64,000 bases of DNA from contig NZ_PYHR01000002.1 in NCBI RefSeq assembly GCF_003121705.1, forward strand, positions 992,001-1,056,000, given 5' to 3'. Below, in pieces: positions 1 through 64,000 of this stretch; the stretch's first letter is position 1, and every line of letters starts with the position of its first letter. The notes beneath the pieces are model-generated. The model did not search any database. It was not told the DNA's origin and saw only the letters and a program-made list of their open reading frames with translations. A program made the translations under genes and the position numbers. Source of the stretch: Serinibacter arcticus (lineage in GTDB: Bacteria; Actinomycetota; Actinomycetes; Actinomycetales; Beutenbergiaceae).

Positions 1-415
1 TCAGGTCGACCCCGGTGCGGTGGACGCGGAGCGTGCCGGCACGGGTGACGACGTCGAGGTGGCCGCCGTCGGGAAGGACGGCGAGGCCCTCGTCCACGAG
101 GAACGCGACGAAGACCCGCAGACCGTTGCCGCACATCTCCGAGACGGACCCGTCGGCGTTGCGGTAGTCCATGAACCACTCGGCGTCCGCCCCGGCGGCG
201 GCCGCGGCCGGCTCCGTCGCGGCGGCGACGCTCGTGCGGACGGCGCGGATGACGCCGTCGGCACCGATCCCCCGGTGGCGGTCGGTGAGCGCGGCGACGT
301 CGGCCGGTGCCAGCTCCCGCTCCCCCGTCGGGTCGGCGAGCAGGAGGAAGTCGTTGCCGGTGCCGTGCCCCTTCACCAGGCGGGGCCAGCGGGGCGAGGT
401 GTCGAGGGAGGTCAC
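1..415 (-). CDS. dapF: Diaminopimelate epimerase, N-terminal part (cut by window edge)
   Basis: DapF interconverts LL- and meso-diaminopimelate in the cytoplasm, the last step before meso-DAP is used for lysine and peptidoglycan. The visible 138 residues carry GTGNDF (about 18-23), GIGADG (about 49-54) and EMCGNGLR, whose Cys (about 95) is one of the two catalytic cysteines of the family; the second Cys lies outside the window. The start is a GTG at 415 that overlaps the miaA stop as GTGA, so the two genes are probably translationally coupled. The rest of the gene runs off the left edge. Family assignment is firm; nothing can be said about its end. Confidence 0.93.
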   Translation of the reverse strand, partial: MTSLDTSPRWPRLVKGHGTGNDFLLLADPTGERELAPADVAALTDRHRGIGADGVIRAVRTSVAAATEPAAAAAGADAEWFMDYRNADGSVSEMCGNGLRVFVAFLVDEGLAVLPDGGHLDVVTRAGTLRVHRTGVDL

Positions 416-1355
416 CCGTCCAGGCTAACGGCGTCGTGCCCGGGGCGGTCCAGCAGGGCGAGGAGCTCGGACAGCTGCGCCTGCGGCGTCGAGGTCCCGT
501 CCAGCCACGTGATCCGCGGGTCGCGACGGAACCAGCTGACCTGGCGGCGGGCGACCTGCCGGGTGGCGACCGCGGTGGCCTCGACCGCCTCCGCCGTCGT
601 CAGCTCACCGGCGAGCACCGCGAGCGCCTGCGAGTAACCCACCGCGCGCGCGGCGGTGACGCCCAGCCCCCGGGCGGCGACGCGCTCGGTCTCGGCGACC
701 AGGCCGTCGTCGAACATCTGCGCCGCGCGGGCGGCGATGCGCTCGACGAGCACGTCCCGCGGCACGTCCAGGGCGACCTGCACCGCCGGACGGAGGTAGG
801 TGTACTGCGGCAGGCTCGCCGTGTACGGCCGCCCCGTGATCGCGATGACCTCCAGCGCCCGGACGAGTCGACGCGTGTTGCGGGTCCCGATCCGCTCGGC
901 CGCCTCGGGGTCGCGGCGCGCGAGCTCGGCGTGCAGCATGCCCGGCCCCTCGACGCGTCCCCGCTCCTCGAGGGCGGCCCGGACCTCGGGGTCGGTCTCG
1001 GGGAAGTCGAGCGCGTCCAGGGTGGCGCGCAGGTAGAGCCCCGAGCCGCCCACGAGGATCGGGACGGCGCCGCGGCCGCCGATCTCGTCGATGAGGGCCC
1101 GTGCCCACTCCTGGTAGGCGGCGACCGAGGCGTCCTGCGTCGGGTCGAGCACGTCGAACAGGTGGTGCGGCACCCCGTGCCGCTCGTCGCCGGGCGTCTT
1201 GGCGGTGCCGATGTCCATGCCGCGGTAGAGCTGCATGGCGTCGGCGTTGACGATCTCGCCGCCGATGCGCTGCGCGAGCGCGATCGCGAGGGCGCTCTTG
1301 CCCGACGCCGTCGGGCCGACGACGGCGATCGTGGGGGGCTGGTCTCCTCGGGCAC
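412..1355 (-). CDS. miaA: tRNA dimethylallyltransferase MiaA, with a single-base frame break near the start
   Basis: MiaA adds a dimethylallyl group to A37 of tRNAs reading UNN codons, and MiaB (miaB, 2 kb away) then methylthiolates the product. The body of the protein is in one frame and includes NADAMQLYRG, the family substrate-binding region. The P-loop GPTASGKS is in the same frame, but upstream of it that frame meets a stop (TAG) with no ATG, GTG or TTG between. A GTG at 1355 in another frame gives VPEETSPP and joins the body if one base is added to the G6 run at 1333-1338 (C run on the coding strand). The repaired gene is 945 nt and 314 aa, the usual length. I take this as an assembly deletion, although a real mutation is not excluded. 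It follows the upstream gene by 10 bases. Confidence 0.88.
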
Positions 1356-1365
1356 GACCTCGACG

Positions 1366-2088
1366 CTACCGGCCGGCCGGATCGGGCAGGACGAGCGTGA
1401 CCAGCACGGGCAGGTGGTCGGACGGCAGCCCCGGGCGGTCCGTGCCCGTGCGGACGTCGACGACGGCGATGCGCGGGTCCACGAGGACCGCGTCGATCCG
1501 TTTCGTGGGCCGCCGGGTCGCGGACACCGGGTAGGTCGGGCCGCCGCTGCCGGCGCCCGCGTCCTGCAGGTGCGAGGCCAGCAGGCGCCAGGTCGGTCCG
1601 TCCGGCGTCTCGTTGAGATCGCCGGCGACCAGGCGCAGGCGGGTCGCGTCGCCGTCGGACAGGCCGTCGAGCGAGAGGTCCGCCAGCAGCCGCTCGGCGT
1701 GCGCGAGCCGGCCCTCCTCGCTGACGTCGAGGTGCGCGCTGGCGACGTCGATCGTCCAGCCGCCCACGCGGACCCGGGCGAGCGCGCTCGCTCGCGGGTA
1801 GGCCCACCACCACCCGGTGAAGGGGCGCGGCATGGCGCTGACGCGTGAGCGCTCCACCCCCACGTGCGGGGCGACCAGCACCGCGACCCCGCGGCTCCCG
1901 CCCCCGGCGGCGAGGCGCAGGCCCACGGACCGGGCGACGAGGGCGAGTGCGGCACGGCCGCCCGGCCAGCGCGGGCACTCCTGCAGGCAGACGACGTCGG
2001 CGCGCGCCGCCCTGACCACGGCGGCGACCCTGGCCACCTCGCGCAGGCCGAGAACGTTCCAGGTCAGCAGGCGCACGGGGGTCTCCAC
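1366..2088 (-). CDS. Endonuclease/exonuclease/phosphatase family protein
   Basis: A 240-aa protein of the DNase I-like metal-dependent hydrolase fold. It starts with LLTWNVLGL, then shows CLQEC (metal-binding Glu), VVAGDLNETPDG (catalytic Asp/Asn) and SDHLPVLV (Asp-His pair) in the family order. The substrate cannot be told from sequence; members cleave nucleic acids, lipids or phosphoesters. There is no signal peptide, so it is probably cytoplasmic. I chose GTG 2088 because GATAAT lies exactly 6 bases upstream, matching the leaderless pattern of this genome; longer reading upstream would run through the divergent YbjN gene. miaA follows after 10 bases, so the two may be cotranscribed. Confidence 0.8.
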   Translation of the reverse strand: METPVRLLTWNVLGLREVARVAAVVRAARADVVCLQECPRWPGGRAALALVARSVGLRLAAGGGSRGVAVLVAPHVGVERSRVSAMPRPFTGWWWAYPRASALARVRVGGWTIDVASAHLDVSEEGRLAHAERLLADLSLDGLSDGDATRLRLVAGDLNETPDGPTWRLLASHLQDAGAGSGGPTYPVSATRRPTKRIDAVLVDPRIAVVDVRTGTDRPGLPSDHLPVLVTLVLPDPAGR

Positions 2089-2094
2089 CCGACG

Positions 2095-2121
2095 ATTATC
2101 GCCGCGCGCCGTGCTTATGCT
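2095..2121. promoter_or_regulatory. Back-to-back leaderless promoters in a 40-bp divergent spacer
   Basis: On the minus strand GATAAT (2100 to 2095) sits 6 bases before the GTG at 2088. On the plus strand TATGCT (2116-2121) sits 7 bases before the GTG at 2129. Both fit a -10 element whose transcript starts at or next to the start codon. No ribosome binding site is visible for either gene. No clear -35 hexamer is seen. Confidence 0.55.
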
Positions 2122-2128
2122 GTCGCCC

Positions 2129-2761
2129 GTGGCCCGACGTATCCAGACGTGGCTGCGACGCCTGGCGGGCGGCGCGGCGGTGCCAGCCCGCGACGACGAC
2201 GTCCTTCCCTCCGCCCCCGGCCGGCCCCGACCCCGGCCAGGCCCCGACGGGTTCGGCGTCGCGGACGCCCCCACCCCGACCGGCCCCGCGACGGCCGCCC
2301 CCGTCGCGGACGGGGTCCCCGACGCCGAGCGCGTCCGCCCCGTCACGCGCGATCGCGTGGCCGCCTCGCTCCGCCGCCGCGACTACCGCTACCTCGTCGA
2401 CGAGCGCGGCAACCTCTGCGGCCTGTGGTCCTACCGCTTCTTCTCGTTCACGCTCGTGCGGGACCAGGTGCTGCAGGTCCGCGGCCGGTGGTCGCGGCAG
2501 GCCTCGATCGACCGGCTGTGGGAGATCCTCGAGTTCGCCAACACCTGGAACGCCCGGCGCCACCACCCCAAGGTCTACGTCAGGGTCCACGACGACGGCC
2601 GCGTGCACGTGCTGACGGAGATCTCCGTGCCGGTGACGGTGGGGCTGAGCGACGCGCAGATCGACCACCACCTCGCCGTCGGGCTCGCGAGCGGGGCGCT
2701 CGTGTTCGACGAGCTGGACGGGCTCTACCCCGATCCCGTCCTCCAGCCGGAGGCGACGTGA
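2129..2761 (+). CDS. YbjN-domain protein, first of a tandem pair
   Basis: A 210-aa protein. Residues 1-75 are low-complexity Pro/Ala/Arg rich. The rest is a YbjN-like domain with the typical short beta strands and WEILEFANTWNARRHHPKVY, followed by VHVLTEISVPV and GLSDAQIDHHLAVGL. YbjN proteins resemble type III secretion chaperones in fold; in actinobacteria their function is unknown. The GTG at 2129 is preferred because of the TATGCT box 7 bases upstream; an in-frame ATG at 2117 is the alternative. Its stop overlaps the start of the next YbjN gene (GTGA), so the two are likely made together and may form a heterodimer. That last point is inference. Confidence 0.75.
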   Translation: MARRIQTWLRRLAGGAAVPARDDDVLPSAPGRPRPRPGPDGFGVADAPTPTGPATAAPVADGVPDAERVRPVTRDRVAASLRRRDYRYLVDERGNLCGLWSYRFFSFTLVRDQVLQVRGRWSRQASIDRLWEILEFANTWNARRHHPKVYVRVHDDGRVHVLTEISVPVTVGLSDAQIDHHLAVGLASGALVFDELDGLYPDPVLQPEAT

Positions 2762-3333
2762 GGGCCGGGCGCGACCGTGTCTCCGTCGTCACCCCCGAGC
2801 TGCTCCGGGAGGTGGTCAGCGAGCGGGGCGAGCTGGTCAGGGAGCTGCCCCAGGGGGTGGCGGGTCACGTCGAGGGGCACGCCTACCAGGTGCTGGTCGA
2901 GGGCACCGACCTCGTCGTCAGGACGCGCTGGGCCCGGCTGCTCCCGCCGCCCGCCCGGCGTGGCGCCGCCCAGCTCGTCAACGACTGGAACCGGGACCGC
3001 ATCCTGCCGACCCTGCACATCGAGGACACCGAGGAGGGCCTCGCCGTCGTCGCCGTCTCGGCGACCTCGATCGCCGTCGGACTGAGCGCCGACCAGGTGG
3101 CGGAGGCCGTCGACGTCGCGCTCACCGTGACGGCGCACGCGCTGCGGTCGCTCGCCGCGTCCGTCCCCCGGGCTGAGCGGGGACGAACGGTCGGACGCGC
3201 GGTCGGCCCGTCAGCGGACGCGGAGCGTCGGCAGACCCAGCGAGACGGGGACCGGGGTCGCGCTCGCACCGCCCGGCGTCGGCACGCCGCACGAGTCGCC
3301 GCCGTCGCGCCGGTCCTGCCACGCCTGCCCTGA
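2758..3333 (+). CDS. YbjN-domain protein, second of the pair; C-terminal end probably misread
   Basis: Starts with GTG 2758 overlapping the previous stop. The first 140 residues are a YbjN-like domain: [20 protein letters not shown], then [18 protein letters not shown] and [19 protein letters not shown], parallel to the motifs of the first copy. The last 50 residues are Arg-rich and overlap the 3' end of the convergent miaB by 123 bases, which looks unnatural. Adding one base to the C5 run at 3165-3169 gives a stop at about 3176, before miaB ends. The true gene is therefore probably 2758 to about 3176. Function unknown. Confidence 0.65.
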
Positions 3334-4779
3334 CCGCGTGCGGCGGATCGCGACGTCGGCGCCGTCCGCCATCAGGTGGTGCGGTGCGGCGTGGGTGATA
3401 CGCGTGCTGACGACGTCCCCCGGGCGGGGGTGGTCGGCCTCGGCCAGGTCGGCGGGCAGCCGGACGTGGACGAGCCGGTTGTCGCGGGAGCGACCGGTGA
3501 TCCGGCCGGAGGCGGCGTCCTTGCGACCGTCCTGCTCCGAGACGAGGACCTCGACGGCGGTCCCCACCAGGGCGAGGTTCTCCGCCGTCCCGATGCGCTC
3601 CTGCAGCTCGACCAGCCGCCCGTAGCGCTCGGTGACGACGTCGTGCGGGATCTGGTCGGGCAGGTCGGCGGCCGGCGTGCCGGGACGCTTGGAGTACTGG
3701 AAGGTGAAGGCGGAGGAGAACCTGGACGCCTCGACGACGCGCAGGGTCTCCGCGAAGTCCTCCTCGGTCTCGCCCGGGAACCCGACGATGAGGTCGGTCG
3801 TGATGGCGGCGTCGGGGATCGCGGCGCGCACCCGGTCGATGATCCCGAGGAAGCGCTCGCTGCGGTAGGAGCGGCGCATCGCCCGCAGGATGCGGTCGGA
3901 GCCGGACTGCAACGGCATGTGCAGGCTCGGCATGACGTTGGGCGTCTCGGCCATCGCCGCGATGACGTCATCGGTGAACGCCGCCGGGTGCGGGCTGGTG
4001 AAGCGGACGCGCTCCAGCCCCTCGATCTCGCCGCAGGCCCGGAGCAGGCGGGCGAACGCGTCACGCTCCCCGAACGAGACGCCGTAGGAGTTCACGTTCT
4101 GTCCCAGCAGCGTCACCTCGATGGCGCCGGCGTCGACGACCGCCCTCACCTCGGCGAGGACGTCGCCCGGGCGGCGGTCGCGCTCCTTGCCGCGCAGGTG
4201 GGGCACGATGCAGAACGTGCAGGTGTTGTTGCAGCCGACCGAGATCGAGACCCAGCCCGCGTAGACGCTCTCCCGCTTCGTCGGCAGCGTCGAGGGGAAG
4301 ACCTGGAGCGACTCGTGGATCTCGACCTGCGCCTCGGCGTTGTGCCGGGCCCGCTCGAGCAGCACGGGCAGGGCGTCGATGTTGTGGGTGCCGAACACGA
4401 CGTCGACCCAGGGCGCCTTCGCCACGATCGTGTCGCGGTCCTGCTGGGCCAGGCAGCCGCCGACGGCGATCTGCAGCCCGGGGCGCTCGCGCTTGACCTG
4501 GGCGAGGCGACCGAGGTTGCCGTAGAGCTTGGTGGCCGCGTTCTCGCGGACGGCGCACGTGTTGATGACGACGACGTCGGCCACGGCGGCGTCGGCAGCG
4601 ACGTCGGTCCCCGAGCCCCCGGGGTGGGCCGCGACCAGACCGGCGGACTCCAGCAGACCCGCCATCCGCTCCGAGTCGTGGACGTTCATCTGGCACCCGA
4701 GGGTGCGGATGACGTAGCTGCGGGGGTCGGCGCCGTTCCCGGCCAGGTCGGGGGCGGCGGCGGGAGCGGTGATCGTCAC
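3211..4779 (-). CDS. miaB: tRNA-2-methylthio-N6-dimethylallyladenosine synthase MiaB
   Basis: Radical-SAM methylthiotransferase that converts i6A37 to ms2i6A37 in tRNA, acting after MiaA. The 522-aa protein has the N-terminal MTTase domain with three cluster cysteines ([22 protein letters not shown]), the radical-SAM motif CNNTCTFC, and a C-terminal TRAM-like region ([12 protein letters not shown] to [15 protein letters not shown]). The C-terminal tail after about 465 is Gly/Pro rich and not part of the conserved fold. The start is a GTG at 4779 with TAGACT exactly 6 bases upstream and no ribosome binding site, so it is likely leaderless. It is divergent from gluA. Confidence 0.95.
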
Positions 4780-4785
4780 CGCAGC

Positions 4786-4791
4786 AGTCTA
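4786..4791 (-). promoter_or_regulatory. miaB leaderless -10 element
   Basis: TAGACT on the minus strand, 6 bases before the GTG start at 4779. Matches the TANNNT pattern seen before ten other genes here. Confidence 0.5.
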
Positions 4792-4911
4792 CGGAACGCC
4801 GTGGGCGCAGGCCCGCAGGCGCCTACCACCGAAACGTCACCCGTGCATCCCGATCCGGAAACGTTGCCAAGATGTGACACTCCAATGTCGTCCCACGTAA
4901 CAACCCCCGGC

Positions 4912-4917
4912 TAGGTT
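4912..4917 (+). promoter_or_regulatory. gluA leaderless -10 element
   Basis: TAGGTT followed by GCCCAG and the gluA ATG at 4924. No Shine-Dalgarno is present, so the operon mRNA probably begins at or next to the start codon. No convincing -35 is seen. The A/T-richer stretch at 4850-4900 upstream may hold an activator site; that is a guess. Confidence 0.55.
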
Positions 4918-4923
4918 GCCCAG

Positions 4924-5736
4924 ATGACCAACACGACACCGCCCTCCGGCGAGCCCGTGCACGACGCCGTGACCGCGCCCCTGACCTCCGCTGACGCCGG
5001 TCGTCCCCTCGTGCACCTCGCCAGGGTCAACAAGCACTTCGGGCCGCTCCACGTGCTGCAGAACATCGACCTGAGCGTCGCGAAGGGCGAGGTCGTCGTC
5101 GTGATCGGCCCGTCCGGCTCCGGCAAGTCGACCCTCTGCCGGGCCATCAACCGCCTCGAGACGATCGACGACGGGGTCATCGAGCTCGACGGCAAGGCGC
5201 TCCCGCAGGAGGGCAAGGCACTCGCGCGGCTGCGCTCCGACGTCGGGATGGTCTTCCAGTCGTTCAACCTCTTCGCCCACAAGTCGATCCTCGAGAACGT
5301 CACGCTCGGCCCGATCAAGGTCCGCAAGCTGAGCAAGAAGCAGGCCACGGCCGAGGCGATGGAGCTGCTCGAGCGCGTCGGCGTGGCCACGCAGGCCGAG
5401 AAGATGCCCGCGCAGCTCTCCGGTGGCCAGCAGCAGCGCGTGGCGATCGCCCGCGCCCTGGCCATGCGCCCCAAGGTGATGCTCTTCGACGAGCCCACCT
5501 CGGCCCTCGACCCCGAGATGGTCAACGAGGTGCTCGACGTCATGGTCTCGCTCGCCAAGGAGGGGATGACGATGATCGTCGTGACCCACGAGATGGGCTT
5601 CGCCCGCAAGGCGGCCGACCGCGTGGTGTTCATGGCCGACGGCCAGATCGTCGAGCAGGCCGACCCCGAGTCGTTCTTCACCAACCCGCAGTCGGAGCGG
5701 GCCCGGGACTTCCTGGGCAAGATCCTGACCCACTGA
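4924..5736 (+). CDS. gluA: Polar amino acid (glutamate-type) ABC transporter ATP-binding protein
   Basis: ATPase of an importer for glutamate or a related polar amino acid, working with GluB (binding lipoprotein) and GluC/GluD (permeases). The 270-aa protein has Walker [10 protein letters not shown] at 62-70, the Q-loop FQSFNLF, the signature LSGGQQQR at 165-172, Walker B LFDEP at 187-191 and the switch His in THEMGFA. The first 28 residues are a non-conserved extension. Lying between recX and miaB, next to recA, it matches the place of gluABCD in corynebacteria. The exact substrate is inferred from that synteny and the GluB family. Confidence 0.9.
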
Positions 5737-5740
5737 TCCC

Positions 5741-5766
5741 GACGGCGTCCCGTCCGGGACGCCGTC
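5741..5766. terminator. Perfect 11-bp hairpin between gluA and gluB
   Basis: Arms 5741-5751 and 5756-5766, loop of 4. No T tract follows. Placed 5 bases after the gluA stop and 76 before gluB, it is more likely an attenuator or a 3'-end stabiliser that sets the gluA:gluB ratio than a full terminator. Confidence 0.55.
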
Positions 5767-5842
5767 GCACCCTTCCTGGGTCGAGGTACCCAGGGAACCG
5801 TTCGGGGGCTCGTCCCCGGTTCGCACACGAAGGAGCAGATCC

Positions 5843-6742
5843 ATGCGCAACACCCGAGTGACGATCGCCGCCCTGGCGGCTGTCGCCGCGATGACCCTCG
5901 CGGCCTGTACCACCGACGCCGGCGGCACCGACGCCGAGGAGACCTCCGCGGAGAGCAGCACCAGCGACGGCGGCGAGACCGAGGCCGCGGCCGAGTGCTC
6001 CGGCGGCGAGGGCTCGATCAACATCGGCATCAAGTTCGACCAGCCGGGTCTCGGCTTCCAGGACGGCTCCGACTACAGCGGCTTCGACGTCGACGTCGCC
6101 AAGTACGTCGCGTGCGAGCTCGGCTACGCCGAGGACGCCATCACGTGGGTCTCGGCCCCGTCGGCCCAGCGCGAGAACATGCTCCAGACCGGCCAGGTCG
6201 ACATGATCTTCGCGACGTACTCGATCACGGACGCCCGCAAGGAGGTCGTGAGCTTCGCCGGACCGTACTTCGTGGCCGGTCAGGACCTGCTCGTCACCGC
6301 CGACAACGAGGACATCACGGGTCCCGAGGACCTCAACGGCAAGAACCTCTGCTCCGTCACCGGCTCCACCTCGGCCCAGAAGGTCAAGGACACGCTGGCC
6401 TCCGAGGTCCAGCTGCTCGAGCAGCCCGGCTACGCCGACTGCGTGACGGTCCTCGAGTCCGGCCAGGTCGACGCCGTCACCACCGACGACATCATCCTCG
6501 CCGGCCTCGCCGCCACGTCCGCCAACTCGGGCAAGTTCAAGGTCGTCGGCAACCCGTTCTCCGAGGAGAACTACGGCGTCGGCATCCCGAAGGACTCCGA
6601 CACCTGCGAGGACATCAACGCGGCCATCACCAAGATGATCGACGAGGGTGCGTGGGAGGAGGCCGTGACGTCGAACACCGACGGCACCGGCTACACCCCC
6701 AACGCCGAGCTCAACCCGCCCACCCCGGCGGCGTGCGCCTGA
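5843..6742 (+). CDS. gluB: Glutamate/polar amino acid ABC transporter substrate-binding lipoprotein
   Basis: Extracytoplasmic binding protein anchored by lipid. The signal peptide ends in a lipobox MTLAAC with Cys at 22, followed by a Thr/Ser/Glu/Asp-rich linker to about 50. The SBP family 3 domain follows: NIGIKFDQPGLGF, GFDVDVAKYVA, then MIFATYSITDARKEVVSFAGPY split by the hinge, and GVGIPKDS near the end. Four cysteines in the mature domain (about 50, 92, 172, 200) could form disulfides outside the cell. An AAGGAG ribosome binding site lies 8 bases before the ATG, unlike leaderless gluA. It is the most highly expressed component in such operons by family precedent. Confidence 0.92.
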   Translation: MRNTRVTIAALAAVAAMTLAACTTDAGGTDAEETSAESSTSDGGETEAAAECSGGEGSINIGIKFDQPGLGFQDGSDYSGFDVDVAKYVACELGYAEDAITWVSAPSAQRENMLQTGQVDMIFATYSITDARKEVVSFAGPYFVAGQDLLVTADNEDITGPEDLNGKNLCSVTGSTSAQKVKDTLASEVQLLEQPGYADCVTVLESGQVDAVTTDDIILAGLAATSANSGKFKVVGNPFSEENYGVGIPKDSDTCEDINAAITKMIDEGAWEEAVTSNTDGTGYTPNAELNPPTPAACA

Positions 6743-6751
6743 TCTGACCTC

Positions 6752-6789
6752 GGCTGGACCGGCTCGGCACCCGCCGGGCCGGTCCAGCC
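6752..6789. terminator. 12-bp hairpin between gluB and gluC
   Basis: Arms 6752-6763 and 6778-6789, perfect over 12 bp with a 14-base loop, starting 10 bases after the gluB stop. No T tract. Probably protects or ends the gluAB segment of the mRNA, so that the permeases are made at a lower level. Inference from position. Confidence 0.5.
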
Positions 6790-6825
6790 GCTGTCACCGT
6801 CTGATCCCTCGGCCTCGGAGGCCCC

Positions 6826-7512
6826 ATGAATCTCTTCGAGCAGGTCCAGTTCCTGTTCTCCAGCTACAACATCCCCGCAGCGTTCTGGGTCAACATCCAG
6901 CTGACGTTCTGGGCCGCGATCGGCGCCACCGTCATCGGCACCGCGCTCGGCCTCATGCGGGTCTCCCCCGTCGCCTCGCTGCGCTGGTTGGGCGGCAGCT
7001 ACGTCACGATCTTCCGCAACACGCCGCTGACGGTGCTGATGCTGTTCGCGACCCTCGGTGTGTGGAGCCAGCTGAAGATCGTCTTCTCGCAGGACTTCCC
7101 CACCAACTTCTTCATCTACGCCTCTCTGGTGCTGGCGATCTACCACGCGGCGTTCGTGTGCGAGGCCGTGCGGTCGGGCATCAACACCGTGCCGCTGGGC
7201 CAGGCCGAGGCCGCTCGTGCCATCGGCCTCCCGTTCCTGCCGGCCGCCCGTCTCGTGCTCCTCCCGCAGGCGTTCCGCGGCGCCATCGCCCCCCTCGGCA
7301 ACGTGCTCATCGCCCTGATCAAGAACACGACGGTGGCCGCGGCCGCCAGCGTCGCGGTCGAGACGTCCTCGGTGATGCGCGCCATGATCGAGACCAACTC
7401 GAACATGGTCTTCCTCATCTTCATGATCTTCGCGATCGGCTACGTGATCCTGGTCGTCCCCGTCGGCGTGGTGGCCACGTCGCTCTCCCGGAAGCTGGCG
7501 GTGGCGCGATGA
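6826..7512 (+). CDS. gluC: Polar amino acid ABC transporter permease
   Basis: Membrane permease subunit, 228 aa, with about five hydrophobic segments (roughly 18-43, 65-85, 95-115, 155-175, 190-218). It carries the HisMQ-type N-terminal segment IPAAFWVNIQLTFWAAIG, and the EAA loop EAARAIGLPFLPAARLVLLPQ that docks on the ATPase. A GGAGG ribosome binding site lies 5-6 bases before the ATG. Its last codons overlap gluD as ATGA, so GluC and GluD are coupled and form the heterodimeric channel. Confidence 0.9.
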   Translation: MNLFEQVQFLFSSYNIPAAFWVNIQLTFWAAIGATVIGTALGLMRVSPVASLRWLGGSYVTIFRNTPLTVLMLFATLGVWSQLKIVFSQDFPTNFFIYASLVLAIYHAAFVCEAVRSGINTVPLGQAEAARAIGLPFLPAARLVLLPQAFRGAIAPLGNVLIALIKNTTVAAAASVAVETSSVMRAMIETNSNMVFLIFMIFAIGYVILVVPVGVVATSLSRKLAVAR

Positions 7513-8387
7513 GCCAGGCAGTGCTGTTCGACGCCCCTGGGCCCAGGGCCCGGCGGAACATCCTGATCGCCAACATCGTCGGCGGGCTCCTCATCGCCGG
7601 GGTGCTGGGTCTCGTGGTGTGGAAGCTCGGCCAGGAGGGCCAGCTCGACGCCGCGCGGTGGACGACGCTGTTCACGTCCAACGCCTGGGTGAACTTCTTC
7701 CTGCCCGGCCTGCAGAACACCCTCGTCGCCGCGTTCTACTCGATCATCCTGGCGGTCGTCTTCGGGCTCCTCTTCGGTCTCGGTCGACTCGCGCCCTACG
7801 CCTGGGTGCGCGTCATCGCCGGGGCCGTGGTCGAGTTCTTCCGCGCCGTGCCGGTCCTGATCATGATGATCGCCCTGTACTTCGGACTCGGACTCTCGCA
7901 GGTGCTTCCCTCGGAGCAGGTGCCGCTCGTCTCGGTCGTGGCCGCTCTGACGCTCTACAACGGGTCGGTCATCGCCGAGCTCGTCCGGTCCGGTGTCCAC
8001 GGTCTGCCCAAGGGTCAGCGCGAGGCTGCCTCGGCGATCGGAATGACCCACGGTCAGTCGCTCCGCATGGTCGAGCTGCCGCAGGCGCTCATCGCGATGC
8101 TGCCCTCGCTCGTGTCGCAGTTCGTCGTGATCCTCAAGGACTCCGCCCTCGGAGCGATCATCACGTTCAACGAGTTCCTCCAGCTCTCGCGTCAGTTCGG
8201 GGCTGGCAACGGCAACATGCTCCAGGCGCTGATCGTCTGTGCGGCCGTGTTCATCCTCATCAACTGGCTGCTCTCGAAGGTTGCCGACCTCGCGGCCCGC
8301 CGCCTGTCGAAGCGGACCTCCGGACGGACCGCTCCCGGAACTCCGCTGCCGGCGCAGGTCGGGGACGACGCTCCGGTCACCGCCTGA
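7509..8387 (+). CDS. gluD: Polar amino acid ABC transporter permease
   Basis: Second permease subunit, 292 aa, longer than GluC at both ends. A hydrophobic segment at 18-38 precedes the HisMQ core (FLPGLQNTLVAAFYSIILA). The EAA loop is REAASAIGMTHGQSLRMVELP. The last 30 residues are a hydrophilic tail. The start is the ATG in the ATGA overlap with the gluC stop; reading further upstream in this frame would overlap gluC. It ends the operon, and a strong hairpin follows. Confidence 0.9.
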   Translation: MSQAVLFDAPGPRARRNILIANIVGGLLIAGVLGLVVWKLGQEGQLDAARWTTLFTSNAWVNFFLPGLQNTLVAAFYSIILAVVFGLLFGLGRLAPYAWVRVIAGAVVEFFRAVPVLIMMIALYFGLGLSQVLPSEQVPLVSVVAALTLYNGSVIAELVRSGVHGLPKGQREAASAIGMTHGQSLRMVELPQALIAMLPSLVSQFVVILKDSALGAIITFNEFLQLSRQFGAGNGNMLQALIVCAAVFILINWLLSKVADLAARRLSKRTSGRTAPGTPLPAQVGDDAPVTA

Positions 8388-8396
8388 GCACCCCCG

Positions 8397-8432
8397 CCTC
8401 GCGGGGCTGACGAGCCTCGCGGGGCTGACGAC
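8397..8432. repeat. Two 18-bp tandem direct repeats after gluD
   Basis: Copies 8397-8414 and 8415-8432 differ only at the last base. They lie between the gluD stop and the terminator stem, and contain GGCTGACGA, also present in part in the small tandem repeat after the CapA-like gene (20311-20352). No function known. Confidence 0.8.
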
Positions 8433-8467
8433 GAGAGGGGCCGGTCCTGGTGGACCGGCCCCTCTCG
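8432..8467. terminator. Strong 16-bp terminator hairpin between gluD and recX (convergent)
   Basis: Arms 8432-8447 and 8452-8467 pair perfectly with a TGGT loop. There is no T run on either side, typical for high-GC actinobacteria. It serves gluABCD and possibly recA-recX from the other strand. Confidence 0.75.
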
Positions 8468-8516
8468 CGTGCTCGGTGTCTGCCCGAGGTCGGGACCTGC
8501 CCGTCGACGCCGGGAG

Positions 8517-9214
8517 TCAGGGGCTGTCGAGCTCGTCGGCGCCGACGTCGCGGAGCTCGCCGGCGCCGTCGTGCGGTGCGGTGCCCCCCTGCTCGGCCAG
8601 GACCTCCCGCACGATGCGGAACGCCGCGGAGGGATGGTGCCCCTTGCGCGCGAGCATCTCGACGAGCCGACGCTCCCGCTTCTCGCGGGGCAGTCCGACG
8701 CTGGCCGGTGCCCGACGACGGACGAGGTCGTAGGCCGCCGCGTCCTCGGACTCGCGGTCGATCACGTCGAGCGCCTCGGCCGCCGTCTCGGCGTCGATGC
8801 CCTTGCGGGTCAGCTCCTGCGCGATGGCCCGGCGGGCCTGGCCCCGCTCCGTGTGCCGGGTCCGCACGAGGATCGCGGCGTACTCGGCGTCGTCGATCAG
8901 CCCGACGTCGGTGAAACGGTCGAGCACCGTCTCGGCGACGGCCGGCGGCACGTCCTTCTTCGCCATCGCCTCGGCGAGCTGGGCGCGCGACCGCGGGGCG
9001 GACGTGAGCAGGCGCAGGGCGATCTGGCGGGCGACCTTCTCGTGGTCCTCCGCCTGCCCGGTGACGATCTCGCCATCGAGCGCGACGCCGCGCGCTCGTC
9101 CGTCACCGTCCGGATGCGCCGCAGCGCCGCCGGCGGGCGACCCCTCGGCGGAGGGGCGCCACGCCGTCGGCGCTGCGGTCGAGCGGCGTGATCGTGAGAG
9201 GTGTCGTCGGTCAC
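8517..9214 (-). CDS. recX: Regulatory protein RecX, with a single-base frame break near the start
   Basis: RecX binds RecA filaments and limits their activity; here it lies directly downstream of recA. The RecX body is one frame: helix with LLTSAPRSRAQLAEAM, then DVPPAVAETVLDRFTDVGLI and RRAIAQELTRKGIDAETAAEA. That frame has no start before the conserved first helix except an ATG at 8966 that would cut it in half. A GTG at 9214 with a GAAGGGA ribosome binding site opens a second frame, and the two join if one base is added, for example to the G4 run at 9153-9156. The repaired gene is 699 nt, 232 aa. I read this as an assembly deletion. Confidence 0.85.
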
Positions 9215-9248
9215 GACGCGTCCCTTCGATCAGGTCGGTGGAGATGAC

Positions 9249-10337
<1,089 letters not shown>

Positions 10338-10426
10338 GGTGTTTCCTCGAGTTCTCCCGGCCTGCGGGATCGTTACGGACAGGTCTGGCCTTCACAGCGC
10401 CGCCCTCTCCGGGTGGCTCTGGGGTG

Positions 10427-10449
10427 ACGGTATGCCTGGCCACTGACAT
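10427..10449 (-). promoter_or_regulatory. ClgR/ClpR-type recA promoter (RecA-NDp motif)
   Basis: On the minus strand ATGTCAGTG, 8 bases, then TACCGT. The LexA-independent recA promoter of mycobacteria and other actinobacteria reads TTGTCRGTG, 8 bases, TANNNT; only the first base differs. Known activator is the ClgR/ClpR-type regulator, which is encoded at 17275-17580 here. Predicted transcript start is about 10420. Confidence 0.75.
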
Positions 10450-10515
10450 CGCGCGCAGCACCTCGGAGCCACTGGGGATTCCGGTGCGCTGCGGTCACCT
10501 GGGGACAAATGTAGG

Positions 10516-10531
10516 TCGTACGTCTGTTCGA
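10516..10531. promoter_or_regulatory. LexA (SOS) box upstream of recA
   Basis: Minus strand TCGAACAGACGTACGA against the actinobacterial consensus TCGAAC, 4 bases, GTTCGA: one mismatch in the second half. It lies about 70 bases upstream of the ClgR-type promoter, so it should control a second, separate recA promoter rather than that one. Confidence 0.7.
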
Positions 10532-10537
10532 AGCGAG

Positions 10538-10560
10538 CGACACGCCGACACGGCGTGTCG
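10538..10560. repeat. 9-bp inverted repeat upstream of the recA SOS box
   Basis: Arms 10538-10546 and 10552-10560 with a 5-base spacer. Could be the transcription terminator of DUF3046 coming from 10659, or an operator. Position 100 bases after the DUF3046 stop slightly favours neither. Confidence 0.4.
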
Positions 10561-10658
10561 GAGGTGCTCGACGTCCTGCTCGGGACGCGCCCGTCGATCG
10601 CGGCGAGGCGTCGCACCCGTCGATCGTGGGCGCACGGGGCCCGTCGACCCCGGGGTGA

Positions 10659-10901
10659 TCAGACCCGACGGCGGCGTCGCGCCGAGCGCGCGTCCTCGCG
10701 GTGGAGCCAGCGGGTGGCGTCGTCCTGGCCGGTCGCGTCGCAGACAGCCTCCCAGACCTCGCGCGGCGGCACGCCGGCCTCGAGCGCCTGGTCCGCCGTC
10801 CGGCCGTCGAGCGCGGACATGACGAGGTCACCGCCCAGGCTTCGCGCGTAGCTCGCGCCGAACACCTGCTCCATCACCGACCAGAACTCCGAGTGCCGCA
10901 C
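10659..10901 (-). CDS. DUF3046 family small protein
   Basis: An 80-aa protein starting RHSEFWSVMEQVFG and containing SLGGDLVMSALDGRTADQAL and REVWEAVCDA, the conserved features of the actinobacterial DUF3046 family, which is regularly found just upstream of recA. Function unknown; no membrane segment or metal site. The GTG start at 10901 has TACCGT exactly 6 bases upstream (10908-10913, minus strand), so it is probably leaderless. The Arg-rich end (RSARRRRRV) is not conserved. It is divergent from the Lhr gene. Confidence 0.85.
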   Translation of the reverse strand: MRHSEFWSVMEQVFGASYARSLGGDLVMSALDGRTADQALEAGVPPREVWEAVCDATGQDDATRWLHREDARSARRRRRV

Positions 10902-11021
10902 CCGACAACGGTAGGCCAGGCCGAGGAGATCGACGTGCCGCGATCCGCGAGACCCCTCGGGCCCGTGGCGCCCGCCAGCTCCGCAGAGCTCGATGTCGGT
11001 GGGTGCCAGCATGATGGAGGC

Positions 11022-14000
11022 ATGAGCAGCACGCCGCGCGGACTCGAGCGCTTCAGCGCCGCCACGGCGACGTGGTTCACCGAGTCCTTCGAGGCGCCCA
11101 CCGCGGCCCAGGTCGGAGCGTGGGACGCCGTCGCCGACGGTCAGCACGCGCTCGTGGTCGCCCCCACCGGGTCCGGCAAGACCCTCGCGGCCTTCCTGTG
11201 GGCGGTCGACCAGCTGCTCACCGCCCCGGTGCCCCCGCCGCAGGAGCGCTGCCGCATCCTGTACATCTCCCCGCTCAAGGCCCTGGCCGCCGACGTCGAG
11301 CGCAACCTCCGCTCGCCGTTGGTGGGCATCGCGCGGACCACCCGCACCCTCGGTCAGGAGCCGCCCGACGTGCGCGTCGGCGTCCGCACCGGTGACACCC
11401 CCGCCAACGAGCGCCGCCGGCTCGCCACCCGCCCGCCCGACATCCTGATCACGACGCCGGAGTCGCTGTTCCTGGTCCTCACCTCGGCCGCGCGCGAAGG
11501 GCTGGCGGGCATCACGACCGTCATCCTGGACGAGGTGCACGTGCTGGCCGGCAGCAAGCGCGGCGCCCACCTCGCCGTGAGCCTCGAACGGCTCGACGAC
11601 ATGCTCGCCACCCCGGCGCAGCGCATCGGTCTGTCCGCGACCGTCCGCCCCGTCGCGGGCGTCGCGACCTTCCTGGCGGGGATGCGCACCCCGGAGGACG
11701 GCGGCCGCGCCGTGCGGCTCGTCCAGCCGCCGTCGACCAAGCAGCTGCTCATCGACGTCGACGTCCCGGTGCCGGACCTCACCGATCTCGAGGAGGAGAT
11801 CGACGGCGTCCCCGCGAGCGGCCCCGATCTCTCCGGCGCCGCAGCCGGGGCGCTCCCGGCGCCGGGCCTCCCGACCCAGGGCCGGACCGCCTCGGTGTGG
11901 CCGGCCGTGACGCGGCGCGTGGTCGACGTCATCAGCGAGCACCGCACCACCCTGGTGTTCACGAACTCGCGCCGCGGCGCCGAACGCCTCACCGCCCGTC
12001 TGAACGAGGAGTGGGAGCGGCGGCACGCCCCCGACGAGGACGCCGATCTCGAGCTCGACGAGGACGACGTCGGCGCCGACGAGCGCGACGCCGGCGACAC
12101 CCGCATCACCGACGCCGACACCGACGCCGGATCTGCCTGGGCCGCCGAGATGCCGGGCCAGTCGGGCACCGCGCTGCCCACCGCCGGAGTGATCGCCCGG
12201 GCCCACCACGGCTCGATGAGCCGCGAGGCCAGGACCGCGATCGAGGACGACCTCAAGAGCGGACGACTGCCCGCCGTCGTCGCGACGTCCTCGCTCGAGC
12301 TCGGGATCGACATGGGATCGATCGACGTCGTCGTGCAGATCGGCTCACCGCCGTCGGTCGCGAGCGCGCTGCAGCGCATCGGTCGAGCCGGCCACCAGGT
12401 CGGCGCCGTCTCGCACGGAATCGTCGTGCCGATCCACCGCGGAGACCTGATGCCTGCCGTCGCCGCGACCGTCCAGGCCCGCACGGGCGGGATCGAGGAG
12501 GTCCGCGGGCTCAGCAACCCGCTCGACGTCCTGGCGCAGCAGATCGTCGCGATGCTGGCGGTCAAGGACTGGAGCGTCGCCGACCTCACGCAGCTGCTGC
12601 GCCGGTCCGCCCCCTACGCCACGCTCGGCGACGGCAGCCTGCACGCCGTCCTGGACATGCTCGCCGGGCGCTACCCGAGCGAGGACTTCGCTCAGCTGCG
12701 GCCGCGCATCGTGTGGGACCGCATCGAGAACACCCTCAGCGCCCGCCCGGGTGCCCTCCGCCTGGCCGCCACCTCGGGCGGCACCATCCCCGATCGCGGC
12801 CTCTACGGCGTCTACCTCGCCACCGGTGCCGACGACGTCGCGGCACGCGGCGGTCGGCGCGTCGGTGAGCTCGACGAGGAGATGGTCTTCGAGTCGCGCG
12901 TGGGCGACACGTTCACGCTCGGATCGAGCACCTGGCGCATCGAGGACATCACGCCCGACCGGGTCCTGGTCACACCGGCGCCGGGAGTTCCCGGACGCCT
13001 GCCGTTCTGGAAGGGCGACCAGCCCGGCCGCCCCGCCGAGCTGGGCATGGCGCTCGGCGCGATGATGCGCTCGGCCCAGGAGTCCGGCGACCTCGGGGCG
13101 ACGGTCACCACCTGGGGGGTCTCCGACTGGACCCGCGACAACCTCGTGGGCTACCTCGGCGAGCAGCTCGAGGCGGTCGGACAGCTGCCGAGCGACACCT
13201 CGATCGTCGTGGAGCGCTTCCGCGACGAGCTGGGCGACTGGCGCCTGGTCATCCACTCCCCCTACGGCGCACGCGTGCACGCGCCCTGGGCGCTGGCGCT
13301 CGTCGGACGGCTGCGCGAGCAGCTCGGCATGGACGTGGCCGCGATGCACTCCGACGACGGGATCGTGCTGCGCCTGCCCGACGTCGACGACCCGCTCGAG
13401 GACTGGCTCCTGCCCGCTCCCGACGAGGTCCCGGCCTCGGGCGGCAGCACGACGGTCGGGCTCGCGGACCTGCTGCTCGAGCCCGAGGAGATCCAGCGCG
13501 CCGTCATCGACGCGCTCGCCGGTTCGGCGCACTTCTCCGCCCGGTTCCGCGAGGCGGCCGCACGGTCGCTGCTGCTCCCGCGGCGCCGTCCCGACGGCCG
13601 CCAGCCGCTCTGGCAGCAGCGTCAGCGCGCGAGCCAGCTGCTCGCCGTCGCGGCGCGCTACCCCGACTTCCCGGTCGTGCTCGAGGCCGTGCGCGAGAGC
13701 CTGCAGGACGACTTCGACACGTCCGCCCTGGAGGAGCTGATGCGGCGGATCGGACGCCGCGAGGTCCGGATCCACGAGGTGACGACGTCCTCACCGTCGC
13801 CGTTCGCGCGCTCCCTCATGTTCGCCTACGTCGGGCAGTTCCTGTACGACGGCGACGCCCCCCTCGCCGAGCGTCGCGCCGCCGCGCTCGCCCTGGATCC
13901 GGAGCTGCTCACCGAGCTCCTGGGGCAGGGCGCGGGAGACCTCGCCGACCTGCTCGATCCCGAGGCGGTCCTGCGCGTGGAGGCCGAGGTCGGCCTGCGC

Positions 14001-16271
14001 ACCGAGCAGGTGCGGGCTCGCGACGCCGAGGCCGTGCTCGACATCGTGCGCCGCCTCGGGCCGATCCCGACGGCGGACGTCGCGGCCCGCTGCCTGCCCG
14101 ACGCCGACGTGGCCGACGCCGCGATGCCCGACCCCGACGTGGCCGCCGGTGGTGCCGACGCCGAGACCTCCGCGGAGGACGCCGACAGTGGCGCTGCGCC
14201 TGCTGACGGTGCGGCCACCACCGCCGCGGACGCGGCCGCCGCGGCGAGCGCCACCGCGCGCGCCGAGACGTGGCTCCGCGATCTCGCCGACCAGCGCCGC
14301 ATCATGAGGGTCAGGGTCGCGGGCGTGGAGCAGTGGGCCGTCGTGGAGGACGCGGGCCGCCTGCGCGACGCCCTCGGCACCGCGCTTCCGGTCGGGCTGC
14401 CCGAGGCGCTGCTGGCGCCCGTGCCTGACCCGCTGAGCGACCTCGTCCGCCGCCACGCCCGCACGCACGGGCCGTTCACCGTGTCCGACCTGGCGCGCCG
14501 GTTCGGCCTGGCGCCCGGCACGCTGACGCCGACCCTGGGGCTCCTGGAGGCCTCGGGCGCGTTCGTCGCCGGCCGGCTCCGACCGCCCGGGGCCCGGCCC
14601 GGCGGGAACGCCGCGTCGGAGGGCCCCGGACGCCCTGACGGCGCGGCGGGCCCCGAACCGGACACCGCTGCGCCCGTCGCCCTCACCGGCGAGCGGGAGT
14701 ACTGCGACGCCGAGGTGCTGCGCCGCATCCGGCGTCGGTCGCTCGCCGCCGCCCGCGCCGACGTCGAGGCCGTCCCGGCGCACGTGCTCGGCATCTATCT
14801 GCCGCGCTGGCACCAGCTGGGCCAGCTGTACGGGCTCGACGGCCTGCTCTCGGCCGTGGACCAGCTGGCCGGTGCCGAGCTCGACGTCGCCGACGTCGAG
14901 ACGAGCATCCTGCCGTCGCGCGTGCGGTCGTACTCTCCCGGTCTGCTCGACGAGCTGACGAGCGCGGGCGAGGTCGTCTGGGTCGGCGCGGGCACCGGCA
15001 AGGTCGTGCTCGTCCCCGCCGATGCCGTTCCTCTGCTCGCCCCCGTGCCGGAACCGCTGCCGAGCGCGACAGCGGCCGCGGTCGTGGCCGCGCTCGAGCG
15101 GGGCGGACTGTTCTTCCGGGACATCGTCGCCGCCGTGACGGAGGCGGCCGCGGCGGCCGGGACGAGCGCCCCGTCCTCCTCGGACGTCGAGGACGCCGTC
15201 TGGGAGGCGGTGTGGGCCGGGCACGTCACCAACGACACGTTCGCCCCCGTGCGCGCGCGGACCGCCACGACGGGAGGCGGCTCGCGCTCGCCGCGCAACG
15301 GCACGTCCGGCACCTCCGCGACGCGCGCGCGCCGCATGAGCCGGCAGTCCCTGATGAAGGAGTCGATGCTCGCGGTCAGCGGCGCCCGCGCCGGCAGCCG
15401 CGTGCCGCTGCGGATCGCGACGCCCCCGACGATGGCGGGACGCTGGAGCCTCGTGGGCGAGCGCAGCAGCGAGCCGACCCTCCGGATGACCGCGAGGGCC
15501 GCGAGCCTCCTCGAGCGCCACGGCGTCGTGCTCCGCGGCATCGCGCAGGCCGAGGGGGTGCCCGGTGGCTTCGGTGCGCTCTACCCCGTGCTCTCCCGTC
15601 TGGAGGACTCCGGCCGCATCCGTCGCGGGTACCTGGTCGAGGGTCAGGGTGCGGCGCAGTTCGCGCTGCCGGAGTGCGTCGACCGGTTGCGGGCCGACGC
15701 GGGCCTGCGTCCGGGAGCGCTCGTGATGGCGGCGGCCGACCCGGCCAACCCCTATGGCTCGCTCGTTCCCTGGCCCCGGTTCGGCCGGGGCGGGGGCGCC
15801 GACCTCCCTGCCCCGTCGGGACCGTCCTCGACGGCGGAGGATGACGCCGTCGGGACGGACGAGGACGCCTCTCCCCCCGACTCCCGCGCGCCCGCGCTCG
15901 TCGACCCCGCCGCCGCGACCGGCACGGGCGCCCGGCCCCGGCGCGTCGCGGGGGCCGACGTCGTGCTCGTGGACGGGCGCCTGGTGCTGTTCGTCGAGCG
16001 CGGAGGCGGCAGCGTGCTGGCGATGACCGACGACGGCGAGGACCTCGCGCTCGCGGCCCACGCGCTCGTGGACCAGGCGCCGGACCGCTACAGCGGTCTG
16101 ACCGTCCGCAAGGTCGACGGCGAGGGTTCGCTGACGTCCCAGGCACCGGCGGCGCTCGCGCTGCGCGAGGCCGGTTTCATCGCCACACCGCGTGGTCTGA
16201 AGCTCCGGGCACCGGCGGCCGCCACTCGCGGGTCGGGCGTCCGTGCGGTGGGAAGGCCGCAGCGTGCCTGA
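11022..16271 (+). CDS. lhr: Large ATP-dependent helicase of the Lhr family
   Basis: A 1749-aa superfamily 2 helicase that unwinds DNA or RNA-DNA in a 3'-5' direction in repair, by family knowledge. Motif I PTGSGKT is at 48-54, DEVH at 170-173 and SAT near 206. Domain 2 contains TSSLELGIDMG and QRIGRAGHQ. A winged-helix and Lhr-core region follows, and the long C-terminal part ends in the typical LRREAGF-like region (LREAGFIATPRGLKL). Two low-complexity inserts, an acidic one at about 12030-12150 and an Ala/Asp-rich one at about 14100-14260, account for part of its length above the family norm of about 1500. ATG 11022 is chosen because CATGAT lies 6 bases upstream and the neighbour is divergent. 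Its end overlaps nei by 8 bases. Confidence 0.92.
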   Translation: MSSTPRGLERFSAATATWFTESFEAPTAAQVGAWDAVADGQHALVVAPTGSGKTLAAFLWAVDQLLTAPVPPPQERCRILYISPLKALAADVERNLRSPLVGIARTTRTLGQEPPDVRVGVRTGDTPANERRRLATRPPDILITTPESLFLVLTSAAREGLAGITTVILDEVHVLAGSKRGAHLAVSLERLDDMLATPAQRIGLSATVRPVAGVATFLAGMRTPEDGGRAVRLVQPPSTKQLLIDVDVPVPDLTDLEEEIDGVPASGPDLSGAAAGALPAPGLPTQGRTASVWPAVTRRVVDVISEHRTTLVFTNSRRGAERLTARLNEEWERRHAPDEDADLELDEDDVGADERDAGDTRITDADTDAGSAWAAEMPGQSGTALPTAGVIARAHHGSMSREARTAIEDDLKSGRLPAVVATSSLELGIDMGSIDVVVQIGSPPSVASALQRIGRAGHQVGAVSHGIVVPIHRGDLMPAVAATVQARTGGIEEVRGLSNPLDVLAQQIVAMLAVKDWSVADLTQLLRRSAPYATLGDGSLHAVLDMLAGRYPSEDFAQLRPRIVWDRIENTLSARPGALRLAATSGGTIPDRGLYGVYLATGADDVAARGGRRVGELDEEMVFESRVGDTFTLGSSTWRIEDITPDRVLVTPAPGVPGRLPFWKGDQPGRPAELGMALGAMMRSAQESGDLGATVTTWGVSDWTRDNLVGYLGEQLEAVGQLPSDTSIVVERFRDELGDWRLVIHSPYGARVHAPWALALVGRLREQLGMDVAAMHSDDGIVLRLPDVDDPLEDWLLPAPDEVPASGGSTTVGLADLLLEPEEIQRAVIDALAGSAHFSARFREAAARSLLLPRRRPDGRQPLWQQRQRASQLLAVAARYPDFPVVLEAVRESLQDDFDTSALEELMRRIGRREVRIHEVTTSSPSPFARSLMFAYVGQFLYDGDAPLAERRAAALALDPELLTELLGQGAGDLADLLDPEAVLRVEAEVGLRTEQVRARDAEAVLDIVRRLGPIPTADVAARCLPDADVADAAMPDPDVAAGGADAETSAEDADSGAAPADGAATTAADAAAAASATARAETWLRDLADQRRIMRVRVAGVEQWAVVEDAGRLRDALGTALPVGLPEALLAPVPDPLSDLVRRHARTHGPFTVSDLARRFGLAPGTLTPTLGLLEASGAFVAGRLRPPGARPGGNAASEGPGRPDGAAGPEPDTAAPVALTGEREYCDAEVLRRIRRRSLAAARADVEAVPAHVLGIYLPRWHQLGQLYGLDGLLSAVDQLAGAELDVADVETSILPSRVRSYSPGLLDELTSAGEVVWVGAGTGKVVLVPADAVPLLAPVPEPLPSATAAAVVAALERGGLFFRDIVAAVTEAAAAAGTSAPSSSDVEDAVWEAVWAGHVTNDTFAPVRARTATTGGGSRSPRNGTSGTSATRARRMSRQSLMKESMLAVSGARAGSRVPLRIATPPTMAGRWSLVGERSSEPTLRMTARAASLLERHGVVLRGIAQAEGVPGGFGALYPVLSRLEDSGRIRRGYLVEGQGAAQFALPECVDRLRADAGLRPGALVMAAADPANPYGSLVPWPRFGRGGGADLPAPSGPSSTAEDDAVGTDEDASPPDSRAPALVDPAAATGTGARPRRVAGADVVLVDGRLVLFVERGGGSVLAMTDDGEDLALAAHALVDQAPDRYSGLTVRKVDGEGSLTSQAPAALALREAGFIATPRGLKLRAPAAATRGSGVRAVGRPQRA

Positions 16272-17157
16272 GGGTGACGTGGTGCTGCGGACCGCCCGAC
16301 GACTCACGCTCGCGCTGGCCGAGGGCGAGCTCGTCCGCTCGGAGCTGCGCTGGCCCACGCTGGCGGGGAACGACCTCACGGGGCTGCGCAGCCTCGGCAC
16401 CGTGTCCTACGGCAAGAACCTGCTCACCCGGTTCTCCGACGGCCGGACGCTCCACACCCACCTGAGGATGGACGGCACGTGGCGCGTGACGGCCACCCCC
16501 GCCGAGGTGGACGACCGCGCGGGGCACGGGGACATCGGTGTGCGACGCTCCGCGGGTGGCCGGCCGCGCGACCGTCGCGAACGGGGGCGCTACGGACGGG
16601 GTCCGCGGACCTACGACCCGGCCGCGGCCGGGTCCGACGTCCGCGCCGTGCTCGCGACCGCGTCGTGGACGTGCACGGGCCACCAGCTGGGGATGATGCA
16701 CCTGCTGCGCACGCACGACGAGTCGCGCCTGCTCGCTCCGCTGGGACCGGACGTGCTCGGTGACACCTACGACGCCGACGTCGAGGCGGCGATCGGCGAG
16801 GCGATCCACGCGCAGGGCGCGCGAGAGATCGGCGCCGTGCTGCTCGACCAGGGGGTCCTGGCCGGGCTCGGGACGATCTACATGGCCGAGACGCTCTTCC
16901 GGCACAAGGTCTCGCCGTGGCGTGCCGCGGCCGACGTGCCCGATCCGGCCGCGATGTCCGCCACCGCCCGCCGCCTCATGCTCGGCTCCGCCGACGCCCC
17001 CACCGGTCCGAACACCCGGGGCTCGATCGCGATGGTCACCTACGGGCGCTCGGGTGAACCCTGCGTGCGCTGCACGACACCGATCCGCGACGGGCGGGTG
17101 GGCGAGCCCCCCTACGACCGGATCGCCTACTACTGCCCGCGCTGCCAGCTGCGCTGA
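16264..17157 (+). CDS. nei: Fpg/Nei family DNA glycosylase-AP lyase (Nei type)
   Basis: Removes oxidised bases and nicks the abasic site. After loss of the initiator residue the protein begins PEGD, so the catalytic N-terminal Pro and Glu are present. THLRMDGTW and the H2TH region (AIGEAIHAQGAREIGAVLLDQG split over two helices) follow. A C-terminal zinc finger has CVRC and CPRC pairs and ends at Arg-Leu-Arg. The length of 297 aa is slightly above average because of an Arg-rich loop at about 85-115. The GTG lies inside the last codons of lhr, which ties its translation to the helicase and suggests a shared repair role. Confidence 0.9.
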   Translation: MPEGDVVLRTARRLTLALAEGELVRSELRWPTLAGNDLTGLRSLGTVSYGKNLLTRFSDGRTLHTHLRMDGTWRVTATPAEVDDRAGHGDIGVRRSAGGRPRDRRERGRYGRGPRTYDPAAAGSDVRAVLATASWTCTGHQLGMMHLLRTHDESRLLAPLGPDVLGDTYDADVEAAIGEAIHAQGAREIGAVLLDQGVLAGLGTIYMAETLFRHKVSPWRAAADVPDPAAMSATARRLMLGSADAPTGPNTRGSIAMVTYGRSGEPCVRCTTPIRDGRVGEPPYDRIAYYCPRCQLR

Positions 17158-17215
17158 GCCGGTCGGGGCCGCCGCAGAAGCACCTCACCGCCGCGCACTC
17201 CCGGGTCCGGGGACG

Positions 17216-17253
17216 CGACAGGGCGGCAGCCGTGGTCGGCTGCCGCCCTGTCG
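17216..17253. terminator. 16-bp bidirectional terminator between nei and clgR
   Basis: Arms 17216-17231 and 17238-17253 pair perfectly, loop 6. Lies in the convergent spacer, 59 bases after nei and 22 before the clgR stop. No T tract. Confidence 0.75.
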
Positions 17254-17274
17254 GCGGTACGGGTGCTGGAGCGG

Positions 17275-17580
17275 TCAGACCGCCGCGGCGAACGGGCGGA
17301 CCGACGCCTCGAGGTCGGCCGGAACCGTGTCGGGGATGCGCACGCCCTCGGCGAGGGCGATGCGATCGCTCACCTCGCGCAGGAGCGCCCACAGCGGGAC
17401 GTCGAGGGCGTCGCAGACGGAGCTCAGGAGCTCGGAGGACGCCTCCTTCTGCCCGCGTTCGATCTCGGAGAGGTAGCCGAGCGACACACGAGCCGCGGCG
17501 GAGACCTCACGAAGAGTCTTGCTCTGGGCGAGACGGACGTCACGAAGCACGTCACCCAGCTCACGTCGAAGCAGAACCAT
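17275..17580 (-). CDS. clgR: Helix-turn-helix activator of the ClgR family
   Basis: A 101-aa XRE-type regulator. [20 protein letters not shown] and the HTH with [20 protein letters not shown] are nearly the signature of ClgR, which activates clp protease genes and, in mycobacteria, the LexA-independent recA promoter. The tail [20 protein letters not shown] is also typical; in some relatives the very C-terminus acts as a Clp degradation tag, and here it ends in AAAV, which would fit but is not proven. ATG 17580 has AAGGAGG 8 bases upstream. A promoter with the hexamer of that class (TACCGT) lies about 75 bases upstream. It sits 7 kb from recA, which carries the matching promoter. Confidence 0.88.
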
Positions 17581-17655
17581 GGCCCGTCCCTCCTTCGCAC
17601 CTGCGTCCACGATGGTCAGCTGTGCGGCTCCGGGTGCCGCACCAGCCTGTCGATT

Positions 17656-17719
17656 ACGGTACCCCGCGTGTGTGACGGGCGTGCGTCCGACGTGTGACGG
17701 TGTCCGCTTGCCGGACACC
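17656..17719 (-). promoter_or_regulatory. clgR promoter region with inverted and direct repeats
   Basis: Minus-strand TACCGT (17661 to 17656) is a likely -10. Upstream are two copies of GTGTGACGG (17669-17677 and 17692-17700, plus strand) 23 bp apart, and an 8-bp inverted repeat with a 5-base centre (17699-17706, 17712-17719). These could be autoregulatory or stress-input sites; binding is not shown. Confidence 0.4.
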
Positions 17720-17773
17720 TGGCGGTTGCCCGCCCGCGCCGGCGGTGCCGGCAGATCCTGCACGTTCCTGATC

Positions 17774-18310
17774 TCATTCATCACTGGGTGCAACGCGTGG
17801 GGCGCCCTCCGTGTTCCCGACCTCCCCGACCGCGCCGCGCTCACCCGGCTCGAGCGCCGACAGCACCAGCGCGAGCGCCAGATCGCGAGCGGCGGACCGC
17901 ACGGCGGCCCTGCCTCCACCCAGCACCACACGGCGGGTGACCACGTTCCCGTCGACGAGCGCGGCGACGACGACGGTCCCGGCCGCGACGCCGTCGCTGG
18001 GCCCGGGACCGGCGACGCCGGTCGTCGCGATCGCGACGTCGGCCCCCAGCAGCCGGGCCACCCCGGTCGCCATCGCGGCGGCGACCTCGCGGGAGACGAC
18101 GCCGTGGGTCGTGACGACGTCGGGGGCCACCCCCAGCAGCGCGACCTTCACGTCCACCCGGTAGGCCGTGACGGAGCCGATCAGCACGGAGGAGGCCCCG
18201 GGCACGTCCACGACGGCGGCGCTGACCGCACCTCCGGTGAGGGACTCGGCGACGGCGAGGCCGCGCCCCTGCCGCCGCAGCGTCGCGACGAGACGCACGG
18301 CCGGAGTCAT
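17774..18310 (-). CDS. CinA C-terminal domain protein (nicotinamide-nucleotide amidohydrolase type)
   Basis: A 178-aa stand-alone CinA-C/PncC domain, which deamidates NMN to NaMN for pyridine nucleotide salvage. Diagnostic parts are [23 protein letters not shown] over two segments, [32 protein letters not shown] and [13 protein letters not shown]. The last 25 residues are not conserved. It sits between pgsA and clgR, the normal actinobacterial order pgsA-cinA-clgR, 27 bases after pgsA, and is probably cotranscribed. No strong ribosome binding site is seen before the ATG at 18310. The symbol cinA is often used for it, although the N-terminal CinA domain is missing. Confidence 0.9.
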
Positions 18311-18337
18311 CGGGCCGACGTCATCGGGCCGCGTCGG

Positions 18338-18934
18338 TCACGACGCACGGGCCCCGCGCGCGATCCGCCAACCGCGGACGACGTAGTCCACGCCCGTGGC
18401 GACGGTGACGGCGAGCGCCAGATAGAGCACGACGAGCGCCAGCACCCGGAACGGGTCGGGATCGGCGAAGGAGGACCACGGCACGACGAGGAGGGTGATG
18501 GCGGTCATCTGGAGAACGGTCTTGATCTTCCCGCCGACCGACGCTGGCATGATGGAACGGCGGACCAGCAGGGCGCGCAGGACGGTGATCCCGATCTCGC
18601 GGACGGCGATCAGCAGGGTGACCCACCACGGGACCTCTCCGAGGGCGGACAGCGTGAAGAAGGCCCCGAGGGTGAGCGCCTTGTCGGCGATCGGGTCAGC
18701 CAGCGTGCCGAACGCGGTGACGAGGTTGCGGCTGCGAGCCAGGTGGCCGTCCAGCTGGTCGGTGACGGAGGCCAGCACGAACACGACGAGCGCCCACCAG
18801 CGGGCGGCGGTGGTTCCCTGCGCCAGCAGGACCACGAAGACCGGGACGAGAACGAGTCGACCGATGGTCAGGGAGTTGGGAAGATTCCACATCCCCGTCC
18901 GCCAGGACGACGCCGTGCTCTCGATTCCCGCCAC
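18338..18934 (-). CDS. pgsA: CDP-diacylglycerol--glycerol-3-phosphate 3-phosphatidyltransferase
   Basis: Makes phosphatidylglycerol phosphate in the inner membrane. The 198-aa protein has the CDP-alcohol phosphotransferase motif complete: DQLDGHLAR, eight residues, then GTLADPIAD, with both metal-binding Asp pairs. Four to six membrane helices are visible (about 25-43, 46-60, 85-110, 130-150, 163-185). GTG 18934 has TAGTGT 6 bases upstream and is probably leaderless; the ATG at residue 15 (MWNLPNSLT) is an alternative start. It leads the pgsA-cinA-clgR run. Confidence 0.93.
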   Translation of the reverse strand: MAGIESTASSWRTGMWNLPNSLTIGRLVLVPVFVVLLAQGTTAARWWALVVFVLASVTDQLDGHLARSRNLVTAFGTLADPIADKALTLGAFFTLSALGEVPWWVTLLIAVREIGITVLRALLVRRSIMPASVGGKIKTVLQMTAITLLVVPWSSFADPDPFRVLALVVLYLALAVTVATGVDYVVRGWRIARGARAS

Positions 18935-18940
18935 GTCACC

Positions 18941-18946
18941 ACACTA
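18941..18946 (-). promoter_or_regulatory. pgsA leaderless -10 element
   Basis: TAGTGT on the minus strand, 6 bases before the GTG at 18934. Confidence 0.45.
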
Positions 18947-18966
18947 GAGGTCGGAGAGACGAACCC

Positions 18967-20316
18967 ATGACATCGCGTGCCAACCGTGACCCTCGCTCCT
19001 CGGAGCCCCGGCGCCCCGGGAGGTTCACCGCCGGCATCGTCACGGTGCTGGCCTTCGCGGTTCTCGGCGTGCTGGGGGCGGCCGCCGCCACGGGCACGTT
19101 CTCCACCCCGCCCGCCCCGACGGCGAGCACGGAACCGAGCACACCGCCACCGTCGCCGGAGGAGCCCGAGCCGTCGGAGACCTCCCCCGCGCCGGAGCCG
19201 ACCACCGACCCGCCGTCGCTCCCGGCGACCTTCACGATCCTCGCGGCGGGCGACGTCCTGCCTCACACCACGGTCCAGCGCAACGCGGAGACCGGTGACG
19301 GCGGCTGGGACTTCAGCCCGCTCTGGGAGCCGGTGACCCCGTGGGTGCAGGCGGCCGACCTCGCCCTGTGCCATCTCGAGGTGCCCGTCGCCCCCACGGG
19401 GACCGACCCCGTCGGCTACCCCGTCTTCGGCGCTCCGCCCGCGATCGTCGCCGACCTCGCCGACGGGGGCTGGGACGGCTGCTCGACCGCGTCCAACCAC
19501 TCGGTCGACATGGGTCGGGCGGGGCTCGAGCAGACCCTCGACGCGCTCGACGCCGCCGGGATGGGTCACGTGGGGACCGCCCGCACCGAGGCGGAGGCGG
19601 CCCAGCCGCAGCTCTACCAGCTCGAGCGGGAGGGCCAGGTCGTCACCGTGGCCCACCTGTCCGCCACCTACGGCACGAACGGCCTCCCGATCCCGTCCGA
19701 CGCCCCGTGGTCGGTGCAGCTGATCGACGTCGACCAGCTGAACGCACAGGCCGCGGCGGCCCGGGAGTCGGGTGCCGACCTCGTGCTCGCCTCCGTGCAC
19801 TGCTGCGAGGAGTACACCGACACGCCCGTCCCCCGTCAGGTCGAGATCGCCCAGGACCTGGCCGCCGGCGGCCAGATCGACCTCCTGATCGGCAACCACT
19901 CGCACGTGCCGCAGCCGATGGAGATGCTCCCCGGGGGCCCCGGGGGCTCGGGGATGTGGGTCGCCTACTCGATGGGCAACTTCATCTCCAACCAGGACGA
20001 GAACTGCTGCCGGTCCCAGACCGGGACGGGGACGCTCATGTGGGCGACCGTGGAGAGGCCCCCCGAGGGACCGGCCCGCGTGACCGGCCTCGAGTGGACG
20101 GCCGTCCCGGGCGACCGCCTCGGCGCCCAGCGCATCTACGCGATGCCCGACCTGCTGACCGAGCGCGTCGACGCACCGTTGCTGACGCTGTCGCGGACCG
20201 AGCTCGAGCGTCGGCAGCAGCAGGTGCTCGACGTGATCGGCACCCAGGTGCCCGAGCGGACGGAGCCACCGGTGCCGACCGGTGCGGCGCCCGTCGTCGT
20301 CCCCCGCCCGCGCTGA
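18967..20316 (+). CDS. Secreted CapA family (poly-gamma-glutamate capsule-type) protein
   Basis: A 449-aa protein with an N-terminal membrane segment at 21-42, a Pro/Ser/Glu-rich spacer to about 88, and a CapA-type metallophosphoesterase-like domain: ILAAGDVLPH, then CHLEVPVAPTGT, STASNHSVDMGRAGLEQTLD, ASVHCCEEY and LLIGNHSHVPQPMEM with SMGNFISN. These are the conserved Asp/Asn/His positions of the family. Homologues take part in capsule polymer handling, but most actinobacterial copies are uncharacterised. Cys-Cys pairs in the domain suggest an extracellular location. The ATG has GGAGAG upstream. No capsule genes are nearby, so the substrate is open. Confidence 0.82.
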   Translation: MTSRANRDPRSSEPRRPGRFTAGIVTVLAFAVLGVLGAAAATGTFSTPPAPTASTEPSTPPPSPEEPEPSETSPAPEPTTDPPSLPATFTILAAGDVLPHTTVQRNAETGDGGWDFSPLWEPVTPWVQAADLALCHLEVPVAPTGTDPVGYPVFGAPPAIVADLADGGWDGCSTASNHSVDMGRAGLEQTLDALDAAGMGHVGTARTEAEAAQPQLYQLEREGQVVTVAHLSATYGTNGLPIPSDAPWSVQLIDVDQLNAQAAAARESGADLVLASVHCCEEYTDTPVPRQVEIAQDLAAGGQIDLLIGNHSHVPQPMEMLPGGPGGSGMWVAYSMGNFISNQDENCCRSQTGTGTLMWATVERPPEGPARVTGLEWTAVPGDRLGAQRIYAMPDLLTERVDAPLLTLSRTELERRQQQVLDVIGTQVPERTEPPVPTGAAPVVVPRPR

Positions 20317-20352
20317 CGAGTCTGCGCTGACGAGTCCGCGCTGGCGAACCCG
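20311..20352. repeat. 14-bp tandem repeat, three copies, at the CapA stop codon
   Basis: Copies at 20311-20324, 20325-20338 and 20339-20352; the third is diverged. The CapA stop codon is inside the first copy. Together with 20353-20368 it could fold into an imperfect hairpin (GAGTC/GACTC) that ends the convergent CapA and ftsK transcripts. Confidence 0.7.
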
Positions 20353-20359
20353 CGCCGAC

Positions 20360-23259
20360 TCAGCGTCCGGTGAGGCTCCAGGCGTCCTCGGACTCCTCGT
20401 CGTCGTCGCCGTCCGCGTAGACCTGCGGCCGCGAGGCCAGGTCCTGCGCCACGAGGTCGACCGGCCCGGCGGAGGGGGCGGTTGTCGGGCCGGACGGACC
20501 CGACGGCGCCGCCGACCCGGCCGGCGCCTCCTCGCCGCGCAGCACCGCGAGCGTGCCCGGCAGCTCCTCGGGCGTGACCATGACGTCGCGCGCCTTGGAG
20601 CCCTCGGACGGGCCGACGATCTCGCGGGACTCCAGCAGGTCCATCAGACGTCCGGCCTTGGCGAAGCCGACCCGCAGCTTGCGCTGGAGCATGGAGGTCG
20701 AGCCGAACTGCGTCGTCACGACGAGCTCGGCCGCCTGCAGCAGGAGCTCGAGGTCGTCGCCGATGTCCTCGTCCACCTGCTTCTTGGTCGCCACGACGGC
20801 GACGTCCTCGCGGTAGGACGGCTTGAGCTGGCTCTTCACGTGCTCGACGACGGCGTGCACCTCGGACTCGGTGACCCACGCCCCCTGCACGCGCATCGGC
20901 TTGGCCGACCCCATCGGCAGGAAGAGCGCGTCGCCCTGGCCGATGAGCTTCTCGGCGCCGGGCTGGTCGAGCACGACGCGCGAGTCGGCGAGCGACGACG
21001 TCGCGAACGCCAGCCGGCTGGGGACGTTGGCCTTGATGAGACCCGTGACGACGTCGACCGACGGTCGCTGGGTCGCGAGCACGAGGTGGATGCCGGCCGC
21101 ACGCGCGAGCTGCGTGATGCGCTGGATCGACGCCTCGACGTCGCGCGGGGCGACCATCATCAGGTCGGCCAGCTCGTCCACCACGACCAGCAGGTACGGG
21201 TACGGCGTGAGCACGCGCTCGCTGCCGGGCAGCGGCTTCAGCCGGCCCGACCGCACGGCCTTGTTGAAGTCGTCGATGTGCTTGAAGCCGAAGTTCGCGA
21301 GGTCGTCGTAGCGCGCGTCCATCTCCCGCACCACCCAGTCCAGCGCCTCGGCGGCCTTCTTGGGGTTGGTGATGATCGGGGTGATGAGGTGCGGGATGCC
21401 CTCGTACATCGTGAGCTCGACGCGCTTGGGGTCCACGAGGATCATGCGGACCTCCTCGGGCGTGGAGCGCATCATGATCGAGACGATCATCGAGTTGACG
21501 AAGCTCGACTTGCCCGCGCCCGTGGCACCGGCCACGAGCAGGTGCGGCATCTTGGCGAGGTTCGCGATGACGTAGCCGCCCTCGACGTCCTTGCCCACGC
21601 CCATCACCATCGGGTGCTCGTCGCGGTGCGCGACGGACGAGCGCAGCACGTCCCCCAGCACGACCGTCTCGCGGTCGGCGTTGGGGATCTCGATACCGAT
21701 CGCGGACTTGCCGGGGATCGGCGAGAGGATGCGGACGTCGGCGCTGGCGACGGCGTAGGAGATGTTCTTGCTCAGTGCGGTGACGCGCTCGACCTTGGTG
21801 CCGGCGCCGAGCTCGACCTCGTACCGCGTGACCGTCGGACCGCGGGTGAAGCCCGTGACCTCGGCGTCGACGTCGAACTGGGTCAGCACGTCGGTGAGCG
21901 CCTCGACGACGCGGTCGTTCACTGCGCTGCGCTTCTTGTGCGGCGCCCCCTCCACCAGCACGTCCGCGGCGGGCAGCGTGTAGGTGAGCGACGGGTCGAG
22001 CATGAGCTGCTCTGCCCGCGGCGGCAGCACCTGCGTCGGCGGGGCCTGGAGCTCGAGCGGCTCGGTGATGGGGTCGGCGAGGTCGATGTCGACGACGTCG
22101 CCCGCCGCCGAGACCGGGGCGGCGGCCCGGCTGCGGGCGAGCGCGGCCGCCTCGGCCGCGTCCGTGCCGGCGGCAGGGACGGTGCGGCCCGGGCGCGAGC
22201 TTCGAGCCGGTCGGACCGGCTCGGGCTCGGGCAGCTCCTCGTGCAGGTCGGGGCGCACGAAGGCCTCGTCGGCGACGCGCTCGCCGATCGCGGGCCGCGC
22301 GCCGGACGGCTTGCGACCGCGCGCCCGACCCAGCGCCTGCGCGGGGAGGTCCTCGTCGTCGGGGTGCTCCTCGCCGTCGCGGGCCTCGTCATCGCGCTCC
22401 GGGTGGTGCCCGGCGATCTTGTCGCCGAGCGCACCGAGGCGCTCGGGGATGGCGCGCACCGGCGTCGCGGTCAGCACGAGGAGGCCGAAGAACGCCAGGA
22501 TCACGAGCAGCGGGATCGTCACGACCTCGCTCAGCAGCGCTGAGACCGGGTTCGCCGCGACCCAACCGACGATGCCGCCGGCGCCGCGCAGCCCCGCCCA
22601 GCCGGCCCCGGGCTCGGGCAGACCGCCACCGACGGCGAAGAGTCCGCAGACCGCGAACGTGATGACCGACAGACCGATGGTGATGCGGCCGTTGGCGGGG
22701 CCGAGGTCGGGGTGGCGCATGAGGCGGACGGCCAGGGCGACGAGCAGCACGGGGATCACGACGGCGACACGTCCGACGGCGCCCGCGGCGACGACGTGGA
22801 TGATGTCGGGGCCCGAGCCCGTGAGCGAGAACCACTCGCGTGCGCCGACCGCGATGGCCAGCGCGACGAGCAGCAGGGCGAGGCCGTCGCGACGGAGCGA
22901 GGGGTCGATCCCCTTGGCCCGGTGCCGACCGAACGGGCGGCACCGCCGAGGACGTGCGCGGTCCCGAGCCAGACGCCGCGGGCCATCCGGACCGGGAGCG
23001 CGGGGCGGGGCGGGGTGGCGGGGGCCTTGGAGCTGCCGCCCGAGCGTGAGCTGCCACCCTTGGTGCCGCCGGAGCTGCGTCCCGGGCTCGACTGGCCCGA
23101 GGCCGAGGTCTTCGCGGCCGGCTTGGTGCCGGTCGCCGTCGCGCGCGAGGTGGACGCCGTCCTGGCCTGACCGGCAGCCGTCGTCCGTGTCGCATCGGTC
23201 CGACCGGCTGCGCGCGCCGCCGAGGCCGTGCGTCCGGGGGACGCCTGCTTGCCTGCCAT
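20360..23259 (-). CDS. ftsK: DNA translocase FtsK, with a single-base frame break in the N-terminal part
   Basis: Septal motor that pumps chromosome ends through the closing septum. The reconstructed 966-aa protein has a basic, low-complexity start ([13 protein letters not shown]), four membrane segments (about 140-160, 170-200, 215-235, 260-285), a Pro-rich linker, the motor with Walker A GATGAGKS and [15 protein letters not shown], and the C-terminal winged-helix gamma domain that reads KOPS sites ([21 protein letters not shown] over one helix). Start ATG 23259 has AGGAGGAG upstream. The start frame and the motor frame join if one base is added at about 22925-22945, which also restores [13 protein letters not shown] typical of relatives. 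Likely assembly deletion. Confidence 0.92.
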
Positions 23260-23404
23260 GTGGTTCTCCTCCTGGTGCGGTGCGGGGCGCCCTGTGCGGG
23301 CGCACTCCACGCGCCAACTCAACCACGCGGGTCAGCCCGCGCCCGGGACCGACACCCGCCCGACCCCTGCCCTCCGCCCGCCCACGGCCCGTACCTGCCC
23401 GGGA

Positions 23405-23446
23405 ACGACCGACGGACCCCGCCTGCTGGCGGGGTCCGTCGGTCGT
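23405..23446. terminator. 19-bp perfect hairpin after the RNase J gene
   Basis: Arms 23405-23423 and 23428-23446, loop TGCT. It lies 16 bases past the RNase J stop on the minus strand and 146 bases before ftsK, so it separates the two transcripts. No T tract. Confidence 0.8.
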
Positions 23447-23461
23447 GCGGGCGGTCGGGGC

Positions 23462-25147
23462 TCAGGCCTCGACGACCACCGGGATGATCATCGGGCGACG
23501 ACGCAGCCGCGTGGAGGCCCAGCGGCCCACGACCCGTCGCACGACCTGCTGCAGCTGGTGCGTGTCGGCGTTGCCGCCCCTGGCCGCCTCGGCGAGTGCC
23601 TGGGAGACCTGCGGGATGACGTCCTTGAGGGTGGCGTCGTTCTCCGCCAGGCCCCGGGTGTGCACCTGCGGGCCGGCGATGACCTGACCGGTCGTGGCGT
23701 CGACCACCGCGAAGACGGAGATGAAGCCCTCCTCCGAGAGGATGCGACGGTCCTTGAGGTCGTTCTCGCCGATCTCGCCGATGCTCGAGCCGTCGACGTA
23801 GACGTAGCCGCACGGGACCGCGCCGACGATGCGCGCACGCCCGTCGATGAGGTCGACGACCACGCCGTCCTCCGCGAGGATGACGCGCTCCGGCTCGACA
23901 CCGGTCTTGACGGCGAGGGCACCGTTCGCGACCAGGTGGCGGATCTCGCCGTGCACCGGCATGACGTTCTTCGGCTTGATGATGTTGTAGCAGTACAGGA
24001 GCTCGCCGGCGCTGGCGTGACCGGAGACGTGCACCTTGGCGTTGCCGGAGTGCACGACCTTCGCGCCCAGGCGCATGAGGCCGTTGATCACGCGGAAGAC
24101 CGCGTTCTCGTTGCCGGGGATGAGCGAGGAGGCCAGGACGATGGTGTCCCCCGGGCCGACCTCGACGCGGTGGTCGCGGTTGGCGATGCGCGACAGGGCG
24201 GCCATCGGCTCGCCCTGCGACCCGGTGCACATGAGCACCACGCGGTCGGCGGGCAGGTCGTCGATGCGCTTGACGTCCACGAGCACGCCCGGCGGCACCT
24301 TGAGGTAGCCCATCTCGGCGGCGATCGTCATGTTGCGCACCATCGAGCGGCCCACCAGGGCGACCTTGCGCTCGTTGGCCCAGGCGGCGTCGATCACCTG
24401 CTGCACACGGTGCACGTGCGAGGCGAAGCTCGCCACGACCAGGCGCCCGGAGGCGTTCGCGAAGACCTGGTCCAGGACCGGGCCGATCTCGGCCTCCGCC
24501 GTCGTGAAGCCCGGGACCTCCGCGTTGGTCGAGTCGGGCATGAACAGGTCCACGCCCTTCTCGCCGAGGCGGGCGAAGGCGCGCAGGTCGGTGATGCGGC
24601 CGTCGAGCGGCAGCTGGTCCATCTTGAAGTCACCCGTGTGGAGCACGGTGCCGGCGCCGGTGGTGACGGCCACGGCGAGCGCGTCCGGGATGGAGTGGTT
24701 GACCGCGATGAACTCGAGGTCGAACGGACCGAGCTTCGCGGTCTCGCCCTCGGCGACCTGGCGCAGCACCGGCGTGATGCGGTGCTCCTTGAGCTTGGCG
24801 CTGATGAACGCGAGCGTGAGCTTCGATCCGATCAGCGGGATGTCCTTGCGCAGCCGGAGCAGGTAGGGGACGGCCCCGATGTGGTCCTCGTGGCCGTGCG
24901 TCAGCACGACGGCCTCGACGTCGTCGAGACGGTCGGCGATCGAGGAGAAGTCCGGGAGGATCAGGTCGACGCCGGGCTGGTGGTCCTCGGGGAACAGGAC
25001 ACCGCAGTCGATGATGAGCAGGCGGCCGCCGTACTCGAGCACGGCCATGTTGCGGCCGACCTCGCCGAGACCGCCGAGCGCGACGACGCGCAGGGCGCCC
25101 TCGGGCAGCGGACCGGGCAGGGGCAGGTCGGGATGCGGGTGGGACAT
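23462..25147 (-). CDS. rnj: Ribonuclease J
   Basis: Metallo-beta-lactamase nuclease with endo- and 5'-3' exonuclease activity on RNA; together with PNPase (pnp, 7 kb away) it makes up the main mRNA decay enzymes of actinobacteria. The 561-aa length is normal. The zinc site motif is THGHEDHIGA, followed by HTGDFKMDQ and the beta-CASP domain (CTGSQGEPMAAL, SGHASAGEL, MPVHGEIRHL). The C-terminal domain ends at PVVVEA. ATG 25147 has GAAGGAAGG upstream. dapA precedes it by 29 bases, the order seen in Mycobacterium (rnj-dapA). Confidence 0.95.
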   Translation of the reverse strand: MSHPHPDLPLPGPLPEGALRVVALGGLGEVGRNMAVLEYGGRLLIIDCGVLFPEDHQPGVDLILPDFSSIADRLDDVEAVVLTHGHEDHIGAVPYLLRLRKDIPLIGSKLTLAFISAKLKEHRITPVLRQVAEGETAKLGPFDLEFIAVNHSIPDALAVAVTTGAGTVLHTGDFKMDQLPLDGRITDLRAFARLGEKGVDLFMPDSTNAEVPGFTTAEAEIGPVLDQVFANASGRLVVASFASHVHRVQQVIDAAWANERKVALVGRSMVRNMTIAAEMGYLKVPPGVLVDVKRIDDLPADRVVLMCTGSQGEPMAALSRIANRDHRVEVGPGDTIVLASSLIPGNENAVFRVINGLMRLGAKVVHSGNAKVHVSGHASAGELLYCYNIIKPKNVMPVHGEIRHLVANGALAVKTGVEPERVILAEDGVVVDLIDGRARIVGAVPCGYVYVDGSSIGEIGENDLKDRRILSEEGFISVFAVVDATTGQVIAGPQVHTRGLAENDATLKDVIPQVSQALAEAARGGNADTHQLQQVVRRVVGRWASTRLRRRPMIIPVVVEA

Positions 25148-25176
25148 GGAGTTCCTTCCTTCGGCTGACCCGTGGG

Positions 25177-26102
25177 TCAGGGTGTCGCGGGCTGGGCCGC
25201 GAGGATGCCGAGGGCGCGCAGCCGCTCGGCAAGGTCTGTGAGCTCGTCGGCGTCGGCCTCGACGAGCGGGGATCGCACGCTGCGGTGCGGGATGGTGCCG
25301 AGCAGCTCGAGGGTCGCCTTCGCGTAGACGGCACCCTGGCCGCCTCCCATGATCGCGTCGCACACGGGGGCGAGCTCGACGGCGAGGTCCTGCGCCCGGC
25401 GCAGGTCGCCCGCGCCGATCCGCTCGACCATCTCGGCGTAGGCGCCGGCCACGACGTGACCGACGACGCTCACGACGCCGACGGCGCCGTGGGTGAGCCA
25501 CGCGAGGTTGAGGTTGTCGTCGCCCGAGTAGAAGGCGAGTCCGGTCCGGCGCATCCGGGCGAAGCCGGTGGGGACGTCGCCCGTGGCGTCCTTGACCGCC
25601 AGCACGCGGTCGTGCGCGGCGAGCCTGTCGAGGACGTCGTCACCGATCGCGACGCCGGTGCGGCCGGGGATGTCGTACAGCATGACCGGCAGGTCGGCCG
25701 CCTCGACGACGCGGTGGATGTGGCGGTACACGCCCTCCTGGGAGGGACGGTTGTAGTACGGGGCGACGACGAGGAGTCCGTGCGCCCCGGTGCGCTCGGC
25801 CCCTGCGCGATGCGGACGGCGTGCTCGGTGTCGTTCGAGCCGGCGCCGGCGATGATGCGGGCCCGGTCCCCCACCGCGTCGACGACGGCGCGCACGAGCG
25901 CGTCCTTCTCCGGCTGGTGCGTGGTCGGCGACTCCCCCGTCGTGCCGTTGAGCACGAGACCGTTCGCTCCGTCGTCCACGAGACGGGTCGCCAGGGCGCA
26001 GGCCGAGTCGACGTCGATGCTGCCGTCGGGGTGCATCGGGGTCACCATCGCCACGAGGACGGAGCCGAACTCCTCCAGCGCGCGCGCGTTGCGGGTGCTC
26101 AT
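25177..26102 (-). CDS. dapA: 4-hydroxy-tetrahydrodipicolinate synthase DapA, with a single-base frame break
   Basis: Condenses pyruvate and aspartate semialdehyde, the first step of the DAP/lysine branch. The N-terminal part (GSVLVAMVTPMHPDG, NGTTGESPTT, AGAGSNDTEHAVRIAQ) and the C-terminal part (LYDIPGRTG, then LAVKDATGD with the Schiff-base Lys, SGDDNLNL) are in two frames. Adding one base to the C4 run at 25800-25803 restores GAERTGAHGLLVVAPYYN with the catalytic Tyr, giving 927 nt and 308 aa. ATG 26102 has TAGGTT exactly 6 bases upstream, the same hexamer as gluA, and no ribosome binding site, so it is probably leaderless. An essential gene with a lesion in a homopolymer argues for an assembly error. 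Confidence 0.93.
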
Positions 26103-26108
26103 GGGACG

Positions 26109-26114
26109 AACCTA
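26109..26114 (-). promoter_or_regulatory. dapA leaderless -10 element
   Basis: TAGGTT on the minus strand, spaced 6 bases from the ATG at 26102; identical to the gluA element. Confidence 0.55.
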
Positions 26115-26172
26115 CCGCTCGGACGGCCCACGCCCGATTCCGCGTCGGCTCCCCGACCCCGTGCGACGGCCG

Positions 26173-27516
26173 TCACGAGGCGTCCGGTGCGTACGCGGAC
26201 CGCACGCCGAGGTGCTCCTCGAGCGTGAGCCCCGACGTCACGAGCCGGGTCGCGAGCTCCACCCCGAGGTGGCGCAGGTGCCACGGCTCGTGGACGTAGC
26301 CCGTGACGGCCTCCTTGCCCTCCGGGTAGCGGACCACGAAGCCGAACCGGTGGGCGTTGGCGGCGACCCACAGCGCCTCGGGCGTGCCGTCGAAGGAGCG
26401 GGAGGCGTCGTTGACGTCGAGCGAGAGCCCGCTCTGGTGCTCCGAGTACCCGGGGCGCGAGGAGAACCGGTCCGCGGCGTTGCGCCCGTGCAGGGCCGCC
26501 CAGCCGTCGTAGGTGACGAGCTGGTCGCCGTAGCTGCGGTAGCCGGAGTGGACGAAGAGGCGCAGCCCGGCCTCCGCCGCGGCGGTGGCCGCCATGGCGT
26601 CGAAGGCGGCGGCGACCTCGGGTAGCAGGCCCGGGTCGTAGCCGTCCGGGAGCGGGATCGCCTTGTTCACGATCGGGACGCCGTCGATCGACGTCGGGGC
26701 GTCGGGGCTGGTGACGACCTCGGGGTGCGCGGCGGTGGCGGTCTCGAGCGACGCCCGGAGCACCGCGAGGCCCGCGAGGTCCGTCGGGGCGGTCCCGTCG
26801 GTCGCGGCCGCGGCCGCAGCGACCGCCGAGCGCAGGTCGTCGAGCTGGGCGGGGTCGGCGGCGATCGGCTCCCACTGCGCCAGGCGCGACCGGGCGGGGG
26901 CGAGCGCGTCCGTGACCGCCTGGGTGGCGACCGTCGTCCGGGCCGTCCGTACGTCCTCGACGGCGCCCGCGACGGCGGCGGTCGAGGCCTGCACGTCCGT
27001 GACGCTCGGCGTGGTCGAGACCGGGGCGTCGACGCGCACGTTCTCCACCGTCTCCGGGCGCGTGGCCACGGTGATCGGCGTGTCCAGCTGCGCCTGGGCG
27101 TCGGCGAGCGCGAGCGTCAGCGCGTCGATCGGGACGGCGTCGAGACCCGCGTTGGCCAGACCGCGCGCGTCCTCGGGGGTGTCGACGGCGTCGAGGTCGG
27201 TGCCCGCCAGCACCGCACCGCCGTCGTCGGCGGCCGTGCGCAGCTCGCCCAGGGCGGCGTCGAGGTCGCTGCGCAGCCCCGCCTCCGCCGTCGCGGCGTC
27301 GCTGCGGGCCGTCTCCACGCGCTCCGCGCGGGCGGCGCGCTCAGTCACGTACGCGGCCGTCCCTCCGCCGATCAGCGCGAGCACGAGGGCGACGGCGACG
27401 GTCCGGCGTCGGCGCACGATGCGGCGACGCGACGGGCGCGGGGGAGGGTGCGCGGAGACGTCAGGGTCGAGCTCACCTGGGCCTCCTCGACGGCGTGCGG
27501 GGCGGGCGGAGGACAC
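26173..27516 (-). CDS. Membrane-anchored D-alanyl-D-alanine carboxypeptidase, VanY/M15 family
   Basis: A 447-aa protein. A basic N-terminus is followed by one membrane segment at about 38-58, then about 200 residues rich in Ala, Thr, Asp and Val with coiled-coil character, and a C-terminal M15B domain. The domain has HSGYRSYGDQ, GYSEHQSGLSLDVND (zinc His and Asp) and EPWHLRHLG (zinc His with catalytic Glu). It should trim the fifth residue of peptidoglycan stem peptides outside the membrane. The helical spacer probably reaches across the periplasm-like zone. It lies directly upstream of dapA, whose pathway supplies the DAP of the same peptides. GTG 27516 is the only start before the basic region. 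Confidence 0.85.
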   Translation of the reverse strand: MSSARPARRRGGPGELDPDVSAHPPPRPSRRRIVRRRRTVAVALVLALIGGGTAAYVTERAARAERVETARSDAATAEAGLRSDLDAALGELRTAADDGGAVLAGTDLDAVDTPEDARGLANAGLDAVPIDALTLALADAQAQLDTPITVATRPETVENVRVDAPVSTTPSVTDVQASTAAVAGAVEDVRTARTTVATQAVTDALAPARSRLAQWEPIAADPAQLDDLRSAVAAAAAATDGTAPTDLAGLAVLRASLETATAAHPEVVTSPDAPTSIDGVPIVNKAIPLPDGYDPGLLPEVAAAFDAMAATAAAEAGLRLFVHSGYRSYGDQLVTYDGWAALHGRNAADRFSSRPGYSEHQSGLSLDVNDASRSFDGTPEALWVAANAHRFGFVVRYPEGKEAVTGYVHEPWHLRHLGVELATRLVTSGLTLEEHLGVRSAYAPDAS

Positions 27517-27602
27517 CGCCGACGGACGAGATTACCGCGAATGTCACGATCAGGTCACGGCGAGGTGCACGGCCCCCGCCGTCGTGCCTCAGAATGGTCG
27601 CC

Positions 27603-28211
27603 ATGACCTCGCCCCTCGTCGCCGACGTCGCCGTGCGGCCCGCCACCGCCGACGACGCCGCCACCATCACCGCCGTCCAGCTGGCGGCGTGGCGCGAGCG
27701 GCTCGGACCGGTCGCCGTCGAGTCGCTCGACGAGGCCGCCGTGCTCGCCACCTGGGCCGCGGCGATCTCGTCCCCGCCCGACCGCCGCGGTCGCGTGCTC
27801 GTGGCGACGGCGGGTCCCCGGACCGTGGGCTTCGCGGCGGCCGCGCCGTCAGCCGCCTCGCTCGCCGGCACGGCGCAGGACGGAACCGACGACGGCGACG
27901 GCGGCTGGACCGCCGAGCTCGTCGCCCTCGAGGTCGCCGCCCCGGACCGGCGCCAGGGCCACGGATCGCGCCTGCTCGCGGCCGTCGTCGACCTGGCCCG
28001 CGAGCGCGGCGCCCACCACGTGGGCGCCTGGTGCCTGCGCGAGGACGGCGAGCGCTCGACGTTCCTCACCTCGGCCGGCCTCGCCGAGGCCGGCGTGCGT
28101 CGCGTGCTCGCGACCCCGGCCGGCGAGGTCGAGGAGTTCCTCCTCACCGGGGCCCTCGGGCCCCGGGAGCCGGCGCCGGGCGGCGACGCCCACGCGGGCC
28201 ACACCCACTGA
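27603..28211 (+). CDS. GNAT family N-acetyltransferase
   Basis: A 202-aa protein with the GNAT fold: VRPATADDAATITAVQ at the N-terminus, the core strand ELVALEVAAPDRRQGHGSRLL (motif A, with RQGHGS binding acetyl-CoA) in two parts, and GAHHVGAWCLREDGERSTFL. The acceptor substrate cannot be told. The tail after about 185 is Gly/His rich (GGDAHAGHTH) and may bind metal or be disordered. ATG 27603 is preceded by CAGAAT at 7 bases, a weak leaderless signal. Divergent from the VanY gene. Confidence 0.8.
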   Translation: MTSPLVADVAVRPATADDAATITAVQLAAWRERLGPVAVESLDEAAVLATWAAAISSPPDRRGRVLVATAGPRTVGFAAAAPSAASLAGTAQDGTDDGDGGWTAELVALEVAAPDRRQGHGSRLLAAVVDLARERGAHHVGAWCLREDGERSTFLTSAGLAEAGVRRVLATPAGEVEEFLLTGALGPREPAPGGDAHAGHTH

Positions 28212-28250
28212 CCTCTTCCGTTCCCCATCGCCAGCCCTCGAGGAACCTCT

Positions 28251-28901
28251 GTGACCAGCACCTCCCCCACCCCCGCGCCCGGAACCGAGCAGAGCGTGCG
28301 GGTGAGCGCCTTCTCGAACTTCATCTTCGCCTCGCGCTGGCTGCAGGCCCCGCTCTACGCCGGCCTGATCGTCGCGCAGGTCTTCTACGTCTGGCAGTTC
28401 ATCAAGGAGCTCGTCGCTCTCTCCCAGTACACGATCCTCGGCAACGAGCACGCGGTCCACAACATGGAGGGGTTCTCCGCCGAGGCCACGACCATGCTGC
28501 TCGTGCTGGGCCTGGTCGACGTCGTGATGATCTCCAACCTGCTGATCATGGTGATCATCGGCGGGTACGAGACGTTCGTCTCGCGCATGCGGCTGGACGG
28601 CCACCCCGACCAGCCCGAGTGGCTGAGCCACGTCAACGCCAACGTCCTGAAGACCAAGCTCGCCATGAGCATCATCGGGATCTCGTCGATCCACCTGCTG
28701 CGCACCTTCATCGAGTCCGGCTACGGCCACGTCTCCGGCGAGGTCATGATGTGGCAGACCTTCATCCACCTGGCCTTCGTCGCCTCGGCCCTGGCGCTGG
28801 CGTGGATCGACCGGATGACGCTCAGCCCCAGGCAGCGGTCCGCGAACGCCGAGCGCGGCGACGAGGGCGTGTCCTACCGGAGCGATGACGCCGCCCACTG
28901 A
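28251..28901 (+). CDS. UPF0114 / YqhA family integral membrane protein
   Basis: A 216-aa protein with four hydrophobic segments (about 33-55, 82-106, 138-155, 168-190). The motifs SRWLQAPLYAGLIVA, LVDVVMISNLLIMVIIGGYE and KTKLAMSIIGISSIHLLRTF are the core of the UPF0114 (TIGR00645) family, whose role is unknown; some relatives respond to stress. The start is GTG 28251, with GAGGAA upstream. It follows the GNAT gene by 39 bases and may share its transcript. A hydrophilic tail of about 25 residues is not conserved. Confidence 0.85.
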   Translation: MTSTSPTPAPGTEQSVRVSAFSNFIFASRWLQAPLYAGLIVAQVFYVWQFIKELVALSQYTILGNEHAVHNMEGFSAEATTMLLVLGLVDVVMISNLLIMVIIGGYETFVSRMRLDGHPDQPEWLSHVNANVLKTKLAMSIIGISSIHLLRTFIESGYGHVSGEVMMWQTFIHLAFVASALALAWIDRMTLSPRQRSANAERGDEGVSYRSDDAAH

Positions 28902-28904
28902 CGG

Positions 28905-29375
28905 CTAGCGGGCCCGGCGCTCCCCGCGTTCGAGCCGCACGGACGTCCGCAGCGCCTCGCGCGCCCGACGGCGGTCGCCGGCGGCGTCGTAGGCCCACCC
29001 CAGCCGGTACCAGGCGCGCCAGCTCTCCGGCTCGGCCTCGACGGCCTCGCGCGCGGGCTCGAAGCGGTCCGCCGCGACCGTGCGGTCGATCCGGCCGCCG
29101 GGGCTGCGCGGCAGGTCGTCGACCTCGAGCGCGCCCTCGTCCGCGAGCAGGCCGGTGAGGCGGTCGACGGCCCGCGCCTGGCGGACCTCGTGGACGATGA
29201 ACCAGACCGTCATCAGCGGGATGACGGCGACGGCGGCGCCCAGGGCGATCCCGACCGGCTCGCCGGAGCGGAGCAGCAGCAGCCCGCGCTCCCCCACAGC
29301 CACGACGTAGAGACCGAGCAGGACGATGAGCGCGATCGCCGCCCACAGCGAGCGTCGCGCGAGCGAGGGCCTCAC
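28905..29375 (-). CDS. Small membrane protein with a C-terminal TPR-like motif
   Basis: A 156-aa protein I do not recognise as a named family. Two hydrophobic helices (about 9-30 and 38-62) are followed by a polar linker and a single tetratricopeptide-like helix pair (SWRAWYRLGWAYDAAGDRRR, then REALRTSVRLE). It probably sits in the membrane with the TPR in the cytoplasm and binds another protein. Its GTG start overlaps the dapB stop as GTGA, so it is made together with DapB. It meets the YqhA gene tail to tail with 3 bases between and no visible terminator. Confidence 0.7.
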   Translation of the reverse strand: MRPSLARRSLWAAIALIVLLGLYVVAVGERGLLLLRSGEPVGIALGAAVAVIPLMTVWFIVHEVRQARAVDRLTGLLADEGALEVDDLPRSPGGRIDRTVAADRFEPAREAVEAEPESWRAWYRLGWAYDAAGDRRRAREALRTSVRLERGERRAR

Positions 29376-30115
29376 AGGCCCAGGAACGTCTCGAGCCCGA
29401 CAGACAGGCCGGGGTGCGCCACGACCTCGCGGACGGCGAGCAGGACGCCGGGCATGAAGCTGGCGCGGTCGAACGAGTCGGTGCGGATCGTCAGGAGCTC
29501 GCCCGGGTTGGACAGGAAGATCTGCTCGTGCGCCACGAGACCCTCGAGCCGGAGCGAGTGCACGTTCACGCCGTCGACGTCGGCGCCGCGGGCGCCGGGG
29601 AGGGCGGTCGAGGTCGCGTCGGCCATGGTGCCCAGGCCCGCGCCGGTGCGGGCGGCGGCGATGCCCTGTGCGGTGTGCACGGCCGTGCCGGACGGCGCGT
29701 CGAGCTTGCGCGGGTGGTGCATCTCGACCACCTCGGCCGAGGCGAAGTAGCGCGCGGCGACGGCGGCGAACCGCATCGCCAGCACCGCCGACAGCGCGAA
29801 GTTGGGGGCGATCAGCACGCCGACGTCGGGGCGCGTGGACGCGTGGGCGCGGACGCGATCGAGCGCGGCGGCGTCCCAGCCGGTGGTCCCGACGACGGCG
29901 TGCACGCCGGCGTCCAGCAGCGCGTGGACGTTGGCCTCCGTCGCCTGCGGGACGGTGAAGTCGATCGCGACGTCGGCCACCCCCGCGAGCCCGGCGACGT
30001 CGCCGTCGGCCTCGAGCTCGGCGACGAGCTCCAGGTCCGACGCCGCGTGGACCGCCGCGACCGTCGTGCTGCCCATACGTCCTGCCGCGCCCAGCACGGC
30101 CACCCTGATGCTCAC
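29372..30115 (-). CDS. dapB: 4-hydroxy-tetrahydrodipicolinate reductase
   Basis: NAD(P)H-dependent second enzyme of the DAP branch, using the DapA product. The 247-aa protein has the dinucleotide site VAVLGAAGRMGST, then IDFTVPQATEAN, GTTGWD, the catalytic EMHHPRKLDAPSGTA and IRTDSFDRASFMPGVLLAV near the end. GTG 30115 has TAGGGT 6 bases upstream, so it is probably leaderless. In many actinobacteria thyX lies near dapA/dapB, but it is not in this window. Confidence 0.95.
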   Translation of the reverse strand: MSIRVAVLGAAGRMGSTTVAAVHAASDLELVAELEADGDVAGLAGVADVAIDFTVPQATEANVHALLDAGVHAVVGTTGWDAAALDRVRAHASTRPDVGVLIAPNFALSAVLAMRFAAVAARYFASAEVVEMHHPRKLDAPSGTAVHTAQGIAAARTGAGLGTMADATSTALPGARGADVDGVNVHSLRLEGLVAHEQIFLSNPGELLTIRTDSFDRASFMPGVLLAVREVVAHPGLSVGLETFLGL

Positions 30116-30121
30116 CCGTCC

Positions 30122-30127
30122 ACCCTA
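30122..30127 (-). promoter_or_regulatory. dapB leaderless -10 element
   Basis: TAGGGT on the minus strand, 6 bases before the GTG at 30115, immediately after the SDR stop region. Confidence 0.5.
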
Positions 30128-30141
30128 ACCAGCGGCGAGGG

Positions 30142-30903
30142 TCAGCCTCGCCCGAGGCAGGCGCCCCCGTTGACCTGGAGGATCTGGCCGGTGGTCCAGG
30201 CCGCGCCCGGGCCCGCCAGGTACGCGGCGGCGTCGGCCACCTCCGACGGCAGCCCGGCGCGGCCGAGCAGGGTCGGGCGCACGCGCTGGTCGACGGCGGC
30301 GTCGGTCAGCCGGCCCTCCCAGAATCCCGTGTCGGGCACGAAGCCGGGGGCGAGCGCGTTCACGGTGATCCCCTCGGGTCCGAGCTCGGCGGCCAGGCCG
30401 AGGGTGAGCGAGGAGATCGCACCCTTCATGGCGCCGTAGGTGCCACCGCCGCGCACGCCGGCGATCGAGCTCATCGTGACGACCCGGGCCCCCGGCCGAC
30501 GCAGGTGCGGCCGGAACGCCTCGATCGTCAGGACGGCCGTGAGCACGTTGAGCGTGAACAGGTCGGTCGTCAGGCTCGCCGTCTCGGCGAGGTCGGCCCC
30601 GGCCCGGGTGGAGCCGCCGCCGGCGTTGGCGACCAGCACGTCGATCGGGCCGCCGGCGGACACGGTCGCGACCAGGATCTCGACCGCGGACGCGTCGGCG
30701 AGGTCGCAGGCGTAGGTCGTCACGGCGTCGCGCCCGACCTCGGTGTTGATCCGCCCGGCCGTCTCCACGAGCACGTCGGCGCGGCGGCCGACGATGACGA
30801 CGTCGTCGCCGTCGGCCGCGAAGCGCTGGGCGATCGCGGCCCCCAGGCCGGTGCCTCCCCCGGTGACGACGGTGCGGCGCGGGGGTGCGGCGGGGGCGGG
30901 CAT
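30142..30903 (-). CDS. Short-chain dehydrogenase/reductase
   Basis: A 253-aa classical SDR. TGGGTGLGAAIAQRF is the NAD(P) site, VANAGGG the NAG-type motif, MSSIAGVRGGGTYGAMK holds the catalytic Ser, Tyr and Lys, and VNALAPGFVPDTGFW follows as usual. The residue after the second strand (VGRRAD) suggests NADPH, as in RR-type enzymes; the substrate is unknown. ATG 30903 has CTGGAGG upstream; a longer in-frame reading would not be preceded by a ribosome binding site. It follows the M16 peptidase by 52 bases. Confidence 0.85.
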   Translation of the reverse strand: MPAPAAPPRRTVVTGGGTGLGAAIAQRFAADGDDVVIVGRRADVLVETAGRINTEVGRDAVTTYACDLADASAVEILVATVSAGGPIDVLVANAGGGSTRAGADLAETASLTTDLFTLNVLTAVLTIEAFRPHLRRPGARVVTMSSIAGVRGGGTYGAMKGAISSLTLGLAAELGPEGITVNALAPGFVPDTGFWEGRLTDAAVDQRVRPTLLGRAGLPSEVADAAAYLAGPGAAWTTGQILQVNGGACLGRG

Positions 30904-30955
30904 GACGACCTCCAGGGGTGACGTGACGTGGGGCGGTGCCGCGGGTCCGGGGACC

Positions 30956-32301
30956 TCAGGCGATGCGGGCGAGCATCTCGCCGGCACGATCGGACGTGAA
31001 CGGTCCGACGACGACGAGCGAGCGGGGCCGGGCCAGCAGGTCGGCGGCCAGCTCGGCCACCTCCTCGGCCGTCACGGCGCGCAGCGCGGCGAGCGTCTCC
31101 TCCATCGTCCAGAGCTCGCCGAGCGAGATCTCGGAACGCGTGAGACGGGCCATCCGGGAGCCGGTGTCCTCGAGCCCGAGCACGAGCGAGCCGCGCAGCT
31201 GCCCGACGGCGCGGCGAAGCTCGTCGGCCGTGATGCCGTCGGCGGCCAGGGCGCGCCACTGCGCGTCCATGACCTCGACGACCTCGTCGACCTTGCCGGG
31301 GGTGCAACCCGCATACAGGCCGAAGAGCCCCGCCTCGGTGTAGCCGGCGGAGAAGGAGTAGGTGGAGTAGGCCAGACCGCGGCGCTCACGGATCTCCTGG
31401 AACAACCGGGAGGACATCCCGCCGCCCAGGACCGCGTTCAGCACGGACATGGCGAACCGTCGGGGTCGCCCGCCTGCAGCGCGCGGCCGCCGAGCAGGAT
31501 GTTCGCCTGCTCGGTGGGACGGTTGATCGTGGTGGCCGAGCCCGGGGCGTCGGCGAAGGTGGCGCCGGTGCGGCGCGCGACGGGGCGTGCGGCGTCGTCG
31601 AGCTCCCAGCCGCCGAGCGCGGCACCGGTGAGCACGAGGTCGCACAGCTCGTCGTGGTCGACCCCTCCCGCGGCGGTGACCACGAGCTCGGACGGCCCGT
31701 AGGTGCGGCGGTAGTGCTCCCAGACCGCGTCGCGCGGCACGGACCGGATCGTCTCGGGGGTGCCGCCGATCGGGCGGCCGAGCTCGTGCTGCGCGAACAC
31801 GGCGCCGGTGAAGGCCTCGTGCGCGACGTCGCCCGGGTCGTCGTCGGTCATGGCGAGCTCCTCGAGGATCACGCCGCGCTCGAGCTCGAAGTCGTCGGTC
31901 TCGAGCGTCGCGGACGTCACCATGTCGAGCAGGACGTCCATGGCCATGGCGCGGTTGTCGTCGAGCACGCGCGCGTAGTAGGAGGTGCTCTCCTTGCCGG
32001 TGGCGGCGTTGGCCTCGCCACCGACCTCGTCGAACGCCTCGGCGATCGCGAGCGCGTCGCGGCGCTGCGTGCCCTTGAAGAGGAGGTGCTCGAGGAAGTG
32101 CGTCGAGCCGTGGTGTCCGTCGCTCTCGTCACGGGAGCCGACGGCCACCGTGGCCGAGAGGGAGACCGAGCGCGAGGCGGGCGACGCCTCGGTCAGCACC
32201 CGGATACCGCCGGGCAGGACGCTGCGTCGCAGCAGCGCCCCGCCCGGCAGGGTGGCCTCGAGCTCCGAGCCCGGTGCGCCGAGCTCCAGAGGTCGAGGCA
32301 C
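30956..32301 (-). CDS. M16 family zinc peptidase, with a single-base frame break
   Basis: A pitrilysin/insulinase-type processing peptidase of the group found next to pnp (PepR/YmxG). The zinc motif is HFLEH with the distal Glu in the helix ending DEVGGEANAATGKE. The C-terminal half has the family region LNAVLGGGMSSRLFQEIRER over two segments, with GLAYSTYSF and GLYAGC. The halves lie in two frames and join if one base is added to the G4 run at 31462-31465, giving 1347 nt and 448 aa. Start GTG 32301 has GGAGG 9-13 bases upstream, inside the end of pnp; the genes are 3 bases apart. Substrates are unknown. Confidence 0.87.
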
Positions 32302-32304
32302 GGC

Positions 32305-34536
32305 TCAGGCCTCCGAGCCTTCGGAGGCGGAGGAGTCCGCCTCCTCGTCGATCACCGCGTGCAGCGAGAGCTTGCCGCGCGGGTCGATCTCGGCGAGCTC
32401 GACCTGGACCTTCTGGCCGATGCCGAGGACGTCCTCGACGTTCTCCACGCGCTTGCCACCGACGAGGCGACGGATCTGGCTGATGTGCAGCAGACCGTCC
32501 TTGCCGGGCGAGAGCGAGATGAACGCGCCGAAGGTCGTCGTCTTCACCACGGTGCCGACGAAACGCTCGCCGATCTCGGGCATGTGCGGGTTCGCGATCG
32601 CGTTGATCGCCGCCCGCGCGGCCTCGGCGGACGGGCCGTCCGTCGCGCCGATGAACACGGTGCCGTCATCCTCGATGGAGATGTCGGCGCCGGTGTCCGC
32701 CTGGATCTGGTTGATCATCTTGCCCTTCGGCCCGATGACCTCGCCGATCTTGTCGACCGGGACCTGCACCGTGATCACACGGGGCGCGGTCGCGGCCATC
32801 TCGTCGGGCGTGTCGATGGCCTCGGCCATGACGTCGAGGATCGCGAGGCGAGCCTCCTTCGCCTGGGAGAGCGCACCGGCGAGCACCGAGGCGGGGATGC
32901 CGTCGAGCTTGGTGTCCAGCTGGATGGCCGTGACGAACTCGCGGGTACCGGCGACCTTGAAGTCCATGTCGCCGAACGCGTCCTCGGCGCCGAGGATGTC
33001 GGTGAGCGCCGCGTAGCGGGTCTCACCGTCGATGCTCTCGGACACCAGGCCCATGGCGATGCCGGCGACGGCGGCGCGCAGCGGCACCCCGGCGTTCAGC
33101 AGCGACAGGGTCGAGGCGCAGACGGAACCCATCGACGTCGAGCCGTTGGAGCTCAGCGCCTCGGAGACCTGACGGATCGCGTAGGGGAACTCCTCGCGGC
33201 CCGGGAGCACCGGCATGATCGCGCGCTCGGCGAGCGCGCCGTGGCCGATCTCGCGACGCTTGGGGCTGCCGACGCGGCCCGTCTCGCCCGTGGAGTAGGG
33301 CGGGAAGTTGTAGTTGTGCATGTAGCGCTTGCGCGAGACGGGCGACAGCGTGTCGAGCTGCTGCTCCATCTTGAGCATGTTCAGCGTGGTGACACCCATG
33401 ATCTGGGTCTCGCCGCGCTCGAAGATCGCCGAGCCGTGGACGCGGGGCAGGACCTCGACCTCGGCGGACAGCGGACGGATGTCGCGCAGGCCACGGCCGT
33501 CGATGCGGAAGCTGTCCGTGAGGATGCGGCGACGGATCGCGGCCTTCGTCAGGGCGCGGTACGCGGCGTTCAGCTCCTTCTCGCGGCCGTCGAACCCGGC
33601 CTGGAGGGCGCCGATGCCGGCGTCGCGGACCTCGTCGAGGCGGGCCTCGCGGGTCGCCTTGTCGGCGATCTGCAGGGCGCTCTCGAGGTCCTCGCTCACC
33701 TGGGCGGACAGGGCCTCGAACGCGTCGGGCTGGTAGTCCGGGAACAGCGGGAAGGAACGGATCTCCTTGGCCGCCTGCGAGGCGAGGGAGACCTGGGCCT
33801 CGGCGAGGGCGCGGATGAACGGCTTGGAGGCCTCGAGGCCGGCGGCCACGACGTCCTCGGTCGGCGCCTGCTGGCCCTGGTTGTGGATGAGGTCCCAGGC
33901 GGCCTCGGACGCCTCGGCCTCGATCATCGCGATGGCGACGTCGGTGCCCTCGGGGGTCTCGACGACGCGGCCCGCCACGACCATCTCGAAGACGGCCTTG
34001 GCCGACTCGGAGTAGCGCGGGAAGGCGACCCACTGGCCGTCGATGAGGGAGACGCGGACGGCGCCGACCGGGCCGGAGAACGGCAGGCCGGAGATCTGCG
34101 TGGACGCGGAGGCGGCGTTGATCGCCAGCACGTCGTAGGCGTCGTCGGGGTGGATCGCGAGGACGGTCTCGACGACCTGGACCTCGTTGCGCAGGCCCTT
34201 GACGAACAGCGGGCGCAGCGGGCGGTCGATCAGGCGGCAGGCCAGGATCGCCTCGGTCGAGGGGCGGCCCTCGCGACGGAAGAACGAGCCGGGGATCTTG
34301 CCGGCCGCGTACTGGCGCTCCTCGACGTCCACCGTGAGGGGGAAGAAGTCGAAGCCCTCACGGGGGTGCTTGCCGGCCGTCGTCGTGGACAGCACGACGG
34401 TGTCCTCGTCGAGCGTGGTCAGGACGGCGCCGCCGGCCTGCTTGGCCAGGCGGCCGGTCTCGAAGCGGATGGTGCGGGTGCCGAAGCGACCGTTGTCGAT
34501 CGTGGCCTCGGCGAACGTGATCTCGGGACCCTCCAC
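32305..34536 (-). CDS. pnp: Polyribonucleotide nucleotidyltransferase (PNPase)
   Basis: Phosphorolytic 3'-5' exoribonuclease and, in actinobacteria, RNA tailing enzyme. The 743-aa protein has two RNase PH domains (first with [20 protein letters not shown] over two stretches, second with [15 protein letters not shown] and [13 protein letters not shown]), a KH domain ([14 protein letters not shown]) and an S1 domain ([19 protein letters not shown]). GTG 34536 has GGAGG upstream. It follows rpsO, as in nearly all bacteria. The 233-base spacer contains a terminator and so pnp may have its own promoter or be read through. Confidence 0.97.
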
Positions 34537-34692
34537 GGGTGCCCTCCTTCGTGGTTCGCGCGCCGCCCGACGACTGTCTTCGATCGAGGCTCACGCTCCG
34601 TCGCCCCGCGAGGGGCTGGAGGCGGGGGCCACTACCGAGGACCGACGGCGGTGCCGGCGCTGGTGATGTGACTGGTGTGTGGTGCTGGTGCT

Positions 34693-34712
34693 GCGGCCGG
34701 TCCCCCGGCCGC
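34693..34712. repeat. 8-bp hairpin in the rpsO-pnp spacer
   Basis: Arms 34693-34700 and 34705-34712, TCCC loop. Lies between the rpsO terminator and pnp; could be an RNase J or RNase III type processing site for pnp control, as in other bacteria. Inference only. Confidence 0.35.
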
Positions 34713-34727
34713 GGTCGTGCATGCGCG

Positions 34728-34759
34728 TCCGGCCCGGACCCTGACGGGCCCGGGCCGGA
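34728..34759. terminator. rpsO terminator-like hairpin
   Basis: Arms 34728-34737 and 34750-34759 with a 12-base centre that can pair further (CCC/GGG). It starts 10 bases past the rpsO stop on the minus strand. No T tract. Confidence 0.65.
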
Positions 34760-34769
34760 GCGGCGGGTG

Positions 34770-35039
34770 CTAGCGGCGCAGACCGAGGCGCTCGATGATC
34801 GAGCGGTAGCGCTCGATCTCGACCTTCTGCAGGTAGCCCAGGAGGCGACGACGCTGGCCGACCAGGAGCATGAGGCCCCGACGGCTGTGGTGGTCGTGCT
34901 TGTGGGTCTTGAGGTGCTCGGTCAGGTCCTTGATGCGCTGCGAGAGCATCGCGATCTGGACCTCCGGCGAACCGGTGTCACCCTCGGTGGTGGCGTACTC
35001 GGCGATGATCGACTGCTTGACGGCTGCATCGAGAGGCAT
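34770..35039 (-). CDS. rpsO: 30S ribosomal protein S15
   Basis: An 89-aa protein with the S15 landmarks: [36 protein letters not shown] in two parts, [14 protein letters not shown] and a C-terminal LGLRR. It binds the central domain of 16S rRNA. ATG 35039 has a weak GGAGAA upstream. Likely cotranscribed with pnp by read-through. Confidence 0.98.
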
Positions 35040-35125
35040 GGTTCTCCAGGTGGTGTCGTTGCGCGGCGCACCGGGGCTGGTTCACCCGGGCAGAAGAGAT
35101 CCGCGGCCGTTCTGACGGCGCGTCC

Positions 35126-35131
35126 ACCCTA
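35126..35131 (-). promoter_or_regulatory. Probable rpsO promoter -10
   Basis: TAGGGT on the minus strand about 87 bases before the S15 start and just after the ribF stop. The resulting leader of about 80 bases is long enough for S15 autoregulation, but I cannot identify a specific S15 site. Confidence 0.4.
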
Positions 35132-35145
35132 CACCACGCCCGAGG

Positions 35146-36102
35146 TCACGCCCCGGGTGTCGGCCCCGTGACCCCGAGCACCTCGAGGGCCTGCGCGCAG
35201 TCGGCGTGCATCTGCACGACGAGCGCGTCGACGTCGTCGAACCGCCAGGTCGGGCGGAGCATCGAGACGAACACGACCACGACCTCCTCGCCGTACAGGT
35301 CGAGGTCCGTGCGACCGATGACGTGGGCCTCCACGCGCCGCGCGAGGCCGTCGAACGTCGGGTTGGTCCCCACCGACACGGCCGCGGGCAGTCGCGTCCC
35401 GTCGTCGCGCACGAGCCAGCCGGCGTAGACGCCGTCCGCGGGCACCGCGCCCGACGAGGCGGGATCGAGGTTCGCCGTGGGGAAGCCGAGCAGGCGTCCA
35501 CGGGCGTCGCCGTGGACGACGGCGCCGCGCATCGTGTGGCAGCGGCCGAGCACGCCGGCGAGCTCGTCCACCCGTCCCGCCTCGAGGAGCTCGCGCGCCC
35601 ATGTCGAGGACCAGCGCCGCTCGTCGGTGGAGGCGACGTCGTCGAGCACCTGCACCTCGAAGCCGTGGAGGCGGCCGAGCTCGGCCATCGTCTCGCGGTC
35701 CCCCGAGTTGCCGGCACCGAAGCGCACGTCGTGGCCTACCACGACCAGGACTGGTCGGAGGGTGTCCACGAGGTAGCGGCGGACGAACTGCTCGGGCGAC
35801 TGGGCCGCGAAGTCGGCCGTGTAGCCGACCACGAGCACGGCGTCGATGCCGGCCTGCTCGATCAGCTCGAGCTTGTCGGCCAGGCCGGTCAGCTGCACGG
35901 GGGCGTCACCGGGGCGGTGGACGGCGGCGGGGTGCGGGTCGAAGGTCATCGCGACGGCGATGGCGCCGCGCGCGCGGGCCTGCTCCACGACGTGCCCGAG
36001 CACCTCGGCGTGACCGCGGTGGACGCCGTCGAAGTTCCCGATCGTCACCACGCTCGGACCGGTGCCGGTCGGCACACGTCCCAGTCCGTCCCAGACCTCC
36101 AC
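35146..36102 (-). CDS. ribF: Bifunctional riboflavin kinase / FAD synthetase
   Basis: Makes FMN and then FAD from riboflavin. The 318-aa protein has the N-terminal FAD synthetase with VVTIGNFDGVHRGH (HxGH-like nucleotidyl motif) and VVGHDVRFG, and the C-terminal riboflavin kinase with GRLLGFPTANLDP and the PTF-like turn SVGTNPTFDG. I chose GTG 36102 because CAGGAG lies 7-8 bases upstream; an in-frame extension of 26 residues upstream has no conserved sequence. The position between truB and rpsO is standard. Confidence 0.95.
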   Translation of the reverse strand: MEVWDGLGRVPTGTGPSVVTIGNFDGVHRGHAEVLGHVVEQARARGAIAVAMTFDPHPAAVHRPGDAPVQLTGLADKLELIEQAGIDAVLVVGYTADFAAQSPEQFVRRYLVDTLRPVLVVVGHDVRFGAGNSGDRETMAELGRLHGFEVQVLDDVASTDERRWSSTWARELLEAGRVDELAGVLGRCHTMRGAVVHGDARGRLLGFPTANLDPASSGAVPADGVYAGWLVRDDGTRLPAAVSVGTNPTFDGLARRVEAHVIGRTDLDLYGEEVVVVFVSMLRPTWRFDDVDALVVQMHADCAQALEVLGVTGPTPGA

Positions 36103-36145
36103 GCCACACTCCTGTTCCTGCCCGCCGGGAGCGGCGGAGCGCCCT

Positions 36146-36880
36146 CTAGCCTGCCACCTCCGGACGGCGGGCCAGGTCACGCACGAGGTCGGCGAGCTGA
36201 GCCGGCGCCCGGACGGGCACCATGTGTCCCACCCCGGGCACCACCGCGAGGCGGCCGCGCGGCAGCGAGTCGACGATGAGGGCGGTGTGCTCGGGGCGGA
36301 CGGCGTCCCGCTCCCCCACGACGACGAGGACCTCCTGGGTCAGCCCCGCGAGCCGGGCGGGGTCGATGTGCGGGTCGTGGACCATGAGACCGAGCCGTTC
36401 GGCGAGCGGTTCGAGGTTCGGGGCCACGCGCGCGCCGACGACGGCCGCGGCGTGCGCGGCGTCGGTGAGCGCCTTGCCGACGGGCCTGAGGCCCTCGGGG
36501 AAGAGGTTCGCCCCGACCACGACGAGCCGTCCCGCCGCCCCGGGGTGGCGCAGCGCCAGCTCGAGGGCGATGTTGCCGCCGTCGCTGAACCCGACCACGA
36601 GCGGTCGGTCCAGGCCGAGCCGGGCGAGGGTGACGGCGACGTCGTCGGCCATCGCCGCGATCGTCAGCCCGCGGGCGCCGCGCGGGCTGAGCCCGTGCCC
36701 GCGCGAGTCGATGCCGACCAGCGTCATCTCTCCCGCCAGGTGCGGCACGAGGTTGTCGAAGACGTGGTGGCTCTCGGAGTTGCCGTGCAGCAGCACGACC
36801 GGCGGACCGGAGCCCACCGTCACGACCCACAGGGGGCCGACGAGGGCGCCGGGGTGGCGGAGGTCGCGCAGCGCAGTCAC
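36146..36880 (-). CDS. Alpha/beta hydrolase
   Basis: A 244-aa single-domain hydrolase. VVLLHGNSESHHVF is the oxyanion-loop region, VGIDSRGHGLSP follows, the nucleophile elbow is GFSDGG (Asp-flanked Ser or Asp nucleophile: here F-S-D-G-G with Ser in place), and VPGVGHMVPV holds the catalytic His. The GFSDGG elbow is common in esterases of this group; the substrate is unknown. It lies between truB and ribF, where most actinobacteria have no gene of this type. GTG 36880 has GGGGC upstream, a weak ribosome binding site. Confidence 0.83.
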   Translation of the reverse strand: MTALRDLRHPGALVGPLWVVTVGSGPPVVLLHGNSESHHVFDNLVPHLAGEMTLVGIDSRGHGLSPRGARGLTIAAMADDVAVTLARLGLDRPLVVGFSDGGNIALELALRHPGAAGRLVVVGANLFPEGLRPVGKALTDAAHAAAVVGARVAPNLEPLAERLGLMVHDPHIDPARLAGLTQEVLVVVGERDAVRPEHTALIVDSLPRGRLAVVPGVGHMVPVRAPAQLADLVRDLARRPEVAG

Positions 36881-36933
36881 GAGCCCCAGTGTGCCGCGTG
36901 CCGCTGGGCACCGCCTGGGCGCGCCGGCGGGCG

Positions 36934-37884
36934 TCAGCGCGGCGCGAGGACGATCACGGGCCGGGCGCGCACCACGCCGTCGCGCGTCTCGTCCGCCAGC
37001 ACCGCGACGAGCACACCGTCCGGATCGACGGCGGCCACCGGCGCCTCGGTGCCGGACGGCGCGATGCGCTGCCCGTAGCCCAGCGAGGCGGTCTCGGCGG
37101 CGTCGACCTCGCGGACGGTCATCACGGCCGCCGCGGCCGCGGCGGGCGGGAGCAGGACGATCCCGTCGCCCTCGCCGGCCGCCGCGAGCGTGTCGAGGTC
37201 GGCGGCGCCGTCGACGTCGAACCCGCCCACCCGGGTCCGGCGCAGCGCCGTGAGATGCCCGCCCGTTCCCAGCGCGGCTCCGAGGTCGCGAGCGATCGCG
37301 CGGATGTAGGTGCCCGAGGAGCAGGTGACGCGGACGTCGACGTCGAGCACCGCGGTGCCGTCGTCGCTCACGGCGGTGCGCCGGTCCAGCACCACGAGCT
37401 CGCTCACGGTGACCGGGCGGGACGCCAGGGCGACCTCCTCGCCCGCGCGGACGCGGGCGTAGGAGCGCTTGCCGTCCACCTTGATCGCGCTCACCGCGCT
37501 GGGGACCTGGAGGATCTCGCCCGTGAGGGGGACGACGGCGGAGAGCACCGCGGCGTCCTCGACCCCCGCAGCGCCGGCGGAGGTGGTCACGTCGCCCTCG
37601 GCGTCGTCGGTGACGGTGTCCTGCCCGAGCCTGATCGTGGCCAGGTAGGTCTTGTCGGCGCCCACCACGTAGGTGAGCAGCCGGGTGCTGCGCCCGACGC
37701 CGAGCACGAGCACGCCCGTCGCCATCGGGTCGAGCGTGCCGGCGTGGCCGACCTTGCGGGTCCGCAGCAGGCGCCGCATGCGGGCCACCACGTCGTGCGA
37801 GGTCCAGCCCGCCGGCTTGTCGACGACGACGAGGCCGTCCGGGGTCTCCCCGGACGGCCTCGTCTGCCTCGTCCCGTGGTTCAG
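36934..37884 (-). CDS. truB: tRNA pseudouridine(55) synthase TruB, non-canonical start
   Basis: Makes pseudouridine 55 in the T-loop of tRNAs. The protein body is complete: GLVVVDKPAGWTSHDVV, GHAGTLDPMATGVL with the catalytic Asp, KTYLATIRLG, SAIKVDGKRSYARVR and SGTYIRAIARDLG. Between the rbfA stop and the conserved first strand the frame contains no ATG, GTG or TTG. The only sensible codon is a CTG at 37884 that overlaps the rbfA stop as CTGA, parallel to the GTGA overlaps elsewhere. It gives 316 aa and a 16-residue lead before GLVVVDKP, the usual length. A sequence error at that base is the other explanation. A perfect hairpin covers codons 8-18. Confidence 0.88.
   Translation of the reverse strand: MNHGTRQTRPSGETPDGLVVVDKPAGWTSHDVVARMRRLLRTRKVGHAGTLDPMATGVLVLGVGRSTRLLTYVVGADKTYLATIRLGQDTVTDDAEGDVTTSAGAAGVEDAAVLSAVVPLTGEILQVPSAVSAIKVDGKRSYARVRAGEEVALASRPVTVSELVVLDRRTAVSDDGTAVLDVDVRVTCSSGTYIRAIARDLGAALGTGGHLTALRRTRVGGFDVDGAADLDTLAAAGEGDGIVLLPPAAAAAAVMTVREVDAAETASLGYGQRIAPSGTEAPVAAVDPDGVLVAVLADETRDGVVRARPVIVLAPR
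37830..37862. terminator. 15-bp perfect hairpin at the rbfA-truB junction, inside the truB reading frame
   Basis: Arms 37830-37844 and 37848-37862, 3-base loop. It begins 18 bases after the rbfA stop, looks like the other terminator stems of this genome, but lies in truB codons. It may reduce transcription or translation into truB, or simply halt rbfA transcripts part of the time. Confidence 0.6.
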
Positions 37885-38363
37885 GACCCGGCCCGCTCGT
37901 CGTCGGCGTCGCCGTCGTCCGGCCCGTCCGCCTCGTCGTCGATGACGACGGGCTTCTTGTACGGGTCGGCGTCGCCGGCGTAGGTGGCCGCCGCCGCGAG
38001 GGCGGCGACCTCCGCGTCACGCCGTGACGCGATGCGCAGCGCCTCGGCGATGTCGGCCGCGGTCTGCGGCGTTCGGTCCAGCTGGAAGGTCAGCGTCGGG
38101 GTGAACTTCACCCCGGTGCGCCGACCGACCTCGGTCCGCAGCAGACCCTTGGCCGACTCGAGCGCCGCGGCCGTGGCCTCGACGTCCGCATCGGTGCCCA
38201 GCACGGTGTAGAACACCGTGGCGTGCTGGAGGTCGCCCGTCACCTTGACGTCGGTGACCGTGACGAAACCGAGTCGCGGATCCTTGATCCGCTGCTCGAG
38301 CATCACCGCCACGATCTCCTTGACGGCCTCCCCGAGACGGATCGCCCGAGAGTTGTCGCTCAC
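37881..38363 (-). CDS. rbfA: 30S ribosome-binding factor A
   Basis: KH-type assembly factor for late 16S maturation. The 160-aa protein has [40 protein letters not shown] over two strands, [20 protein letters not shown] and a flexible acidic end. GTG 38363 overlaps the infB stop as GTGA and has AAGGAG upstream within infB. Part of the rimP-nusA-ylxR-infB-rbfA-truB cluster. Confidence 0.95.
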
Positions 38364-41239
38364 GCCGTGCGCTCCTTCTCCCGCGTCTCGAACGTCTCGA
38401 TGACGTCGCCGTCGCGGATGTCGTTGAACGACCCGAGCCCGATACCGCACTCGAAGCCCTCGCGGACCTCGGTCGCGTCGTCCTTCTCGCGGCGCAGCGA
38501 CTCGATCTTGAGGTTGTCGCCCACCACGACGCCGTCGCGCAGGACTCGCGCGAACGAGTTGCGGCGGATGAGACCCGAACGGACCAGCGAACCGGCGATG
38601 TTGCCGAACTTGGAGCTGCGGAAGATCTGACGGATCTCCGCGGTCCCGAGCTGGACCTCCTCGAACACCGGCTTGAGCATGCCCTTGAGCGAGCTCTCGA
38701 CGTCGTCGATCGCGGCGTAGATGACCGAGTAGTACCGGATGTCGACACCCTCGCGGTCGGCCAGCTCGGCCACCCGCACGTCGGGACGCACGTTGAAGCC
38801 GATGATGACCGCGTTGTCCACGGTCGCGAGGTTGACGTCGTTCTGCGTGATCGCACCGACACCGCGGTGGATGATGCGCAGGTCGACCTCGGCCCCGACG
38901 TCGATCTTGAGCAGCGCGTCCTCGAGTGCCTCGACGGCACCGGACACGTCGCCCTTGAGGACGAGGTTGAGCGTGGAGACCTTGCCCTGCTCGAGAGCGA
39001 GGGTGAAGTCCTCGAGGCTCATCCGCTTGCGACGCTTGGCCAGCATGGCCGCACGGTCCGCAGCATCCCGCTTGTCGGCGATCTGACGGGCGGTGCGGTC
39101 GTCCGGAGCCACGATGAACGTGTCACCGGCGCGGGGCACCGACGTCAGACCGAGCACCTGCACGGGGCGGGACGGGCCGGCCTCGGTCAGGTTGTCGCCG
39201 TGGTCGTCGAACATGGCGCGCACGCGGCCGTAGGCCGTGCCCGCCACGATCGAGTCGCCGACGTGCAGCGTTCCGGACTGGACCAGGACGGTCGCGACGG
39301 AGCCGCGGCCCTTGTCCAGGTTGGCCTCGATGGCCACACCGCGGGCGTCCTTGTCGGGGTTGGCGCGCAGGTCGAGGGACGCGTCCGCCGTGAGGAGGAC
39401 GGCCTCGAGCAGCTCGTCGATGCCCGTGCGGTTCTTGGCCGACACGTTGACGAACATCGTCTCGCCACCGTAGGCCTCGGCGACGAGGTTGTACTCGGTC
39501 AGCTGCTGCATGACCTTGTCGGGGTTCGCCCCCTCCTTGTCGACCTTGTTGACCGCGACGACGATCGGCACCCCGGCGGCCTGGGCGTGGTTGAGCGCCT
39601 CGACCGTCTGGGGCATGACGCCGTCGTCGGCCGCGACCACGAGGATCGCGATGTCGGTGACGTCGGCACCGCGAGCACGCATGGCGGTGAACGCCTCGTG
39701 ACCCGGGGTGTCGATGAAGGTGATCGCGCGCTCGGCGTCCTCGTGCTCGACCGACACCTGGTAGGCGCCGATGTGCTGCGTGATGCCGCCGGCCTCGCCC
39801 GCGACGACGTCCGTGGAACGGATGGCGTCGAGGAGCTTGGTCTTTCCGTGGTCGACGTGACCCATGACGGTCACGACGGGCGGACGCGCCTGCAGGACGT
39901 CGTCGCCCTCGCCCTCGAGCTCGGCGTCGAGGTCGATGTCGAAGCTGCCGAAGAGCTCGCGCTCCTCGTCCTCCGGCGAGACGACCTCGATGACGTACCC
40001 GAGCTCGGCGCCGAGCGCCTCGAACGTGTTCTCGTCGAGCGCCTGCGTGACCGTGGCCATCTCACCGAGGTGGAACAGCACCGTCACGAGGCTCGCGGGG
40101 TTGGCGTCGATGCGGTCGGCGAAGTCGGCGAGGCTCGCACCGCGACGGATGCGCACGACCGTGCTGCCGTCACCGCGGGGAACCTGCACGCCACCGATCG
40201 ACGGCGCCGACATCTGCTCGAACTCCTGGCGCTTCGCCCGACGCGACTTGCGGGCGCGGACCGGACGGCCACCGGCGCGACCGAACGCACCCTGCGTGCC
40301 ACCGCGACCGCCACCACCGGGACGACCGCCGCCGCCACCGGGACGACCGCCGCCACCACCGGCGGGCGCGCCGCCGAAGCCGCCGCCACCACCGGGACGA
40401 CCGCCACCGGCGCCGGGACGGCCACCGGGGCCACCGCGGCCGGGAGCACCGGCGCCGCCGCGGGCGGGAGCGCCCGGACGACCGACGGAGCTGCGCGCCG
40501 GCATGGCGCCGGGCGAGGGGCGGGGACCGCCGGGACGGGGCCACCGGCACCCGGACCGCCGGAGCCGCCGGGACGGGGACCTGCAGCGCCGGTCCCGCCG
40601 GGGCGGGGGCCGGCCGCAGCGGCGCCGCCGCTGCCGCCACCGGGACGGGGCATGCCCTGCGAGGGTGCGAACGGGTTGTTGCCCGGGCGCGCGGCGCGGT
40701 CGCCGCCGGCCGCGGGCGCACCGCCGGAGCGGCCGGGACGCGGCATGCCCTGGGACGGTGCGAACGGGTTGTTGCCCGGACGCGCGCTGCTGCGCGGACC
40801 GGGGGCCGGGGCGCTCGACGCGGCGGCCGGAGCCTCGGCGGGAGCGGCCGGGGCCGGAGCTGCCGGACGCGGGGCGCCCGGGCGGGCCGGCGAGGCCGAC
40901 GGCGCCGCGGGAGCGGCGGCCGGAGACTCGGCGGGGGCGGCCGCCGCGGGGGCGGCGGGGCGCTCGGCCGGCGACGCGCTGGGCGCGGTGGCGGCGGGCG
41001 TCGCCGCGGGGGCCGGGGTCGCCGGCCGCGCGGGGCGGCGGGCGTCGAGGGCTTGGGTGCCGCGGGGTCTCGGCGGCGGGCGCGGTCGGGAACTTCTCCC
41101 TGACGCGGCGCTCCACCGGGGACTCGATGGTCGAGGACGCCGACTTGACGTACTCCCCCATCCCCTTCAGCTGGTCGAGCAGATCCTTGCTGCTCATCCC
41201 GAGGTCTCGTGCAAGTTCGTGCACGCGGGTCTTGGCCAC
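38360..41239 (-). CDS. infB: Translation initiation factor IF-2, with three single-base frame breaks in the N-terminal region
   Basis: GTPase that brings initiator tRNA to the 30S subunit. The C-terminal 600 residues are one clean frame: the G domain with [16 protein letters not shown] and NKVDKE, then domains II to IV. The first 60 residues ([20 protein letters not shown]) are also in that frame numerically, but between them the Ala/Pro-rich and Gly-rich linker is read correctly only in two other frames. Adding one base at each of the G4 runs 41064-41067, 41032-41035 and 40537-40540 restores an unbroken 960-aa protein with the repeated motif [20 protein letters not shown] 41239 has AAGGAG upstream. 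Assembly deletions are the simplest reading. Confidence 0.94.
40645..40785. repeat. Direct repeat inside the IF-2 linker
   Basis: Two copies of a segment encoding [17 protein letters not shown], starting near 40648 and 40741 (plus coordinates), about 93 bp apart and roughly 90 percent identical over 40 bases. The same motif occurs repeatedly in IF-2 linkers of related actinobacteria. Confidence 0.6.
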
Positions 41240-41306
41240 AACTCTCCTTCTCCGGGTCCACCCGGGAAGGGAGGACCTCGTCTACTGGGTCGAGCTCATT
41301 GCTGAG

Positions 41307-41339
41307 TGCTCATCGGGTGCTCATCGGGTGCTCATCGGA
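41307..41339. repeat. 11-bp tandem repeat, three copies, between ylxR and infB
   Basis: Copies 41307-41317, 41318-41328 and 41329-41339; unit TGCTCATCGGG, last base of copy three differs. On the coding strand each unit contains ATGAGCA. Not in a gene. The 134-base spacer holds nothing else recognisable apart from the infB ribosome binding site. Confidence 0.85.
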
Positions 41340-41373
41340 GTCTCGTCCCGCTCTCGCTCGTGAACTGTTCTCG

Positions 41374-41721
41374 TCACCTCGAGCGGATGGCCGCTCTCAG
41401 TGCTGCCTCGACCTGCGAGGCGTCCGCTCCCTGCAGGCGCAGGGCTCGGGGTAGTGCGTGGCGCGCGAGCGCCCGGTCCAGGCAACGTTCCTGCACGTGC
41501 AGCCACGCTCCCCTGCCCGGCGCTCCGCCCCGTTCGTCGAGCACCAGGACGGTGCCCTCGACGGCGACGATCCGCACCAGACCGGACCGCGGGCCGCGCT
41601 CCCGGCATCCCACGCACGTGCGAACCGGACCGCTCCCGGGGCTCGGCGCAGTGCCGATCGACTCGGGGGACGGGGATGGTTCGCGCAACGGGCGCGGAAG
41701 TCGGGTCGCTGACCCAGCCAC
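41374..41721 (-). CDS. ylxR: YlxR family RNA-binding protein
   Basis: A 115-aa protein with the YlxR/DUF448 core RTCVGCRERGPRSGLVRIV, GRGAWLHVQERCLDRAL and the final helix. YlxR proteins bind RNA and in some bacteria modulate RNase P or transcription. The 34 residues before the core are Pro/Ser rich and not conserved, so the real start may be downstream of the GTG at 41721; no inner start has a better ribosome binding site. Located between nusA and infB as in most bacteria. Confidence 0.88.
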   Translation of the reverse strand: MAGSATRLPRPLREPSPSPESIGTAPSPGSGPVRTCVGCRERGPRSGLVRIVAVEGTVLVLDERGGAPGRGAWLHVQERCLDRALARHALPRALRLQGADASQVEAALRAAIRSR

Positions 41722-41725
41722 CAGT

Positions 41726-42778
41726 CTACCCCTGACCGGGCTCGCGGTCGGTCGCCGCCCCGGTCGGGGCCTCGTCGCGACCGGGGGCCGAGCCGCCGTC
41801 CGCCGTCTCGGCGTCGGACCGGATGTCGATCCGCCAGCCCGTGAGGCGGGCCGCGAGGCGCGCGTTCTGGCCCTCCTTGCCGATGGCGAGGGACAGCTGG
41901 TAGTCGGGCACGACGACGCGGGCCGCGCGGGCCGCCTCGTCGACGACGGTGACGCTGCTCACGCGGGCGGGCGACAGCGCCGCGCCGACGAACCGGGCCG
42001 GGTCGGTGAAGAAGTCGACGATGTCGATCTTCTCCCCGCGCAGCTCGGCCATGACGGCGCGCACGCGCTGACCCATCGGTCCGATGCAGGCGCCCTTGGC
42101 GCCCATGCCGGCGACGTGCGAGGCGACGGCGACCTTCGTGCGGTGGCCCGCCTCGCGCGCCAGCGCGACGATCTCGACGCTGCCGTCGGCGACCTCGGGC
42201 ACCTCGTGCTCGAACAGTCGGCGGACGAAGTTGGGGTGGGTGCGCGAGAGCGTGATCGCCGGGCCGCGGGGGCCCCGGCCGACCTCGGTCACGTACGCCT
42301 TGATGCGTTCGCCGTGCTTGAGGTCCTCGCCCGGCACCTGCTCGTGGGGCGGCAGCGCCGCCTCCACACCGCCGCCGAGGTCGACCAGGATGACGCCGCC
42401 CCGGCCGCCCTGCTGCACGACGCCGGAGATCAGCTGGAGCTGGGAGCTCCGGTAGGCGCCGAGGACCTGCTCGTCCTCGGCGTCGCGCAGGCGCTGCACG
42501 ATGACGCTGCGCGCCGTCGCCGTCGCCACGCGACCGAAGCCGTCAGGGGTGTCCTCGTAGGTGTGGGTGACGAGGTCGTCGCCCTCGCCCGTGGTCTCGG
42601 TCACCAGCACGCTGACGTGGCCGGTGGAGCGGTCGATCTCGACCCGGGCGCGCGATCGGGCGTCCGGCGTCTTCTCGTAGGCGGTGAGCAGCGCCTGCTC
42701 GATCGCCGAGACCAGCACGTCGAAGCCGATCTCCTTCTCGCGCTCGATGAGCCGCAGCGCGGCCATGTCGATGTCCAT
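41726..42778 (-). CDS. nusA: Transcription termination/antitermination protein NusA
   Basis: Binds RNA polymerase and nascent RNA. The 350-aa protein has the N-terminal domain (IEREKEIGFDVLVSAIEQAL), the S1 domain (ISGVVQQGGRGGVILVDLGG), and KH1/KH2 (GACIGPMGQRVRAVMAELRG and LAIGKEGQNARLAARLTGW). It lacks the acidic repeats of E. coli, as is normal in actinobacteria. ATG 42778 overlaps the rimP stop by one base (TGATG). A short Glu/Asp/Thr tail ends the protein. Confidence 0.96.
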   Translation of the reverse strand: MDIDMAALRLIEREKEIGFDVLVSAIEQALLTAYEKTPDARSRARVEIDRSTGHVSVLVTETTGEGDDLVTHTYEDTPDGFGRVATATARSVIVQRLRDAEDEQVLGAYRSSQLQLISGVVQQGGRGGVILVDLGGGVEAALPPHEQVPGEDLKHGERIKAYVTEVGRGPRGPAITLSRTHPNFVRRLFEHEVPEVADGSVEIVALAREAGHRTKVAVASHVAGMGAKGACIGPMGQRVRAVMAELRGEKIDIVDFFTDPARFVGAALSPARVSSVTVVDEAARAARVVVPDYQLSLAIGKEGQNARLAARLTGWRIDIRSDAETADGGSAPGRDEAPTGAATDREPGQG

Positions 42779-43272
42779 CAGCTCTCCTCCAGGCGGCGCA
42801 GCTCGACCTCGACGACGGCCTTGGTGATCTGCGGGTAGGTCAGGGTGACGTCGTTCTCGACGGGAGCGGCGGGCTCGGGCGAGGCGACGGTGACGCCGTC
42901 GTCGTCGGCGGAGCGGACGCGGCCGAGCCGCTCCCCGCCGTCGGCCAGCGTGAACCGGACGAGACGACGCTCGGCCCGGCGGAAGTGCCGGGGCGTGGTC
43001 AGGGGGCGGCTCGTGCCCGGGGAGGAGACCTCGAGCGTGTAGGCACCTTCGACGAGGTCGCCCTCGTCCAGCGCCGTCGAGATCTCGCGGGTCACGTCGC
43101 CGAGCAGGTCCGAGCCGAGGGACCCGGGTCCGTCGGCCAGGTCGAGGACGACCTTGACCGTGCGGAGCCGGCCGCGGGTGAGGACGTCCACGCCCTCGAC
43201 CACCAGGTCGTGACCGCCGGCCAGCGGCTCGAGCACCGCGACCAGTCGCGCGGCCAGTGCATCGGCTCCCAT
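42778..43272 (-). CDS. rimP: Ribosome maturation factor RimP
   Basis: A 164-aa assembly factor for the 30S subunit. Shows LEPLAGGHDLVVEGVDVLTR, VKVVLDLADGPG, the central TREISTALDEGDLVEGAYTLEVSSPG (split across two elements) with the SSPG loop, and RPLTTPRHFRRAERRLVRF. ATG 43272 has AGAGGGA upstream. First gene of the rimP-nusA-ylxR-infB-rbfA-truB run, driven by a promoter that shares bases with the divergent lipoprotein promoter. Confidence 0.93.
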   Translation of the reverse strand: MGADALAARLVAVLEPLAGGHDLVVEGVDVLTRGRLRTVKVVLDLADGPGSLGSDLLGDVTREISTALDEGDLVEGAYTLEVSSPGTSRPLTTPRHFRRAERRLVRFTLADGGERLGRVRSADDDGVTVASPEPAAPVENDVTLTYPQITKAVVEVELRRLEES

Positions 43273-43337
43273 GACGTTCCCTCTTCTCCAGTTGTCGTCC
43301 GTGCCCCGGGCGCGCAGCGGCGCGCACGGGCCGGACA

Positions 43338-43347
43338 AGACTACCGT
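43338..43347. promoter_or_regulatory. Overlapping divergent -10 elements for rimP and the lipoprotein gene
   Basis: Minus-strand TAGTCT (43343 to 43338) points to rimP with a leader of about 60 bases. Plus-strand TACCGT (43342-43347) lies 6 bases before the GTG at 43354 (leaderless). The two hexamers share 43342-43343, so the promoters should exclude each other. Confidence 0.5.
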
Positions 43348-43353
43348 TGCCCC

Positions 43354-44382
43354 GTGCCGCCCCCGTTCCGCTCCCCCGCTCCCGTCCCGCTCCGAGCCCC
43401 GCGCCGCCGCCCGCTCGTGCGCCGCAGCCTCGTCGCTGTCGCGGTCGTCACAGCGGCAGCCACGCTGACGGCGGGCTGCGGCGTCCGGCTCGAGACGCCC
43501 CCGCCGCCCGTCGTGACGCTGGACGCGGCCGAGCAGGTCCGCGCCGGTGCCGTCGTCGACGCGGAGGCGATCGCCGCGGCCGCCACGGCCGCGGCCGCGG
43601 ATCCCGCGGCGGCCTCCGTGCTCGACCGGCTCACGCAGGTGGCGACGGCGAGCGCGAGCCACGTCGAGGCGCTCGGCGGCACGTGGACGGCCCCCGAGGG
43701 CCAGGAGCCCACGGACGGCCCGACCGCCCCGGCCGCCACGACGGATCTGGCGGGAGCCCTGGCCACCCTGCAGCTCGGCTACGACGACGCCCGCGCGGGC
43801 CTCGGCGAGGTCTCCGACGGCACGTCGCGCCTCCTGGTCTCCGTGGCCCTCTGGCGCGCGATCGCCGCGCACGAGATCGCCGCCGCGTCCGGCGCCGCGA
43901 CCGCCACGCCCCTCCCGGTCGGCGGGGTGGACACCACGGCCCTGGGCCTGGCGTCCTTCCGCGACGTCGATCCCCTCGTCCGGGGTCTCGACGCCGCCGC
44001 GTTCGGCTACGAGGTGCTGGCCGCCGGATCGGACGACGCCGCCCGGCGGTCCGACTGGGGCTCCCGGGCCGGCGAGCTGCGACGCACCGGCGACCTGCTC
44101 GCGAGCCGGGCCGGCGCGACGGGTGCCTCCGACCCGCGGGAGGCGGTCTACGACGTCGCCTCGCTCCTGGACGCCGATCCGGTGAGTGCCGCCGTCACGC
44201 TCGAGACCGAGGTCGCCCGGCTCTGGGTGGGCGCCGCCCTCCCCGGGGCCACGCGCGGGGTCGCGCTCGACGCGGCGCTGGAGGCTCTCCTGCGGGCCCG
44301 CGCCCTCGCCCCGGTCGGCGCTCTCGACGATCCGGCCGTGGTGCTGCCCGGTCTCACCGGCGAGGTGCCGAGCGCGGGCTGA
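43354..44382 (+). CDS. Ala-rich lipoprotein, DUF4439-type ferritin-like protein
   Basis: A 342-aa protein with a basic start, a signal peptide and a lipobox LTAGC (Cys at 42). The mature part is very Ala/Asp/Leu rich and helical. The segment of about 100-320 has the periodic helices of a four-helix bundle (LQLGYDDARAGLGEV, WRAIAAHEIAAASG, FGYEVLAAG), which matches the DUF4439 ferritin-like family often found beside rimP in actinobacteria. The family call is moderate because the composition is biased. No function is known. GTG 43354 is preferred by the TACCGT box 6 bases upstream. Confidence 0.7.
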   Translation: MPPPFRSPAPVPLRAPRRRPLVRRSLVAVAVVTAAATLTAGCGVRLETPPPPVVTLDAAEQVRAGAVVDAEAIAAAATAAAADPAAASVLDRLTQVATASASHVEALGGTWTAPEGQEPTDGPTAPAATTDLAGALATLQLGYDDARAGLGEVSDGTSRLLVSVALWRAIAAHEIAAASGAATATPLPVGGVDTTALGLASFRDVDPLVRGLDAAAFGYEVLAAGSDDAARRSDWGSRAGELRRTGDLLASRAGATGASDPREAVYDVASLLDADPVSAAVTLETEVARLWVGAALPGATRGVALDAALEALLRARALAPVGALDDPAVVLPGLTGEVPSAG

Positions 44383-44415
44383 CCTGCGCCCGGCCCTGTC
44401 GGGCGACCCGCTGCG

Positions 44416-45135
44416 CTAGGGCGCGTCCCAGGTCGGGGCGTCGCTGATCGGCGCCTCGCCCCGCAGCCTCGTCCACACGTGGTCGGGCACGGTGCGCAGC
44501 ACCTGCGCCATCAGGGCGAGCACGGCGTCGATCTCCTCCGGCGAGTGGTGGCCGCTGCGGAACATCAGCAGCGAGTCGTCCTGGAACCGCACGACCCGCC
44601 CGCGGGTGGCCAGCAGCAGGTGTCGCATCCCGGGGTGGAGGACGTCGTGGGCGAGCTCGGGCGAGTCGGTGGCGATGTGGAAGGCGTCGTCGAACGCCTG
44701 GTCCCCGATCCGGTAGTCGGTGCCGAACGAGTCGGCGAACAGGCGACCGATGGCGGACTGGGGGCGCACCTGGAGGCGCGGGATGCGGCAGCCGAGATTC
44801 ATCGCCACCACGGAGAAGCTGCTGGTGCTGTCCCTGTCCCTGCTCCCGCCCGAGGTCTTGTAGGAGTAGTCGAAGGCGACGAAGTGCCGCCCCTCGTGGA
44901 CTCCCTCGACGACCTGGGACCCGGACCGCCGGTAGCCGCGACCGAAGGGGTCGCCGGGGAACCGGTCGACGAGGTGGTCACCGTCGGGGCGGAAGGTGAA
45001 GCCACGACTGCCGGCGTAGGCGGTCAGGCCCTCACGACGCCGCTTGGAGCTGACGACGGCGTAGACGACCAGGCCGATCATCAGCAGCGGGACGGCGACG
45101 AACATCACGGGCACGAGGAGGAACATGGACTCCAT
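44416..45135 (-). CDS. Membrane-anchored protein of unknown function
   Basis: A 239-aa protein I do not recognise with certainty. One N-terminal membrane segment (about 5-29) is followed by a basic stop (SSKRRREG) and a cytoplasmic mixed alpha/beta domain resembling DUF3137-type proteins (GFTFRPDGDHLVDRFPG, GRHFVAFDYSYKT, LLLATRGRVVRFQDDSLLMF in parts). ATG 45135 has TAGGGT exactly 6 bases upstream (45142-45147, minus strand), so it is likely leaderless and expressed on its own. It is convergent with the lipoprotein gene and sits just after proS. Confidence 0.65.
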   Translation of the reverse strand: MESMFLLVPVMFVAVPLLMIGLVVYAVVSSKRRREGLTAYAGSRGFTFRPDGDHLVDRFPGDPFGRGYRRSGSQVVEGVHEGRHFVAFDYSYKTSGGSRDRDSTSSFSVVAMNLGCRIPRLQVRPQSAIGRLFADSFGTDYRIGDQAFDDAFHIATDSPELAHDVLHPGMRHLLLATRGRVVRFQDDSLLMFRSGHHSPEEIDAVLALMAQVLRTVPDHVWTRLRGEAPISDAPTWDAP

Positions 45136-45141
45136 GCCTCG

Positions 45142-45147
45142 ACCCTA
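45142..45147 (-). promoter_or_regulatory. Leaderless -10 element of the membrane-protein gene
   Basis: TAGGGT on the minus strand, 6 bases from the ATG at 45135; same hexamer as dapB. Confidence 0.45.
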
Positions 45148-45185
45148 GGCGAGCCGCCCCGACCGCGGGGGGATGGACCCGCGGC

Positions 45186-46991
45186 TCAGCGCAGCGAGTC
45201 CACGACCTCGAGCACGGAGCTCACGGCACCCTGGACCGCGACCTCCTCCGTCACGCCGCTCGCGCGGCGGCGGACCTCGACGACGCCGTCGGCCAGGCCG
45301 CGACCGACCACGACGATGACCGGGATCCCGAGCAGCTCCGCGTCGGCGAACTTCACGCCGGGCGAGACCTTGCGGCGGTCGTCGACCAGGACGTCGAGCC
45401 CCTGTGCGACGAGCCCGGCGGCGATCTCCTCGGCCGCGGCGAACACGGCGTCGTCCTTGCCGGTCGCGACGACGTGCACCTGGGCGGGCGCGACGGCGAC
45501 CGGCCAGGTCAGGCCGCGCTCGTCGTGGAAGTTCTCGGCCAGCGCCGCGACGGCGCGCGAGACGCCGACGCCGTAGGAGCCCATGTGGACCACGCGCGCC
45601 TTCCCGTTCTGGTCGAGCACCGTCAGGCCCAGGGCCTGGGAGTACTTGGTGCCGAGGTCGAACACGTGACCCATCTCGATCCCGCGCGCGAGCTCCAGCG
45701 GGCCCGAGCCGTCGGGCGCGGCGTCGCCGGCGCGCACCTCCGCGGCCTCGACCGTGCCGTCGGCGGAGAAGTCGCGGCCGGCGACCAGCTCGAAGACGTG
45801 CCGGCCAGGCAGGTTCGCCCCGGTGATCCAGCTGGTGCCCGGGACGATGCGCGGGTCGAGGAGGTAGCGCACGGCGCCGCTGACGACGCGGCCGTCGTCG
45901 GCCAGCTCGCGTCCGCCGTCCCCGTTCGGGCCCAGCACGCCGGGGCCGATGTAGCCCTTGACGAGCTCGGGGTGGCGGGCGAAGTCGGCCTCGCCGGCGG
46001 CCTCGACGTCGGCGGGTGCCACGGCGGCCTCGAGCCGCTTCATGTCCACGTCGCGGTCGCCGGGGACGCCGACGACGACGAGCTCGCGCTCGCCGTCGGG
46101 GTGCGTGAGGACCACGACGACGTTCTTCAGCGTGTCGGCGGCGGTCCAGGCGCCCGAGGCGCGGGGGAAGCGCTCGTTGGCGACGTCGACCAGGCTCGCG
46201 ATCGTCGGGGTGTCGGGCGTGTCCTCGACGTGCGCCGCGGGGGCGTCGTCGAACGGGATCGCCTCCGGCACCGGAGTCGTGACGGCCTCGACGTTGGCCG
46301 CGTAGCCGCCGGCGGAGCGGACGTAGGTGTCCTCGCCGATCGGCGACGGCGAGAGGAACTCCTCGCTGCGGGAGCCGCCCATCGCACCTGACGTCGCCGC
46401 GACGATGACGTACGGCAGGCCGAGGCGCGCGAAGATGCGCTCGTACGCGTCCCGCTGCGCCTGGTAGGACGCGGCGTGGCTGTCGGCGTCGATGTCGAAG
46501 GTGTAGGCGTCCTTCATGATGAACTCGCGACCGCGCAGGAGGCCGGCGCGCGGGCGGGCCTCGTCGCGGTACTTGGTCTGGATCTGGTACAGCGCGAGCG
46601 GCAGGTCCTTGTAGGAGGAGTACAGGTCCTTCACCATCAGGGTGAACATCTCCTCGTGCGTGGGCGCGAGGAGGTAGTCGTTGCCGCGACGGTCCTGCAG
46701 CCGGAACAGGTTCGGGCCGTACTCCGTCCAGCGGTTCGTCGTCTCGTACGGCTCCCGCGGCAGCAGCGCCGGGAAGTGGATCTCCTGGGCGCCGGCGGCG
46801 GCCATCTCCTCGCGCACGACCTGCTCGACGTGGGCGAGCACCTTCAGCCCGAGCGGCAGCCAGGTGTAGATCCCGGGCGCGGCGCGGCGGATGTAGCCCG
46901 CCCGCACCAGCAGCTTGTGGGAGTCGACCTCGGCGTCGACGGGATCGTCACGCAGGGTACGCAGGAACAGGGAGGACATCCGCATCAGCAC
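45186..46991 (-). CDS. proS: Prolyl-tRNA synthetase, bacterial type
   Basis: Class II aminoacyl-tRNA synthetase charging tRNA-Pro. The 601-aa protein has [20 protein letters not shown] (motif 1 region), [10 protein letters not shown], the motif 2 stretch [14 protein letters not shown], the large bacterial INS editing domain in the middle, motif 3 [13 protein letters not shown] and the C-terminal anticodon domain ([20 protein letters not shown]). GTG 46991 is supported by TAGGCT 6 bases upstream (leaderless); ATGs two and four codons later are alternatives. Confidence 0.96.
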
Positions 46992-46997
46992 GGAGCC

Positions 46998-47003
46998 AGC
47001 CTA
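46998..47003 (-). promoter_or_regulatory. proS leaderless -10 element
   Basis: TAGGCT on the minus strand, 6 bases before the GTG at 46991, 10 bases after the end of the upstream GNAT gene. Confidence 0.45.
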
Positions 47004-47012
47004 TGCCAGCGG

Positions 47013-47870
47013 CTACAGCACGACGGTCGCGTACGAGCCCACCTGCTCCATCCCCACGCGGCGGTACACCGCGCGGGCGGTGGAGTTGTAGTCGTTGACG
47101 TACAGCGACACGGTCCGCGCCCCGAGCGCGTAGGCGTGCTCGACGACGGCGGCGGTCCCGGCGGCCCCGACGCCGTGACCCCGCAGGTCCGGGTGCGTCC
47201 AGACCCCCTGGATCTGGGCGACGCCGAGCGCGAACGCCCCGATCTCCGCCTTGAACTCCACGCGGGGACCGTCCGGCCCGCGCCCGATCCGCACGAAGGA
47301 GCGGCCCGCCTCGATCAGCTGCCGCACCCGGGCGGCGTACGCCCCGCCGCTGCCCAGCGGCGAGTAGCCGTACTCCTCGGTGAACATCGCGACGCTCGCC
47401 GGCAGCACGAGGTCGAGCTCGCCCATCACGGCCTGCCGGACCCCGGCGTCGGGGGCGACCGCGGGGGTGCCCGAGATCGTCAGCGACGGCTGGTCGCCCC
47501 GCATCTGGCGCGGTCGGGGCCACGCCTGTGCGAGGTGGCTCCAGACGGTGTGGACCGCGGGGGCGTCGCCCACGAGCGAGGAGAAGCTCCGCTGGTGGAC
47601 GACGACGGCGCGCGCTATCGCCTCCAGGCCGCGGCCGGTGGGGCTGACCGGGACGACGTTGGCGCCGACCCACGCGAGGGCCTGCAGGCCGCCGTCGTCG
47701 TACGCGCCCCAGGCGCCCGAGCCGAAGGACGGGCGGCCGGCGCTGTCGGACAGGCGCACCGCAGCCAGCACGTTGGCCACCGGGTCGACGGCGCACAGGG
47801 CCAGCGCCGCGTCGAGGTCGGCCGGGCCGAGGGCCCGCGCCACCGGCCCCGCCGGGGTCCGCCAGCCCAC
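47013..47870 (-). CDS. GNAT acetyltransferase with N-terminal DUF4081-type domain
   Basis: A 285-aa protein. The N-terminal half (RALGPADLDAALALCAVDPV, NVLAAVRL, WVGANVVPV) is the DUF4081 type found in actinobacterial GNATs beside proS/ispG. The C-terminal half is a GNAT domain: IQGVWTHPDLRGHGVGAAGTAA over two parts, with the acetyl-CoA loop RGHGVGAAG, and VSLYVNDYNSTARAVYRRVG. The substrate is unknown. GTG 47870 lies 2 bases after the rseP stop. Confidence 0.85.
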   Translation of the reverse strand: MGWRTPAGPVARALGPADLDAALALCAVDPVANVLAAVRLSDSAGRPSFGSGAWGAYDDGGLQALAWVGANVVPVSPTGRGLEAIARAVVVHQRSFSSLVGDAPAVHTVWSHLAQAWPRPRQMRGDQPSLTISGTPAVAPDAGVRQAVMGELDLVLPASVAMFTEEYGYSPLGSGGAYAARVRQLIEAGRSFVRIGRGPDGPRVEFKAEIGAFALGVAQIQGVWTHPDLRGHGVGAAGTAAVVEHAYALGARTVSLYVNDYNSTARAVYRRVGMEQVGSYATVVL

Positions 47871-47872
47871 GC

Positions 47873-49183
47873 TCAGGCCAACGAGAGCGGGTCGACGATG
47901 TCGGCCACGGTGAGCAGGACGAACATCGCCGCCAGGGCGATGACCACGACGTACGTCAGCGGGAGGAGTCGGGCGACGTCGACCGGACCCGGGTCGGGTC
48001 GGCCGCGCAGGCGCGCGATCCGTCGGCGCAGACCCTCCCAGAGAGCCCCGGCGATGTGGCCGCCGTCGAGTGGCAGCAGCGGGATCATGTTGAACGCGAA
48101 CAGCGCGAGGTTGAGGGACGACAGCACCTGCAGCAGCGTGAGCGCCGAACCCGCGGCACCGAAGTCGGTGTCGAGGCTGGTGGCCTCGCCCGCGATCCGT
48201 CCCACCCCGATGAGGCCGACGACGCCGGGCTCCCGCTCGGCGTCGCCGAACGTCGAGGACACGACGCCGACGAGCTGGACCGGCAGCGTGACGACGATGC
48301 GGAACGTCTCTCCCACGCCTGCGACGAAGGTCTGACCGACCTCGCCGAGGCTCTGGCGCTCGAGCACCTCGACCGGGGTGATGCCGACGACCGGGATCGG
48401 GGCGGTGGTGACCTCGCCGTCGGCGCCGAGCACCTCGCGCTCCACGATCGACGGCGTCACCTCGAGGGCGACCTCGGCGCCGCCGCGGTCGACCACGACG
48501 TCGACGGGCCCGCTGCCACCGTCGCGGATGGCTGCCTGGACGGTCGGCCAGTCCGAGGCGGGCACGCCGTTCCAGGAGACGATCACGTCACCGACCTCGA
48601 GGCCGGCCGCGAGGGCGGGTGAGGGGGCGTCGGCGTCGGTGCACTCCGCGGCGCCCGCCGCGGGCAGGCACGTGGAGACCGCCCCCAGCGACGTGGTGGC
48701 GGCCGGCAGCCCGATACCGATGTTGGCGACGGCGAGCAGCACGAACGCGAGCACGAGGTTCGCGAACGGGCCGCCGGCCATGATGACGAGCTTGCGCGGC
48801 ACGGTGAGGGCGGCGAACGTCCGCCCCTCCTGGCCGGCGGGCACCTCGAGGCCGGAGAACTCCCTGGCCTCGGCGGCGATCGAGCGGGTGCGGCGGCGCC
48901 AGCCGGTGGCGCGGGCGGGGTCGCGGCGGGCGGCCGTGCCCGCGGGCAGCATCGCCTCGCTCGGGAACATGCCGACCATGCGGATGTAGCCGCCGAGCGG
49001 GATCGCCTTGAGCCCGTACTCGGTCTCGCCGCGGCGACGGCTCAGCAGCGAGGGCCCGAACCCGATCATGTACTGCGTGACGAGCACGCCGAACCGCTTC
49101 GCGGGAAGGAGGTGGCCCAGCTCGTGCCAGGCGATCGAGGCGAGCAGCCCCACGACGATGACGGCGACGCCGACCCAGAACAT
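47873..49183 (-). CDS. rseP: Site-2 membrane metalloprotease RseP/RasP family
   Basis: Intramembrane protease that releases anti-sigma factors and cleaves signal peptide remnants. The 436-aa protein begins in a membrane helix, has the zinc motif HELGH in AWHELGHLLPAKRF, one PDZ domain (PALAAGLEVGDVIVSWNGVPA in parts) in the external loop, the second ligand motif NMIPLLPLDGG and a C-terminal helix. Two cysteines before the PDZ (CLPAAGAAEC) may pair. ATG 49183 follows the DivIVA-repeat stop by 7 bases. In most actinobacteria dxr lies directly before and ispG directly after; neither is here. Confidence 0.93.
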   Translation of the reverse strand: MFWVGVAVIVVGLLASIAWHELGHLLPAKRFGVLVTQYMIGFGPSLLSRRRGETEYGLKAIPLGGYIRMVGMFPSEAMLPAGTAARRDPARATGWRRRTRSIAAEAREFSGLEVPAGQEGRTFAALTVPRKLVIMAGGPFANLVLAFVLLAVANIGIGLPAATTSLGAVSTCLPAAGAAECTDADAPSPALAAGLEVGDVIVSWNGVPASDWPTVQAAIRDGGSGPVDVVVDRGGAEVALEVTPSIVEREVLGADGEVTTAPIPVVGITPVEVLERQSLGEVGQTFVAGVGETFRIVVTLPVQLVGVVSSTFGDAEREPGVVGLIGVGRIAGEATSLDTDFGAAGSALTLLQVLSSLNLALFAFNMIPLLPLDGGHIAGALWEGLRRRIARLRGRPDPGPVDVARLLPLTYVVVIALAAMFVLLTVADIVDPLSLA

Positions 49184-49190
49184 CGTCAGG

Positions 49191-49796
49191 TCACTCGACG
49201 GCGAGCAGAACGTCCACGACGCGGTCGAGGTAGGCGTCCACCGGACCTTCGGCGTAGGCGCGCGAGCGCGGTGCGGAGGCGAACGTCGTGGAGCGGACCT
49301 GGGCCGCCTTGATGGCCGTGCCCTCGTCGAAGTAGGCGACCAGGCGGTCGAGCAGCGCGTCGACCTGGGCGGAGTCGTAGCCGCGACCGCGCTCCGGCGG
49401 GGCGAACCGCTCGCGCGGCGGGCGGGTGAGGCGCTCGTAGAGCGTGGTGGCGCGCTCGACGACACCGCTCATCCAGGAGCTCTGGCCGTTCTCCGCGATG
49501 AAGTCGGCGCGGTCGGCCGCGACGAACGCCGCCTCGAGACGGTCGAGGGCCGCGTCGACGGCGGCCGGGGCGTAGCCGTGCCGCACCAGGTCGAACGCGG
49601 CGACCCGGACGGCGGAGGCGTCCAGCGGCTCCTCGGCGGGCGTGGTGTCGGGCTCGTCCGGCCCGTCCGCCTGCTCGCTCGCGTCGCCGGTGACGCTCCC
49701 CTCGTAGTCGCGACGGGCGCGCTCGAAGAAGGTGTCGACCTGCTCGATGTCGTACCCGCGCGCCGTCGCCGACACCCGGGGGAACAGCTCCGTCAC
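49191..49796 (-). CDS. DivIVA-domain repeat protein
   Basis: A 201-aa protein with four degenerate copies of the DivIVA N-terminal signature, GYxxxxVDxxLDR: [20 protein letters not shown] (about 13-32), [39 protein letters not shown] and [19 protein letters not shown]. It fits the actinobacterial DivI1A-repeat family. DivIVA domains bind curved membrane and scaffold polar growth, but this protein lacks the long coiled coil. GTG 49796 overlaps the rlmN stop as GTGA. A Thr/Asp/Glu-rich linker separates copies one and two. Confidence 0.85.
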
Positions 49797-51031
49797 TCCG
49801 TCGTCTCCTTCTCGCCGCTGTCCGAGGCCTGCTCCTCGCGACCGGCCGGGACGTCGCGGCCGGGCTGGTCCTCGGCTCCCGCCGCCAGCTGCCCGCACGC
49901 CCCGTCGATGTCGCTGCCGCGGGTGTCCCTGACCGTGGTCGGGATGCCTGCGTGACGCAACCGTGCCACGAACTCGTCCTCGACGGCGGGATCGCTCGCC
50001 GTCCACTTCGAGCCGGGCGTCGGGTTCAGCGGGATGGGGTTGACGTGCACCCAGCCGCGGCCCCGCTTGATCAGCTCGTCGGCCAGGAGCGTCGCGCGCC
50101 AGCCGTGGTCGTTCATGTCGCGGATGAGGGCGTACTCGATGCTCACGCGGCGACCGGTGACGTCGAAGTAGTGACGGGCGGCGTCGAGCGCCTCCCCCAC
50201 CTTCCACCGGGAGTTGATCGGGATGAGCTCGTCGCGCAGCTCGTCGTCGGGGGCGTGCAGCGAGAGCGCAAGGGTGACCGGCATCTTCTCGTCGGCGAGC
50301 TTGCGCATCGCGGGGACGAGGCCGACGGTCGAGACGGTGATGTTGCGCGCGGAGAGACCGAAGCCGTCCGGGGCGGGGTTGATCATGCGACGCACGGCGC
50401 CGACGACGGCCTTGTAGTTGGCCAGCGGTTCGCCCATCCCCATGAACACGACGTTGCTCAGGCGGTTCGGGCCCCGCGAGGTGAGCCCGTCACGGCTCGC
50501 GGCGGCCGCGAGGCGGACCTGCTCGATGATCTCGGCGGTCGACAGGTTGCGCGTCAGACCGAGCTGGCCGGTGGCGCAGAACGGGCACGCCATGCCGCAA
50601 CCCGCCTGGCTCGACACGCACAGCGTGGTGCGGTCGCGGTACTGCATGAGGACGGACTCGACCTTCGCGCCGTCGTGCATCGACCACAGCGTCTTGAGCG
50701 TCTCGCCACCGTCCGCCGCCATCGTGCGCACGGGCGTGATGAGCTCGGGCAGGAGGGCGTCGACGAGCTCGTCGCGGGCCGCGGCGGGCAGGTCGGACAT
50801 CTGCTCGGCGTCCCGCGTGAAGTGGGTGAAGTAGTGCCGCGAGAGCTGATCGGCCCGGAAGCCCGGGATACCGAGCTCGGCGACCTTCGCCTTCCGCTCG
50901 GCGGACGTCAGGTCGGCGAGGTGCATCGGCGGCTTGCCCCGACGCGGGGCCGCCATCTGCAGGCGCGGGCGGTCGCCGGGGGTGGCGGCGGGGACGCCGG
51001 CCGTACCGGTGGGCGGGGTCGTGGTCGTCAT
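49793..51031 (-). CDS. rlmN: 23S rRNA (adenine2503-C2)-methyltransferase
   Basis: Radical-SAM enzyme methylating A2503 of 23S rRNA and A37 of some tRNAs. The 412-aa protein has the CX3CX2C cluster motif in [24 protein letters not shown], and [18 protein letters not shown] as landmarks, and the methyl-carrier Cys in the stretch [10 protein letters not shown]. The last 35 residues are Glu/Asp/Gln rich and not conserved. Start ATG 51031. It is upstream of, and coupled to, the DivIVA-repeat gene. Confidence 0.95.
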
Positions 51032-51092
51032 GGTGGCTCCATTGTGCCCTGCAGGCCGTCGGTCGGCCGTGCGGGCGGTTGTTCGTGGCAGG

Positions 51093-52250
51093 TCAGAGGG
51101 CGGGGGCGGCGAGGGCGAGGGCGGTCACCACGACCGGCGCCGCCACCAGGAGCGAGTCGACTCGGTCGAGGACGCCGCCGTGGCCCGGCAGCATGGCACC
51201 CATGTCCTTCATCCCCAGGTCGCGCTTGATGAGGGACTCGCCGAGGTCGCCGACCATCCCGGCGAGCACCGCGAGCGCTCCGATGCCCGCTCCGACGTAC
51301 CAGGGGGCGTCGAGCGCGAGCGAGACGAGGAGGGCGCCGACGACGGAGCTCAGCAGCAGCGAGCCGCCCAGCCCCTCCCAGGACTTCTTGGGGCTGATGG
51401 TCGGGGCGAGCGCGTGCCGACCGAACGTGACACCGGCCGCCCACCCCCCGGTGTCGCACGCCACGATCAGGGCGACGACGATGAGGACGCGCCACGCGCC
51501 GTCGTCCTCCGCGAGGGCGAGGGCGAGGAAGGACGCCAGGAAGGGCACGTAGGCGGTGACGAAGATCGCGGCGCTGGCGTTGCGCAGCACGCGCAGGCCT
51601 CCGCCGTCGAGCACGCACCACACGAAGACGCCGCCCGCCGTCAGCACGAACGCCACCAGCAGCGCCTCGGTCCCCGCCAGGTAGGCGGAGACGAACATGC
51701 CCACCGTGCCCACCATGATCGGGAGCACCGGCAGCGTGATGTTCTGACGGGCCAGCGCGGCCCGCAGCTCGATGAGGGCCCCGGCCACGGTGACGAGGGC
51801 GAACAGCCCGAACGCCTCCTTGCGGATGAACAGGCTGGCGAGCAGGAGCCCGACCAGCCCCACACCGACGCCGACGGCGACGGGCACGTTGCGGCCCGCA
51901 CGCGCCGTGAGGACGTCGCTCGGTGTGGGCTCGGGGGCGAGCGGGGCCGTGAGGTCGAGGTCAGCGGGGGCGGTGGGGATGGTGGGGATCGTCGACGTCG
52001 TCGTGGCCGCGGGGGCCGACGGCACGGCGGCGGGGACGGGTCGCGGCGCGGCCTCCGTGACGGGGACCGGCTCGGGCTCGGCGACCGGTTCGGGCTCGGC
52101 GACCGGCTCGGGCTCCGCGACGGGCTCCGCCGTCGGGCCCTCGTCGGACACGGCCGGGAGGACGCCAGACTCCCGCAGCGCCCTCAGCTCACGGCGGGTG
52201 AGAGGGCGTGCGGGGGTCTCGGGGTCGTCCTGCGTCATGCGGTCGTTCAC
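51093..52250 (-). CDS. cdsA: Phosphatidate cytidylyltransferase
   Basis: Makes CDP-diacylglycerol, the substrate of PgsA (encoded at 18.3 kb). The 385-aa protein has an unusually long hydrophilic N-terminus of about 115 residues with a threefold EPVAEP repeat, then eight or so membrane helices and the signature ending in [13 protein letters not shown] and [17 protein letters not shown] 52250 overlaps the frr stop as GTGA; an inner ATG four codons later is the alternative. The N-terminal tail is typical of relatives but has no known role. Confidence 0.93.
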
Positions 52251-52804
52251 ACCTCGAGGAGCTCGCGCTCCTTGTTCGACAGCAGGTCGTCGATGACGTC
52301 GACGTGCGCCTTCGTCAGGGACTCGAGCTCCTTCTCGGCGCGCGCACCCTCGTCCTCGCCGGCCTCGCCGTCCTTGACGATGCGGTCGAGCTCGTCCTTC
52401 GCCTTGCGGCGGACGCCGCGCACCGAGACGCGGGCGTCCTCGCCCTTGGTCTTGGCGAGCTTGACGTACTCGCGGCGGCGCTCCTCCGTGAGCTGCGGCA
52501 GGGAGATGCGGATGACGTTGCCGTCGTCGGTCGGGTTGACCCCGAGGTCGGACTCGCGCAGCGCCTTGATGATGTCGTTCGTGGCCGCGCGGTCGTAGGG
52601 GTTGATCAGCACGACGCGCGCCTCCGGGATGGTCACCCCGGCGAGCTGCTGCAGCGGCGTGGGCGCGCCGTAGTAGTCCACCAGGACCTTGGTGAACAGC
52701 CCCGCGTTCGCGCGACCGGTGCGGATGGACGCCAGCTCCTCGCGCGCCACCTCCACGGCCTTGTCCATCTTGTCCTCGGCCTCGAGGAGAACGTCGTCGA
52801 TCAC
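52247..52804 (-). CDS. frr: Ribosome recycling factor
   Basis: Splits post-termination ribosomes with EF-G. The 185-aa protein shows [58 protein letters not shown] in parts, and [19 protein letters not shown], the whole RRF fold. GTG 52804 has AAGGAG 6 bases upstream, which decides the start. A 129-base spacer separates it from pyrH; nothing but weak inverted repeats is seen there. Confidence 0.97.
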
Positions 52805-52933
52805 AGCAGCTCCTTCTTGTGCGTGGCGCACGTCGGCGCGGCCGGGTGGGCCGCTGATGTCTCGTGAAAGCGGTGGTGACTTCTCAGGTCGACGCCGGGC
52901 TCCGTCGTCGCGACGGCCCCGGCGGGCGGTGAC

Positions 52934-53662
52934 TCAGGAGGTGACCAGCGTCCCGATACTCTCACCTCGGAGGGCCCGTGTGACGTTGCCCCGCTCCCCC
53001 ATCCCGAAGACGCGCATCGGCAGCGCGTTGTCACGGCTGAGGCTGAACGCCGTCGCGTCGACGACCTTGAGGTCCTGCTGGATCGCCTGGTCGAACGTCA
53101 GACGCTCGAGACGGCGGGCGGTCGGGTCGGTGCGCGGGTCCGCGGTGTAGACCGCGTCGACGCCGTTCTTGCCGACCAGCACCTCCTGGCAGTGGGTCTC
53201 CAGCGCGCGCTGGATCGCGACGGTGTCGGTGGAGAAGTACGGCATGCCGGCGCCGGCGCCGAAGATCACGGCTCGGCCCTTCTCGAGGTGACGGATCGCG
53301 CGCAGCGGGATGTACGGCTCGGCGACCTGGCCCATCGTGATGGCGGTCTGCACGCGGGTGCTCACACCGGCCTTCTCCAGGAAGTCCTGCAGTGCCAGGC
53401 AGTTCATGACCGTGCCGAGCATGCCCATGTAGTCGGCGCGCGAGCGGTCGATCCCCCGCTGGGAGAGCTCGGCGCCGCGGAAGAAGTTGCCCCCACCCAC
53501 GACGATGGCGACCTGCACGCCCTCGTCGACGGCTGCCGCGATCTCGCCGGCGACGCTCGAGACGACGTCAGGGTCGAGGCCGATGCTGCCACCGCCGAAC
53601 ACCTCGCCCGAGAGCTTGAGGAGCACGCGGCGTGCTGGGGTGGTTTCCGACGTCGTCGTCAC
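52934..53662 (-). CDS. pyrH: UMP kinase
   Basis: Phosphorylates UMP to UDP for pyrimidine nucleotide supply. The 242-aa protein has [43 protein letters not shown] and [14 protein letters not shown], all from the amino-acid kinase fold of bacterial UMP kinases, including the uracil and ATP loops. GTG 53662 has AGGAGG upstream. Order rpsB-tsf-pyrH-frr-cdsA is canonical. Confidence 0.97.
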
Positions 53663-53772
53663 CTCGGGGCCTCCTGGAGCGGCTGGTTCGAGCGGTGCGG
53701 GTGGGTGGTGCGGGTGGTGCAGGTGGTACAGGTCGAGCTGGGCACGGCCGGGACGGGCCCGGATGTGCGTGT

Positions 53773-53810
53773 GGCCTCGGACGGCCGGGAGGACCCGGCC
53801 GTCCGAGGCC
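53773..53810. terminator. 17-bp terminator hairpin after tsf
   Basis: Arms 53773-53789 and 53794-53810, AGGA loop, perfect pairing. It starts 10 bases past the tsf stop on the minus strand and separates rpsB-tsf from pyrH-frr-cdsA. A G/T-rich imperfect direct repeat (GTGGTGCGGGTG-like units) follows at 53698-53735. Confidence 0.8.
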
Positions 53811-53819
53811 AGCGCGGGA

Positions 53820-54665
53820 TCAGGCCCCGACGCGGTAGCGCACGAAGCCGGTGACCTCGCCGCCGGCGTCCTTCACGACCTGACCGACCGACTTCTTCGG
53901 GTCACGCGCGAACGCCTGCTCGAGGAGCACCTGGTCCTTGAAGAACCCGTTGAGACGGCCCTCGATGATCTTCGGGAGCGCGGCCTCGGGCTTGCCCTCG
54001 TTGCGCGAGGTCTCCTCGGCGATGCGACGCTCGTCGGCGACGGTGTCCGCGGGGACCTCGTCGCGGATGAGGTAGACCGGGGAGAATGCGGCGACGTGCA
54101 TCGCGACCTCGCCGGCGATCTCGGCGGCCGGCTTGCTGCTGGCCACGAGGACGCCGACCTGCGGGGGCAGGTCCTTGGCCGTGCGGTGCAGGTAGACCGA
54201 GATGTTCTCGCCGGCCAGACGGGCCACGCGACGCACGACGATCTTCTCGCCGAGCGTGGCGGCCGTCTCGTCGACGACGTCCTGGACGGTCTTCTCGCCG
54301 ATGTAGCTGGCGGCGAGCGCCTCGGCGTCAGCCGCGCCGGAGGCCACGGCAGCACCGAGGACCTTCTCGGCGAGGTCGATGAACGTCGCGTTCTTCGCCA
54401 CGAAGTCGGTCTCGGCGTTGACCTCGACCAGGATGCCGATCTGGCCGTCGGCGTCGGGGGCGTCCACGACGGCAGCGACCACGAGGCCCTCCGACGCGCT
54501 ACGACCCTCGCGCTTGGCGACGCCCTTCAGACCCTTGACGCGGATGAGCTCCATCGCCTTGTCGACGTCGCCGCCGGACTCGTCCAGCGCCTTCTTGACG
54601 TCCATCATGCCGGCGCCGGACTTCTCCCGCAGCGCCTTGATGTCGGCAGCGGTGTAGTTCGCCAT
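53820..54665 (-). CDS. tsf: Elongation factor Ts
   Basis: Guanine nucleotide exchange factor for EF-Tu. The 281-aa protein has the N-terminal UBA-like domain ([19 protein letters not shown]), the core ETDFVAKN motif that reaches into EF-Tu, and [22 protein letters not shown] 54665 has only a weak purine run upstream. Follows rpsB by 42 bases in the same transcript. Confidence 0.97.
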
Positions 54666-54707
54666 GTTTCTGTGACTCTCTCTCGTCAGTGCTGGGGGGA
54701 GACGTTC

Positions 54708-55682
54708 TCAGGCGTTGGTGTCGTCGGAGGCCGGGGCGGCCTCCTCGACGGCCTCGACCTCGGCCTCGGCCGCGACCTCGGCCTCGACGGCCTCCTCGAC
54801 GGCGACCTCGGCCACGACCTCGGCGGCCACGGCCACCTCGTCGGCGACCTCGGAGTCGGCGGCGGCCTCGGCCGCGACCTCGGTGGCGGCCTCGGCCACG
54901 ACCTCGGCCTCACCGGCGGCGAGGAGCTCCTGCTCCCAGGCCGCGAGCGGCTCGGACGCAGCGGCGTCACCGGCGGCGGCGGAGCCGCCCGAGTGACGGG
55001 CGATGGTGCCCTCGGCGACGGCGTCCGCGATCACGCGGGTGAGCAGACCGACGGCGCGGATCGCGTCGTCGTTGCCCGGGATCGGGAAGTCGACCTCGTC
55101 CGGGTCGCAGTTGGTGTCGAGGATCGCGACGATCGGGATGTTGAGCTTGCGCGCCTCGGCGATCGCGAGGTGCTCCTTCTTCGTGTCGACGATCCACACG
55201 GCGGAGGGGACCTTGCCCATGGTGCGGATACCACCGAGGGTGCGCTCCAGCTTCACCTTCTCGCGGTTCATCATGAGGAGCTCCTTCTTCGTGCGGCCGG
55301 ACGCGGCCACGTCGTCGAAGTCGACGCCCTCGAGCTCGGCGAGGCGCGCGAGGCGCTTGCTCACCGTCTGGAAGTTGGTCAGCATGCCGCCGAGCCAGCG
55401 CTGGTTGACGTAGGGCATGCCCACGCGCGCGGCCTGCTCGGCGACGGCCTCCTGGGCCTGCTTCTTCGTGCCGACGAAGAGGATGGAGCCACCGTGGGCC
55501 ACCGTCTCCTTGACGAAGTTGTAGGCGCGGTCGATGTCGACCAGCGACTGCTGCAGGTCGATGATGTAGATGCCGTTGCGCTCGGTGAAGATGAATCGCT
55601 TCATCTTCGGGTTCCAACGGCGGGTCTGGTGCCCGAAGTGAACGCCGCTCTCGAGGAGCTGGCGCATGGTGACGACGGCCAT
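54708..55682 (-). CDS. rpsB: 30S ribosomal protein S2 with an acidic C-terminal tail
   Basis: The first 235 residues are a normal S2: [56 protein letters not shown] and PNDDAIRA-like [12 protein letters not shown]. The last 90 residues (about 54708-54990) are almost only Ala, Glu, Val and Asp in AEVVAEAA-type repeats. Such tails occur in actinobacterial S2 but vary in length; this one is long. ATG 55682 has AAAGGAC upstream. Total length 324 aa against about 260 for typical S2. Confidence 0.96.
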
Positions 55683-56172
55683 GGCTCGTCCTTTCGACGC
55701 GGGCCTGGGCCCGCGCATCTCACGGGCGCCCCGCAGGGCGTCCGTTGTTCCGGTTCATCCGCCGTCCACGGAGTGGCGGCGGCCTGGTGCCCGCGACGCT
55801 CCACGAACCACCCGGGGGTGGACCGCCGTGGTGCGCCTCGGACGGCTGGGTCCGCCGGTCCGTCAGCCGTGAGGCTGTCGGTCCGGGGCTGCCGTGCCGA
55901 TGTGCGGGCACGCGATGTCAGTCGACGCGTGCCGACTGCACCGGCCATGGTACCCGACCCGAGGCGTCGGCCCCGACCCGGGCGACGGGCCGCGGCGACG
56001 CCGGTCTCGGGGCGTCGGCGCCGGGAGATCACACGGAACGGCGCAGGCGTGGAGCGCGGCGAGGCGCGGGTGTCCCGACGGCGCGGGCTGTCCCCAGGAC
56101 GTCGGCCGGCCCCGCACTCCCCGTCGCCCCGGAACGGCTCCCGCCGCGCCGTCCCCCGCGTCAGGATCGGGC
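55683..56172. promoter_or_regulatory. 490-bp spacer with the rpsB leader and two divergent promoters
   Basis: No gene is seen. On the minus strand TACCAT (55952 to 55947) is a possible -10 for rpsB and would give a leader of about 260 bases. The leader has small inverted repeats, for example GCGGGC/GCCCGC around 55697-55712, CCACC/GGTGG around 55806-55820 and ACGGCTG/CAGCCGT around 55840-55870, so it could carry S2 autoregulation. The part 55960-56172 next to the M23 gene shows no clear promoter apart from CAGGAT 5 bases before that ATG. Confidence 0.4.
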
Positions 56173-56787
56173 ATGCCCAGCATCTTCCGCGTCCTCGGGA
56201 CCGTGGCGGCCGTCGCCGCCCTCGCTGCGACGGCGACCGTCGCCGGCACTGGAGGCGGTGGAGGTCCGGGCGGTGGCGGTCAGGGCGGTGGCGGTGCCGG
56301 CGACGCAGGTCCGGCCGGGGCTGCCGCCCGACCCGCCGTCGCGGCCGCCCCACGCCCCGCCGCGCGAGGTGCGGAGGCCGCTGTCGTCTACGACTGGCCG
56401 CTGCCCGCGCCGGCCGTGGTGCGAGCCTTCGACGACCCCGCGCAGCCGTGGCTCGCCGGACACCGCGGTGTGGATCTGGCGGCCTCGGCCGGTGCGCCCG
56501 TCCACGCCGCGGCGGACGGGGTGGTCGCGTTCGCGGGCACGGTGGCCGGCCGGGGCGTCGTCTCGCTCGACCACGCCGACGGGATCCGCACGACCTACGA
56601 GCCCGTGACGCCCGCCGTCGCCCGGGGTGAGGCGGTGCTCCGGGGCGACGTGATCGGCACGCTCGTCCCGGGCCATCGCCAGGACGGTACGGACGCCCTG
56701 CACTGGGGTGCCCGCATCGGCAGGGAGACCTACGTCGACCCGACGCTGCTGGTGGCGGGCGACGTCGTCATCAGGCTCTGGGAGTGA
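56173..56787 (+). CDS. Secreted M23 (LytM-type) peptidase-like protein
   Basis: A 204-aa protein with an N-terminal export segment (about 5-25), a Gly-rich stretch to about 45 and an M23 domain. GHRGVDLAAS provides the His and Asp zinc ligands, AAADGVVAFAGTVAGRGVVS the core sheet, and ALHWGARI the last His. The usual HxH of LytM reads AxH here, so one active-site His is replaced, as in many actinobacterial relatives with xLHWG; activity is uncertain. It is divergent from rpsB, a common position for M23 genes in this phylum. It likely acts on or binds peptidoglycan. Confidence 0.82.
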   Translation: MPSIFRVLGTVAAVAALAATATVAGTGGGGGPGGGGQGGGGAGDAGPAGAAARPAVAAAPRPAARGAEAAVVYDWPLPAPAVVRAFDDPAQPWLAGHRGVDLAASAGAPVHAAADGVVAFAGTVAGRGVVSLDHADGIRTTYEPVTPAVARGEAVLRGDVIGTLVPGHRQDGTDALHWGARIGRETYVDPTLLVAGDVVIRLWE

Positions 56788-56823
56788 TGGACCGCTCGGA
56801 CCTCGGCCCTGTCCGGGGCACGG

Positions 56824-57879
56824 TCAGGCGCGGGGGTGGGCCTGCTTGAAGGTGGCGAGCAGCCGCTCCGAGCTGACGTGCGTGTAGCGCTGGGTCGTCG
56901 CGAGGGAGGCGTGCCCGAGCATCTCCTGGATGGAGCGCAGGTCGCTGCCGCCCTCGAGCAGGTGGGTCGCGGCGCTGTGGCGAAGGCCGTGCGGCGCGAT
57001 GTCCGGCCCGCCCGCCGCACGGCTCGCCTCGTGCACCACGGTCCGGACGGCCCGGGGGTCGATCCGCCCGCCGCGCCGGCCGAGGAAGAGCGCGCGGCCC
57101 GAGTCCGCCGTGACGAGGGCTTCCCGAACGGCGAGCCACGCCCCGAGCGCGCGTGCCGCCGGGGCGCCGTACGGGACGACGCGCTCCTTGCGACCCTTGC
57201 CGAGCACGCGCACCAGCCGCTCCCCGTGCTGGATCGAGGTCAGGTCGAGCGCGGTGAGCTCCGAGACGCGCAGCGCCGCGCCGTACAGGAGCTCGAGCAC
57301 GGCGCGGTCGCGGCGGACCAGAGCGTCGGTCAGCGGGTCGACCACTCCGTCCACGGGCTCGTCGCCGGAAGAGGAGCCGGGGGCGACCCGGACGTCGTCG
57401 CCCCGGGCGCCGGCGCTGCCCGGGTCGGGCGCGGCCCCGTCGAGCGCGGCCGCGGCCTGACGCGGGGTCAGGACCACGGGCAGCACCGTGTCGGCCCGCG
57501 GGCTGCGGAGCCGGAGACCGGGGTCGGTGCGCATCAGCCCCTGGTGGCTGGCCCAGCGCGTGAACGTCCGGGCGGCCGCGCCACGGCGGGCGAGCGTCGA
57601 GCGGGTGAGTCCGCGGGCGGACAACGAGGCGAGCCAGCGGCGCAGGACGGCGAGGTCGAGGCGCTCGAGGTCGGCACCCGACGCCGTGCCCGGGGCGGAG
57701 GCGAGCAGATCGCCGACGTCGCCGACGTACGCCCGCACGGTGTGCTCCGAGAGCCCGCGCTGGTACGTCAGGTGGGCAGCGAACTCCTCGACGACGGCGG
57801 CGTCGCCGGGGCGGACGCCGTCGTCGGGCGCCGCGGCGGGGCCGCGAGCGCCACGAGAGGTCGTCCCCGGTCCGGTCAC
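56824..57879 (-). CDS. xerC: Tyrosine recombinase XerC
   Basis: Resolves chromosome dimers at dif with XerD, activated by FtsK (ftsK, 20.4 kb). The 351-aa protein has the N-terminal core-binding domain (YQRGLSEHTVRAYVGDVGDL) and the catalytic domain with Arg in ALRVSELTAL, Lys in GKGRKERVVP, HGLRHSAATHLLEGG, GHASLATTQRYTHVSSERLL in parts with the nucleophile Tyr. A hydrophilic insert of about 35 residues lies before the first catalytic Arg (GDDVRVAPGSSSGDEP). GTG 57879 is the first start that gives a normal N-terminus; reading further upstream adds 72 unrelated residues. Confidence 0.92.
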   Translation of the reverse strand: MTGPGTTSRGARGPAAAPDDGVRPGDAAVVEEFAAHLTYQRGLSEHTVRAYVGDVGDLLASAPGTASGADLERLDLAVLRRWLASLSARGLTRSTLARRGAAARTFTRWASHQGLMRTDPGLRLRSPRADTVLPVVLTPRQAAAALDGAAPDPGSAGARGDDVRVAPGSSSGDEPVDGVVDPLTDALVRRDRAVLELLYGAALRVSELTALDLTSIQHGERLVRVLGKGRKERVVPYGAPAARALGAWLAVREALVTADSGRALFLGRRGGRIDPRAVRTVVHEASRAAGGPDIAPHGLRHSAATHLLEGGSDLRSIQEMLGHASLATTQRYTHVSSERLLATFKQAHPRA

Positions 57880-57938
57880 GTCCCCACGGTGACCCCCGCG
57901 GGCCGCCGGGGCAAGGACCGACACCGGCAGGTCGGGGA

Positions 57939-59092
57939 TCAGCGCCCGGCCCTCCGGTAGCGGTCCCCCTCTCTCCTGACGTGACCGGCCAGCTCGAGCG
58001 CACCCAGCGCCGCACGCACCTCGGACGCGGCCAGCCCGCTCACCCGGGCGACCGAGTCCACGGTGCCACCGGCCCGCACCGGCAGCGCCTCCCACACGAG
58101 CGCGTGCTCGGGACGTGCGAGACCGGACGGCACGTCGCTCGCCCGCCTGACCTCCTGCTCGACCGGCAGGTCCTCCCCCGCGCCCCGAGCAGCTCCCGCA
58201 CCTCGGCGGCGTCGGTGACGCAGACCGCCACGCCCTCGCGGATCAACCGGTGGCAGCCCGCCGAGGCGGCCGACGTCACCGGCCCGGGGACGGCGCCGAC
58301 CGGACGCAGCAGCCGCGCGGCGTGCATCGCCGTCGAGAGCGTTCCCGACCGCCAGCCCGCCTCGACCACCACGCACACACCGCCGAGCGCCGCGATCAGT
58401 CGGTTGCGGGTGAGGAACCGCGACCGGCTCGGCGCGCTCCCGGGCCCCACCTCCGCGACGACCACGCCCTCGCGCGCCACCCGCTCCAGCAGGGCGGAGT
58501 TGCCGGCCGGGTAGAACCGGTCCAGGCCGCCCGCCATCACCGCGACCGTGCCACCACCGACCGCGAGCGCCGTCCGGTGCGCCACGGCGTCGATGCCGTG
58601 GGCCCCGCCGGAGACGACGACGGTGCCCGAGCTCGCCAGACTCGCGGAGAGCTCGCCCGCGACGTGCTCGCCGTAGCCCGTGCTCGCCCGGGCGCCCACC
58701 ACGGAGACCGCGCTCCCGAGCAGCAGCGCGGGGTCGCCCCGCACCCACAGGCAGTGCGGCGCGGCCGCGTCGAGGTCGGCGAACCGGTCTGGCCAGCACT
58801 CGTCGCCCGGGACGAGCAGACTTCCCCCGAGCCGCTCGATCCCTGCGATCTCACGCCCCGGGTCGACGGTCGGCATCCGCGGGACCCAGCGCGCTCGCGC
58901 CCGCTCCCAGACGGTCGTTCCCCAGGGACTCCGCGGCGGACGCTCCCCGGGGCGCAGCACCCAGCGCAGCGCGTCCGACGGACCGAGCGCCGCGACGAGC
59001 GCACCCGCGTGCAGGTCGCACGGTTCGGCCAGCCGACCCCACGCCACGCGGGCCAGGCGGTCGTCGTCGACGTCGAAGGTCAGCTCAACCAT
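57939..59092 (-). CDS. dprA: DNA-processing protein DprA, with a single-base frame break
   Basis: Loads RecA on incoming single-stranded DNA. The Rossmann-like DprA domain is complete in the first frame: VVGARASTGYGEHVAGEL, VVSGGAHGIDAVAHRTAL, FYPAGNSALLE, RNRLIAALGGVCVVVEA and SGTLSTAMHAARL. The C-terminal winged-helix domain (ARPEHALVWEALPV, then ARVSGLAASEVRAALGALEL) is in another frame and joins if one base is added in the C4 or C5 run at 58183-58186 or 58175-58179. The repaired protein has 384 aa. ATG 59092 overlaps yifB by 8 bases. Confidence 0.92.
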
Positions 59093-60608
59093 GACTCCCC
59101 CGGATCCGCAGCGTCATGGCGGCCGCGACCTCGTCGGCGCCGGGCCGGTCGCGGCCGGCCAGGTCTGCGAGCGTCCACGCCACGCGCTGCACACGGTCCG
59201 CGCCGCGCAGGCTGAGCGTGCCCCGGTCGACGGCGCGGGTGAGTCCGGACACGGCTCCCGCGTCCATCCGGTGGTGGCGCCGCAGCCACGAGCCCGGCAC
59301 CTCGGCGTTGGTGCTCCACGGCGTCCCGGACCAGCGCGCCCGCATCCGCGTGCGGGCCGCGAGCACGCGCGACGCCACCACGGCGGTCGACTCACCCTGC
59401 TCCCCCGCCAGCACCGCGGCGCTGCTCGGCAGCACGTCGACCTGGAGGTCGACCCGGTCGAGCAGCGGACCCGACAGGCGGCTGAGGTAGCGGCGGCGCT
59501 GGATCGGCGTGCAGCTGCAGTCGATCCCCTTGCCCGACGCGTGCCCGCACGGGCACGGGTTGGCGGCGAGGACCAGCTGGAAGCGGGCCGGGTAGCGCGC
59601 CGATCCCGCCGCCCGATCGATGACGAGCTCCCCGGACTCCAGCGGCTGCCGCAGCGTCTCCAGCACGCGGGTGGCGAACTCGGGCGCCTCGTCGAGCATC
59701 AGCACGCCGAGGTGGGCACGCGAGGCCGCCCCCGGGCGCGGGATGCCGCTGCCCCCGCCGACGACGGCGGCCGCACTCGCCGTGTGGTGCGGCGCCTCGA
59801 GCGGCGGCCGGGTGAGGAGGCCGCGGGCGGGGTCGAAGACCCCGGCGACGGAGTGGAGCGAGGTGACCTCGACGGCCTCGGCCTCCGTGAGGTCGGGCAG
59901 CAGCCCCGGCAGCCGCGAGGCGAGCATGGTCTTCCCGGTCCCCGGAGGACCCACGAGGAAGAGGTGGTGACTTCCGGCGGCCGCGACCTCGAGCGCGAAC
60001 CGCGCCTCGCCCTGGCCGAGCACGTCCGACAGATCCGGGACCGGTCCGAGCGCGGCGGCGACCTCGTGCGCGACGGGGACGACGACGTCGGGCACCTCCA
60101 CGTCGCCCCCGTAGCGGGCGACGAGCTCCGCGAGGTGCCCGACCGACCGCACGTCCGCCCCGGGCACGAGCGCCGCCTCGGCGTGGTTGCCCGCCGGGAC
60201 GACGACGTCGGTGAACCCCGCCCGCACGGCCGCGTGGACGGCGGGCAGGACTCCCCGCACCGGGTGCACCCGGCCGTCGAGACCGAGCTCGCCCAGGTGG
60301 ACGGTGCGCTCCGGGGTGCGTGGTGCGATGCCCGCAGCGCGCAGCACGGCCACGGCCATCGCGACGTCGAAGGCCCCGACCTTCGCGAGGTCGGCCGGCA
60401 GCAGGTTGACGGTGATCCGCCGCGGCGGGAACGTCAGCCCGCACGAGTGCACCGCGGCACGGATCCGCTCCCGCGCCTCGGCGATCGACGGCGCGGGTCG
60501 CCCGACGATGGTGAACGCCGGGAGGCCGAGAGCGAGGTGCGCCTCGACCTCCACCACGGCGCCGTCCATGCCCAGCAGGCTGACGGCGTGCGTCCGACCG
60601 ATGCTCAC
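59085..60608 (-). CDS. YifB/ComM family Mg chelatase-like AAA ATPase
   Basis: A 507-aa protein. The N-terminal Lon-like domain (VEVEAHLALGLPAFTIVGRP) precedes the AAA module with Walker A GPPGTGKTML, Walker B MLDEAPEF, the NPCPCG motif with its Cys cluster (GHASGKGIDCSC) and the C-terminal lid. In naturally competent bacteria ComM acts as a branch-migration helicase during DNA integration; next to dprA this role is likely but not shown for actinobacteria. GTG 60608 overlaps the yraN stop as GTGA. Confidence 0.92.
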   Translation of the reverse strand: MSIGRTHAVSLLGMDGAVVEVEAHLALGLPAFTIVGRPAPSIAEARERIRAAVHSCGLTFPPRRITVNLLPADLAKVGAFDVAMAVAVLRAAGIAPRTPERTVHLGELGLDGRVHPVRGVLPAVHAAVRAGFTDVVVPAGNHAEAALVPGADVRSVGHLAELVARYGGDVEVPDVVVPVAHEVAAALGPVPDLSDVLGQGEARFALEVAAAGSHHLFLVGPPGTGKTMLASRLPGLLPDLTEAEAVEVTSLHSVAGVFDPARGLLTRPPLEAPHHTASAAAVVGGGSGIPRPGAASRAHLGVLMLDEAPEFATRVLETLRQPLESGELVIDRAAGSARYPARFQLVLAANPCPCGHASGKGIDCSCTPIQRRRYLSRLSGPLLDRVDLQVDVLPSSAAVLAGEQGESTAVVASRVLAARTRMRARWSGTPWSTNAEVPGSWLRRHHRMDAGAVSGLTRAVDRGTLSLRGADRVQRVAWTLADLAGRDRPGADEVAAAMTLRIRGSHG

Positions 60609-60964
60609 GAGCCGATCCCGGCGACGTGGGTGAGCAGCGGAGGGCCGCCGCGGGGCCAGAGGATGCCGATCACGTCGAGCCGCACCTCGCGCGGCCGGAC
60701 CTCGTGCTCGGCGAGCCAGCCCGCCGTCAACCGGCGCAGGCGCGCCACCTTCACCGGCGTCACGGCGGTGACCGGGTCGCCGAAGCCGGTGCCCGACCGC
60801 GTCTTCACCTCGATCACCACGAGGTCCCGCCCGTCGCGCGCGACCAGGTCCAGCTCGCCGCCCTCGCCGCGCCAGTTGCGCTCGAGCACCTGCCACCCCT
60901 GCTCGGCCACCCAGCGCGCGGCGAGGTCCTCGCCCCGCCGTCCCAGCTCGTCCTTCTCGGCCAC
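60605..60964 (-). CDS. YraN / UPF0102 family nuclease-fold protein
   Basis: A 119-aa protein: LGRRGEDLAARWVAEQGWQV, then GGELDLVARDGRDLVVIEVK and TRSGTGFGDP, the restriction-endonuclease-like core with the Glu-Asp-Glu-X-Lys pattern. Biochemical function unknown. GTG 60964 has AGGAGG 8 bases upstream, which decides among three close GTG codons. The 143 bases upstream (60965-61107) hold nothing recognisable except that ribosome binding site. Confidence 0.92.
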   Translation of the reverse strand: MAEKDELGRRGEDLAARWVAEQGWQVLERNWRGEGGELDLVARDGRDLVVIEVKTRSGTGFGDPVTAVTPVKVARLRRLTAGWLAEHEVRPREVRLDVIGILWPRGGPPLLTHVAGIGS

Positions 60965-61107
60965 GGCCACCACCTCCTGCGGCGAGGGTGGCACCGGACG
61001 CCGACGTCGCGCCGCCCCGCCGGGGCCGCGGAGGACGGACGCCCACGCGGCCGCCCTGGGGACAGCCCGCGGGCGCGACCCGTCGCGCCAGGGACGCGGC
61101 TGCTCGG

Positions 61108-61656
61108 TCAGTCCTGCGCGGCCTGGCGGGCGCGGTAGGCCTCGACGTGGGCGCGGTTGCCGCAGTTGTTCACGTCGCAGAAGCGCCGGGAGGAGTTGCG
61201 GGACAGGTCGACCAGGACGGCCGAGCACCCCTCCCCCTCGCAGGCCCGCAGCCGGTCGAACGCCCCCGAGCGCACGACGTCGATGAGCGCCATCGCGGTC
61301 TCGACCGAGATCTGCACCGCGAGCGTCGCGTCGGGGGCGTGGGCGTGCAGGTGCCAGTCCCAGTCCCCGTGGCGCACGAGCTGCGGCCGGGCGTCGCCCT
61401 CGAGCAGCCAGGAGTTCACGAGCGCGACGGCCTCGTCGCGCTCCACCTCCCACAGCCGGGCGACGCCGTCGCGCGTGTGCCGGACGGCGATCACGTCGTC
61501 CTCGTCGTGCGGTCCGTGGCCCTCGTACCCGTGGGCGACGTAGAAGGCGTCGAGCTCCGCGGCCGTCTCCAGCCGGTCGACGCCGTCGCGCATCCGCCCC
61601 GTGTTCACCAGGGCCGCGGCGGCCTGCAGTGACAGCGTGGTGTCATGACTGAACAT
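61108..61656 (-). CDS. CGNR zinc-finger regulator (ABATE domain)
   Basis: A 182-aa protein of the actinobacterial ABATE/CGNR family. The N-terminal half (LQAAAALVNTG, VERDEAVALVNSWL) is the presumed ligand-binding ABATE domain. The C-terminal zinc finger has two Cys in RACEGEGCSAV and two in FCDVNNCGNRAHVEAYRAR in which CGNR gives the name. Such proteins are regarded as stress- or ligand-responsive transcription factors. ATG 61656 has AGGAG 8 bases upstream. It is divergent from an EamA transporter gene, and the spacer has two 16-bp direct repeats, so it very likely controls itself and the transporter. Confidence 0.88.
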   Translation of the reverse strand: MFSHDTTLSLQAAAALVNTGRMRDGVDRLETAAELDAFYVAHGYEGHGPHDEDDVIAVRHTRDGVARLWEVERDEAVALVNSWLLEGDARPQLVRHGDWDWHLHAHAPDATLAVQISVETAMALIDVVRSGAFDRLRACEGEGCSAVLVDLSRNSSRRFCDVNNCGNRAHVEAYRARQAAQD

Positions 61657-61719
61657 TGCGTTGACTCCTGACAACCTTGGGGTCTACCGTCAGCACCATC
61701 CTAGGCGTTCACTCCTGAC
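61657..61719. promoter_or_regulatory. Divergent promoter with two direct repeats between the CGNR regulator and EamA
   Basis: Repeats 61657-61672 and 61704-61719 match at 14 of 16 bases and start 47 bp apart. Plus strand: TTGACT (61661-61666), 18 bases, TACCGT (61685-61690) is a good promoter for eamA. Minus strand: TAGGAT (61703 to 61698) is a likely -10 for the regulator. One repeat covers the plus -35 and the regulator ribosome binding site, the other lies just upstream of the minus -10, as expected for operators. Confidence 0.6.
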
Positions 61720-61811
61720 CGGAGCCGGCGCCGTGACCCGGCCCCACCTCGCCCGTGCCACGCAGGCCGCTCCCGCCCCAACCGCGCTCCACCTCCTCGA
61801 AGGCCACGCCC

Positions 61812-62840
61812 ATGTCCGGTGCTCCCCTGCTCGACCTCTCGCAGACCCCCGCGTCGGGAGCGACGCCGAGCGCCCCCACCCGCCACCGCGGGCTGGGCCT
61901 CGCCGTCGGGCTCGCGGCGTCGGCCGCCTTCGCCACGAGCGGCCCGTTCGTGAAGCCGCTGCTGGAGGCCGGTTGGTCGCCCGGCGGCGCGATCATCGTC
62001 CGCCTGACGATCGGCGCCGTCCTGCTCGCCGTCCCGACGCTGATCGCGCTGCGTCGCCTTCCCGACGGCTGGCGCACGGTCGCGGCGAACTGGCGCTGGA
62101 TCGTCGCGTTCGGCGTGATGGGCGTGGCGGCCCCCTCCACGCTGTACTTCCTCGCGGTCGAGCGGTTGCCCGTCGCCGTCGCCCTCCTGGTGGAGTACAC
62201 CGGACCGCTGCTGCTCATCGGGTGGTCGTGGCTGCGCACCCGGCGCATGCCCAGCCCCGGCGTGCTGGTCGGCGCGAGCCTGGCGATGTTCGGTCTCGTC
62301 GCCGTCCTCGACCTCACCGGGGCGATCGCGCTCGACCCCGTGGGCCTGATGTTCGCCGCGGGCTCGGCGATCGGGAACGCCTCGTACTTCGCGCTCACCG
62401 CCCGGCCCTCGCCCGTGCCGCCGGTCGCGATGGCAGGTCTCGGGATGATCGTGGGCGCCGTCGTCGTCACCGTCGTCGGGGCGACCGGGATCCTGGCGGT
62501 CCGGATGCCGTTCGTCGACGTGACGCTGCTGGAGGGCACGGTGCCCGCCTGGGTGCCGCTGCTGGTCGTCGGAGCCGTCCCGACCGCCGTCGCCTACGGC
62601 GTCAGCGTGATCTCGGTGCGGATGCTCGGCGAGCGCGTGGCGTCCTTCGTCGGACTGTCCGAGGTGCTGTTCGCCGTCCTGCTCGCCTGGTTCCTCATCG
62701 GTGAGCGTCCGACGACCGCCCAGTCGCTGGGGGCCGTGGCCGTGGTCGCCGGAGTCGCGATCGTGCGCCGCTGGGCCGATCGCTCCCCGATCGACCTCAC
62801 GGGACCTGCAGATCTGCCTTCGACAGCTCTTCCACGTTGA
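61812..62840 (+). CDS. EamA/DMT family transporter
   Basis: A 342-aa membrane protein with ten hydrophobic segments in two EamA halves, starting after a hydrophilic leader of about 28 residues. Landmarks are LAASAAFATSGPFVKPLLEAG in parts, LYFLAVERLPVAVALLVEYTGP in parts, the second-half EamA element ISVRMLGERVASFVG and LLAWFLIGERPTTAQSLGA in the last helices. EamA proteins export small polar metabolites or import drugs; substrate unknown. Its control by the divergent CGNR protein suggests an efflux role. ATG 61812 has GAAGG upstream. The 3' end overlaps the convergent DUF2469 gene by 44 bases. Confidence 0.85.
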   Translation: MSGAPLLDLSQTPASGATPSAPTRHRGLGLAVGLAASAAFATSGPFVKPLLEAGWSPGGAIIVRLTIGAVLLAVPTLIALRRLPDGWRTVAANWRWIVAFGVMGVAAPSTLYFLAVERLPVAVALLVEYTGPLLLIGWSWLRTRRMPSPGVLVGASLAMFGLVAVLDLTGAIALDPVGLMFAAGSAIGNASYFALTARPSPVPPVAMAGLGMIVGAVVVTVVGATGILAVRMPFVDVTLLEGTVPAWVPLLVVGAVPTAVAYGVSVISVRMLGERVASFVGLSEVLFAVLLAWFLIGERPTTAQSLGAVAVVAGVAIVRRWADRSPIDLTGPADLPSTALPR

Positions 62841-63099
62841 CGTCCTTGAACGTCACGACGCGCACCTGCTTGACGAACCGCGCGGAGCGGTAGACGTCCC
62901 ACACCCAGGCGTCGCTGAGCGTCAGCTCGAAGAACACCTCGCCGCCGGCCGACCGCACCTGCAGGTCGACGTTGTTGGCCAGGTAGAACCGGCGCTCCGT
63001 CTCCACCACGTAGGCGAAGAGTCCGACCACGTCGCGGTACTCGCGGTAGAGCGCGAGCTCCATGTCGGTCTCGTAGTTCTCCAGGTCTTCAGCGCTCAC
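62797..63099 (-). CDS. DUF2469 family protein
   Basis: A 100-aa protein, [20 protein letters not shown], then FAYVVETERRFYLANNVDLQ and FVKQVRVVTFKDVNVEEL. This is the invariant DUF2469 family that follows rnhB in almost all actinobacteria; function unknown. GTG 63099 overlaps the rnhB stop as GTGA. It is conserved over its whole length, which supports the 3' overlap with eamA being real. Confidence 0.92.
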   Translation of the reverse strand: MSAEDLENYETDMELALYREYRDVVGLFAYVVETERRFYLANNVDLQVRSAGGEVFFELTLSDAWVWDVYRSARFVKQVRVVTFKDVNVEELSKADLQVP

Positions 63100-63811
63100 G
63101 GGACCATCATGCCCCGGCTCGCGGGCTCGACGCCCGGGAGGCGCCACGAGCGGCGGTGGCTCTCGGTCGGACCGTGGACGCGGAGCGCCTCGATGTGGAG
63201 CGGCGAGGCGTAGCCCTTGTTGCCGGCCCAGTCGAAGCGCGGGTCGACGTCGTGCGCCGCCCGCATGAGCCCGTCGCGCTCGACCTTGGCCAGCACGCTG
63301 GCCGCCGCCACGGAGGCGCACGTCATGTCGGCCTTGATCCGGGTGACGACGCGGGGCCCCGCGCACTCGTCGCCGGCGTCGGCCTCGAAGGCCGCGAACA
63401 GGTCGTCGCCCGGCGTGGAGTACCAGTCGTGGTTGCCGTCCAGGAGGACGACGGCGGGCGCCGCCCCAGCGCGCGCGTCACCTCGGCGACAGCGCGGTGC
63501 CCCGCGAGCCGGAGGGCCGCGATGATGCCGATCGCGTCGATCTCGGCCGGCGAGGCGTGGCCGACGGCGCACGCGAGCGCCCAGCGGCGGATGGGAGGCA
63601 GCAGACGCTCCCGGGCGGCGGGGGCGAGGAGCTTGGAGTCGCGCAGCCCCGCGGGCTGGCGGCCGGACGTGGCGTCGACGACCGTCACGCCGACGCTCAC
63701 GGGTCCTGCGAGGCAGCCCCGGCCGACCTCGTCCATCCCGGCGACGAGCGAGCCGGGCGCGACGGCGAGCTCGCGCTCCAGCCGGAGGGTGGGCGCCCTG
63801 CCGACGGTCAC
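63096..63811 (-). CDS. rnhB: Ribonuclease HII, with a single-base frame break
   Basis: Removes RNA primers and misinserted ribonucleotides from DNA. The first frame has [17 protein letters not shown] (catalytic Asp and Glu) and [14 protein letters not shown]. The second has [11 protein letters not shown] (third acidic residue), [20 protein letters not shown] over two parts and [18 protein letters not shown]. They join if one base is added to the C4 run at 63464-63467, giving [13 protein letters not shown] and 238 aa. GTG 63811 lies 8 bases after the lepB stop. Essential-type gene; assembly deletion is likely. Confidence 0.93.
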
Positions 63812-63818
63812 CGCGGGC

Positions 63819-64000
63819 TCACGAGGGGTCCGGGACCTGCTCGAACGTGGCGCCGGGGTTGCGCAGGACGGTCCAGCGGTCCGCCGGCCAGATGATCGTG
63901 TTGGCGACGCCGACGATGTTGCTCATCGGGACCATGCCGCCGCCGGGGTCGCCCTCGTGGTAACGGGAGTCGGCGGAGTTGGGCCGGTTGTCCCCCAGGA
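63819..64000 (-). CDS. lepB: Signal peptidase I, C-terminal end (cut by window edge)
   Basis: The last 60 residues of a type I signal peptidase. [11 protein letters not shown] is the conserved C-terminal box (box E) of the family, followed by [16 protein letters not shown] and a short tail ending FEQVPDPS. The catalytic Ser and Lys lie outside the window. The order lepB-rnhB-DUF2469-yraN-yifB-dprA is standard in actinobacteria. Confidence 0.9.

Follow-up and report, generated by a model that had tools for sequence, protein, structure and literature searches.

recA and its upstream elements

The window, i.e. the whole stretch of 64,000 nucleotides of Serinibacter arcticus DNA that was analysed, carries recA on its minus strand with recX immediately 3′ of it (Table 1). 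The best-scoring named RecA matches were from two Cellulomonas (85 and 86 percent), mycobacteria standing at 79–81 percent, in a set from which nearer relatives were possibly omitted. Read along the minus strand from the upstream side, the region preceding the gene holds an SOS box, the hexamer TACATT, the composite element TGTCAGTG-GCCAGGCA-TACCGT and, following a further 89 nt, the recA ATG. The SOS box is located 67 nt further upstream than the composite element (10448–10427, hereafter the P1 motif), and TACATT is attributed below to a second predicted promoter, P2. A sigma-70/terminator scan of positions 10300–10700 returned no match. A RecA-NDp-like motif before recA, with a one-mismatch SOS box some 70 bases upstream of it, had been proposed in an earlier sequence-only reading of this DNA, and both elements were borne out.

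Table 1. Features at the recA locus and upstream of clgR in the window, with the basis of each assignment
Feature	Position	Strand	Basis
recA	9249..10337	−	TIGR02012, 562.7 bits (cut-off 325.3)
recX, immediately 3′ of recA	8517..9248 (predicted start codon)	−	RecX models best, E 8.8e-49, all under their cut-offs
Putative P1 −26 element TGTCAGTG, RecA-NDp / PafBC type	10441..10448	−	Motif scan, conserved core
Putative P1 −10 hexamer TACCGT	10427..10432	−	Motif scan and spacing at sister sites
Probable P2 −10 hexamer TACATT, 2 nt past the SOS box	10508..10513	−	Position
SOS (LexA) box TCGAACAGACGTACGA, one mismatch	10516..10531	−	Pattern scan, position
Degenerate DnaA-box-like element TTGTCCCCA (lead)	10500..10508	−	One mismatch to TTRTCCACA
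Second degenerate element GAATCCCCA, beginning 27 nt past the first (lead)	10473..10481	−	Scan
Octamer GGCGTGTC, stopping 7 nt short of the SOS box; in the window it is part of an inverted repeat as well	10539..10546	−	Conserved position
clgR, XRE-type regulator, judged not to be the P1 activator	17275..17580	−	NCBIfam and PDB matches
Dyad GGTGTCCGGCAAGCGGACACC upstream of clgR	17699..17719	−	Sequence

A conserved RecA-NDp-type motif before recA

The sequence TGTCAGTG GCCAGGCA TACCGT was the sole exact match to its pattern in the window, against a mean of 0.00 in 100 dinucleotide shuffles. The RecA-NDp consensus, as quoted in the available part of PMC5656591, is tTGTCRgtg-8-TannnT. The recA element ATGTCAGTG deviates from it by a single mismatch, at the weak first T (A here), and the spacer GCCAGGCA is 8 bases long and is followed by TACCGT, in agreement with TANNNT.

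The conservation of the element was assessed in 132 recA regions, comprising 57 named actinomycetes and 75 further genomes, the window's own included; 75 of 80 further genomes were used, the remainder being left out (G120 and G174, and also G296, G297 and G298, these last three having no usable recA upstream). Of the 57 named actinomycetes, 51 had an exact core TGTCRG-N10-TANNNT before recA, compared to 0.12 expected from base shuffles, although one of the 57 rows (L215, a contig labelled Proteobacteria) was assigned to the actinomycetes on the appearance of its recA region and is consequently circular. No exact core was observed at recA in any of 23 outgroup bacteria. Across the 132 regions, the exact core was located downstream of the SOS box in 97. 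A related form, TGTCAC-N10-TANNNT, with one mismatch to the core, precedes recA in two Acidimicrobiia and one Nitriliruptoraceae contig (L263, L266 and L267), and is perhaps a shifted variant of the core.

The SOS box and the predicted P2 promoter

The box TCGAACAGACGTACGA has one mismatch to TCGAAC-N4-GTTCGA, and no second match of this kind occurs in the window. Considered in isolation it is statistically weak, with a shuffle mean of 0.20 and 17 of 100 shuffles containing one, and it is its place and conservation, rather than the match alone, that give it weight. A box with at most two mismatches was found in 120 of the 132 actinomycete recA regions, and a TANNNT hexamer begins 0–2 nt past it 89 times in 120 regions; among the Streptomyces rows, 0 of 10 had an SOS box under two mismatches. 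In the window the box overlaps the predicted core promoter of P2, as in the LexA regulon. The best reading of these features is that the SOS box and TACATT together form a LexA-controlled P2, a predicted promoter.

Genome-wide motif sites and the pafB-pafC genes

A scan of the genome of the window with the motif, allowing at most one mismatch, returned 32 sites versus 6 for the reversed pattern, and the exact TGTCRGTG form gave 28 sites versus 0 in the control. Nine of the 30 sites with loci precede recA or repair- and topology-type genes, namely recA itself, the NAD-dependent ligase ligA, UvrB, GyrB/ParE, a protein combining RNase_T and GIY-YIG, a DEAD helicase, an AlkZ-like glycosylase, UvrD and a RadA-like protein. 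The other 21 downstream genes have no evident damage link by Pfam, five of them being without any Pfam match. No Clp protease or Clp ATPase was present among the 29 downstream proteins scanned, where the nearest approaches to proteostasis were a cyclophilin (L024) and a Lon_C similarity inside the RadA-like protein. Such a scan had been put forward in the sequence-only reading as a list of a ClgR-type regulon, a description that is not supported. Rather, the same scan yields a candidate PafBC regulon outside the mycobacteria, and it would be misleading to take the motif as the mark of a regulon of ClgR or of proteolytic stress.

A start codon (ATG or GTG, opening at least 70 codons) stands 5–9 nt past the hexamer at 19 of the 32 sites (motif loci L007–L033 and L317), compared to 13 of 60 control TANNNT hexamers from the same loci, and 17 of these 19 start codons are located at 6 or 7 nt. 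This spacing at the sister sites is evidence that the hexamer truly acts as a −10 element and, by extension, places the predicted P1 transcription start of recA at about 10419–10420. Much of the candidate PafBC regulon thereby looks leaderless, while recA itself, unlike the 19 leaderless-type sites, has a leader. The literature search returned no paper, judged by titles, on leaderless PafBC targets. The form TGTCGGAC was also observed 6–7 nt ahead of the start codon of a polA-like and an SRAP-like gene (L320 and L321, named by their N-termini).

The genome encodes a pafB-pafC tandem at G000:C2, 485–487 kb, the two genes overlapping by a few bases. Its PafC scored 129 bits with HTH_PafC against a cut-off of 32, and matches to PafBC in the PDB were obtained with E values of 2.6e-45 (PafB) and 5.5e-38 (PafC); no NCBIfam model matched either protein. 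The tandem, and the motif before repair genes, correspond to what is known of the PafBC regulon and sigma adaptation in M. smegmatis. The differences are that no pafA was recognised by eye beside pafBC in the stretches read, and that S. arcticus presents the leaderless-type sites and the TGTCGGAC form described above.

A probable PafBC-activated and a probable LexA-controlled promoter

In the available text of PMC5656591, induction of P1 is lost in a pafBC deletion, and the parts seen of three later texts (PMC6789036, PMC8223512 and PMC11804915) assign RecA-NDp to PafBC, the last of these describing a −26 motif, sigma adaptation and a single-stranded DNA ligand. The recA promoters of M. tuberculosis and M. 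smegmatis likewise combine a LexA-type promoter with a recA-proximal RecA-NDp promoter having the same motif and 8-base spacing, the SOS box here differing by its one mismatch. The arrangement in the window is best read as the known mycobacterial P1/P2 kind in another actinomycete. Specifically, TGTCAGTG/TACCGT is very probably a PafBC-activated P1, and the SOS box with TACATT a LexA-controlled P2. The sequence-only reading had also predicted two recA transcripts, and of that prediction the SOS-type promoter and the LexA-independent promoter of RecA-NDp type are supported. Its assignment of the second promoter to ClgR and proteolytic stress is not supported, given the loss of P1 induction without pafBC (in the part of PMC5656591 available), the sites before repair genes, the presence of pafB-pafC and the lack of a ClgR-type palindrome at recA at the thresholds used. 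Most likely, the second promoter is controlled by PafBC, a sensor of DNA damage, and not by ClgR, a regulator of proteases.

Carried over by analogy from mycobacterial work to the elements observed here, with their conserved order, the genomic site set and the pafB-pafC genes, the mechanism in S. arcticus would be the following. At P2, the SOS box occupies the place of the spacer before the −10 hexamer, and LexA would cover the box until RecA on single-stranded DNA triggers LexA self-cleavage. At P1, a promoter dependent on PafBC, TGTCAGTG would serve as the −26 and TACCGT as the −10 element. The WYL domains of PafBC would bind single-stranded DNA, and PafBC would then enable ordinary sigma-A RNA polymerase to initiate near 10420. 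Both promoters would consequently report DNA damage, via an activator at P1 and the lifting of a repressor at P2, and clgR would be a conserved neighbour only.

ClgR as an alternative regulator of P1

The open reading frame at 17275–17580 had been named a member of the ClgR family, and this name is accepted. Its best NCBIfam match is the ClgR model NF041677, at 112 bits below the cut-off of 170, and its best PDB match is 5woq ClgR (E = 3e-25); since only 19 of 296 genomes pass the NF041677 cut-off, the model is evidently narrow. The genome resembles Corynebacterium, Streptomyces and Mycobacterium in having a ClgR-type gene. In 36 genomes both clgR and recA were among the matches listed; the two were no more than 30 kb apart in 29 of these and on different contigs in 6. 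Of the 57 named loci, 21 had clgR within the flank, in every case upstream of recA and on its strand. However, 296 of 296 genomes of the class gave a clgR match, so its nearness to recA says little.

The TACCGT (17661–17656) and the dyad that had been pointed out upstream of clgR are both real. Still, the eight bases at the −26 position of this TACCGT have 4 mismatches, and no counterpart of GGTGTCCGGCAAGCGGACACC was seen in the region upstream of clgR in the 21 relatives listed. The ClgR site is described as palindromic, WNNWMGCYNNNRGCGWWS, in the portion of PMC2905415 available, and the bifidobacterial site as TNCGCT-N3-GGCGNAA in that of PMC9004370. The former, a Corynebacterium form, occurred 34 times in the window with at most one mismatch, versus 11.1 expected, the excess lying elsewhere and none at recA or upstream of clgR. 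With two mismatches allowed, the bifidobacterial form gave 7 matches versus 20.9 expected and the stricter TTCGCYNNNRGCGAA 9 versus 9.2, in each case with none at recA or upstream of clgR; the best match to a ClgR-type site upstream of clgR has 5 mismatches. A positive control failed: 41 palindromes of a stricter type (at most one mismatch) were located in the genome, 0 of them in the window, and no clp gene was recognised behind them; the consensus may not be that of S. arcticus.

A joint action of the two regulators at P1, with ClgR modulating PafBC-driven transcription or PafBC working via clgR, is named as an open possibility in the part of PMC5656591 available, and both regulators are encoded in the window's genome and in nearly all genomes examined. 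This is nevertheless improbable, as recA has no ClgR-type site at the thresholds used, and the three later PafBC texts (PMC6789036, PMC8223512 and PMC11804915) contain no mention of ClgR. That ClgR on its own binds TGTCAGTG-N8-TACCGT and switches on recA upon proteolytic or other stress derives its appeal from an M. smegmatis study, told in the available text of PMC5656591, in which ClgR is reported to recognise P1, and recA and other repair genes to be poorly induced without clgR, and from the location of clgR 7 kb upstream of recA on the same strand. We regard this as highly improbable: the NDp motif is non-palindromic, unlike published ClgR sites, the operator palindrome of the ClgR regulon is absent at recA at the thresholds used, no Clp protein is among the 29 scanned behind NDp sites, and the ubiquity of clgR deprives its position of value as a test. 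Moreover, in Alloscardovia (L256) clgR is found about 0.8 kb upstream of recA, together with a perfect SOS box, yet the motif is absent. By itself, TANNNT is a −10 form often met in GC-rich actinomycetes, but with none expected in the window, the core kept in 51 of 57 named species and 28 sites versus 0 genome-wide, it is scarcely conceivable that the recA motif arose by chance or belongs to an ordinary promoter of constitutive type.

PafBC and the motif across genomes

PafC was detected in 293 of 296 genomes of the class. A test of PafC against ClgR by presence and absence was dropped, as both are near-universal and the absences too few to separate them. Presence data do not prove PafBC, and the case for PafBC at P1 is consequently carried by the target genes and the literature.

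Observations on one family (f33; G025, G068 and G296–G301) count against PafBC: PafC was absent by PF19187 in 8 of 8 genomes, five of which are good assemblies, and the core motif at recA was kept in all 5 regions read, as TGTCGGAC or TGTCGGAG. The family was considered as a clean PafBC negative and rejected as such, because 7 of the 8 genomes encode a strongly diverged tandem WYL pair. The first gene of these pairs scores better with the PafB profile and the second, in 5 of 7, with the PafC profile, with a near tie in G068 and the reverse preference in G296; however, L003, a WYL protein from the genome of the window with no relation to these pairs, has a PafB-profile score above that of any of them. 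The remaining genome, G301, has no WYL match, yet contains 12 TGTCGGAC-type sites versus 0. G060, the third genome in which PafC was not detected, likewise has no WYL match; it lacks the motif at recA (3 mismatches) and has one TGTCRGTG site and 3 TGTCGGAC sites versus 0, but its assembly consists of 350 contigs and is 91 percent complete. No covariation between the PafB recognition helix and motif positions 7–8 was seen by eye.

DnaA-box-like elements between P2 and P1

In many actinomycetes the interval separating the two promoters contains DnaA-box-like elements in the same direction (TTGTCCACAG). The counts of these, and of the octamer GGCGTGTC below, cover the 121 of 132 regions in which the SOS box has no more than two mismatches and the upstream sequence is long enough, related species not being collapsed. 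TTRTCCACA with at most one mismatch was present in the 104 nt past the SOS box in 75 of 121 regions (2.6 percent in shuffles), and exactly in 34 of 121 (0.1 percent in shuffles); the orientation was forward in 72 and reverse in 6, three regions having both. Among the 49 named regions 26 had the element, whereas its frequency was 1.55 percent in 9524 random windows drawn from these loci, and 3 of 60 intergenic-like windows contained it. It was present in at least one genome of 33 of the 41 further families. In the outgroups, 4 of 23 had a TTRTCCACA-type match in a longer recA upstream stretch, 0 of them exact.

The actinobacterial DnaA-box consensus is TTGTCCACA. When TCCACA was searched with three free bases, the first was T in 62 of 102 cases, the second T or C in 92 and the third G or A in 90, with G as the following base in 81; the apparent preferences are those of the DnaA-box form. 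The part of PMC8203912 available gives a DnaA-box consensus of TTATCCACA and reports that in E. coli DnaA acts with LexA on uvrB and recN.

Of the 121 regions, 57 had the octamer GGCGTGTC in the 70 nt that precede the SOS box, its end falling 7–12 nt short of the box in 50 of the 57. In either direction it was present in 76 of 121, compared to 0.1 percent of random windows. A conserved hairpin before the SOS box was considered and rejected, arms of at least 8 being present in 3 of 121 regions; the hairpin in the window was likewise discarded, as the fold of the region is no better than that of shuffles. Neither the DnaA-box-like elements nor the octamer at recA were found in print in the literature search.

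A tentative proposal from these patterns, to which we give somewhat less than an even chance, is that recA of actinomycetes is under three-input control, with LexA at P2, PafBC at P1 and DnaA, or a protein using the same sites, on paired boxes between them, another factor perhaps reading GGCGTGTC. DnaA binding would in that case couple recA output to the replication state; should the pair of boxes prove real, the control of recA would be tied to the initiation of replication throughout a bacterial class. In the 31 regions with two boxes the spacing was 18–19 or 28–32 nt in 29, the others being 14 and 16, and the two preferred spacings appear to differ by about one helical turn. The pair in the window, TTGTCCCCA and GAATCCCCA, is degenerate and 27 nt apart, whereas many relatives have good copies.
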